Assembly (NCBI GenBank): GCA_016290905.1
Contig: JAEEVO010000020.1
Location: 1 to 37,126, forward strand
Source of the DNA: Lachnospiraceae bacterium
GTDB taxonomy: Bacteria > Bacillota > Clostridia > Lachnospirales > Lachnospiraceae
Direction: 5' to 3'
Length of the DNA stretch: 37,126 nt
The translations under genes and the position numbers were made by a program. The notes below the pieces were generated by a model, which saw only the letters and a program-made list of their open reading frames with translations, searched no databases and had not been told where the DNA came from. Every line of letters starts with the position of its first letter. Within the stretch, counting starts at the first letter, position 1. Positions 1 to 37,126 of the stretch are shown piece after piece.

Positions 1-308
1 GTCCCCGTTACCCATGCGCTGACCATGGTCAAAGGCAGCCGGATATCCGTGATCAGCCTGAAATAAAGCATAAGCTCAAGTCCAAGCCCCATGAACTCAG
101 TAAAATGTGCCATCTTTCTTATGAAATGCTCCGTCACATTGCCCTTCCCCGCGAACAGCTCCAGAAAAGGACAGAGCAGATCAAAGAAAAACCCGCTTTC
201 TTCGGAGGAATCCTCCATGCTCATGCAGGAATGCCCCCATATCACAGCCAGTGTGACAGCTATTACCAGTGAAAGAATTATTATCTTTTTCTTCCGTTTT
301 TTATCCAT
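1..308 (-). CDS. VanZ-like family membrane protein, 3' end outside window
   Basis: Reading the minus strand from an ATG at 308 gives an open frame to the window edge (about 102 residues). It starts with a basic stretch (MDKKRKKK) followed by a hydrophobic helix (IIILSLVIAVTLAVIWG), then an extracytoplasmic-looking segment and the motif IRKMAHFTEFMGLGLEL, which matches the conserved R-K-x-x-H-F-x-E-x-x-x-L-G core of VanZ-like proteins. VanZ-family proteins are small multi-helix membrane proteins; the namesake gives low-level teicoplanin resistance, but most members have no known role. A GAGG lies just before the chosen ATG; in-frame ATGs at 317 and 323 are possible but would leave almost no leader after the predicted promoter at 338-366. 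The gene lies downstream of the CapA-like gene on the same strand but has its own promoter. The C-terminal part lies beyond position 1. Confidence 0.75.
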   Translation of the reverse strand, partial: MDKKRKKKIIILSLVIAVTLAVIWGHSCMSMEDSSEESGFFFDLLCPFLELFAGKGNVTEHFIRKMAHFTEFMGLGLELMLYFRLITDIRLPLTMVSAWVTG

Positions 309-337
309 GATCCTCATATGCATCAATATAAATTAAT

Positions 338-366
338 ATTTTACCACTAAATCGGCTTTAAATCAA
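338..366 (-). promoter_or_regulatory. Predicted promoter of the VanZ-like gene
   Basis: On the minus strand TTGATT (361-366) is followed by a 17-base spacer and TAAAAT (338-343). Transcription would start near 331, 23 bases before the ATG at 308. Confidence 0.5.
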
Positions 367-381
367 GAAAAGAATATCTTT

Positions 382-1755
382 TCACCATTTATCGTTCCCT
401 ATGGAATCAAAAACTTCCTTCAGTCTGCCGCATGTCACGGCTCCGGAACCGAAACGGTCGTTAAGATAATGCAGCTTGCACAGTTCACTCGTATAATCAG
501 AGAACAGGATGGCTGTAAACTTGGTGCCCGACGACCCGTATATATGATTGATGAGCGGGGTAAACTCTGCGCTTCTGACAGTCGTCTTACCATTCCACTT
601 TACTATCTCAACCTCGGCCATCCCTTCAACCTGAGTCTTTACCCAGTACATGTTTGAAACGAAATTCCCCAGGGAATAATAGCAGGGCACCCTTCTTCCG
701 TCGGTCGTCTTTATCACCTTCATAGGCTGTACCACATGAGGATGGCAGCCTATGATAAGGTCTGCGCCGGCCTCAGCCATCTTCTTTGCCATGCGCTTCT
801 GCTCCTCCGACGGTTTATGGTCATACTCCACGCCCCAGTGCGGGAGAACTATTACAAAATCCGCATGCTTCTTGGCATACATGATCTCCTTTTCTATCTG
901 GGGCTCCTTACAATACCTTATATAATACGGCTCCCTCTTTGCGCTTGTGTTAAGGAGCGTGGTATAGTTTAAAAACGCGATCTTTATACCGTTGTATTCC
1001 CTTATGGCAACGGTATCATAATCCTCCTGATTGTCATAGATACCGGTCATGAGTGTCGTATCCTCATACTGTCTCCAGTATGCAACCGTATCCTTTATAC
1101 CTCTCGCGCCGTTGTCATAGGCGTGATTGGTAGCACAGGTTATGACATTAAAGCCTGCCTTCATCATGGAATCACCGAGCGCGTTCGGCGTGCCGAAGCA
1201 GGGATAACCTCCGAACCTGTGACTGTCATTGACAAAGATTGTTTCCTGATTGATTATCTTAACGTCAAATTTGGAAATGTATTTCTTAACATATTTAAAG
1301 AGTCCGTCAAAATTGTAGGTTCCATCCTCCTGTTTGCCGTAGTTAAGGATCTTCTCATGTATCAAAGCGTCTCCCACCGCCATGATGCTTACCGTTTTTT
1401 CAGCTTCGACCTTAACCTTGCACTTAAACCTTAAAACGGTTTCATTTCCCCTTTTATCGGTTTTGGTCACAACAGCGGTAACTACGGTTTTACCTTCGGA
1501 AATGCCCGTGATCTTTCCGAGCTTGCTGACGGTCGCCACATCCTCGTTACGCGAGGAATATGTGATCTTATCATCCGGACCGGCATTCTCGACACTTATC
1601 CTGATTTTTTTCCCGGGCTTTATGACAACCTTCTCGGTCGATAATCTCATCTCCACGGCAACCTCTTTGGCTGACACCGGCGTATTGGTATATATAAGCC
1701 CCAAACAAATACTGACCGTAAGCAGCAAAACCGCTATGATCCTGACTCTTCTCAT
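382..1755 (-). CDS. Secreted Big2/CapA-family phosphoesterase-like protein
   Basis: A 457-residue protein with an N-terminal signal/anchor helix (RIIAVLLLTVSICLGLIY), a bacterial Ig-like (Big2) domain at about residues 30-115 (SSRNEDVATVSKLGKITGISEG), then a CapA/PgsA-type calcineurin-like fold at about 120-400. The metal-site motifs are visible in order: VGDALIHEKI, NQETIF, CATNHAYDNG, LPHWGVEYDHKP, GCHPHVVQPM and YSLGNFV. CapA proteins take part in poly-gamma-glutamate capsule export or attachment, but stand-alone homologues in Clostridia are widespread and mostly uncharacterised; no capB/capC partner is present. I start at the ATG at 1755 because GGGG lies 6 bases upstream; a TTG at 1767 would overlap that ribosome site. 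The protein should act outside the membrane. The Big2 module probably binds wall carbohydrate, which is inference. Confidence 0.85.
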   Translation of the reverse strand: MRRVRIIAVLLLTVSICLGLIYTNTPVSAKEVAVEMRLSTEKVVIKPGKKIRISVENAGPDDKITYSSRNEDVATVSKLGKITGISEGKTVVTAVVTKTDKRGNETVLRFKCKVKVEAEKTVSIMAVGDALIHEKILNYGKQEDGTYNFDGLFKYVKKYISKFDVKIINQETIFVNDSHRFGGYPCFGTPNALGDSMMKAGFNVITCATNHAYDNGARGIKDTVAYWRQYEDTTLMTGIYDNQEDYDTVAIREYNGIKIAFLNYTTLLNTSAKREPYYIRYCKEPQIEKEIMYAKKHADFVIVLPHWGVEYDHKPSEEQKRMAKKMAEAGADLIIGCHPHVVQPMKVIKTTDGRRVPCYYSLGNFVSNMYWVKTQVEGMAEVEIVKWNGKTTVRSAEFTPLINHIYGSSGTKFTAILFSDYTSELCKLHYLNDRFGSGAVTCGRLKEVFDSIGNDKW

Positions 1756-1794
1756 ATTTTTCCCCAATCTTTACGTATTTAAACCCTATTATCA

Positions 1795-1822
1795 ATTATA
1801 ATGAATACGAGTAATTTTTCAA
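1795..1822 (-). promoter_or_regulatory. Predicted promoter of the CapA-like gene
   Basis: Minus-strand TTGAAA (1817-1822), 16-base spacer, TATAAT (1795-1800). The remaining intergenic sequence, 1823-1948, is AT-rich and shows no gene. Confidence 0.55.
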
Positions 1823-1948
1823 GAAAAAAATGGGAAAATAGAAGAAAGCAGAAATGTATCGGCTAAAGGACAGCTCCAAGCAAGTCCAAAGTTTTAAATA
1901 CAATATATTATATATTAAGTGCAATTTCAGGGCTTAATAACTAATATA

Positions 1949-1976
1949 TTGACTTTTATTTTTAACATGTTATAAT
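1949..1976 (+). promoter_or_regulatory. Predicted hipBA promoter
   Basis: TTGACT (1949-1954), 16-base spacer, TATAAT (1971-1976). Transcription would start near 1983, about 75 bases before the hipB ATG. The -10 box lies inside the first copy of a tandem repeat (1967-1998). Confidence 0.65.
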
Positions 1977-1998
1977 AGCATTATGTTATAATGGCATT
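1967..1998 (+). repeat. Tandem 16-bp repeat, candidate HipB operator
   Basis: ATGTTATAATAGCATT (1967-1982) is followed at once by ATGTTATAATGGCATT (1983-1998), differing at one base. The pair covers the -10 box and the predicted start site, where an autoregulating antitoxin would bind. A looser inverted repeat, AATCAA (2016-2021) and TTGATT (2032-2037), follows in the leader. Operator function is inferred from position. Confidence 0.5.
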
Positions 1999-2057
1999 GT
2001 AAACATAGGAATAGGAATCAAACCATCGGAATTGATTGATCATAGGAGCAGCGTATT

Positions 2058-2396
2058 ATGAAAATATCACACGAAAGCATGGAAAAAGCAATTTTACCGG
2101 AGATATCCAAGAGGTTCAAGCAGTACAGAATAGATTATCCTATGACACGGGATGACCTGGCAGAAAAATCGCTGGTATCAGTCGGGACAATTGCAAGATT
2201 TGAAAGCGGAAAAGATATCGGATTGCTGAATTTCGTGAAGTTACTCAAAGCCTTGGATATTACGGAAAATCTTGATTACATAATACCCGATCCCGAGGCA
2301 CGTCCTTCACATTTTATCAATACCACAACTGAAAGAAAAAGGGCAAGAATAAAATCAAAGTCCGATAAAGACTGGAAATGGGGTGATGAGTTATGA
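2058..2396 (+). CDS. hipB: HipB-like XRE-family antitoxin
   Basis: A 112-residue protein with a helix-turn-helix at about residues 30-75 (MTRDDLAEKSLVSVGTIARFESG followed by NFVKLLKALDI), the standard XRE/HTH_3 arrangement, and a basic C-terminal tail ending in KDWKWGDEL. It lies directly before a HipA-type kinase, with the stop overlapping the next start in ATGA (2393-2396), so translation is probably coupled. HipB antitoxins neutralise HipA and repress the operon by binding dyads in the promoter. AGGAG at 2044-2048 sits 9 bases before the ATG. The family call rests on fold plus neighbour; a HipB without the hipA context would be indistinguishable from many XRE regulators. Confidence 0.85.
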   Translation: MKISHESMEKAILPEISKRFKQYRIDYPMTRDDLAEKSLVSVGTIARFESGKDIGLLNFVKLLKALDITENLDYIIPDPEARPSHFINTTTERKRARIKSKSDKDWKWGDEL

Positions 2397-3694
2397 TAGA
2401 ATCCGCTGAAGTATATCTGTGGGGAACAAGAATAGGCTACGTCCATCAAAAAAGCACGGATCCGACAGCCTCTTTCGAATATGACAAAACCTTTTTGAAG
2501 AGCGGGATCGAACTTGCTCCATTTAAAATGCCGTTATCAGAACGTGTATATTCTTTTGTTGAACTGGCAAAATCCGATGCTTTTCGCGGAATGCCCGGTC
2601 TTTTGGCAGATTCGCTTCCCGATCGTTTTGGTAATGCAGTAATAGATAAATGGCTGGCCAGCCAAGGGCGAACTCCTGAGTCATTTATGGCAATAGAGCG
2701 GCTATGTTATACAGGAAAAAGAGGTATGGGAGCACTTGAATACATCCCTGCAACAGGTCCAAAATATGACAGCAACGAAATCGACATTACAGAAATGGCA
2801 AAATTAGCTTCGGAAGTGCTGTCAAAAAAAGAAGAGGCATCATTAAGTGACCGGGATGCTGATATCGCTCAACTTATAGAAATAGGGTCTTCTGCCGGTG
2901 GAGCAAGAGCGAAAGCCATAATAGCATGGAATGAGACCACCGGTCAGATAAGATCGGGACAGATAGATATCGGAAAAGGATTTGATTACTGGCTGATCAA
3001 ATTTGACGGAGTTACCGGTAACGGAGACCATAATCTGACCGACCCTAAACAGTATTCACTTATCGAATACGCTTACTATCTTATGGCAAAGGATCTCGGC
3101 ATAAACATCAGCGAATGTCGGATATACAAAAAAGATGGGCTTAGTCATTTTATGACGAAAAGATTTGACAGGGTTAACGGAGATAAACTGCATATGCAGA
3201 CACTTGCGGCCCTGGGGCATTTTGATTTTAATATTCCCAATCAGTGCAGCTATGAATTATATGCAGATTATACCAGACGTCTCGGGATAGGACATTCCGG
3301 CATAGAGCAGTTATTCAAACGTATGGTATTTGCCGTATTGGGCGGAAATTGTGATGATCATGTAAAAAACTTTTCGTACCTTATGGATCGCAGCGGCAAA
3401 TGGAATATCTCTCCTGCATACGATCTGACCTTTGCGTACAATCCCGGAAACAGATGGATTTCCGAACATCAAATGTCCATAAATGGCAAGACATTTGATA
3501 TAACATCCGACGATCTGCTAGCCTGTGGTAAAAACATGGGGCTATCCGCTGACACATGTAAAAAAACAATAGCAAATACCGCTAACATTATTTCTAAATG
3601 GTTCTCATATGCCGAAAAGTCCGGAATCCATGAAAAAAGAGCCGTCGAGATAATGAATGGGATAAAATCCGCCGGATTAAAAATGTGGATATGA
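2393..3694 (+). CDS. hipA: HipA-family serine/threonine kinase toxin
   Basis: A 433-residue protein, close to the usual 420-440 of HipA. The N-terminal subdomain (about 5-105, starting LWGTRIGYVHQK) matches the HipA N1/couple domain. The glycine-rich loop GSSAGGARAKAII (about 166-178) corresponds to the HipA loop that carries the autophosphorylated serine in E. coli. The kinase half shows GDHNLTDPKQ, FMTKRFDR, the catalytic loop GGNCDDHVKNFSYLM (about 318-332) and the metal-binding SPAYDLTF (about 338-345). E. coli HipA phosphorylates glutamyl-tRNA synthetase and causes persistence; the target here is unknown. All motifs look intact, so the toxin should be active and dependent on HipB. It is the last gene of the pair; a terminator hairpin follows at 3729-3758. 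Confidence 0.9.
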   Translation: MIESAEVYLWGTRIGYVHQKSTDPTASFEYDKTFLKSGIELAPFKMPLSERVYSFVELAKSDAFRGMPGLLADSLPDRFGNAVIDKWLASQGRTPESFMAIERLCYTGKRGMGALEYIPATGPKYDSNEIDITEMAKLASEVLSKKEEASLSDRDADIAQLIEIGSSAGGARAKAIIAWNETTGQIRSGQIDIGKGFDYWLIKFDGVTGNGDHNLTDPKQYSLIEYAYYLMAKDLGINISECRIYKKDGLSHFMTKRFDRVNGDKLHMQTLAALGHFDFNIPNQCSYELYADYTRRLGIGHSGIEQLFKRMVFAVLGGNCDDHVKNFSYLMDRSGKWNISPAYDLTFAYNPGNRWISEHQMSINGKTFDITSDDLLACGKNMGLSADTCKKTIANTANIISKWFSYAEKSGIHEKRAVEIMNGIKSAGLKMWI

Positions 3695-3728
3695 CAGTGT
3701 TGAGGTTTCCAATGTCATTAAGCGAAAG

Positions 3729-3758
3729 AAAGGATCTGCCTTTTGACAGATCCCCTTT
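3729..3758. terminator. Hairpin between hipA and guaA, probably bidirectional
   Basis: GGATCTG (3732-3738) pairs with CAGATCC (3747-3753) around an 8-base loop. AAA on the left and CCTTTT on the right allow use in both directions. It lies between the convergent hipA and guaA ends. Confidence 0.65.
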
Positions 3759-3774
3759 TAAATATGTTATGAAA

Positions 3775-4752
3775 TTATTCAAACTCGATTGTTGCTATGG
3801 GCTTGGGACTTAAGTCGTATGCCACACGGTTAACGCCCTTAACCTCGGAGATGATCCTGTTTACGATCTTGTTAAGTACGGGATAAGGAACCTCTTCTAT
3901 AGTTGCGCTGGTAGCGTCGATGGAGTTTACCGCACGTATGATGACCATCCAGTCATCGGTACGCTTGCCGTTCTTGATACCTGTTGATGTAAAAGGAGGA
4001 ACAACGGTAAAATACTGCCATACCTTGCCTTCAAGTCCTGCGATGGCGAACTCTTCACGGAGGATCGCATCCGACTCCCTTACAGCCTCAAGTCTGTCGC
4101 GGGTGATAGCGCCTACGCAGCGAACGCCGAGTCCGGGACCGGGGAACGGCTGACGGTATACCATGTTGTCGGGAAGACCAAGTCTCTTTCCAACTACACG
4201 AACCTCATCCTTGTAAAGGAACTTAACCGGCTCAACCAGCTCGAAATTAAGCTCTTCGGGAAGTCCACCGACATTATGATGAGCCTTTACTCCGTCAGAC
4301 TCCAGTATGTCGGGATAGATGGTACCCTGTGCAAGGAATCTGATGCCTTCCTGCTTCTTTGCCTCTTCAGCAAATACATCGATAAACTCACTTCCGATGA
4401 TCTTTCTCTTCTTCTCGGGATCCGAAACACCTGCAAGCTTATCAAGGAAACGGTCTGTTGCATCAACGTAGATAAGGTTTGCGTTCATCTGCTTTCCGAA
4501 AACCTCTATAACCTGTTCCGGCTCGCCTTTTCTCAGTAATCCGTGATTTACGTGCACGCATACAAGCTGTCTGCCGATAGCCTTGATAAGAAGTGCAGCC
4601 ACAACAGAAGAATCAACACCGCCCGACAGTGCGAGAAGAACCTTCTCATCCTTTACCTGGGCCTTGATAGCGGCTACCTGCTCTTCAATAAAGCTGTCCG
4701 CAAGCTCGGGTGTGTTAATACGTTTCATGGTTTCAGGACGCTTTTCGCTCAT
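3775..4752 (-). CDS. guaA: GMP synthase ATP-pyrophosphatase subunit (GuaA without glutaminase domain)
   Basis: A 325-residue protein equal to the C-terminal two thirds of GuaA. It converts XMP, ATP and ammonia to GMP. The PP-loop LLALSGGVDSSVVAALL is at about 39-55, followed by VHVNHGLLRKGE, the LAQGTIYPDILES strand, the PEELNFELVEP region, RQPFPGPGLGVR and the C-terminal dimerisation domain ending PKPIATIEFE. Ordinary bacterial GuaA is about 510-525 residues with a class I glutamine amidotransferase in front; none is present here, and the ATG at 4752 has a perfect AGGAGG (4760-4765) 7 bases upstream, so this is a true start and not a truncation artefact. It must use a separate glutaminase subunit encoded elsewhere, or free ammonia. 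It is the last gene of the minus-strand flagellar/competence run, 51 bases after the receiver gene. Confidence 0.9.
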   Translation of the reverse strand: MSEKRPETMKRINTPELADSFIEEQVAAIKAQVKDEKVLLALSGGVDSSVVAALLIKAIGRQLVCVHVNHGLLRKGEPEQVIEVFGKQMNANLIYVDATDRFLDKLAGVSDPEKKRKIIGSEFIDVFAEEAKKQEGIRFLAQGTIYPDILESDGVKAHHNVGGLPEELNFELVEPVKFLYKDEVRVVGKRLGLPDNMVYRQPFPGPGLGVRCVGAITRDRLEAVRESDAILREEFAIAGLEGKVWQYFTVVPPFTSTGIKNGKRTDDWMVIIRAVNSIDATSATIEEVPYPVLNKIVNRIISEVKGVNRVAYDLSPKPIATIEFE

Positions 4753-4803
4753 TTTATTTCCTCCTAATAATGTATGATAATGTTAAAAACTTACATTTTG
4801 ATC

Positions 4804-5163
4804 TCAGATTGCAATCGATGTAAGGACCGAAAGCAGCTTTTTCTTTTCTATCGGTTTTTCAACGATGATATCAAGACCAGCTTCCTTAAGTTCATGCTTT
4901 GTTTCATCATCACAAAGCGAACTGAGCATGATTATCTTCGCATTCGGTTCAATCCTTCTTATTTCCCGGGCAGTCTCGATGCCGTCTATTCCGGGCATAA
5001 TGATATCAAGCGTAACGATGTCGGGTCTGAATTCATCAAACTTCTTTATCCCGTCTTCACCGTTCCGCGAATGTGCCACCACCTCATAACCTGCTTCGGT
5101 GACAATCTCTTTGATTTCCATGGTAATAAAGGGCGAATCATCAATAATCAATATCTTCTTCAT
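4804..5163 (-). CDS. Single-domain response regulator, CheY type
   Basis: A 119-residue receiver domain with no output domain. The acidic pocket is D8-D9, the phosphoacceptor D53 (TLDIIMPGIDG), the switch residue S81 or S82 (IIMLSSL) and the conserved lysine K103 (VEKP). A chemotaxis or flagellar switch role fits its place next to yvyF and upstream flagellar genes, but single receivers can also serve other phosphorelays; no CheA, CheW or CheZ/CheC gene lies in the window. AGGAGG (5170-5175) sits 6 bases before the ATG, 17 bases after the yvyF stop. Confidence 0.85.
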   Translation of the reverse strand: MKKILIIDDSPFITMEIKEIVTEAGYEVVAHSRNGEDGIKKFDEFRPDIVTLDIIMPGIDGIETAREIRRIEPNAKIIMLSSLCDDETKHELKEAGLDIIVEKPIEKKKLLSVLTSIAI

Positions 5164-5180
5164 CCTGAACCTCCTTGGGA

Positions 5181-5588
5181 TCAGTCATCAAGGAATCGCA
5201 TCTTGCCGCCTTCTCTTTTAGGTCTTGCCGGCTCCTCTTTCACAGGTTTCTTTATTGTATTGTTCAGCCCGTTTGACAAAGATTGCTTGCAATTGTTACA
5301 AAATCTTCCGGTCAGGATATTGGCCCCACAGGCCTCGCATTCAATACCTACTGCCGAACCTTCGGCAAACGTAAGTCTTTCCTCACGTACCCACTGCTTG
5401 ATCATTTTTACCGAAACTTCAGTATCATCCGCTACCTTTTGAATATTCGCTCCGGGATTATCCTTGATATATTGCTTGCAAACCTCGAATTTCTTTTCGA
5501 TTTCCTTCATACATACGGGACAGTAAGGAGTAACCCTTCCCAGATAATTATAAAGCTTTCCGCAGTTTCTGCAAGTTCTGACATCCAT
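5181..5588 (-). CDS. yvyF: YvyF-family flagellar operon protein, zinc-ribbon and HTH
   Basis: A 135-residue protein with an N-terminal CxxC...CxxC zinc ribbon (CRNCGKLYNYLG...YCPVCMKEI), a central helix-turn-helix-like region (NIQKVADDTEVSVKMIKQWV, about 49-68) and a second CxxC...CxxC ribbon (CEACGANILTGRFCNNCKQ). This matches the TIGR03826/YvyF family, encoded between comFC and flgM in Bacillus and linked to flagellar late-gene control. Here it follows comFC, as in Bacillus, but a receiver gene stands where flgM would be. GGAAGG (5598-5603) lies 9 bases before the ATG. DNA binding is inferred from the HTH-like segment. Confidence 0.8.
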   Translation of the reverse strand: MDVRTCRNCGKLYNYLGRVTPYCPVCMKEIEKKFEVCKQYIKDNPGANIQKVADDTEVSVKMIKQWVREERLTFAEGSAVGIECEACGANILTGRFCNNCKQSLSNGLNNTIKKPVKEEPARPKREGGKMRFLDD

Positions 5589-5618
5589 AAACAGATACCT
5601 TCCTTTCCATATATGTAT

Positions 5619-6320
5619 TTAATTCAGCATTTCGCCTGAAAAAACAGTCAAAAAACCAATCTCTTTAACCCCGTTTTTTGCGAGTTCCCTCGAACAGCCC
5701 TCAAGGGTACTCCCGGTCGTATAAACGTCATCCACAAGGCAGACTCTCTTATACTCCGGTTTCCTTACGCACTCAAAGCTATGCAAGGCATTTTCGGCCC
5801 TCTGTTCCTTTGAAAGCTCCTTTTGCTCGGTATTGCCCTTTCTGCGCAGAATACCGGGATCAACAGGTAGCTCAAGTGCCTCTGCGATCCTTTCCGCCAG
5901 ATATTCCGACTGGTTAAAGCCTCTCTTGCGCAGCTTCGACCTGCTCACAGGCACCGGTATCAGCACTTCGGGAGCAAATCCCATAAGCGTTCTACCGAGC
6001 CTTTTTACAAACTCCTCCGAAAAGAAGTCCCCATTTCTTTTCCAGCCGTTTTTCTTATAATCGATCATCGCGCGCTGCGCGGTCTCATTATACTCAAAAA
6101 GAGGAAGACCATAGCTGTAAATATGATCTTTTTGCCTGCACTCCCGGCAAATGTCTTTTTCTTCATCGTCTATCGTCCTTCCGCATTTAAAGCATCGGGG
6201 TTCACGGATATACTTAAAATCTGCCCTGCATTCCTCATGGATCATGGGCTCATCGCCCTCCATGACCCTTCTGCATGCCGGACATCTGTTCGGATATATC
6301 AAATTCAATATATTGCTCAA
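5619..6320 (-). CDS. comFC: ComFC-like phosphoribosyltransferase-fold protein
   Basis: A 233-residue protein. The N-terminal part has two CxxC zinc knuckles (YPNRCPACRRV and CFKCGRTI...ICREC); the C-terminal part has the type I phosphoribosyltransferase PRPP loop VCLVDDVYTTGSTLEGC (about 193-209). The segment RKRGFNQSEYLA is the typical ComF signature. ComFC is needed for DNA uptake in naturally competent bacteria and interacts with the ComFA helicase and DprA; ComFA is absent here. The start is probably the TTG at 6320, with GGGG 7 bases upstream; the nearest ATG is in another frame. It follows recD2 by 33 bases. Confidence 0.85.
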   Translation of the reverse strand: MSNILNLIYPNRCPACRRVMEGDEPMIHEECRADFKYIREPRCFKCGRTIDDEEKDICRECRQKDHIYSYGLPLFEYNETAQRAMIDYKKNGWKRNGDFFSEEFVKRLGRTLMGFAPEVLIPVPVSRSKLRKRGFNQSEYLAERIAEALELPVDPGILRRKGNTEQKELSKEQRAENALHSFECVRKPEYKRVCLVDDVYTTGSTLEGCSRELAKNGVKEIGFLTVFSGEMLN

Positions 6321-6353
6321 TATTATACCCCATTTTTCTCAATTTTGCAAATA

Positions 6354-8618
6354 TTATCTTATTTCTTTTAAATGTTCTTTTAATCCCGAATATCTCTTCT
6401 GTTCTTTTTCATTATTTATCATTGAAAATACCGCCTGACGGCTTCCGACTATCGTTACGCACTTCTTGGCCCTGGTCACCGCCGTATACAGTAGATTCCG
6501 GTTAAAAAGCTGCCATGGACCTGAAAGCAGCGGCATTACCACAGCCGGATACTCGCTTCCCTGTGACTTGTGAACGGTCACGCAGTATGCAAGCTCAAGC
6601 TCGTCAAGCTGCGAAAACGGATAATTCACAAGCTTGTCCTCATCAAATACTATCTCAAGCTCCTCGGCATAGGTATTGATCCCCTTGATGATCCCACAGT
6701 CACCGTTAAAGATGCCCGATCCGGACGCCCTGACGAAGCCCTTTTGGTTCCTGCACTGCCACTCTATCTGATAATTGTTCTTTATCTGCATCACCTTGTC
6801 ACCTTCACGGAAGATGATGTCCCCATATTCTTTTTCCTTCTTTTTCGGATCCGCGGGGTTCAGATATTGCTGGAGCATGGAATTAAGCTTTTCCACACCC
6901 AGCTCGCCCTTTCTCATGGGCGTCAGCACCTGTATCTCGTTTACTCCCGCCTTTACATACGAGGGAAGCTTATCCCTGACAAGAGCCACTATTACTCCCC
7001 AGATATCGGTTATCTTATCGCGTTGCAGGAAGAAGAAATCCTTGCTCTTGTTGTCGAGAGCTATCTCCTCGCCCCTGTTTATCTTATGGGCGTTTACAAC
7101 GATATCGCTCAATGACGCCTGACGGAAGATTTTCTCCAGACAGACGGTCATGAATTTTTCCGAAGCTATGACATCCCTCAGTACATTGCCTGCTCCGACG
7201 GGCGGAAGCTGATTGGCGTCTCCCACCATTATAAGTCTTGTACCCGGTGCGGTTGCCTTGAGCAGCGCATTCATAAGCGAAATATCAACCATGGACATCT
7301 CATCTATTATTATGACATCGGTCTCCAACGGGTTTGTCTCGTTTTTTTCAAAGCCTTCACGAACTCCGAAGCTCTTTTCCCCCGCCTCGTCGTCATCGGT
7401 CATGCCCTTCATCTGGAGCATACGGTGAATGGTCGAAGCCTCTCTGCCCGTTGTCTCGTTTATCCTCTTTGCCGCTCTTCCTGTAGGCGCCGCCAGAAGT
7501 ATGTCGTTTCCTTCCTCCTCGAAGAACCTGATCATCGCATTTATAGTGGTCGTCTTTCCGGTTCCCGGACCGCCCGTAAGTATCATGACACCGTTTTCTG
7601 CCGCGGCAAAAACAGCCTCTTTCTGAACCGGATCAAGCTCCACGTCCAAATCCTTTTCTATCCGTGAAAGGGTACGTTCAGCCTTCTGCCTGTTTAAGGG
7701 ATGCCTGACATTAAGATCCGTAAGCATACGTGCAACGCCGAGCTCCATGTAGTAGAAAGGGGCGAGATAGCAGCATTTCACCTTTTCTTTATCCTCTATA
7801 TCCGTATCGAGCTCGGTCATTACTATCTTTCTTTCCAAAGAAAGCTCTTCAAGCGGTGCCTTAAGGCTTTCTTCGTCGGTACCTAAGAGCTTTAACGAGT
7901 TCTCTGTAAGCTCATCTATCGGCAGGTAGGTGTGACCCTGGGCAACCGCCTCTGAGAGCACGTAAAGGATGCCTGCCCTGTTCCTGAAGGCTGCATCTAT
8001 GATTATCCCGCCTCTTGAGGCTATCTCGTCAGCTGTCTTAAAGCCTACACCCTTTATCTCTTCTGCAAGCCTGTAAGGATTTGTCCTTAAAACCTGATAC
8101 ACGCCGGAACCGTATGTTTTGTATATCTTAACCGAAAGTGACGAGGATATCCCGTATTTCTGCAGGAACATCATGGTATTTCTCAGTTCCCGCTTGTCAT
8201 AAAAGTTTTCACTGATGGCACGGGCCATACGCTCGCTGATACCTTTGATATCCGCAAGTCTTTCCGGCTCCTCTTCTATTACCCTGAAGGTTTCATCCCC
8301 GAATCTGCCGACTATCCTGGCAGCCAGTGCCTTACCGACTCCCTTGATCGCTCCCGAGCCCAGATATCTCTCCATGGCTGCGGCATCCTCGGGTTCTATT
8401 ATATCTGCGGAAAGCACCTTATATTGTTTACCGTAAACGCTGTGAACGGTTTCCCCACAGGTTAAATGATAATGCTCGCCTTCCGTAATATAGGAAAAGC
8501 TTCCCACACATGTCCGCACCTCGGTGCTGTCCTTTGTGGCAAGCTCAAATACGGTATAACCGTTCTCTTCATTCCTGTAAACTATATTTTCTACGCAACC
8601 TTCAAGTTCAATTATCAT
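6354..8618 (-). CDS. recD2: RecD2-type ATP-dependent DNA helicase
   Basis: A 754-residue SF1B helicase, the usual length for RecD2/YrrC. The N-terminal OB-like region (EGCVENIVYRNEENGYTVFE) is followed by tandem helix-hairpin-helix motifs (LGSGAIKGVGKALAARI, IKGISERMARAI, IKGVGFKTADEIA), then Walker A GGPGTGKTTT (about 350), APTGRAAKR, DExx box VIIIDEMSMVD, GDANQLPPVGAG, FRQ and the C-terminal YAVTVHKSQGSEY-like motif VTVHKSQGSEYPAVVMP and LLYTAVTRAKK. RecD2 unwinds 5'-3' and acts in replication-fork repair independently of RecBC. It overlaps the end of the flgJ-like gene by 11 bases (8608-8618), so the two are translationally coupled although functionally unrelated. Confidence 0.93.
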   Translation of the reverse strand: MIIELEGCVENIVYRNEENGYTVFELATKDSTEVRTCVGSFSYITEGEHYHLTCGETVHSVYGKQYKVLSADIIEPEDAAAMERYLGSGAIKGVGKALAARIVGRFGDETFRVIEEEPERLADIKGISERMARAISENFYDKRELRNTMMFLQKYGISSSLSVKIYKTYGSGVYQVLRTNPYRLAEEIKGVGFKTADEIASRGGIIIDAAFRNRAGILYVLSEAVAQGHTYLPIDELTENSLKLLGTDEESLKAPLEELSLERKIVMTELDTDIEDKEKVKCCYLAPFYYMELGVARMLTDLNVRHPLNRQKAERTLSRIEKDLDVELDPVQKEAVFAAAENGVMILTGGPGTGKTTTINAMIRFFEEEGNDILLAAPTGRAAKRINETTGREASTIHRMLQMKGMTDDDEAGEKSFGVREGFEKNETNPLETDVIIIDEMSMVDISLMNALLKATAPGTRLIMVGDANQLPPVGAGNVLRDVIASEKFMTVCLEKIFRQASLSDIVVNAHKINRGEEIALDNKSKDFFFLQRDKITDIWGVIVALVRDKLPSYVKAGVNEIQVLTPMRKGELGVEKLNSMLQQYLNPADPKKKEKEYGDIIFREGDKVMQIKNNYQIEWQCRNQKGFVRASGSGIFNGDCGIIKGINTYAEELEIVFDEDKLVNYPFSQLDELELAYCVTVHKSQGSEYPAVVMPLLSGPWQLFNRNLLYTAVTRAKKCVTIVGSRQAVFSMINNEKEQKRYSGLKEHLKEIR

Positions 8619-8982
8619 TCTTCTTTGCTCCGAAATCGCGCTTCATCGCCTCGTATAACTGCTGTGCAAGCCCAAGCTCTCCGTGCTCGGTTATCTGATC
8701 TGCATACTCCCGGTAAAGTCTGTCTCCGAATACATTCATGTAAGGAGAGTCCTCTTCTTCAGAATCTGTAAGTGTCTTTTTTGTCTTTTCAAGTACTTTT
8801 TCGATCAGGTAGGATTCAAAAGTCTTGCAGACTTCCATAAGCTCCTCATCTGAAGCATCCTCAAGCTTTGAATTTGACAGCTTGCTCTGAAGGCTTGCCG
8901 CCTTGCCGGCGCTGTTCTTTGCATTGTCAGTATTTAAGGCGGATATAAAAGAATCATATCCGGAATTTATCGAAATACTCAT
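8608..8982 (-). CDS. flgJ: FlgJ-like flagellar rod-binding protein without muramidase domain
   Basis: A 124-residue protein with the rod-binding domain typical of the FlgJ N-terminus: ELMEVCKTFESYLIEKVLEKTKKT, an acidic linker, then FGDRLYREYADQITEHGELGLAQQLYEAM. Proteobacterial FlgJ carries an additional C-terminal glucosaminidase that opens the wall for the rod; it is missing here, as in many Firmicutes, so a wall hydrolase must be supplied elsewhere. GAGG lies 7 bases before the ATG. Genomic context (flhO, flhP upstream) supports the call. Confidence 0.8.
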   Translation of the reverse strand: MSISINSGYDSFISALNTDNAKNSAGKAASLQSKLSNSKLEDASDEELMEVCKTFESYLIEKVLEKTKKTLTDSEEEDSPYMNVFGDRLYREYADQITEHGELGLAQQLYEAMKRDFGAKKNDN

Positions 8983-9014
8983 TTAGAATCCTCTTTTTGT
9001 TGTTATGTTAATGG

Positions 9015-9066
9015 TACGGATTGCTACGCAATCCTACCCATATCTCGCTTCTCTCGATATGGGTTA
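9015..9066. repeat. Double hairpin related to the 97-bp repeat
   Basis: GGATTGC (9018-9024) pairs with GCAATCC (9028-9034), and ACCCATATC (9036-9044) with GATATGGGT (9056-9064). The first hairpin is shared with the two 97-bp units downstream, the second has the same place but another sequence. Confidence 0.65.
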
Positions 9067-9120
9067 TCGGTTCGAAAGATATATATGCCTCCCCAAGCAA
9101 GCTTGGTCGGCAAGCGTAGC

Positions 9121-9217
9121 GATAATAACACGGATTGCTCCGCTTCGCTCTCGCAATCCTACCAACACCTCGAATCTCGCCCTTTGCTTCGCAAATCGCT
9201 TCTTCTCGGTGTGGTTT
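9121..9217. repeat. 97-bp palindromic repeat, copy 1
   Basis: Nearly identical to 9233-9329 (112-base period). Each unit contains GGATTGC...GCAATCC and ACACC...GGTGT stems with an inner TTTGCTTCGCAAA hairpin. No credible gene is encoded; in-frame translation on the minus strand is a by-product of the repeat. Confidence 0.8.
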
Positions 9218-9232
9218 GGTAGTAAGTCTTGA

Positions 9233-9329
9233 GATAATAACACGGATTGCTTCGCTCCGCTCTCGCAATCCTACCAACACCTCGAATCTCGCCCTTTGCT
9301 TCGCAAACGGCTTCTTCTCGGTGTTGTTT
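9233..9329. repeat. 97-bp palindromic repeat, copy 2
   Basis: Second copy of the unit at 9121-9217, with a few substitutions, some compensating within stems (CTCCGCTTCG against CTTCGCTCCG). The 15 bases between copies are unique. Confidence 0.8.
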
Positions 9330-9332
9330 AGC

Positions 9333-9389
9333 GGTCTGACACTTGTTAATCTGCTCAAGCAAGCTTGGCAGATTCACCATTGTCAGACC
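9333..9389. terminator. Long nested hairpin downstream of flhP
   Basis: GGTCTGACA (9333-9341) pairs perfectly with TGTCAGACC (9381-9389); inside, AATCTGC (9348-9354) pairs with GCAGATT (9368-9374), and a CAAGCTTG palindrome (9360-9367) is at the tip. Immediately 3' of flhP on the minus strand. It lacks a long U run there, so it may act as an RNA-processing or stability stem and not a classical terminator. Confidence 0.5.
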
Positions 9390-9395
9390 TTGTTA

Positions 9396-10211
9396 TTATC
9401 TCAGGTTATTAGCCTGTTGCATCATTTCGTCGGCGGCGGTGATGACTTTGGAGTTCATCTCGTAGGCACGCTGAGTTGTGATGAGGTTTACGATTTCGTC
9501 GACTGTCTGGACATTTGAGCCCTCAAGGTAGCCTGAATGGACCTTACTGGCGATAAGTGCCGGGTCATCAAGCTCATATCTGGGAGTTCCGGAGTTGTCC
9601 GATTCTCTGAAATAGCTGTCTGAAAGCTTGTCAAGGCCTGCCGGATTGTTAAACTGTACAAGTCCTATCTGTATGCCGAGACCCACAGGTGAACCGGTCT
9701 CATCGTCAACATAATTAAATCTTCCGTATACGTCAACAGAAACCTTGCTGAGATTGTATTCTTCTCCGAGATGGATTATCTGGCCTTCCCTGTCAAGCAC
9801 GGGATATCCGTCTGCAGTCGCAAGGGTTACTCCGTCGCCGTCTATAGCCATCTGGAAAGCTCCGTTTCTTGTATAGCCTTCGGTCCCGTCAGGCATCTGG
9901 ATCCTGAACATGCCCTCGCCTTCAATACAGAAATCATAATCCTTTCCTGTTTCCTGCATGATGCCCTGTGTATAGACAGAAGTAAGTGCCGAAACCCTTA
10001 CACCGGTACCTACCTGCGCAAGAACGGGCTTGGGTTCACCGTTATTATCATACTGTTTTCTCTGAAGCTTCTGATAAAGAAGTGATGAGAATTCTGTTGT
10101 CTGCTTCTTATATCCTGTAGTATTAACATTTGCAAGGTTGTTTGCGATATTATCCAGACTAACCTGCTGTGCGTTCATTCCTGAAGCACCGGTCCATAAT
10201 GCTCTTACCAT
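9396..10211 (-). CDS. flgG: Flagellar distal rod protein FlgG (FlhP type)
   Basis: A 271-residue rod/hook-family protein. The N-terminus MVRALWTGASGMNAQQ followed by DNIANNLANVNTTGYK and the C-terminal SNVQTVDEIVNLITTQRAYE with TAADEMMQQANNLR are the two coiled-coil arms of FlgG, which assemble into the distal rod after export by the flagellar type III system. The position directly after flhO and mbl corresponds to flhP in Bacillus subtilis (about 269 residues). GGAGG lies 5 bases before the ATG. The repeat block at 9015-9389 follows. Confidence 0.92.
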   Translation of the reverse strand: MVRALWTGASGMNAQQVSLDNIANNLANVNTTGYKKQTTEFSSLLYQKLQRKQYDNNGEPKPVLAQVGTGVRVSALTSVYTQGIMQETGKDYDFCIEGEGMFRIQMPDGTEGYTRNGAFQMAIDGDGVTLATADGYPVLDREGQIIHLGEEYNLSKVSVDVYGRFNYVDDETGSPVGLGIQIGLVQFNNPAGLDKLSDSYFRESDNSGTPRYELDDPALIASKVHSGYLEGSNVQTVDEIVNLITTQRAYEMNSKVITAADEMMQQANNLR

Positions 10212-10254
10212 ACGCTCCTCCCATTCCGTAAACCCTGTGTTTTCAAAAAAACGA

Positions 10255-11031
10255 TCATCCTACACGTCCGACAGATGTTGCCGCCTGCTCCATAACAGCA
10301 TCTGCTGCCTTTATTACCTTCTGGTTTGCCTCGTAAGCCCTTGTTGTTGCGATAAGGTCAACCATTTCATTTACGACCATGACGTTTGACTGTTCGGTAT
10401 ACCCCTGTCTTATCGTCGCCGTCGGTTCCTTTTCGGTTGCACCGTCTACCGGACGATAGTAGGTATCCTGATATTTTTTCAGATACTCATAATCCTCAAA
10501 GTCAGCAAGTTCAACCCTGTCGATCAGTACATCGTCGGCATATACGTAGCCAAGTCCGTCGATAACGATCTCATGTGCGTCCACCGGCACCTGAAAATCC
10601 CCTGTCTCGGACTGAAGATGATTACCGTTCGCATCAACTATGTAGCCGTCATTCGTCATATGGAACTGACCTGCGCGTGTATAGCTTAAATAAGTATTTC
10701 CTTCGATATCGGTAACATTTACCTTAAAGAAACCGCTGCCGTCGAGACCGAGATCAAAACGGTTGTCGGTCTGCCTCAAAGAACCCTGTGTGTAATCCGT
10801 ATGTACCTCACCGATCTTTGCTCCGGGGCTCATGTCTCCTATGGTTCTCTGCCTCCAGCCTTCGGAATTGTCCCTTATCTTTATGGTCAGAACATCGTTA
10901 AAGCTCTGGCTTGTTACAAATTCCTTCTTGTATCCTACAGTCGTGACGTTTGCCATATTGTTGGATATAACATCCAGTCTCTTCTGTTGGGTATACATTC
11001 CGGTCCAGCCGGTATAAAAACTTCTTAACAT
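10255..11031 (-). CDS. flgF: Flagellar rod protein FlgF-like (FlhO type)
   Basis: A 258-residue paralogue of the next gene. N-terminal arm MLRSFYTGWTGMYTQQKRL and DVISNNMANVTTVGYKKE; C-terminal arm QSNVMVVNEMVDLIATTRAYE and KVIKAADAVMEQAA. The order mbl-flhO-flhP makes it the FlhO/FlgF proximal rod component. AGGAGG lies 6 bases before the ATG; the gap to mbl is 35 bases and to flhP 43 bases, so the three genes probably share a transcript. Confidence 0.9.
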   Translation of the reverse strand: MLRSFYTGWTGMYTQQKRLDVISNNMANVTTVGYKKEFVTSQSFNDVLTIKIRDNSEGWRQRTIGDMSPGAKIGEVHTDYTQGSLRQTDNRFDLGLDGSGFFKVNVTDIEGNTYLSYTRAGQFHMTNDGYIVDANGNHLQSETGDFQVPVDAHEIVIDGLGYVYADDVLIDRVELADFEDYEYLKKYQDTYYRPVDGATEKEPTATIRQGYTEQSNVMVVNEMVDLIATTRAYEANQKVIKAADAVMEQAATSVGRVG

Positions 11032-11066
11032 AGAGCACCTCCTTTAGAGTTACGGTGTCGGTAAAC

Positions 11067-12059
11067 TTACTTTATCTTACGTTCGCTTATGAATTCAACG
11101 TATTTTCCGGTACCGATAGCTACGGCTGTCAACGGATCGTCCGCCGTCATGGTAGTGATACCGGTCTTTTCCTCGATAAGCTCCTCGAGTCCGCAGAGAA
11201 GGCTTCCGCCACCTGTAAGGATGATGCCCCTGTCGGCTATATCTGCAGCAAGCTCGGGAGGAGTTTTCTCCAGAACGCTGTGGATAGCTTCAACTATCTG
11301 CATCGTAGCAGAGTTAAGCGCTTCCTCGGTTTCCTCCGAAGTAACCGAAATGGTCTTGGGAAGTCCTGTAACAAGGTTTCTTCCCCTTACATCCATTGAA
11401 ACCGATTCGGGTCTGCGGTAAACCGAACCGATCTTTATCTTTATATCTTCCGCGGTCCTCTCGCCTATCAGAAGATTATGTTTCTGTCTCATATATCTGA
11501 CGATAGCTTCGTCAAAATCATCACCGGCAGTCTTGATCGATGCGCTGACTACGGTTCCACCGAGTGAGATAACTGCGATATCCGTTGTTCCGCCGCCTAT
11601 ATCAACTACCATGTTGCCCTGAGGCTTTGAAATGTCTATTCCTGCTCCGATAGCTGCAGCGATGGGTTCCTCAATGATGGCAACCTCGCGGGCACCTGCC
11701 TGGTATGTTGCGTCCTCAACAGCCTTCTTTTCTACCTCTGTAACGCCGCTGGGTACACAGACACTTATAAGAGGCTTTCTGAAACGTTTCTTGCCGACAG
11801 CCTTTTGGATGAAATACTTAAGCATCTTCTCGGTTACGGTATAATTAGAAATAACGCCCTGCCTCAAAGGTCTTACTGCTACGATATTTCCGGGGGTACG
11901 TCCGAGCATCAGTCTTGCTTCCTCGCCGATAGCCTTTATCTTGTTTGTATCCTTGTCAAAGGCTACGACCGACGGTTCCTTTAAAACTACGCCCTTACCC
12001 TTTATATAAACCAGAACACTGGCTGTGCCCAAATCTATTCCTATGTCAGTGCTAAACAT
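11067..12059 (-). CDS. mbl: MreB-family actin-like protein Mbl
   Basis: A 330-residue actin homologue that polymerises on the membrane and guides cell-wall elongation. Nucleotide-binding motifs: IGIDLGTASVLVY (about 6-18, phosphate 1), MVVDIGGGTTDIAVIS (about 154-169, phosphate 2) and GIILTGGGSLLCGL (adenosine). The cue for Mbl over MreB is the downstream flhO-flhP order, conserved with Bacillus subtilis mbl-flhO-flhP, and the length (Mbl 333). The N-terminus MFSTDIGIDLG has GAGGAG about 5 bases upstream. It leads the flagellar run and has its own promoter at 12134-12162. Confidence 0.9.
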   Translation of the reverse strand: MFSTDIGIDLGTASVLVYIKGKGVVLKEPSVVAFDKDTNKIKAIGEEARLMLGRTPGNIVAVRPLRQGVISNYTVTEKMLKYFIQKAVGKKRFRKPLISVCVPSGVTEVEKKAVEDATYQAGAREVAIIEEPIAAAIGAGIDISKPQGNMVVDIGGGTTDIAVISLGGTVVSASIKTAGDDFDEAIVRYMRQKHNLLIGERTAEDIKIKIGSVYRRPESVSMDVRGRNLVTGLPKTISVTSEETEEALNSATMQIVEAIHSVLEKTPPELAADIADRGIILTGGGSLLCGLEELIEEKTGITTMTADDPLTAVAIGTGKYVEFISERKIK

Positions 12060-12133
12060 TTTGTCTCCTCTCGTGTATATGAGTCATATAGATAACAACT
12101 GTAATATTTTCCCAATTTTATCATATCTAATTC

Positions 12134-12162
12134 ATTATACACGCATATGACAAAAATATCAA
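12134..12162 (-). promoter_or_regulatory. Predicted promoter of mbl-flhO-flhP
   Basis: Minus-strand TTGATA (12157-12162), 17-base spacer, TATAAT (12134-12139). A sigma-A-type promoter, so the rod genes behind mbl may be expressed with the cell-shape gene. The leader is about 70 bases. Confidence 0.65.
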
Positions 12163-12202
12163 AGGTTTTTTTCAAATTTATTAAAAAACCTTATGAAGCA
12201 CC

Positions 12203-12290
12203 TATGTTGTTCATCCGTGAACTGCCCTAGATACGGCATCCTGCCAGGGGCTAAAGACTGTCAAACGCTGCTTTTCCGCATCTGACACAT
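12203..12290. other. Run of short hairpins, non-coding, function unknown
   Basis: GTTCA/TGAAC (12209-12222), GCCCT/AGGGGC (12224-12251, with an inner GGCA/TGCC) and TGTCA/TGACA (12259-12287) follow each other. No gene or known RNA family is recognisable. The surrounding 12163-12400 shows nothing else. Confidence 0.35.
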
Positions 12291-12400
12291 AATAGTATAG
12301 ATAATTTTTAATATGACACCCTATAAATTTTCATAGATGTAATAAAACATTTCTGCATATTATATCGGACAAAATTCCTAATTCCTTAACCCCCAAAAAC

Positions 12401-12630
12401 GTGACAATGGGGACGGTTCTGTTTGTCACATTTCTATAACGGGTGTGTCCCGATACATGTTGCCACATCGCAGATTTATCATCAGACGTTTTTGCAGCTC
12501 GCAACCCCGGCTCGCTAACCGCAAAAAGTCTGCGCTTGCGCGGACAGCGAATGGCAACACATATCGGGACACACCCTGTTTACAATCTTAAATAAAAGAA
12601 GGTGACAAAAGGAACCGTCCCCTTTGTCAC
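12401..12630. repeat. 230-bp nested palindromic element
   Basis: Outer ends are opposed copies of the GTGACA...GTCAC repeat (12401-12429 and 12602-12630). Inside, GGGTGTGTCCCGATACATG at 12441 onward is mirrored at 12551-12576 (26-base arms with three mismatches). Inside that, CAGACGTTTTTGC (12483-12495) faces GCAAAAAGTCTG (12531-12542). Three concentric inverted repeats and no open frame suggest a MITE-like or structured-RNA element. The right end probably also ends the M56-LRR transcript. Confidence 0.7.
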
Positions 12631-12641
12631 CTTGTAATAAA

Positions 12642-14951
12642 CTACAGATAGTTTTCCCAAAGACTTATTATTTCTCCCTGTTCATTGAGCCTGCAAGCAA
12701 AAGGATAAACATATTCAAATGCCCCTTCACCGGGTTCAATCTTCCCATCAGGCTGAACAAATACATACCAGTCAGTGATATATTTAAGGTCAGATTTTGT
12801 TAAATAATACGCTTTTTTCTCCCTAAGCTTGTGCTTACATTTAACTACGATCTCGCAGTTTTCCGCAAGCTTATATTCAGCAGTTGCTCCGGTAAAATTG
12901 TAAATTCCGGGATTCTCCGTATATTCAATTATTCTGACAGACAAAGTCCCGTCATTGTCCAATGTATCAAGTACAGCATAGAAACAATCTTCTGATTTTG
13001 TAACTGTCTCGAGGCATTCGGGCTTTCTCCCATACTCAACATTAGAAAGATCATCACTCACAACTTCAATCAGCGGATATGCTTCCTCGTTGACACCGAT
13101 TATTGCCTGTTTAATTCTTTCGTCAAGGGAATAGCTTTCATAAAAAGCCCATCTCTCGATATCAATGTTTTCAATATTCCCATTAAATATCACATCATGA
13201 AGTCTCCCACAGTTAGCAAAAGCACGCTCACCGATAGATTTAACATTTTGGGGAATTACTATCTCAGAAAGTTTTCCGCATTGGAAAAATAACCATGGCT
13301 CAATCTCTTCTACAGAATCCGGTAAATTAATTCTTTCAAGATTTATACATTGCCAGAAAGCTCCTCCTCCTATTTTACTGACACTTTCCGGAATGTTGAT
13401 TTCTTTAAAACGACAGTTATAAAAAGCTTGAGGGAAAATAGCGGTTACCGAGTCAGGTATTACAGTATTGTCACAACCGTAAACAAGCATACCTGAATTT
13501 GATTCAATTATTGCATTACAATCATTCCTGCTGTCAAATACCGGATTGTTCTCGTCGACCTTTATGGTGACCGGTCTGTTATAATTTGATAATCTTTCCA
13601 AATCACATATATTTATTTCGATAAAATCCGCAGGTACATATAACTCTAAAGTTTCTTTGTTAAAATACTTTTCCAGATTATTTTCCTTTTCATCCCCTAT
13701 TGCTCCGATATCGGAGTACAGATATTCATCATAATGCACTATTTTGGTTCCGTTATCCTTAATCTCCTCACTTGCAACCCATGGGGATCGTGGTCTAGTT
13801 TCCCTGATAACCGCGCTTGATGAAACAGCCGGAATTCCAATATCCTGCTTTTCAGTTTCCTGAGCCTGACTCTTGCCCGTAGCAAATACCGCCACCAAAC
13901 ATGTAATTGCAAGAATACCGGCAATTACCGACGCTATTATAGATTTTTTCTTAAAATTCATTATACTTTTAATCCTTTCTTTGACGCTTACCTCGCCAAA
14001 CGATACAAGTCCTATATTTCGTTTTGAGCCTGATAAACCGTACTTATACAATATGTCAGCATATTGAACAACGTAATCATGACCGGCAGACTTTATAACA
14101 CCTTCGTCACAGGCAAGTTCTATATCCTTACAAAGCATTTTAAACGCAATCCATACAAAAGGTGAGAACCAATAAAACGCTAACAAAATAAACCAAATAC
14201 ACTTTATCAGTTGATCTTTTCTCTGAATATGTTTTTGTTCATGTGCCGACAAATACCCACGATCACCTTCTTTTACAACATATCCGATATATATCCTTGG
14301 TCTGACCAACCCAAAAACAAATGCCGATTCTGTGTTCTCAGTCAGGTATATATTTTTTTCCGAATTGAGTCTGACTGCTGTCCGAAGTCTGTTCCTGATC
14401 ATCAGAACTTTAACCAGACCATACAGCAGTATAATTGCTGTTCCCGAAATCCATATAAATCCGGATACTGTCATAAAATCATCCACTTGATCATTTGTAT
14501 TTACATCCGTTTTTTGCACAGAATATGGTAATAGCGTATTATCCTTCTTTTCCTGAATGTAAAGATAAGTCAATTCACTTTCATGGACCTCTGATGAAAG
14601 TGAAGTTTTATTACCATCCCTGTTAATTGATAATGTATCTCTCTCAAACTCTGTATAGTTATGTTCGGCATTTCTAAGATCATAAATGTCAGCAGTATCA
14701 TCTGCAGAAATCCTGCCCAGTTTTTCCTGTAATAATCCGCTGATAATGTTTTCCGGTATCAGCCTTGGAATAACCGCATTTTTGCTTTCCATAGGCCAAA
14801 ATACCAATAGCCGGATCCCTACCAATATCCATAACATAGATATTGCCGAACGTGATGCTTTTCTAAATACCTGTCGGATAATGAGTACAATGCAGACCAT
14901 GATTCCTGAATAAATACTTACTTCAACAATATTGGAGAATATCTTACCCAT
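12642..14951 (-). CDS. BlaR1-like M56 membrane metalloprotease with external LRR domain
   Basis: A 769-residue protein. Membrane helices at about 8-27, 37-52, 160-182, 250-275 and 340-362 enclose an M56 protease with the zinc motif SAHEQKHIQRKD (HExxH, about 235-246) and DIELACDE (third ligand, about 283-290). In BlaR1/MecR1 a penicillin-binding sensor follows the last helix; here the external part (about 365-769) holds no SxxK transpeptidase motif but three to four BspA-type leucine-rich repeats at about 500-625 (VIPDSVTAIFPQAFYNC, INIPESVSKIGGGAFWQC, INLPDSVEEIEPWLFFQC, IVIPQNVKSIGERAFANC) and an unrecognised C-terminal domain of about 125 residues. It follows the BlaI-type gene by 15 bases; GGGAGG is 5 bases before the ATG. 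Likely role: sense an external ligand and destroy the repressor. Confidence 0.85.
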   Translation of the reverse strand: MGKIFSNIVEVSIYSGIMVCIVLIIRQVFRKASRSAISMLWILVGIRLLVFWPMESKNAVIPRLIPENIISGLLQEKLGRISADDTADIYDLRNAEHNYTEFERDTLSINRDGNKTSLSSEVHESELTYLYIQEKKDNTLLPYSVQKTDVNTNDQVDDFMTVSGFIWISGTAIILLYGLVKVLMIRNRLRTAVRLNSEKNIYLTENTESAFVFGLVRPRIYIGYVVKEGDRGYLSAHEQKHIQRKDQLIKCIWFILLAFYWFSPFVWIAFKMLCKDIELACDEGVIKSAGHDYVVQYADILYKYGLSGSKRNIGLVSFGEVSVKERIKSIMNFKKKSIIASVIAGILAITCLVAVFATGKSQAQETEKQDIGIPAVSSSAVIRETRPRSPWVASEEIKDNGTKIVHYDEYLYSDIGAIGDEKENNLEKYFNKETLELYVPADFIEINICDLERLSNYNRPVTIKVDENNPVFDSRNDCNAIIESNSGMLVYGCDNTVIPDSVTAIFPQAFYNCRFKEINIPESVSKIGGGAFWQCINLERINLPDSVEEIEPWLFFQCGKLSEIVIPQNVKSIGERAFANCGRLHDVIFNGNIENIDIERWAFYESYSLDERIKQAIIGVNEEAYPLIEVVSDDLSNVEYGRKPECLETVTKSEDCFYAVLDTLDNDGTLSVRIIEYTENPGIYNFTGATAEYKLAENCEIVVKCKHKLREKKAYYLTKSDLKYITDWYVFVQPDGKIEPGEGAFEYVYPFACRLNEQGEIISLWENYL

Positions 14952-14966
14952 TACAACCTCCCGACA

Positions 14967-15338
14967 TCAAGATTCTCTCTGCTTTCTTAACTCATCGAGC
15001 ATCTTCTGGATATCATCGATATCTTTATCTGTCATCTCTATACTTTTTGAAAACGCAGCTAAAAATGCCGGACAAGAGCTGTTGAATCTCGTATCCAGTA
15101 CTTCTCTTATCAATGATGTCTGAGCTTCTTCCTCACTGATCAAACTTCTGACAATCATCTTTTCACTGATCAGGATCCCGCGTTTTGTAAGTCTTTTTAT
15201 TACAGTATAAGTGGTTGACGGTTTCCATCCGAGCTCTTTTTCCACTATTTCAACTAACTTCCCGCTTTTTATCGGCTCATTTTCCCATATGATCTTACAG
15301 AGAAGGTACTCACTTTCAAACAATTTGTTCTCTTCCAT
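14967..15338 (-). CDS. BlaI/MecI-family transcriptional repressor
   Basis: About 123 residues from the ATG at 15338. A winged helix at about 5-75 (ESEYLLCKIIWENEPIKSGKLVEIV, PSTTYTVIKRLTKRGIL) and a helical dimerisation tail (SLIREVLDTRF...PAFLAAFSKSIEMTDKDIDDIQKMLDEL) fit the BlaI/MecI family. I chose 15338 because it aligns with the start of the second BlaI gene in this window (start 23992); AGGAG is 14 bases upstream, farther than usual, and in-frame starts at 15362 (ATG) and 15380 (TTG) remain possible. BlaI proteins bind dyads as dimers and are cleaved when the M56 partner is activated. Two matching dyads frame the promoter, supporting autoregulation. Confidence 0.85.
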   Translation of the reverse strand: MEENKLFESEYLLCKIIWENEPIKSGKLVEIVEKELGWKPSTTYTVIKRLTKRGILISEKMIVRSLISEEEAQTSLIREVLDTRFNSSCPAFLAAFSKSIEMTDKDIDDIQKMLDELRKQRES

Positions 15339-15384
15339 TATGCCGTATACATCTCCTCTCATAAAATAATTCTCGGTCAAAATT

Positions 15385-15400
15385 ATCTATCGCGATAGAT
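15385..15400. promoter_or_regulatory. Perfect 16-bp dyad, candidate BlaI operator 1
   Basis: ATCTATCGCGATAGAT is a perfect palindrome directly at the predicted transcription start of the BlaI/M56 operon. Confidence 0.7.
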
Positions 15401-15407
15401 TAATTGT

Positions 15408-15436
15408 ATAATAGCATCTAATTTTTCATTTGTCAA
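15408..15436 (-). promoter_or_regulatory. Predicted promoter of the first BlaI/M56 operon
   Basis: Minus-strand TTGACA (15431-15436), 17-base spacer, TATTAT (15408-15413). It stands between the two operator-like dyads. Confidence 0.75.
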
Positions 15437-15445
15437 CAACTTTTT

Positions 15446-15461
15446 ATCTATCGTGATAGAT
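15446..15461. promoter_or_regulatory. 16-bp dyad, candidate BlaI operator 2
   Basis: ATCTATCGTGATAGAT differs from operator 1 at one central base and lies 61 bases upstream of it, about ten bases behind the -35 box. Spacing is close to six helical turns. Confidence 0.65.
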
Positions 15462-15470
15462 TTTTTTCAT

Positions 15471-15499
15471 GTGACAATGGGGACGGTTCTGTTTGTCAC
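15471..15499 (+). repeat. GTGACA-type palindromic repeat, forward orientation
   Basis: 29-base unit beginning GTGACAATGGGGACGG and ending TTTGTCAC. It is identical to 12401-12429 and is the exact reverse complement of 16172-16200, with which it brackets a two-gene cassette. Confidence 0.85.
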
Positions 15500-15505
15500 G
15501 TTTAT

Positions 15506-15547
15506 ATAAAAAAATCAGGGTGGAAGTATACAATTCTACTTCCACCC
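15506..15547 (-). terminator. Strong terminator of the small cassette
   Basis: GGGTGGAAGTA (15518-15528) pairs perfectly with TACTTCCACCC (15537-15547) around an 8-base loop. On the minus strand the stem is followed by TGATTTTTTTATA, a good U tract. Confidence 0.85.
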
Positions 15548-15593
15548 AATTAAAAAAAATTTGATATCTATTTTCTTATGTCTGTCTTGCAAG

Positions 15594-15683
15594 CTACCAG
15601 GGAAGCTTGCTTTCATAATCCTCAAGTCCATGAAACATAGCTGCTATTTCAGCATCATTATCCTTGATCCTGTATTTATTCAA
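15594..15683 (-). CDS. Very small ORF (29 residues) coupled to the 88-residue gene
   Basis: A TTG at 15683 is preceded 7 bases upstream by GGAGGA (15691-15696), which itself directly follows the stop of the upstream gene (15697-15699). The frame runs 29 codons to TAG at 15594 and the terminator follows. The peptide begins MNKYRIKDNDAEIAAMF and ends LEDYESKLPW. It is too short for a known toxin fold; it may be a small effector, a partner of the upstream protein, or the remnant of a deleted toxin gene. The ribosome site and placement argue that it is translated; no family is recognised. Confidence 0.5.
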   Translation of the reverse strand: MNKYRIKDNDAEIAAMFHGLEDYESKLPW

Positions 15684-15696
15684 TATACTTTCCTCC

Positions 15697-15963
15697 TCAG
15701 TTCAAGGCAAGACCAAATTCGGCCGCAAGCTCTGCGTCAACCAGATCTGAGTCTTCCCCAAGCCCGGCATCTAGTTCAGCAAGTCCTTCGTCCACATGAG
15801 AAAAGAACTCATCTTCCGTTAAGCGTCTGAAAGGACGCTCTATAGGTTTTTTATTCATAATAATCACTGCAACATTTCGAACCGCCTGAAGTTCTTCATC
15901 TGTCATAGACTCGATAACATCAATAGTCTGATCAAGTTCGGATTTTCTTAATGTTCCTACCAT
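15697..15963 (-). CDS. Small acidic protein, antitoxin-like, unassigned
   Basis: An 88-residue protein with a helical N-terminus (SELDQTIDVIESMTDEELQAVRNVAVII), a short basic segment (NKKPIERPFRRL) and an acidic tail (EDEFFSHVDEGLAELDAGLGEDSDLVDAELAAEFGL). The tail resembles the toxin-wrapping ends of RelB/Phd-type antitoxins, but no family can be named from sequence alone. GGAGG lies 6 bases before the ATG, and a full promoter stands at 16058-16086. It is followed by the 29-codon ORF and a strong terminator; the whole transcription unit is framed by exact inverted repeats (15471-15499 and 16172-16200). No standard toxin gene is adjacent. Confidence 0.7.
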   Translation of the reverse strand: MVGTLRKSELDQTIDVIESMTDEELQAVRNVAVIIMNKKPIERPFRRLTEDEFFSHVDEGLAELDAGLGEDSDLVDAELAAEFGLALN

Positions 15964-16057
15964 ATTTATCCTCCATTTACCGGATTCTTTTCCATAACAT
16001 AACTACGATATCAGCTTTTTATACTTTTTTGTATGCTCGATATCTCTGAACGTAATA

Positions 16058-16086
16058 ATTATAACATATCAAACTTTCTTAAGCAA
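16058..16086 (-). promoter_or_regulatory. Predicted promoter of the small cassette
   Basis: Minus-strand TTGCTT (16081-16086), 17-base spacer, TATAAT (16058-16063) with an extended TG before it. The leader to the ATG at 15963 is about 85 bases. Confidence 0.65.
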
Positions 16087-16171
16087 GTTGATTTTTGATT
16101 CACGGGCAGTAATGTTCATTTTAACCCCATAAACTTTAGAAACCCTCAAAACTTTGAAGACACCAACAAAG

Positions 16172-16200
16172 GTGACAAACAGAACCGTCCCCATTGTCAC
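16172..16200 (-). repeat. GTGACA-type palindromic repeat, reverse orientation
   Basis: Exact reverse complement of 15471-15499. Confidence 0.85.
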
Positions 16201-16238
16201 AAAAAAGGTGACAAAGAGAACCGGCCCCTTTGTCACCT
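16201..16238 (-). terminator. GTGACA-type repeat acting as leuS terminator
   Basis: Another reverse-orientation unit (16208-16236) with the arms extended to AAGGTGACAAAG and CTTTGTCACCTT. On the minus strand it begins 6 bases after the leuS stop and is followed by a run of six T, so it has the form of a rho-independent terminator. Confidence 0.7.
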
Positions 16239-16243
16239 TCTTG

Positions 16244-18685
16244 TTATTTTACAACTATGTTGACGATTCTTCCTTTAACGTAGATCTCTTTAACTACGGT
16301 CTTGCCGGCGATGGCGGCCTGGACGTACTTGTTGGCGTTGGCCTTGGCGATGGCGGATTCGCTTTCCTCGTTTACGCCTACCTCAATGGTAGCCTTTACC
16401 TTACCGTTTATCTGAACCGCTATCTCAACGGTGTCTTCCTTGATAGCTTCCTCATCATATGTTGGCCAGGGCTCGTAAGCTATGGTGTTTTCATGTCCTA
16501 AGACATTCCACATTTCCTCGCCGATATGAGGGCATATACATGACAGCATCTTTATAAGGCCTTCGGCATAAGCCTTAGGGCACTTGCCGTTTTTATAAAC
16601 CGCATTTACAAAGATCATCATCTGACTGATGGCTGTATTAAAGCCTAATGATTCAAAGTCTGATGTAACCTTCTTTACGGTCTGGTGATATACCTTCTTT
16701 AACGCCTCGTCCTCACCGTCTGTCAGGTTCTCTTCATTTGTGAAGAATGCCCATACACGGTTAAGGAAACGTCTTGCACCCTCAACACCCTGAGGGCTCC
16801 AAGGCTTTGAAACCTCAAGCGGTCCCATGAACATTTCATAAAGCCTTAAAGTATCTGCACCGTACTGGTCTACTATATCAGAAGGATTAACTACGAACTC
16901 AGGGAAACGCTTACCCATCTTGATACCGTTTTCGCCCAGGATCATACCCTGATGAACAAGCTTCTTGAACGGCTCCTTTACGGGCGAAAGACCCTTGTCA
17001 TAAAGGTAACGGTTCCAGATCCTTGAATACATAAGGTGTCCAACCGCATGCTCGGGTCCTCCGATGTAAAGATCTACGGGAAGCCAGTGCTTTAAGAGCT
17101 CATAATTTGCAAACTCTTTCTCGTTATCGGGATCTATATAACGGAAATAATACCATGATGATCCTGCGGAACCGGGCATGGTAGAAGTCTCACGCTTGCC
17201 CTTTATACCGTTGTGATCATACTGCTTCCACTCTGTTGCATTCTCCAAAGGCGCCTGTCCGTTCTTGGACTTGTAATCCTCAAGCTCGGGAAGTACCAAA
17301 GGCAGCTCATCATCGTCAAGCACATGGATCCGGCCATCCTCGGTATGAACCACCGGTACGGGCTCGCCCCAATAACGCTGACGTGCGAATATCCACTCAC
17401 GGAAATGGTAGTTTACGGTACGCTTTGCAACGCCCATTTTCTCAAGCTTCTGAGTGATCGCTTCCTTTGCCTCTTCCACGGTAAGACCGGTAAACTCCTC
17501 TGAATTGATAAGCTTGTAGCCTTTTCCGAGATAATCGTACTTTTCAAGAGCATGCTCTGATACATCAACATGTCCGTCCTTCTCGTTTCCGTCGATAACC
17601 TGGATCATATCGATATTGTGAGCAACTGCATACTCAAAGTCACGCTGGTCGTGACTGGGAACAGCCATAACAGCACCTGTTCCGTAATTTGCCAATACGA
17701 AATCACCGATAAAGAGCTCAGCTTCCTTGCCGTTTACGGGGTTGATACACTTTACACCCTCTAAGCGGCATCCTGTCTTGCCCTTGTTGAGCTCTGTACG
17801 GTCCATATCATTCTTTTTCTTGGTTTCTTCTATATAAGCTTTTACTTCTTCCTGATTTTTGATCCTGGGCATTAAGTCCTGAACAAGCTGTCCGTCGGGA
17901 GCAAGTACCATAAATGTGATGCCGTAGATGGTCTCGATACATGTGGTGAATATTGAGAACTCTCCGCCTCCGACTATCTGGAACTTAACCTCGACACCCT
18001 CTGACTTACCGATCCAGTGTCTCTGCATATCCTTTGTGGACTCGGGCCAGTAGATCTCATTTAAGCCTTCAAGAAGCTTCTCGGCAAATGCGGGCTGATC
18101 GATAACCCACTGCTTCATGTTCTTACGAACTACGGGGAAACCGCCACGCTCTGACTTTCCGTCTATAACCTCGTCGTTTGAAAGCACGGTGCCGAGCTCC
18201 TCACACCAGTTAACAGGCATATCTATGTACTTTGCATATCCGTCAAGATAGAGCTGCTTGAAGATCCACTGTGTCCAATGATAGAACTTGGGATCCGATG
18301 TAGCCACGAGCTTACTCCAGTCATAATCAAAGCCGAGCTCTTTAAGCTGCTTTGAGAATGTCTTGATATTCTCTGCGGTAAAGCCCTCGGGATGATGTCC
18401 CGTATTTATCGCATACTGCTCTGCAGGTAGTCCGAATGAGTCATAACCCATGGGATGGAGGACATTGTAGCCCTGCATTCTCTTCATACGTGAAACGATA
18501 TCCGTTGCGGTATAACCTTCCGGATGACCTGCATGAAGACCAACTCCCGAAGGATACGGGAACATATCAAGCGCATAGAACTTGGGCTTTGAAAAATCCC
18601 ATACATCCGTCTTAAATGTCTCATGCTCGCTCCAGTAGGCCTGCCACTTCGGCTCGATACTCTTAGGATCATAAACTCTTTCCAT
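16244..18685 (-). CDS. leuS: Leucyl-tRNA synthetase, variant motif class
   Basis: An 813-residue class I aminoacyl-tRNA synthetase that charges tRNA-Leu. The HIGH box is HAGH (residues 51-54, in DMFPYPSGVGLHAGHPEG); the CP1 editing domain holds IGKSEGVEVKF and the conserved MAVPSHDQRDFEYA; STMPGSAGSSWYYFRYIDP and LPVDLYIGGPEHAVGHLMYSR lead to the KMSKS position, which reads KMGKR (about 588-592). The usual TTRPDTLFG editing peptide reads TTCIETIYG. I start at 18685 because AGGAG lies 9 bases upstream and the sequence begins MERVYDPKSIEPKWQ, the usual LeuRS beginning. It has its own promoter (18747-18775). No T-box leader fits in the roughly 60 bases before the gene. Confidence 0.95.
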   Translation of the reverse strand: MERVYDPKSIEPKWQAYWSEHETFKTDVWDFSKPKFYALDMFPYPSGVGLHAGHPEGYTATDIVSRMKRMQGYNVLHPMGYDSFGLPAEQYAINTGHHPEGFTAENIKTFSKQLKELGFDYDWSKLVATSDPKFYHWTQWIFKQLYLDGYAKYIDMPVNWCEELGTVLSNDEVIDGKSERGGFPVVRKNMKQWVIDQPAFAEKLLEGLNEIYWPESTKDMQRHWIGKSEGVEVKFQIVGGGEFSIFTTCIETIYGITFMVLAPDGQLVQDLMPRIKNQEEVKAYIEETKKKNDMDRTELNKGKTGCRLEGVKCINPVNGKEAELFIGDFVLANYGTGAVMAVPSHDQRDFEYAVAHNIDMIQVIDGNEKDGHVDVSEHALEKYDYLGKGYKLINSEEFTGLTVEEAKEAITQKLEKMGVAKRTVNYHFREWIFARQRYWGEPVPVVHTEDGRIHVLDDDELPLVLPELEDYKSKNGQAPLENATEWKQYDHNGIKGKRETSTMPGSAGSSWYYFRYIDPDNEKEFANYELLKHWLPVDLYIGGPEHAVGHLMYSRIWNRYLYDKGLSPVKEPFKKLVHQGMILGENGIKMGKRFPEFVVNPSDIVDQYGADTLRLYEMFMGPLEVSKPWSPQGVEGARRFLNRVWAFFTNEENLTDGEDEALKKVYHQTVKKVTSDFESLGFNTAISQMMIFVNAVYKNGKCPKAYAEGLIKMLSCICPHIGEEMWNVLGHENTIAYEPWPTYDEEAIKEDTVEIAVQINGKVKATIEVGVNEESESAIAKANANKYVQAAIAGKTVVKEIYVKGRIVNIVVK

Positions 18686-18746
18686 AACAACCAGCTCCTT
18701 TTTCAGATTTATTCTCTGTTCTTTTGCAAAAAGCAACATTTAAGTT

Positions 18747-18775
18747 ATTCTATCTCAAAATCCGAAAAAGTGCAA
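18747..18775 (-). promoter_or_regulatory. Predicted leuS promoter
   Basis: Minus-strand TTGCAC (18770-18775), 17-base spacer, TAGAAT (18747-18752). It lies in the short gap after the upstream LRR gene and gives a leader of about 55 bases. Confidence 0.6.
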
Positions 18776-18788
18776 GAGGAAAATTACA

Positions 18789-21011
18789 TTACCACTCGTC
18801 GTACGGCTGGTTTGTTATACGGTAATTCTCATATTCTTTAAGCCCGACCTCCTCAAGAGCAGCTCTATAAGCATCCATATCTCCGTCCTCGGGGATGAAT
18901 ATCATTATGCAGAACTCCTTATCCGAATTCCTCTCATCTACAAATTTCGGAGGCTCCTTGGTCTTAAAGATTATCTCTGCCGGTTCATATACGAGGTTTC
19001 TCCCGGTATAATACTCTCCCATCAGCTTTGACGAGAATGAAGAAATATCAATCTCCTTAACCGACTCAGGGATATTTAAAGTGTAGATATACCCTCTGAG
19101 AACAAACTCCAGATCCAGTTTCTCAAATTCCGCGTCTCCGATATTGGAATACACAAATCCTACTGCCGTATTTGTTCCTTTTTCAAGGAGCACATCACCC
19201 TTCTGGGTATATTTCTTGTTGTTCTTTTTAAAAGTAACGGTAATGTTGTTATTTGAAAAAGCTCTGTTTCCCAATACCGTAACCGTCTTCGGGATGGTAA
19301 CCTTTTTAAGCTTTGTGCTTGCAAACGCAGACTCTCCTATCGACTCCAGTCCGTTAGGAAGCGATATTTTCTTTAACGCCGTATCACGGAACGCGGCATT
19401 TCCGATCTCCTTGGTATATTTGCCAAGACTCACGCTCTTTAACGTGGTAATATAAGCCATTCCTTCGGGGATAACCGTAACAGTATCGGGGATAGTCAGC
19501 TTCGTTATAAGCGTCCCGGAAAAAGCATAGGGCATGATACTTGTTATCCCTTCCGGCATAGCTATCTCCCTGTATCTGAAGTCGGAAATACCTATGACGG
19601 TGCTTCCGTCCGCGGTCAGCAGCAGGCCGTATCTTGTTACAAAGGAGGTATTTCCCTTTGCCACCTTTACAAGCATCTTGTTCGCAACCGGTCCCTCAAT
19701 CTTTACCGTACCCTTCGGGATGGTCAGGGTAACCTTGTCCTTTCTTTCAGCGCTGTCATAAAACGCCCTGTTTCCTATGGAAAGAGTGTTCTCCGGCAGC
19801 TTGACTTCTTTCAGATTATACTCGCATGCGAATGCCATTTCCCCTATCTCAAGGCTTTTACAGTCATGTATGTTGATCTTTGTAAACCTTCCCGAAAGAA
19901 ACGCCTCTTTCTCAAGCTTTACATTTCCGCCCTTTATCTCAAGGCCGAGAGTTTCATCCCTGTAATTATCATTTAAGCTGAATGCCTTTTCGCCGACAAT
20001 CAGATCACCGGCATTTATCTCAATTTTACTGTACTGAGTCCATCTGAACGCAGATCTGCTTATCACCTTAACGGTCGAAGGTATTTTTACAGTTGTGAAA
20101 TTAAGACGTGAAAAAACGCCTGCATCTATATATCCGTATTCGTAATCATCTACCCATCCGGAGTATCTTATGCCCTCGTCGCCGATAACGGTAACCGTAT
20201 ACTTCTTTCCGTTGTATTTTGCCGTCTCGGGTACAGTAAACGCTACACCCTGCTCTAACCAGGGTCCATCCGAGATCTTATCATCCGCTTTTGTTCCTAT
20301 GAGAACAGCCTCATTGTCTCCGAGTGTCCTGTACAGATTGCTTCCGTCTGTAAAAACATCACCTTCCACATCAATGTTTATATGCAGCTCCACATAAAAC
20401 GTTGCAGGCTTTTTCTTTGCCAGTTGATCCGTCAGCATAACCGTAAAGGTATATGTTCCCTTGGGAAGATAGAAAACCGTAATCGGATCCTCATTGTTAT
20501 ATCTTCTTTTTTCTCCGCCGATTATATCGTTCGATCCCGTCAGCGCAAAAGAACCATACGCTCCCATTTGGAAATCTTCCTCAATTTTTTCTCCTTTTTT
20601 CAGTTCAAATTTCCCTGGGTCTTGTGGAAACCAGTCCGTGGACTTATATAACTTAACGCCGTTCGAACCGTCAATCCTGTAGGTCACTGAAGGTTTGCAT
20701 GTGGTTAGCTCTATTCCGTCCTTCTTGCCGATATACTCTATTTCAGTCTTCAGGCTAACCGGGTCTCCCGCATGGTATTCTTTTTTATCGGTCTTTAAAG
20801 TAATCCTTAAATTCTCGTTTTCGACCACGGATACTATGCTGTCACCTTCTACTGCATCCTCTTTAACAACCTTGCCGGTCCTCTTTGCGGAGGTCTTTTG
20901 TTCATAAATATTTGCCGAAGCCTTCTCTTTGGGAAACATTACCGCAAAAAGCAATGTTGCGAGGCATAAAAAGCCTAAAGCCGTTAGCGATCGTTTTATA
21001 ATGTTTTTCAT
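18789..21011 (-). CDS. Large secreted leucine-rich repeat (BspA-type) protein
   Basis: A 740-residue protein with a signal peptide (MKNIIKRSLTALGFLCLATLLFAVMF), a beta-sandwich-like region at about 65-215 (LRITLKTDKKEYHAGDPVSLK ... LPKGTYTFTVMLTDQL) that resembles BsuPI/intracellular proteinase inhibitor domains, and about ten LRR_5 repeats at about 270-690 (VTVIGDEGIRY, VKIPSTVKVISRSAF, VKLPENTLSIGNRAF, MPEGITSIMPYAF, LTIPDTVTVIPEGM, ISLPNGLESIGESAF, VTIPKTVTVLGNRAF). There is no LPxTG anchor or C-terminal helix, so it is either released or held by other means. It is the last gene of the second BlaI/M56 operon, 29 bases after the M56-LRR gene, and is therefore a likely output or partner of that sensor. 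The BsuPI assignment is tentative. Confidence 0.8.
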   Translation of the reverse strand: MKNIIKRSLTALGFLCLATLLFAVMFPKEKASANIYEQKTSAKRTGKVVKEDAVEGDSIVSVVENENLRITLKTDKKEYHAGDPVSLKTEIEYIGKKDGIELTTCKPSVTYRIDGSNGVKLYKSTDWFPQDPGKFELKKGEKIEEDFQMGAYGSFALTGSNDIIGGEKRRYNNEDPITVFYLPKGTYTFTVMLTDQLAKKKPATFYVELHINIDVEGDVFTDGSNLYRTLGDNEAVLIGTKADDKISDGPWLEQGVAFTVPETAKYNGKKYTVTVIGDEGIRYSGWVDDYEYGYIDAGVFSRLNFTTVKIPSTVKVISRSAFRWTQYSKIEINAGDLIVGEKAFSLNDNYRDETLGLEIKGGNVKLEKEAFLSGRFTKINIHDCKSLEIGEMAFACEYNLKEVKLPENTLSIGNRAFYDSAERKDKVTLTIPKGTVKIEGPVANKMLVKVAKGNTSFVTRYGLLLTADGSTVIGISDFRYREIAMPEGITSIMPYAFSGTLITKLTIPDTVTVIPEGMAYITTLKSVSLGKYTKEIGNAAFRDTALKKISLPNGLESIGESAFASTKLKKVTIPKTVTVLGNRAFSNNNITVTFKKNNKKYTQKGDVLLEKGTNTAVGFVYSNIGDAEFEKLDLEFVLRGYIYTLNIPESVKEIDISSFSSKLMGEYYTGRNLVYEPAEIIFKTKEPPKFVDERNSDKEFCIMIFIPEDGDMDAYRAALEEVGLKEYENYRITNQPYDEW

Positions 21012-21040
21012 ATCCTCTCTCCAATCCGTACCCGGTACTG

Positions 21041-23614
21041 TTATTTTACTTTTGCCTTCTTATTAACAGCCTTGATACTTGCTTTACTCTCATCCGAAAG
21101 ACTCGTACATTTGCTGAAGGAATACATTCCAATCTCTGTTACGCTTTCGGGGATGATTATCTCTTTCAGGTTAGTACAGTTCATAAACGCATACTCCTCT
21201 ATCCTTGTCAGTGACTTGGGAAGGTAAACCCTCTCCAGATCCGGACAAGCCGTAAAGGTCGACTGCTTTATAACTGTCACTCCTTCGGGTATCCTGATCT
21301 CTTTTATACCGCTCCCGCAGAAAGCGGCAATCCCTATATCCGTCACCGTTTCAGGGATATCAAAATGTTTTAGTGATTTACATTCCGTAAAAGCATTATT
21401 TCCTATCCTTGTAATGTTTCGGTTAAAATCCACCTCAGAAAGGCTTGAATCCTGACTGAAAGTACAATCCGGGATCTCGGTAAGGCCGTAAGGAAGCCTG
21501 CAGTATTTTAAGGAACTGTTATTGTTGAAAACGCCGGATTCCATTGTAGTAACACTGTCAGGAACCGATACTGAGCTTAACTTACAGCCCCAGAACGCAT
21601 TGATGCCAAGCTTGGTTACACTGTCCGGGATATTGACGGAAGTAAGACTACAAAACATAAACGCTCCTACTCCTATTTCCTTTATGCTTCCCGGAAGGTA
21701 CACGGTTGAGAGATTCTTGCAGTTTGCAAACGCTCCATCGCCTATAACCTCAACGGTATCCGGGATAGAGACGGATACGATCCCGTTCTCCCCGTTAAAA
21801 GCGTAATTCTTGATCTTGGTCACTCCGTTCGGGATTACGGCATTTTGAGCACTGGGAACTCCGGGGTTTTCAGTCCCGGGTACTTCGGTGTTCAAGCCTT
21901 CGTTTTTGATGTCGGCGATGTTATCGGGAGTATACGGTGTGTCAGGGTTCTTGGTCTCGGTGTCTGACGGAGTTTTATCCTCTGAGGTGTCTTTGTTTAT
22001 ATCCTCCGGAATGTCCGCATCTCTACTCTCAGTATCAGACGGTTTTTTATCCTCTGGGTTATTTACATTTTCCTCATTTATCTTATCACCGTCCGGGTCA
22101 GCTTTCTTTCTACCAATATCAGAATTGATAGCTTCGTCACCCTTTTTATCTTCCGCATCCGGATTATGCTCGGCATCCTCTTTCTTTACGTCCGTCTCAT
22201 CATCTATGGATTTATCCGTCTCTATATCCGTTTTTCCACCAGATGCTTCTTTATCATTTTCGTCCTGAGCATCCCCTGTCCGAGTTTTATAATCATTTAC
22301 TTTACTCTCTGCAGGGGTGTTTTCTTCATCTTCGGAGGCTGATACTATACTTTTATCATCCTCAACCGGTTCATCTTTCATCGCCGATGCGGGATTGGTC
22401 AGGAAACATCCCGTAAACAGTACACATCCGATTACCGTCCCGGCTATGACTACCTTCAGAGGTTTTTTCATGGAAATGACAGCTTTAACCCTTTCCTTCA
22501 CTCCTGTTTCGCTAAATGCGACAGGACATACCGTAAGCATCCTGTTATGTAACGAGCAGCTTAAAAGCGCCTCCGAATATGCTGCACGGTCAACCGGTGA
22601 AAGCTTCCCGACAGCCCTTTCATCACAGGCAAGCTCAAGATCCTTTGTAAAGCATATGAAAGCAATCCAAGCAAGAGGATTAAACCAATAAAGCATCAGC
22701 AGGATAAATCCGAAAACCTTCCATATCTGGTCAAGATGCCTGATATGCGCATTTTCATGCCTTATAACATATGCCAGATTCCGGGCATCCATGCCCTCCG
22801 GTATATACATTTTAGGCTTAAAAAGGCCTGTAATGAACGGAGAATTTATGCCTTCACAAACATACACCGGTGCCAGCGACTGACTCTTAAGTTCCAAAGG
22901 TATATCCGCCGGAACCGAAATTCGAGTCCTTCTTCTTATACGGATAATACTGAACACAAAGTAAATGAACAGGATGCCGCATCCGCCAAACCATATCACT
23001 GAAAGAATTGTGACGATGTTGTTTCCTTTGTTCTCGATGTTTTCTATACTCTCAATGTTTTTAAGTTTACTGTCATTTTCAGCAACAGTATCCGTTTTTT
23101 CAATCGGTTTATCGTTTTTATCCGTATTCCCGACTGTTGCTTCATTCGTCACCGCTAGGCTTATATTTTCGGATTCACTGATTTTTGCATCGGTTTCGTC
23201 AACTTTTTTTACGGATTCGCTGACCTTATCAATCGGTTCACTTATCTTTTCGCCAGGTTCACGGACTTCAGCGTTCGTCTTGATGTTATTTTCATCGGGT
23301 TCACGGACTGTTATGTCCATATTTCCAATTAAAACACCATCCCGGACAGCATTTTCCTGAACCAAACTTTCTTTCTCAGCCTCATCAGTTAAATACGTAG
23401 AATACGAAGCATGAAGTCCTTCTATGTCGGGAACCAGTGAAAAGCTGCTTGTGAGACCAAAAGGCATCACAAGGCGCACTGCTACAACCAGCCATAAAAC
23501 AAGATTTACCCTTTTGGGCAGTTTCTTTATAAACGGCCGCAACAGCAGAACTATTAATATGATAAAACCGGCTATGATGCTGGAATCCGCCAGCCACACA
23601 AGAATTTTTTCCAT
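21041..23614 (-). CDS. BlaR1-like M56 membrane metalloprotease with acidic stalk and LRR domain
   Basis: An 857-residue paralogue of the protein at 12642-14951. Helices at about 10-27, 38-55, 205-225 and 300-325 surround the M56 protease with zinc motif VIRHENAHIRHLDQ (HExxH, about 284-297) and DLELACDERAVGKL. A fourth/fifth helix at about 388-408 (VVIAGTVIGCVLFTGCFLT) ends in a lipobox-like cysteine. Outside follow an Asp/Glu/Lys/Pro-rich stalk (about 415-585) and some nine LRR_5 repeats (about 590-850: VIPNGVTKIKNYAF, VSIPDTVEVIGDGAF, VYLPGSIKEIGVGAF, VNIPDSVTKLGINAF, FDIPETVTDIGIAAF and others). No penicillin-binding motif is present. A second low-complexity D/E/K-rich loop lies at about 100-200. 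It starts 9 bases after blaI; GAGGG is 6 bases before the ATG. Confidence 0.85.
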   Translation of the reverse strand: MEKILVWLADSSIIAGFIILIVLLLRPFIKKLPKRVNLVLWLVVAVRLVMPFGLTSSFSLVPDIEGLHASYSTYLTDEAEKESLVQENAVRDGVLIGNMDITVREPDENNIKTNAEVREPGEKISEPIDKVSESVKKVDETDAKISESENISLAVTNEATVGNTDKNDKPIEKTDTVAENDSKLKNIESIENIENKGNNIVTILSVIWFGGCGILFIYFVFSIIRIRRRTRISVPADIPLELKSQSLAPVYVCEGINSPFITGLFKPKMYIPEGMDARNLAYVIRHENAHIRHLDQIWKVFGFILLMLYWFNPLAWIAFICFTKDLELACDERAVGKLSPVDRAAYSEALLSCSLHNRMLTVCPVAFSETGVKERVKAVISMKKPLKVVIAGTVIGCVLFTGCFLTNPASAMKDEPVEDDKSIVSASEDEENTPAESKVNDYKTRTGDAQDENDKEASGGKTDIETDKSIDDETDVKKEDAEHNPDAEDKKGDEAINSDIGRKKADPDGDKINEENVNNPEDKKPSDTESRDADIPEDINKDTSEDKTPSDTETKNPDTPYTPDNIADIKNEGLNTEVPGTENPGVPSAQNAVIPNGVTKIKNYAFNGENGIVSVSIPDTVEVIGDGAFANCKNLSTVYLPGSIKEIGVGAFMFCSLTSVNIPDSVTKLGINAFWGCKLSSVSVPDSVTTMESGVFNNNSSLKYCRLPYGLTEIPDCTFSQDSSLSEVDFNRNITRIGNNAFTECKSLKHFDIPETVTDIGIAAFCGSGIKEIRIPEGVTVIKQSTFTACPDLERVYLPKSLTRIEEYAFMNCTNLKEIIIPESVTEIGMYSFSKCTSLSDESKASIKAVNKKAKVK

Positions 23615-23623
23615 ATCTTACCC

Positions 23624-23992
23624 TCAAAAAGCGGAGTTTTTATACTCCTCTATCATACTTCTGATCTCATCGGCTTCTTTTTCGGAAACAGTCTTGTCGG
23701 AGATAAACGCTGCCAGGAATGCCGGCAGGGAGCCCTTAAAGTGCTCCTGAACGAACTGCCGGCTTTTCACACCGGCGAATTCTTCCTTTGACATGACCGA
23801 TGAAACCGTTCCGTTCTCATTTTTAAACAGTCCCTTCTCACAGAGCTTCCTCAGTACCGTAAATGTCGTGGATTTGTTCCACTCAAATCTTTCCTTGCAT
23901 ATCTTTACAAGATCCATTGATTTCACGGGCTCATATTCCCATATCAGATTTGCAAAACGCTCCTGAACCTCGCCCAATTCTATTTTCTGCAT
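23624..23992 (-). CDS. BlaI/MecI-family transcriptional repressor (second copy)
   Basis: A 122-residue protein with winged helix (VQERFANLIWEYEPVKSMDLV, KSTTFTVLRKLCEKGLFK) and dimerisation tail (SRQFVQEHFKGSLPAFLAAF...EADEIRSMIEEY). It resembles the repressor at 14967-15338 throughout. In BlaI/MecI the M56 partner cleaves near the junction of the two domains. GGGGAG lies 6 bases before the ATG. It stands between a secreted LRR gene and the M56-LRR gene, so this operon places the repressor second and not first. Likely operators are the dyads at 24781-24819. Confidence 0.88.
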   Translation of the reverse strand: MQKIELGEVQERFANLIWEYEPVKSMDLVKICKERFEWNKSTTFTVLRKLCEKGLFKNENGTVSSVMSKEEFAGVKSRQFVQEHFKGSLPAFLAAFISDKTVSEKEADEIRSMIEEYKNSAF

Positions 23993-24008
23993 TTTCTGCT
24001 CCCCATTC

Positions 24009-24758
24009 TTACTTTATTTCATTGATCACACATTGCCCGAGCGATACTTTCTTAACAAGCAGCTCCAGCACTTCAACATAGTACTCAGATTTTACGTTTA
24101 TCCCGACACCGGTAAGCGGCTGGTTCTTCACCCCTTTGGGAACCTTGCCTTCAAAGGTCAGGGAAGTGCAGGACTTCGGTATGATATACGTCCCGATTTT
24201 CTTGACCTTCTCGGGGATAACCATTGCCTTTATATTATTACACTTATAAAGTGCGTAGCCCTCTATTGTTTTGCAGGTCTTCGGAAGTAAAACCTCCGAA
24301 ACCGCGGGAGTTATGTCTTTTATACCGGCATAAGCCACAAAAAGATAGGCGGGAACCGTTTTAACCGAAGTTTCCGACATGTCGAGGCTTACAATGTTCA
24401 CGCCCATGCACTCGGACTTTATCTCCTTGATCGTCGAGGGGAGCTTCACCTGCACACTGCATGTTATGCCGTCCTCAGAAAAAGCCTTGTAGCCTATCGA
24501 AGTTACAGTGTACTCTTCGCCATCCTTATATACGAGACTCTCCTGTTCATAGCACTTTCCGTCGTAATCGGTCAAAGGCCTCGATTTTACAAGCATGGCT
24601 CGGTGATTCTTCATACTCGTCACCTTATACAACGCCCCTTCATACTCGAACATGTCCGTCTCGGTACTTTTCGCGCTTGACGGCTCCGGTTTTACCGTCA
24701 CAAGCAAAAGCATGAACACTGCAAGTCCGACTATCATTACCTTCATCATTTTTTTCAT
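24009..24758 (-). CDS. Small secreted leucine-rich repeat protein
   Basis: A 249-residue protein with signal peptide (MKKMMKVMIVGLAVFMLLLVTV) and about four BspA/LRR_5 repeats at about 85-210 (YTVTSIGYKAFSE, VKLPSTIKEIKSECM, VLLPKTCKTIEGYALYKC, MVIPEKVKKIGTYI). It is the first gene of the second BlaI/M56 operon: 16 bases separate it from blaI. GGGGGA lies 8 bases before the ATG. Secretion and shared LRR type with the sensor suggest a ligand-binding partner, decoy or co-receptor, which is inference. Confidence 0.8.
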   Translation of the reverse strand: MKKMMKVMIVGLAVFMLLLVTVKPEPSSAKSTETDMFEYEGALYKVTSMKNHRAMLVKSRPLTDYDGKCYEQESLVYKDGEEYTVTSIGYKAFSEDGITCSVQVKLPSTIKEIKSECMGVNIVSLDMSETSVKTVPAYLFVAYAGIKDITPAVSEVLLPKTCKTIEGYALYKCNNIKAMVIPEKVKKIGTYIIPKSCTSLTFEGKVPKGVKNQPLTGVGINVKSEYYVEVLELLVKKVSLGQCVINEIK

Positions 24759-24780
24759 AAGGACTTTCCCCCTTATAATT

Positions 24781-24819
24781 GGTTTACTCTGTTTAAACCT
24801 ATTTTACTCCGGATAAACC
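24781..24819. promoter_or_regulatory. Tandem operator-like dyads of the second BlaI/M56 operon
   Basis: GGTTTACTCTGTTTAAACC (24781-24799) is a GGTTTA-N7-TAAACC dyad over the predicted start site. ATTTTACTCCGGATAAACC (24801-24819) repeats 14 of 19 bases exactly 20 bases on, over the -10 box, and keeps TTTA-N7-TAAA. Two helical turns separate the sites, so dimers could bind on one face. Confidence 0.6.
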
Positions 24820-24829
24820 ACTTTGTCAA
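24801..24829 (-). promoter_or_regulatory. Predicted promoter of the second BlaI/M56 operon
   Basis: Minus-strand TTGACA (24824-24829), 17-base spacer, TAAAAT (24801-24806). Divergent from the CvfB-like gene, whose own promoter is weak by eye (TATAAG at 24882-24887). Confidence 0.75.
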
Positions 24830-24918
24830 TAGTTTTTTTTAGAATATAAAAAATATTGAAGTATGGGTTTGATTGTGGTAGTATAAGAACATCAGTTTAA
24901 ACATTTACGGAGACAGAT

Positions 24919-26001
24919 ATGGCATTTCGCGATAACGATAACAAAAAAACTTCAGGTAACAAAAGGCAGGGCTACGGAAACAAGACCGGCTATGACAAAA
25001 GACCCGGCTACAGCAGAAAAACAGGATACGGTTCAGGCAGACAGGGCACCCGCTCACGTTCCGCCGAAGAAGATAAAAAGCCCGACAACGAGCCCAAATC
25101 CGCTCCGTCGGACATTTCCGAATTAAAAGATTACATGGGACAGGTATGCTCCTACCGTATAGTGAGGGTCACTCCGATAGGCGCCTATATCACTCCCGTT
25201 TCGACCGTTTCGGGCGAGTCACTGCCGGATGACGTTCAGCATCCCGAGATCCTTCTTCCCAAGAACGAATTCGGTGAAAAGACTCCGGACAAGGGCAGGA
25301 TACTCAGCGCCTTCCTCTATCACGACTCAGAGGACAGACCCGTGGCCACCCTTAAGACTCCGGCACTTACCATAGGAAAGCTTGCCGTATTAAAGTGCAG
25401 GCAGGCATCAACGATAGGAGCCTTCCTCGACTGGGGTCTCATGAAGGATCTCTTTCTCCCGTTCAAAGAACAGACCGCAAGGGTAAAAGCGGATGACGAT
25501 GTACTGGTTACCCTTTATCTTGATAAAAGCTGCCGTTTGTGTGCCTCCATGAAGGTATACAAGCTGCTCCGTACCGATTCCGACTATATGACGGGGGATA
25601 ACGCAGACGGTCTCGTCTATGAGCTTTCAACAGAACACGGTGCCTTCGTTGCTATCGACAATATGTTCTCCGCCATGATCCCAAGACGGGAGCTCATGCG
25701 CGACGTAAGAGTCGGTGAAAGGCTCAGGTTCCGTATCGCCCGCATCCTTCCCGACGGAAAACTGGAGCTTTCCATGCGCGAACCGGGATATCTTCAGATA
25801 AACGAAGACTGTGACAGGATTTACGAGGAACTTCAGAAATCTCCAAACGGTTTCCTTCCTTATCACGATAAGACCGCAAGCCTCGTCTTAAAGACCAAGT
25901 TCAATATGTCAAAGAACTCTTTCAAGCGCGCTATCGGGCATCTCTACAAAAAGGGTCTGATAACAATAAAAGAAGACGGGATCTGCTTAAACGACAGATG
26001 A
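24919..26001 (+). CDS. cvfB: CvfB-family S1-domain RNA-binding protein with basic N-terminal extension
   Basis: A 360-residue protein. Residues 1-60 are a low-complexity Gly/Lys/Arg/Tyr-rich tail (KRQGYGNKTGYDKRPGYSRK). From about 75 onward the order of S1-like domains and a C-terminal winged helix (FLPYHDKTASLVLKTKFNMSK, FKRAIGHLYKKGLI) matches CvfB/YitL, including TIGAFLDWGLMKDLFLPFKEQ in the second S1 domain. CvfB of Staphylococcus aureus binds RNA and affects virulence gene expression; family members are usually about 280-300 residues, so the basic tail is an addition, probably disordered and RNA-binding. GGAG lies 6 bases before the ATG. It is a single-gene unit divergent from the LRR/BlaI operon. 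Confidence 0.88.
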   Translation: MAFRDNDNKKTSGNKRQGYGNKTGYDKRPGYSRKTGYGSGRQGTRSRSAEEDKKPDNEPKSAPSDISELKDYMGQVCSYRIVRVTPIGAYITPVSTVSGESLPDDVQHPEILLPKNEFGEKTPDKGRILSAFLYHDSEDRPVATLKTPALTIGKLAVLKCRQASTIGAFLDWGLMKDLFLPFKEQTARVKADDDVLVTLYLDKSCRLCASMKVYKLLRTDSDYMTGDNADGLVYELSTEHGAFVAIDNMFSAMIPRRELMRDVRVGERLRFRIARILPDGKLELSMREPGYLQINEDCDRIYEELQKSPNGFLPYHDKTASLVLKTKFNMSKNSFKRAIGHLYKKGLITIKEDGICLNDR

Positions 26002-26034
26002 TCCCGTCCTGATCTTCAAAAAATCTGTGTTTCA

Positions 26035-26095
26035 TGAGAAACATATTTCTCAAGGGTCATACCCCTTTAGCGTTTTAATACGTTAAAGGGGTATG
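26035..26095. terminator. Two hairpins between convergent cvfB and the Rpn pseudogene
   Basis: TGAGAAA (26035-26041) pairs with TTTCTCA (26046-26052). CATACCCCTTTA at 26058 pairs with TAAAGGGGTATG ending at 26095. Neither stem has a long U tract, so termination strength is uncertain. Confidence 0.5.
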
Positions 26096-26103
26096 GCTCC
26101 AAG

Positions 26104-27040
26104 TTATTTTATCCCATACTGATCATAAAGTTCCTGCCGGTATTTTTGATCAGTCGTTACTTTAGGAATATCGTTTCCTTTTCCAACAGAAAGAAGCTTA
26201 TTTATAAGTCTGGCAAGCAGATTTTCACCTTCGATTTTTCCTTCAATCCTGCCTTCTTCCCAACTTATCTGTTTTTCATTTTTTATATGCTTCTTCTCAT
26301 CGTATTCCGACAATATCATACCGATCACCTCACTCTTGTGCTTGATAAGATATTCCTTAAGAATGTCGTTCTCTATGCACCAATCTACAGCAACTTCTAT
26401 TGCTTCTCTTACCGGAAGTAAATTTCTTACCCCATCTTTTATCTTCTCGACAAAGATTGCATACTCCTTAATACTTTACATTTCTCCATTAACTCCTTGT
26501 TATGGCCTAAGTTAATGTTCAGCATCGTTGCAGTCCACTCAAATGTCCCGGGTTCTACCGGATTCATGAAAGAATCCGACAGTTTTAGTGTTTCAACATC
26601 CTCTGCACTTTCATCTCCATTATAGAAAACATAATACTGTGGTGCAGGGATTCTCTTCAGTGTACTGGTGTAAATGTCAAGATTGTTCGCCTTAACGTAC
26701 TTTTCATACATCCGTGCGTGATAAAACAAACCTCTAAGCGGCATGTTCGGATTCTTTGTACTCTGATGTTCCCACAAAGACAGATATCCATCAAGAATAA
26801 AGCCTATGTCATTCTTATAGCCCATAAATATCGCATTTCCAATGGTATAAATCTCAAGAGCTGAAACATCGGTATACTCTGTGCCTCTTAATGCATTGTA
26901 AAGCGAAAGCATCTCTATCTTTGCAGCTTCTGTGCCAAAAAGATTTCTAAACAAAGTATCTTTTACCTTGACATTAACTCCATACTTTGCCTTATCACTT
27001 TTCCGGTTCCTTTTGATCCTTTTGTTATCTTTTTACTCAT
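26104..27040 (-). pseudogene. Rpn/PD-(D/E)XK nuclease transposase-family gene with two frameshifts
   Basis: Read from the ATG at 27040 (GGAGG just upstream) the frame is lost at the A tract 27030-27034: one extra A would give MSKKDNKRIKRNRKSDK and then join the frame that reads KYGVNVKVKDTLFRNLFGT. It then runs through EIYTIGNAIFMGYKNDIGFI, LWEHQSTKNPNMPLRGLFYH and NLGHNKELMEKCKVL and breaks again at 26468-26469, where one extra A restores KEYAIFVEKIKDGVRNLLPV and the C-terminal EGENLLARLINKLLSVGKG tail to the stop at 26104. The rebuilt protein of about 312 residues belongs to the Rpn/PD-(D/E)XK transposase-like group. The C-terminal tail resembles that of the gene at 35467-36414. Both breaks are single-base losses in A runs, so sequencing error or slippage must be considered. 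Confidence 0.8.
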
Positions 27041-27337
27041 TCTCCTCCGTTCCGTACGAAAACAAAGGAAAACCCCTGACGGATGTGGTTTTCCGAGTCC
27101 CGTACTATTTTAATCTTTTAAGCAGGAAAATAAAAACCACATTCATAAAAATGCCGGATAACCATACAGGTTTTAGGGGAAGTAAGTAATGAACAGGAAG
27201 CGCAGATCTGATGCGTTCCTTTCCTGTAATGTTTTTCATCTGCAGTAACAGCAATGGGGGAAGATCCGTACATACAGACGCCAGTCATCCGTCTGATCTA
27301 AAAAACAGAATTTAGAATTTCTTTCTCGCTTAGGTAT

Positions 27338-27366
27338 ATTATAACATAAGATCAAGTTTTACACAA
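27338..27366 (-). promoter_or_regulatory. Predicted promoter of the Rpn pseudogene
   Basis: Minus-strand TTGTGT (27361-27366), 17-base spacer, TATAAT (27338-27343). It implies a leader of nearly 300 bases (27041-27331) in which I recognise no gene or known RNA. Confidence 0.5.
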
Positions 27367-27406
27367 CGAGTATTTTAAAGGTTTTTTCAATATTTTTCAA
27401 AACACA

Positions 27407-27473
27407 GTGACAGTGATGACGGTTCTCTTTGTCACGTCTTTGACGTGACAAAGAGAACCGTCCCCACTGTCAC
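27407..27473. repeat. Head-to-head pair of GTGACA-type repeats
   Basis: Forward unit 27407-27435 and reverse unit 27445-27473 are separated by 9 bases (GTCTTTGAC). Together they form a near-perfect 67-base hairpin. Same family as 12401, 12602, 15471, 16172 and 16208. Confidence 0.88.
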
Positions 27474-27507
27474 CTGAGAAACATCAGGCTTTCAGACCCG
27501 AAAAATG

Positions 27508-27530
27508 CGGCGTAGTCATTGACTACGCCG
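27508..27530. repeat. Perfect inverted repeat, possible terminator
   Basis: CGGCGTAGTCA (27508-27518) and TGACTACGCCG (27520-27530) flank one base. TTTATT follows on the plus strand. A short direct repeat TTATTCCGCCA occurs just after it (starting 27532 and 27555). Confidence 0.6.
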
Positions 27531-27548
27531 TTTATTCCGCCATCGTAG

Positions 27549-27577
27549 TTGAATTATTCCGCCACATGTGATAAAAT
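27549..27577 (+). promoter_or_regulatory. Predicted promoter of the kinase-S51-CHAP operon
   Basis: TTGAAT (27549-27554), 17-base spacer, TAAAAT (27572-27577). Transcription would cross the HAD fragment and give a leader of about 365 bases before the ATG at 27951. Confidence 0.5.
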
Positions 27578-27743
27578 GAAAAGCACCGGAAGGGAAGCTG
27601 TAATCAACAGCTTTGCACACGCGCGTTATGATCTATCCGTTCATATCTGAGAAATGAAGTGATCGCAAAAACGCTTTATCTCTGCAAGGATGTTGAGACC
27701 TTCGGATCGGTTCAAACAAAACGGGTTATTGGAAAGTGCTGTA

Positions 27744-27847
27744 ATGGAAAAAATAACACTTTCAATTCATTGGTTTTCATTGATATCGGCTCGACTCTGG
27801 TGGATGAGGAAGCGGCATATCACCGTAACCAAAACTTCTTGATTTAG
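27744..27847 (+). pseudogene. Remnant of a HAD-family hydrolase N-terminus
   Basis: The frame ending at 27847 reads NSLVFIDIGSTLVDEEAAYH, which carries HAD motif I (DxGST with the following LVDE). An ATG at 27744 starts MEKITL in a shifted frame that would join it after a one-base correction. The reading frame ends only about 20 residues after the motif, so nothing of the hydrolase core is left. Probably the scar of an earlier gene replaced by the operon that follows. Confidence 0.55.
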
Positions 27848-27874
27848 TTTCACACATTCTAACGAAGTCTGACT

Positions 27875-27940
27875 GGAAAACAGCAGCTAATACTGAGGGA
27901 ACCAAGTTTTTGAGGGTCTCAGTAGCTGGTGCGAGAAAAA
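27875..27940 (+). other. Leader stem-loop upstream of the kinase-like gene
   Basis: CAGCTAATACTGAG (from 27883) can pair with CTCAGTAGCTG (27917-27927), leaving GGAACCAAGTTTTTGAGGGT as loop. The following GGTGCGAG recalls part of a T-box stem I, but no specifier loop or antiterminator motif is found, so I leave it unassigned. Confidence 0.3.
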
Positions 27941-27950
27941 GGAACAATAT

Positions 27951-29060
27951 ATGAACAGAGTGATTTTGCTGGAAGGACTTCCTGGAACAGGAAAGACGAC
28001 GAACTCATACAAGCTTTATGAACAACTAGTTAGGAACGGGTGGGATGTCCGCTGGCTGCATGAGGTTTCACAGCCGCATCCCACGCTGTTCTTTTCAGAG
28101 GCTTGCCTGACAAAAGAGGAGTACCGGCTTTTTACTGAAAAATATCCGGAAACTGCTGAAATACTGAGCAGCATAGCTGAAATCAGGGCGTCCACTGTGG
28201 GGATCGATTATCTGAGCGCAGCAAGAAGGCTGCCCGGACAAGAAAGCGCTGCGTGGTATCAGGAAATTCTGCAATATGATGTGATGGATTTCCCATTGGA
28301 ACGTTATGAACCGACCGCGTATGAAAAATGGGAAGCCTTCTTGAAAGCAGCATTGCAGGATGATATGATTTACATATTGGACAGCAGCATCTTCCAGTAT
28401 CAAATTTTTACATATCTGTTGAACGGAGCGGATTATCAGAGACTGGCCGGTTTTGTCCACAGCATTATGAAGATGCTCAGGCCCTTGCACCCTGCCCTGA
28501 TCTATCTGTACCGGGAAAATACGGAGGATTCTATCGTTTTTATTGAAAAGCAGCGGGGCTTCAAGGCTCTGGAATCCACCTGGGAACGGGATAAAGAGCG
28601 GACTTACTATCGAAACAAACAGCAGGACGTAACGGCATATTTCGATTTTCTGAAGGATTACGCAGACTATGCTTCAAGACTTTTTGAGGAATCGGAATGT
28701 GAAAAACTCAAAATCGAGATCACAGCGCAAAAGTGGGACCTTTACGAAACGAAAATGCTTCGAGTTCTCGGCATAGCGCATCAGGAGGCGCCTTCCTGTC
28801 AAGCAAAGGACGGAACGTATGTAAATGCTTTGCTTGGAGCCTCTTTTTCCATCAAAGATAATATTCTGACAGACCCGGAAGGAGTCCATAGGAGGCTTTC
28901 TGCCAAAACACCGACAGAATTCTTTATCGAATGCTTGCCTGAAACATTATGCTTTTTCGGAGATGATACAGTGAAGCTATGCGGTCAGCAGATCATCCCT
29001 CAATGGTCAGAAACGGGAACGGTTTATACAAGAGAAAGGGATCAGAGAGAATTGTTATGA
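27951..29060 (+). CDS. P-loop kinase-like protein, function unknown
   Basis: A 369-residue protein that begins MNRVILLEGLPGTGKTTNSY, a Walker A loop at residues 9-16, and continues with a mixed alpha/beta nucleoside-kinase-like region to about 240 (MIYILDSSIFQYQIFTYLL may hold the DxS strand; LIYLYRENTEDS the next). The last 100 residues look like a separate small domain (KLCGQQIIPQWSE). I cannot name a family or substrate. AAGGAA lies 6 bases before the ATG, and the stop overlaps the next start in ATGA (29057-29060). More CTG and GCG codons than in neighbouring genes suggest, but do not prove, transfer. Confidence 0.7.
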   Translation: MNRVILLEGLPGTGKTTNSYKLYEQLVRNGWDVRWLHEVSQPHPTLFFSEACLTKEEYRLFTEKYPETAEILSSIAEIRASTVGIDYLSAARRLPGQESAAWYQEILQYDVMDFPLERYEPTAYEKWEAFLKAALQDDMIYILDSSIFQYQIFTYLLNGADYQRLAGFVHSIMKMLRPLHPALIYLYRENTEDSIVFIEKQRGFKALESTWERDKERTYYRNKQQDVTAYFDFLKDYADYASRLFEESECEKLKIEITAQKWDLYETKMLRVLGIAHQEAPSCQAKDGTYVNALLGASFSIKDNILTDPEGVHRRLSAKTPTEFFIECLPETLCFFGDDTVKLCGQQIIPQWSETGTVYTRERDQRELL

Positions 29061-29716
29061 ACGCAAAGCTGTTAGGACTGTTCAGCGGCTTTCCAATGCA
29101 TCATTTTTCCGATGAGATCGCGCTGGTGCTTCGGGAGAACCTGCTCCGACGTGAAAAACTTGTTTTTATCAGCGCCTGGCCTGCAGATTACGTACAGAAT
29201 GACGATGACAGTGACGGGATGCATGAGATGTTTGCGGAACGCGGTATGGCGTTCGCCGAACGTCGTGTGATCGATCGGCGAATGAGCGCAGCGGATGGCG
29301 TGAAACAGGTGCGGGCGGCGGACTGTATTTTTCTGATGGGCGGGGATGTGACCCTGCAGATGGCGCTGATTCGTGATCTCGGGCTTAGTTCGGAGCTTCA
29401 GGCCAGTAACGCCGTGATCCTCGGTGTCAGTGCGGGGGCCATGAACATGGGTCGATACGTGGCTGAGATTTGGGAATCAAAGGCGATGTATGAAGGGCTT
29501 GGTCTGACGGACATCACCGTAAAAGGGCACTATACTGAAGACGCATGGTTTATTCCGGCATTGAAGGAGATCTCCGGAATCCGGCCGGTGGCTGTCATGG
29601 AGGATGAAAGCGCGATCTTTATCAAAGCCGGTTCTGTCTGGAAGCTTGGAAATATCCATTGGATCGACAACGGTGAGATACGGGATTGGTTTTCATTGGA
29701 TATTCCGGATATGTGA
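29057..29716 (+). CDS. Peptidase S51-family protein (dipeptidase E/cyanophycinase-like)
   Basis: A 219-residue protein with a flavodoxin-like fold: LLGLFSGFPMHHF, IFLMGGDVTLQMALI (the family's GGxT/N-Q strand) and the nucleophile elbow GVSAGAMNMG with Ser at about 125. H at KGHYTEDAWFIPAL is a likely catalytic partner. S51 peptidases cleave aspartyl dipeptides or cyanophycin; no cyanophycin synthetase is present, so a dipeptidase-type role is more likely. I start at 29057 because the ATGA overlap with the previous gene indicates coupling. Usual length for the group is about 200-230. Confidence 0.85.
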   Translation: MNAKLLGLFSGFPMHHFSDEIALVLRENLLRREKLVFISAWPADYVQNDDDSDGMHEMFAERGMAFAERRVIDRRMSAADGVKQVRAADCIFLMGGDVTLQMALIRDLGLSSELQASNAVILGVSAGAMNMGRYVAEIWESKAMYEGLGLTDITVKGHYTEDAWFIPALKEISGIRPVAVMEDESAIFIKAGSVWKLGNIHWIDNGEIRDWFSLDIPDM

Positions 29717-29741
29717 AGAAGTATTTGGAGGCAGGATCATA

Positions 29742-30761
29742 ATGGAAAAAGCAACAAGAAAATATCTGGCGGCGGTTGCTGAGAAAGCAGCGCAGATCCC
29801 TTTTCATGGATACATTGAAGGGAAAGAATCAAATCTTGAGCCGATCATTCGATTTTTCCATAAATGGACGTTGAGAGAAGCCGATGGCTTATGGTGTGCA
29901 GCATTTGTATATTACTGCTGCAGGGAAGCGGGATTTGAGATTCCCATACGGCCGGACGAATGTAAAACCTGCCATCTGGCAGGCTGTATCGCCTGGGAAG
30001 AATTTGCGAAAGGCGATGCCCGGATAGAATACCACAAAGGAAAAGAAAGCTTTGCTCCGAAAGCCGGTGACATCGTCATTTATGACAGAGTTTTTAAGAA
30101 TCGGGAGCATGACCATATGGGCATTGTCCTGCAAAGCACCGGAAACAAGATCATCGCCGCGGAAGGCAATCTGACCAATGCATCCGGGATCATCGAGCGC
30201 TCGAGAGATGAGCATATCAGAGGTTATATCAGGATTCCGGACGGATACAGATACCAGAGTATGATGGATTATCAAGCAGATAACCTGATCCTTCATTTCG
30301 TAACGGAAAACGATCTGTCCGAAGTCATGCGGACTTGGCCTTCTGACCATCATCCGCTTTCTAACGCGGAGGCACAGGATGCCATCGCGTATATGCGCGG
30401 AAACTACGGAAAGAATACGAAAGGCTGTATCTATCATCTTTGTCTTGCGGTGTGCGGGCAGGATCATCCCGGAACGATCATGGGCTGGTGTGGGCTGGAT
30501 GGCAGCCGCAATCCGGCGGAGCCTGAGATCTTCATCCTTCTGGATGAAGAATACAGAAACCGGGGATACGGAACTCAATGCGTCAGGGAACTTCTGAGGA
30601 TCGCCGCAGAGGATTATTCGCTTTCCGGCGTGCACGGCGGCTGTGCCAAAGAGAATACTGCTTCCGCTCGGGTTATGGAAAAGGGCGGCATGATACAGTA
30701 TGGCATGGAAGAAAACGGTGATCCGCTGTTCAGATTTACAGCAAAGGAGAAATCTGAGTGA
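29742..30761 (+). CDS. CHAP amidase-GNAT acetyltransferase fusion
   Basis: A 339-residue protein from the ATG at 29742 (GGAGG and AGGA upstream). Residues about 1-190 form a CHAP/NlpC-like cysteine peptidase: nucleophile C52 in GLWCAAFVYYCC, histidine H125 in HDHMGIVLQS, and E141 in AAEGN as third residue. Residues about 195-335 form a GNAT N-acetyltransferase with the acetyl-CoA loop NRGYGTQCVRELL and the tail KENTASARVMEKGGM. There is no signal peptide, so it is cytoplasmic, unusual for a wall amidase. An intracellular role on a peptide or muropeptide substrate is possible. It follows the S51 gene by 25 bases and overlaps the next start in TGATG. Confidence 0.8.
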   Translation: MEKATRKYLAAVAEKAAQIPFHGYIEGKESNLEPIIRFFHKWTLREADGLWCAAFVYYCCREAGFEIPIRPDECKTCHLAGCIAWEEFAKGDARIEYHKGKESFAPKAGDIVIYDRVFKNREHDHMGIVLQSTGNKIIAAEGNLTNASGIIERSRDEHIRGYIRIPDGYRYQSMMDYQADNLILHFVTENDLSEVMRTWPSDHHPLSNAEAQDAIAYMRGNYGKNTKGCIYHLCLAVCGQDHPGTIMGWCGLDGSRNPAEPEIFILLDEEYRNRGYGTQCVRELLRIAAEDYSLSGVHGGCAKENTASARVMEKGGMIQYGMEENGDPLFRFTAKEKSE

Positions 30762-30856
30762 TGAAAAAGAGACTGATCCTCATCAGCGGATCTCCATGCG
30801 TGGGCAAGACTGCCGTGGGCACGAGGCTCTTTGAGAGCTATGACAACAGCGCGTAG
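30761..30856 (+). pseudogene. Truncated P-loop kinase N-terminus
   Basis: ATG at 30761 overlaps the preceding stop. The 31 codons read MKKRLILISGSPCVGKT and end at a TAG at 30854 soon after the Walker A loop, so only the first strand and helix of a kinase are left. After the stop another frame stays open for about 30 codons to a stop near 30955 (KKYDRFGSQVTGKITPNSWF), as if a deletion joined two genes. Not expected to be functional. Confidence 0.65.
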
Positions 30857-30934
30857 AAAAGAAGAAATACGATCGATTTGGATCACAAGTTACTGGAAAG
30901 ATAACTCCAAATAGCTGGTTTGATGAGTTACAAA

Positions 30935-30977
30935 AATACCGGCCTGCCGCATAAACAGCAGACCGGTATTCCTTTTG
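30935..30977 (+). terminator. Terminator of the kinase-S51-CHAP operon
   Basis: AATACCGG (from 30935) pairs with CCGGTATT (30963-30970), extended inside by CTGC/GCAG with a mismatch; CCTTTTG follows on the plus strand. Confidence 0.65.
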
Positions 30978-31032
30978 CCAACCTGTCAGACAGTCGCCCA
31001 GTTATTCAAAACTTTCTTATGAGCATCTGCCT

Positions 31033-31133
31033 TTTTGGACACTCTTTTTGAAAATACAATAATCAACTTATTAGGTACACCTCATCCGGCTACTCCGCAG
31101 CCACCTTCACTTCGCCAGTGAGGCATCTCAACC
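31033..31133. repeat. CCTCATCCGG-type repeat, copy 1
   Basis: 31033-31108 matches 35355-35430 (76 bases), and 31078-31133 matches 36524-36579 (56 bases). It contains the hairpin GGCTACTCCGCAGCC. The rest of the gap to 31230 holds more perfect small palindromes (GAGAGCAAGCTCTC at 31152-31165, GCAAGTGAACTTGC at 31195-31208) and no gene. Confidence 0.75.
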
Positions 31134-31230
31134 GATGCTACTGGCCACTTCGAGAGCAAGCTCTCTCAGTGACCGTTCACTCAGCCCCCAGTTTGCAAGT
31201 GAACTTGCACTGAGGGCATTCCTTTATCGC

Positions 31231-31266
31231 CCAAAAAAGGTCAGGGCGGTTTCCCACCCTGACCTT
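31231..31266 (-). terminator. Terminator of the 1314-residue adhesin gene
   Basis: AAGGTCAGGG (31237-31246) pairs with CCCTGACCTT (31257-31266). On the minus strand the stem is followed by a run of T (complement of 31233-31238). An almost identical copy is at 36619-36653. Confidence 0.8.
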
Positions 31267-31296
31267 CAATGCCACTTTATCAATAAATTGTTGAAA

Positions 31297-34200
31297 TTAC
31301 TTAACCTTCTCAGCTACGAAATGAAGCACGATATCTGCACCGGAATCTTTGATCAGTTTAGTAAGTCTCTTTTGCTCCTTATCGAGCTGTTTTTTAGTCT
31401 TGACATAGGAGAGGTTGATCGTAAGCTCCGTAATTCCTTCAAATGCACCCTTTTCTATCGTGGTAACCTTACCGTTAAAGATAATATTTGTAAGGTTATC
31501 GCAGCCTGCAAAAGCACCTGCACCTATTTTCTTAACATACTTTCCGAGCTTGATGCTCTTTAAGTCATCGTTGCCGGCAAAAGCATTCTTCGCGATCGAA
31601 GTAACCTTATGCCTTACGCCGCCTGCCTTGACAGATTTTCCGATTACTACGTTTCCTTTAGCATCGGGAGTCTTTTCCGTAACGGAGAATTCCCCGTTTT
31701 TGCTCATGCTGTAGCTTGTGGTCGAAGTGTTTTCACCATCGTTGGAAACAACAGAATATGTTCCTTTACCGTTCTTCTTCTGTTCAAAGGTCTTAACCAG
31801 TGTTGAACCGTCATCGTAAACAGTCTCCGAAACACTCTTCTTTGCGCCGTTGCCCTTCTTTTCGGTATTTGTCGTTACAGTCTTGCCTTCAGTCTGAGTG
31901 ACGGTCTTCTTTGTCTCCTGTATCAGGTTACCTTCCGTATCGGTCATCTTGACGTTGTTAACAGTCTTGTCGTCACTTGTCATCTGATAGATTGTTTCAA
32001 CAATATCAGATGTAGGGAAAACTATCTTGGAAGTTGTCTCTGTTGTAGTCCCTGTTACTTCGGTCTTTGTCTCAGATGTCTTAACCACATTTCCGTTCTT
32101 GTCCGTCTTGGTTTCACTGGACTCGGTCACGGAACCGTTTTCCGTCTGAGTTTCTTTCGTTGTCTCTTTGATCACATTACCGGACTTATCGGTCGTAGTT
32201 CTCTGTACAGTCTCGGTCTTTCCGTCAGCACTCGTTGTTTTCTCTTCAACCGTCTTGGGTCCGTCATTACCCGAAGGCTTGTCGCCATCCGGATTAACGT
32301 TATCATTGATAACCTGACCGCCGCCCGAGGTATTATAATTGTTATAATTGTTATTATTGTTATTATTGTTGTTATTGTTGTTATTATTGTTATTATTGTT
32401 ATTGTTATTATTATTGTTATTATTGTTACTCTGGCCGCCGCCCGAAGGATTCTGTACCGATACAGTTACCTTAATATATGCTGCATCTATATCCTCATAT
32501 AATTCTCCGCCATCGACCTTATACCATACATAATAGGTTCCGGCATTTTTCCCTTTAGGTATATTGCTACTATATGCACCTGCTTCAGGAGCTGTTTCGG
32601 TAGTTGTAACCGCATACTTAAATGTACCGCCGTCTGCTTTTCCCTCTGTTACAAGTGCTTTTTCACTGCCGTCTGCCGTAAAATTATTTGCCAAAGGAGG
32701 TACAGTAATCTTATTTTTCCCTTTATTTACAACAAATGTCTTTGTAACCGAACCTACATAATCACCCTTACCGGTAACTGTAACATAATAATCTCCGGGC
32801 TTCACAGGTGTTATTTCTGTATTGTTTTGGGTTATAATTACGGAATAATCCTTTCCTAAAGTAAGCTCTCCGCTCTCTGAACTAACCTTCACAGCAGGAG
32901 TAAGGTTATTTCCCGTATAATCTTGTGCAGGGATATCTGCAACCTTAAAAGTCTTTTTATAGTACAATTTACCTTCATCAAGGACTACGGTATAGTATTT
33001 ATTATCACTGGTGAAAACTTTTGCATCGTCAGCTGAGATATTATATGAGCCTTCAGCGGTTGCTAATTCTCCGTTGGCAAGAAAATATTCCGAAAGATCA
33101 AGATCATATTTTTTAAGCGATGCTCCGATATTTCCCGTTAATTCTCCGGAAATTGAAAATTCGCTCTCGGCACCAACTAATAGATTGCTGTCTTCTTCAG
33201 TATAATCTGTTTTAATCAGTTTATTATCTTTAATAGAAACATTTCCTATAATTTTAAATTTAGAACCATAAACTCCAACTCCACCATTATCTTCTTTGGC
33301 AATGTTTTCGGAAATTTCTCCGCCTTCCATTATAAAAGTACAATAAAGATCACCAATAACTGCTACTCCACTCGAAATATCTATAGAACCATGAACTCCA
33401 ACTCCACCATCAACTTCGGCTGTATTCTTGGAAATTTTTCCGGCTGTCATTTTAAAGGTCGCACCTGCACGACCAGTCGGGGAAACATTAACTCCGCCAC
33501 CACATGCTGCTGCATTTTCAGTGATTTCTCCACCTGTCATTGTAAAGGTTGTTGAATCTGAAACCGTTACTCCACCTCCACCACCTGTAAGTAAAGTTTG
33601 GAGATTTTCATTATAAACTGCTTCATTTCCGGTGATTTTTCCACCTGACATTGCAAATTCGGTATTATTACCAATAGTAAAAACTCCACCACCGTTTATT
33701 GCAGTATTTTCAGAGATTTCTCCACCGGTCATTGTACCGGTCTTACCTGAAGTGTCATACACTCCGCCGCCTTCTCCTCCAAATTGATTAACTGCATCAT
33801 ATTCTGCCTTGTTCCCGGTGATTTTTCCGCCTTTCATAGTAAAGATTCCATTTTCACCAACAAAAATTCCGCCACCTTTTACAGCTGTATTGTCAGTGAT
33901 AGTTCCACTTTCCATTGTAATGGTAGCACTATCAGCTAACAAAACTCCGCCACCAGTCCTATTTGCGGTATTCCCGGAGATGTTTCCGCCTTTCATAGTA
34001 AAGGTTCCATTTGCACCAACAAAAATTCCGCCACCATCTGTTGCGGTATTTCCGGCGAGTTTTCCACTATTTTCTCCTTCTTCCAGCGTAATGATAGTCC
34101 CATTTCCATGACCCAAAATTCCACCGCCATTTTTTGCAGTATTGCCGGAAATCTCTCCTTTTGTCATAGTAATGGTTGAATTATATATACAAACTCCACC

Positions 34201-35241
34201 TCCATTGGTTGCAGTATTTCCCTCTGAGGCAGTTCCGCCGATTATTCCGCCTCCTATTGTGATAGAAGCGTCATCTTTGCCACAAATTCCGCCACCATTG
34301 TCTGCGGTATTTCCGGAGATTGTTCCATTGGTCATATTAAAGGTGGCACGCTCTACATAAACTCCGCCTCCAAGACCACTTCTACTTACAGAACTACTAT
34401 ATTCTGCTTTGTTTCCGGTAATTTTTCCGCCATTCATTGTAAAAGAAGCATTTCCAGTAGGATATGAAGTGCTATCATGGTCAACCCAAACTCCGCCACC
34501 TTGTTTTGCGGTATTATTGGAGATTTCTCCGCTTGTCATTGTAAAAGTAGATTCTTTTACAAGAACTCCGCCGCCGTAAATAGTGGCTTTATTTTGGGAG
34601 ATGATTCCACCATTCATTGTGACGATTGCTCCATTCTCCACAAGAATTCCACCGCCGTTATCTGCAACATTTCCAACTATGTTAATATTCTCAATATTTA
34701 CAGTACAATCCTCTGTGGCAAAAATCGCGCCACCAAAACCCATATAACCCGTTCCACCGGTGATATATCCGCCAGTAACCATTACATAATCAGTACCGGC
34801 CTCCGGCTCATCTTCACTAACAGCTATACCACAACTTTGATCATTTAAAGATATATAATGAACCGGTATATTTTTAGTTCGTGAATCCTTTAAGTTAACA
34901 GTACTACCTGAAGCCGCATATATTACGGTATCATATTGACTTTGCATTATTCCATAACCATTAAAATCAATGGTGTATGTATTAGCATCAGAAAATTCTA
35001 TTCCTTCCGATACTGTTACATCTTTTTGAAGCTTAAGTGTACTTCCGCTATTCTCTTTTAATTTAGCTATAGCATATTCAAAGTTTTCAAATATGTGTGT
35101 TTGATCTCCGTATGTTACGATTGCAACAATTTCTGAATCTGCAGATACAGGTATGTATCCTGTCACCGGTATCTGTGAAACAGACAGTACAAGTCCTAAC
35201 AATACCGCACAAAGCCGCTTAAAAATACCTTTGGTTTTCAT
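31297..35241 (-). CDS. Giant secreted beta-helix adhesin with poly-Asn linker and LRR tail
   Basis: A 1314-residue protein. Signal peptide MKTKGIFKRLCAVLLGLVLSV; a right-handed beta-helix at about 150-680 built of some 18 repeats of 22-30 residues with the core TMxGGxIxxNxAxxGGGV; Ig-like/MBG-type domains at about 745-920 (IPAQDYTGNNLTPAVKV; VPPLANNFTADGSEKALV); a run of 27 consecutive Asn (codons 32347-32427); a Thr/Lys-rich repetitive stalk (KTDKNGNVVKTSETKTE); and a C-terminal LRR_5 tail (VTSIAKNAFAGNDDLKSI, VKKIGAGAFAGC, VTTIEKGAFEG). No LPxTG or transmembrane anchor is seen; the LRR tail may hold it to the cell. AAGGAGGA is 4-5 bases before the ATG. Probably surface adhesion or glycan binding, by analogy with polymorphic membrane proteins and BspA. 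Confidence 0.85.
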   Translation of the reverse strand: MKTKGIFKRLCAVLLGLVLSVSQIPVTGYIPVSADSEIVAIVTYGDQTHIFENFEYAIAKLKENSGSTLKLQKDVTVSEGIEFSDANTYTIDFNGYGIMQSQYDTVIYAASGSTVNLKDSRTKNIPVHYISLNDQSCGIAVSEDEPEAGTDYVMVTGGYITGGTGYMGFGGAIFATEDCTVNIENINIVGNVADNGGGILVENGAIVTMNGGIISQNKATIYGGGVLVKESTFTMTSGEISNNTAKQGGGVWVDHDSTSYPTGNASFTMNGGKITGNKAEYSSSVSRSGLGGGVYVERATFNMTNGTISGNTADNGGGICGKDDASITIGGGIIGGTASEGNTATNGGGVCIYNSTITMTKGEISGNTAKNGGGILGHGNGTIITLEEGENSGKLAGNTATDGGGIFVGANGTFTMKGGNISGNTANRTGGGVLLADSATITMESGTITDNTAVKGGGIFVGENGIFTMKGGKITGNKAEYDAVNQFGGEGGGVYDTSGKTGTMTGGEISENTAINGGGVFTIGNNTEFAMSGGKITGNEAVYNENLQTLLTGGGGGVTVSDSTTFTMTGGEITENAAACGGGVNVSPTGRAGATFKMTAGKISKNTAEVDGGVGVHGSIDISSGVAVIGDLYCTFIMEGGEISENIAKEDNGGVGVYGSKFKIIGNVSIKDNKLIKTDYTEEDSNLLVGAESEFSISGELTGNIGASLKKYDLDLSEYFLANGELATAEGSYNISADDAKVFTSDNKYYTVVLDEGKLYYKKTFKVADIPAQDYTGNNLTPAVKVSSESGELTLGKDYSVIITQNNTEITPVKPGDYYVTVTGKGDYVGSVTKTFVVNKGKNKITVPPLANNFTADGSEKALVTEGKADGGTFKYAVTTTETAPEAGAYSSNIPKGKNAGTYYVWYKVDGGELYEDIDAAYIKVTVSVQNPSGGGQSNNNNNNNNNNNNNNNNNNNNNNNNNNNYNNYNTSGGGQVINDNVNPDGDKPSGNDGPKTVEEKTTSADGKTETVQRTTTDKSGNVIKETTKETQTENGSVTESSETKTDKNGNVVKTSETKTEVTGTTTETTSKIVFPTSDIVETIYQMTSDDKTVNNVKMTDTEGNLIQETKKTVTQTEGKTVTTNTEKKGNGAKKSVSETVYDDGSTLVKTFEQKKNGKGTYSVVSNDGENTSTTSYSMSKNGEFSVTEKTPDAKGNVVIGKSVKAGGVRHKVTSIAKNAFAGNDDLKSIKLGKYVKKIGAGAFAGCDNLTNIIFNGKVTTIEKGAFEGITELTINLSYVKTKKQLDKEQKRLTKLIKDSGADIVLHFVAEKVK
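32347..32427 (-). repeat. Poly-asparagine codon tract
   Basis: 27 consecutive AAT/AAC codons in the adhesin gene, followed by YNNYN. The mixture of two codons gives an imperfect trinucleotide repeat that can change length without losing frame. Confidence 0.95.
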
Positions 35242-35341
35242 ATTTCCTCCTTTTTAAACTGTAAACCGATTTATTTATAGCCCAACAAATTATAGTCTAT
35301 ACGCTAATCCGGTTTTTTTCAACAGATTTTTGGCAAAAAAC

Positions 35342-35370
35342 AAAAGAGTGTCCCTTTTGGACACTCTTTT
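35342..35370. terminator. Bidirectional terminator after the PD-(D/E)XK gene
   Basis: AAAAGAGTGTCC (35342-35353) pairs with GGACACTCTTTT (35359-35370). On the minus strand CTCTTTTGTTTTTTG follows. The right half is also present at 31037, without the left half. Confidence 0.75.
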
Positions 35371-35452
35371 TGAAAATACAATAATCAACTTATTAGGTAT
35401 ACCTCATCCGGCTGCTTTGCAGCCACCTTCCCCTTGAAGGGGAAGGCTTAAA
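35355..35452. repeat. CCTCATCCGG-type repeat, copy 2
   Basis: Shares 76 bases with copy 1 and ends in CCCCTTGAAGGGGAAGG, an added hairpin also seen in copy 3. Confidence 0.75.
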
Positions 35453-35466
35453 CATAAAGGACCTTA

Positions 35467-36414
35467 TCAATTTTCTTGCTTGTTCTTTAACCCATACTCC
35501 AAATATAGTTTTTCCCTATATTCAGGATCTTCTGCACACTTTGAAATATCCTCATTTCTGCCTAACGAAGTCAATTTAAGGATTAATCTTGCAAAAAGAC
35601 TTTCGCCTTCTTCTCTTCCAAGATATCTTATCATTGATCCTACACCACTCATAGCATCTACCTCCTTTGCTACATTTTCGGACAGGGGACCTGTTTGCTC
35701 CATTATTCTTTCCTTGTCGTAGGTTAAGACGCCCTTCAGATAATCCAGTATCTGTATGTTAGTTTCCGATGATGTATCTAACATTACCATCACTACTTCC
35801 ATCAGATCGTAGTTTATCTCATCTTCCTCGACGATTCCATATATGTCTTCTTTAGTGAATCGATATCTGCTCACTGTATTCTTAAGTCTCTTTGGCATCT
35901 TAGGATCGTAACATATCCATATGCTATAGCACTTTTGCAGTTTCCCATAATCGGATTCATCTGTCAAGATGCCAAGCTGCCTCGAAAGACTTCTCGCCAC
36001 ATAATATATTCCTCTCTTTGTCAAAGGATATCCCGGATGATACTTCCCTTGTGGTTCGATATCAACATACAGTTGGAAATTCACTTTAGTACGTATGTCT
36101 GTCGGTAATGCCACCTTAAAGAATACATCAAAATATATGGTCTTGTCCGATACTGACTTTAGTACCGGGTCAGTTGATTCTAGCCTTATATCCCTGCCGG
36201 CAGGATGATCACCAACGGTCTCAATCTTTGATATACTGGCCTCATCTATCAGTTTTTGGATTTCCCGAACTGATAAATCCTTATATTCCTTTATAGTTTC
36301 CTTTAGGATTGGTGCCAATATCTCTTTATTCATAAAAAGATCATGGCATTTTACATCCATAGTCCCTTCAGCGTCCTTGACATTGTCTATCAAATTGCTT
36401 GTCTCGTTCTGCAA
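35467..36414 (-). CDS. PD-(D/E)XK nuclease transposase-family (Rpn-like) protein
   Basis: A 315-residue protein. The putative nuclease core lies at about 75-125: TIYFDVFFKVALP (Asp strand) and NFQLYVDIEPQ (D/E-x-Q in place of E-x-K). Middle motifs GIYYVARSLSRQLG and CYSIWICYDPKMP are typical of the clostridial group. The C-terminal tail (EGESLFARLILKLTSLGRNEDI) closely resembles that of the pseudogene at 26104-27040. Rpn proteins promote RecA-independent recombination and may act in phage defence; members of this group are very numerous in Lachnospiraceae. Start is probably the TTG at 36414, with GGAGGA 9 bases upstream; the next ATG is 18 codons in. It stands between two related adhesin genes. 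Confidence 0.8.
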   Translation of the reverse strand: MQNETSNLIDNVKDAEGTMDVKCHDLFMNKEILAPILKETIKEYKDLSVREIQKLIDEASISKIETVGDHPAGRDIRLESTDPVLKSVSDKTIYFDVFFKVALPTDIRTKVNFQLYVDIEPQGKYHPGYPLTKRGIYYVARSLSRQLGILTDESDYGKLQKCYSIWICYDPKMPKRLKNTVSRYRFTKEDIYGIVEEDEINYDLMEVVMVMLDTSSETNIQILDYLKGVLTYDKERIMEQTGPLSENVAKEVDAMSGVGSMIRYLGREEGESLFARLILKLTSLGRNEDISKCAEDPEYREKLYLEYGLKNKQEN

Positions 36415-36453
36415 ATATAATTTTCCTCCGATTCACATACTTTCTCTAGATAT

Positions 36454-36482
36454 ATTATACTACCAAAATCTACGCAGTGCAA
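36454..36482 (-). promoter_or_regulatory. Predicted promoter of the PD-(D/E)XK gene
   Basis: Minus-strand TTGCAC (36477-36482), 17-base spacer, TATAAT (36454-36459). Confidence 0.65.
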
Positions 36483-36523
36483 TATATTTTTGATTTTATA
36501 CTCATTAACAAAGTATTAAACTG

Positions 36524-36620
36524 CACCTCATCCGGCTGCTCCGCAGCCACCTTCACTTCGCCAGTGAGGCATCTCAACCACTTCGTGGTAGAGATAATCC
36601 CCTTAAAGGGGAAGGCTTAC
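36524..36620. repeat. CCTCATCCGG-type repeat, copy 3
   Basis: Begins CACCTCATCCGGCTGC, shares 56 bases with copy 1, contains CACTTCGCCAGTG and ACCACTTCGTGGT hairpins and ends in CCCCTTAAAGGGGAAGG. Confidence 0.75.
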
Positions 36621-36653
36621 AAAAAGGTCAGGGCGGTTTCCCACCCTGACCTT
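36619..36653 (-). terminator. Terminator of the second adhesin gene
   Basis: Same stem as 31237-31266 (AAGGTCAGGG at 36624-36633, CCCTGACCTT at 36644-36653), with five T following on the minus strand. Confidence 0.8.
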
Positions 36654-36683
36654 CAATGCCACTTTATCAATAAATTGTTGAAA

Positions 36684-37126
36684 TTACTTAACCTTCTCAG
36701 CTACGAAATTAAGCACGATATCTGCGCCGGATTTTTTGAACAGTGCAGCAAGTCTCTTTTTCTCCTTATTGAGCTGTTTTTTAGTCTTGACATAGGAGAG
36801 GTTGATCGTAAGCTCCGTAATCCCTTCAAATGCTCCCTTTTCTATCGTCGTAACCTTACCGTTAAAGATAATGTTTGTAAGGTTATCGCAGCCTGCAAAT
36901 GCACCTGCACCTATTTTCTTAACATACTTTCCGAGCTTGATGCTCTTTAAGTCATCGTTGCCGGCAAATGCATTCTTCGCGATCGAAGTAACCTTATGCC
37001 TTACGCCGCCTGCCTTGACCGAGCTTCCGATCACCACGTTTCCTTTAGCATCGGGAGTCTTTTCCGTAACGGAGAATTCCCCGTTTTTGCTCATGCTGTA
37101 GCTTGTGGTCGAAGTGTTTTCACCAT
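36684..37126 (-). CDS. C-terminal LRR tail of a second adhesin, 5' part outside window
   Basis: The open frame enters from the right edge (GENTSTTSYSMSKNGEFSV) and ends at 36684. The 147 visible residues are nearly identical to the end of the 1314-residue adhesin (VTSIAKNAFAGNDDLKSI, VKKIGAGAFAGC, FVAEKVK), with differences mostly in the last 30 residues (NKEKKRLAALFKKSG against DKEQKRLTKLIKDSG). The internal ATG at 37094 is not the start. The similarity continues to the window edge, so at least part of the stalk is shared. What stands in front of it cannot be seen. Confidence 0.9.
   Translation of the reverse strand, partial: GENTSTTSYSMSKNGEFSVTEKTPDAKGNVVIGSSVKAGGVRHKVTSIAKNAFAGNDDLKSIKLGKYVKKIGAGAFAGCDNLTNIIFNGKVTTIEKGAFEGITELTINLSYVKTKKQLNKEKKRLAALFKKSGADIVLNFVAEKVK

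Follow-up and report, generated by a model that had tools for sequence, protein, structure and literature searches.

A four-gene operon combining a BlaI-type repressor, an M56 receptor with an LRR ectodomain and two secreted LRR proteins in a Lachnospiraceae genome

The DNA analysed here (the window) is a stretch of 37,126 nucleotides from a Lachnospiraceae bacterium (assembly GCA_016290905.1, contig JAEEVO010000020.1, positions 1 to 37,126 of the forward strand). It contains a set of four genes, all on the minus strand and separated by intergenic gaps of 16, 9 and 29 bases in the list of open reading frames (ORFs). Transcription runs from a gene for a small LRR protein through genes for a BlaI-type repressor and an M56-LRR receptor to a gene for a large LRR protein. 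This layout had been proposed in a preliminary description of the same DNA, and ORF positions, strand, order and Pfam families agreed with it. The features of the operon are as follows.

24824-24829, minus strand: TTGACA, -35 box of the promoter (the site matches the consensus at 11 of 12 bases with a spacer of 17 and is the top one in the region)
24801-24819, minus strand: op1, GGTTTATCCGGAGTAAAAT, predicted BlaI operator over the -10 box (TAAAAT, 24801-24806)
24781-24799, minus strand: op2, GGTTTA-N7-TAAACC, second predicted BlaI operator
24009-24758, minus strand: small secreted BspA-type LRR protein, 249 aa (Pfam LRR_5, 1.6e-12)
23624-23992, minus strand: BlaI/MecI-type repressor, 122 aa (Pfam Penicillinase_R, 2.5e-20)
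21041-23614, minus strand: M56 (BlaR1-type) metalloprotease-receptor with acidic stalk and LRR ectodomain, 857 aa (Peptidase_M56, 8.2e-47; LRR_5, 9.3e-88)
22745-22759, minus strand: HENAH zinc motif of the M56 domain, receptor residues 286-290
21845-22396, minus strand: acidic low-confidence stalk, receptor residues 407-590 (184 residues, net -33; pLDDT below 50 over residues 396-584)
21095-21844, minus strand: receptor LRR ectodomain, residues 591-840, followed by a C-terminal helix (Pfam, model and Foldseek)
18789-21011, minus strand: large secreted BspA-type LRR protein, 740 aa, with an N-terminal beta-sandwich (LRR_5, 4.8e-42)

The small and large LRR proteins both begin with a hydrophobic, signal-peptide-like N-terminus, as read from the sequence, and LRR_5 scored above the Pfam cut-off in both of them and in the receptor. 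The model of the large protein (mean pLDDT 76.5) consisted of an N-terminal beta-sandwich plus LRRs, and its best structural matches were PcpA 4cp6 and 4gt6. The beta-sandwich gave weak arrestin/VPS26/ApaG-like matches (E 0.003 to 0.02). LRR class and fold are the same as in the BspA-type (LRR_5) proteins PcpA, Faecalibacterium 4gt6, Bacteroides 4fs7 and TpLRR (6mlx); by their entry titles these structures are not protease-fused receptors, and the large protein differs from them by its additional beta-sandwich.

Hydropathy analysis of the receptor placed hydrophobic helices at about residues 4-22, 36-54, 206-224, 303-321 and 388-406, with an acidic loop of about 143 residues preceding residue 206 (TM3). 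The acidic stalk attributed to the sensor in the preliminary description was confirmed, residues 407-590 being 30% D/E and 12% K/R. The receptor model was poor overall (mean pLDDT 52.8), with a confident LRR part (10-residue block means of 85-96 over residues 591-850) that resembled solved BspA-type LRR proteins in Foldseek (4fs7, E 7e-16). Foldseek was uninformative on the M56 part of the model, where pLDDT was mostly below 60. The protease region aligned weakly with BlaR1 8exs (E 0.0027), and equivalents of BlaR1 H201, E202, H205, D210, E242, D246 and Y261 were present in all eight aligned M56-LRR receptors. Roles for these seven residues in BlaR1 are described in PMC9834060. The repressor aligned with MecI 1okr (6.7e-06), its A95-F96 pair falling on MecI 101-102; Phe is kept, and P1 of the presumed cut site is Ala, not Asn. 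This position reads [LI]AAF in 11 of 11 aligned BlaI proteins. According to PMC9834060, BlaI is cut between Asn101 and Phe102. By these comparisons, the relay is most likely of the BlaR1 type with a new sensor.

Just after the last helix of the receptor, an AxA-like motif is kept (NPASA, DPVSA). A signal-peptidase site after the last helix of BlaR1 is reported in PMC9834060. The motif may likewise be a putative signal-peptidase site, in which case release of the ectodomain is possible.

The M56 and Penicillinase_R families, together with partial matches to NCBIfam blaR1_generic, would fit a BlaR1/MecR1 system proper, an ordinary cell-envelope antibiotic sensor of the kind for which BlaR1/BlaI is known. 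We regard this as highly improbable for the present operon. Neither Pfam nor NCBIfam found a penicillin-binding domain in the receptor, where LRR_5 occupies the C-terminal extracellular position; blaR1_generic matched it partially, with 85 bits against a cut-off of 400; and the remaining genes of the operon encode LRR proteins. The likeness to BlaR1-BlaI and MecR1-MecI of S. aureus lies in the M56 gluzincin catalytic residues, the winged-helix BlaI-type repressor, the Phe at the presumed cleavage position and, by sequence only, paired dyads at the promoter, such as occur at the bla operon promoter. In contrast to these systems, the receptor has an acidic stalk bearing an LRR ectodomain where theirs have a penicillin-binding sensor, the co-operonic genes encode secreted LRR proteins and not beta-lactamase or PBP2a, the operator word differs, and the acidic loop before TM3 is longer.

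A search was made over 24 genomes of the same genus of rumen Lachnospiraceae, and the neighbourhoods of matches were fetched. Operon order was kept in four of these genomes (G008, G010, G006 and G004), with one extra gene in some, so that the arrangement is no chance one. The preliminary description had named loss of the LRR genes from beside BlaI/M56 in relatives as an observation that would count against it; in these relatives the LRR genes were conserved there. The G008 operon (L038) matches that of the window gene for gene. In G010 (L039) a further secreted protein with a weak DUF5050 match lies between receptor and large LRR gene, and G006 C6 (L036) has a Pfam-negative but homologous protein at that place and another before the small LRR gene. 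The G004 operon is split over two contigs (L040, L041), which probably adjoin, since L041 opens with an LRR fragment that resembles the receptor; here the extra proteins lie at the beginning of the operon and behind the large LRR protein. All five extra proteins are homologous to one another. Among the five operons, identities were 80-90% for BlaI, 48-70% for the small LRR protein, 54-63% for the large LRR protein and 45-59% for the receptor; the window proteins were 83-86% (BlaI), 48-56% (small LRR) and 54-59% (large LRR) identical to their four orthologues. In a second G006 copy (C44, L037) the operator and BlaI are present, the LRR gene is a different one, and the receptor ORF is without the first helices; degenerate small-LRR-like DNA precedes its BlaI gene, and by eye the copy looks decayed.

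Two short peptide patterns, used as a non-exhaustive search, found the large LRR protein in four Lachnospiraceae MAG records (one each from sheep rumen, water buffalo omasum and goat omasum, and one labelled Tb.RUG.451), which probably correspond to G008, G010, G006 and G004. One further match was partial, covering LRR only. In a sample of 397 genomes of the family, the window's own alone passed 1e-60. Outside the genus, M56-LRR fusions were seen in none of 28 M56 frames from 29 family loci and none of 15 from 28 class loci; these loci are best matches reaching about 1.5 kb past the match, so that some ectodomains are cut. Within the genus, eight of the 31 M56 rows of our tree carried LRRs, the rows having been picked by similarity to the receptor of the window. 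No paper on an LRR-bearing M56 receptor was found in the open literature searched. The reading frame L051:317-1306 was considered as a secreted copy of another M56 ectodomain and rejected, as it looks like a truncated M56 gene.

The promoter (TTGACA, 17 bases, TAAAAT) precedes the small LRR gene and is the strongest promoter-like site in the region. The preliminary description had ended the operon at 24829, which is the first base of the TTGACA box. Seven promoter-like sites were found in the region, as compared with a mean of 11.8 in shuffled sequence. As this count is not above that of shuffles, the promoter call rests on conservation, and additional promoters may lie inside the operon. At the six operon promoters found in the genus, op1 was exact at five (G000, two loci of G006, G008 and G010) and had one mismatch in G004. 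The spacing from TTGACA to op1 was identical at all six: TTGACA, four bases, op1, then op2. The distance from op1 to op2 was 20 bases in the window and 27-28 in the other operons. The exact op2 dyad occurred at one site per genome in G000, G004, G006, G008 and G010, always at this promoter; at the G006 C6 promoter op2 carries one mismatch. The operator is conserved this closely although the small secreted proteins share no more than 48-70% identity. These sequence features make op1 and op2 candidate BlaI operators.

Of the six operon leaders in the genus, five place op2 within a longer hairpin (z -2.9 to -4.9); the window has a short stem (z -1.1). In several of the leaders of L036, L037, L038, L039 and L040 the op2 hairpin runs into a T-rich stretch, and the two together resemble an intrinsic terminator.

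Allowing up to two mismatches, op1 was found at eight sites in seven of the 24 same-genus genomes. Six are at these operons, and the seventh precedes a BlaI-M56 pair of G002 that has no LRR. The eighth (L061; G017 C183:71709-71727) has two mismatches and a TTGACA at matching spacing, without op2; no BlaI match was present in the 3-kb locus around it. In a sample of 396 further genomes of the family, op1 with a single mismatch turned up at seven sites, all of which lacked a BlaI match in the fetched locus and, by eye, a TTGACA at the operon spacing. A wider regulon was not found, exact op2 being confined to the operon promoter in the five operon-bearing genomes. These results bear on whether the secreted LRR genes are passengers that happen to lie next to a BlaI/M56 pair with another target. 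LRR_5 is frequent in this genome, exceeding the cut-off in 21 reading frames, six of them in the window, and LRR genes also adjoin M56 genes without an LRR ectodomain (L014, L147), which tempers the argument from neighbourhood. Behind the same operator, however, all four orthologous operons retain both LRR families, and no second exact op2 site offers another target in the five genomes. We therefore consider the passenger explanation very unlikely.

The preliminary description had taken the repeat type shared by the secreted proteins and the sensor ectodomain as a sign that they work together. All three are indeed LRR_5 proteins, but the kinship is generic rather than specific. LRR frames were compared for 16 of the 21, those on C173, C164, C158, C127 and C69 being left out. 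When own-genome proteins were ranked against a profile of receptor ectodomains, there were 14 matches including the receptor; the large protein took seventh place and the small protein tenth, and L078, L077, L076, L079 and L080 outscored the large protein, in a measure that rises with repeat number. Specific kinship was mostly not found by this ranking. The small protein is a partial exception: among the own-genome proteins compared, its best non-self match was the receptor (48.3 bits, next 34.6).

This last result, together with the placing of receptor and both secreted proteins in one LRR class under one promoter, would suit a receptor that senses its own secreted partners by homotypic LRR-LRR contact, in a feedback, quorum-like or kin-recognition loop with the secreted proteins as ligand or decoy. 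Such a loop seems unlikely to us, given the ranks of the two proteins above and the lack of concerted evolution: the window ectodomain scored 65.3 bits against its own large LRR protein as compared with 69.4-84.7 bits against those of other species.

The window also encodes a 1314-aa secreted repeat protein with MTGGEISGNTA-like repeats and a C-terminal LRR (31297-35241, minus strand). A shorter ORF (36684-37094, minus strand) repeats its C-terminus almost letter for letter, and L084:1262-4672 begins like it.

A second BlaI/M56-LRR pair (locus 1) had been noted near the operon (locus 2), with leuS between them. The pair is present at 12642-15380, but it has no secreted LRR gene.

12642-14951, minus strand: locus 1 M56-LRR receptor, 769 aa, of a different subfamily
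14967-15380, minus strand: locus 1 BlaI-type repressor, 137 aa as called, with upstream dyads ATCTATCGCGATAGAT and ATCTATCACGATAGAT

The shared domain architecture within 12 kb had suggested duplication and divergence of the two loci, a proposal that the comparisons did not support. Identity between them is 34% for BlaI and 25% for the receptor, whereas the locus 1 BlaI is 68% identical to a BlaI of G008, and the operators differ. In the M56 tree (31 rows, eight with LRR), locus 1 grouped with L042 of G008 (96/89) and then with non-LRR receptors (95/89; 99/99). The locus 1 row is on a long branch, one of those for which the program gives a warning that long branches may meet, and support for the clade of locus 2 was 83/80. 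With locus 1 placed inside a group of non-LRR receptors, at least two changes of the LRR label are required, and a single LRR change was seen in 0% of 200 bootstrap trees. We give almost no credence to the two loci being diverged tandem duplicates. In G006 C6 (L035, L036) five M56 genes lie within about 30 kb, so that a cluster of such receptors is nothing peculiar to the window.

Other BlaI-M56 operons of the genus resemble locus 2 in having the BlaI-M56 pair and their own paired dyads beside TTGACA boxes, and differ from it in ectodomain (for example Big_14 in L033, and several without a Pfam match) and in operator word. The word is ATCTATCNCGATAGAT at locus 1, TGTCTAA-type in the C31 operon, and GTTTATTG-type at a G006 locus whose BlaI lies near that of locus 2 in the tree. 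The C180 and C138 operons have GTCTAAT-type dyads that are alike, and these two could therefore cross-talk.

The neighbours of the operon are genes that we take, from their sequence, to be leuS and an S1-like gene. The S1-like gene (24919-26001) is divergent and lies past the promoter; its protein was matched in 20 of the 24 genus genomes. In five of the 20 loci (G008, G002, G020, G006 and G013), leuS was within the 1.5-kb flank of this gene; 14 others did not have leuS in the flank and are uninformative on adjacency. The gap between the two genes was short in G008, G002 and G020. In the other two loci (L122, L126) it measured about 1.1 kb, with a further gene that looks secreted, for G006 and several hundred bases for G013. 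In the window the gap (18740-24918) is filled by the operon. Conserved sequence upstream of leuS continues until some 5 bases from the stop of the large LRR gene, and the right junction was located approximately, not to the exact base. In G008 and G006, the operons sit on other contigs than the leuS/S1-like locus. Since leuS and the divergent gene adjoin without the operon in three other species, the operon looks relocatable, and the gap between leuS and the S1-like gene is a possible insertion spot.

Computation established the gene content, a single strong promoter, conserved paired dyads that are unique to it in five genomes, intact catalytic residues and a conserved gene order. We conclude that this is probably a self-contained and autoregulated signalling operon of BlaR1/BlaI design, in which a BspA-type LRR ectodomain, carried on an acidic stalk, takes the place of the usual sensor. 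The preliminary description had proposed one circuit of receptor, repressor and outputs or co-receptors, and the secreted proteins may be either of the last two. A single transcriptional unit with one conserved promoter bearing BlaI-type dyads speaks for it, but the kinship of sensor and secreted LRR proteins, being generic, does not add to it. The circuit and its autoregulation are well supported, and the four genes appear to be induced jointly by the signal to which the sensor responds.

In the resting state, BlaI dimers would occupy op2 and op1, the latter covering the -10 box, and the operon would be shut. The LRR ectodomain would bind an extracellular ligand, which may be a surface glycan, a polymer or a protein. 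Ligand binding would activate the cytoplasmic-facing M56 zinc protease, and BlaI would be cut at A95-F96. Derepression would then yield more receptor, more repressor and more of both secreted LRR proteins, which would most likely serve as adhesins or binding proteins for the surface or ligand that is sensed.

An LRR-tipped relay with a private, strictly conserved operator and secreted LRR partners would extend the proteolytic relay to other extracellular ligands. The operon is also a small, testable receptor-to-promoter system, in which the unique operator makes a reporter test direct. A broader view, which we hold to be doubtful, is that BlaI-M56 serves as a plug-in chassis in rumen Lachnospiraceae: relocatable, insulated circuits with their own operator words and exchangeable ectodomains, the LRR ectodomain of this operon recognizing the same class of ligand as the neighbouring secreted LRR proteins or binding these directly. 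If true, such a chassis would represent a bacterial LRR-receptor pathway that signals by proteolysis of a repressor, with self-contained recognition and output.
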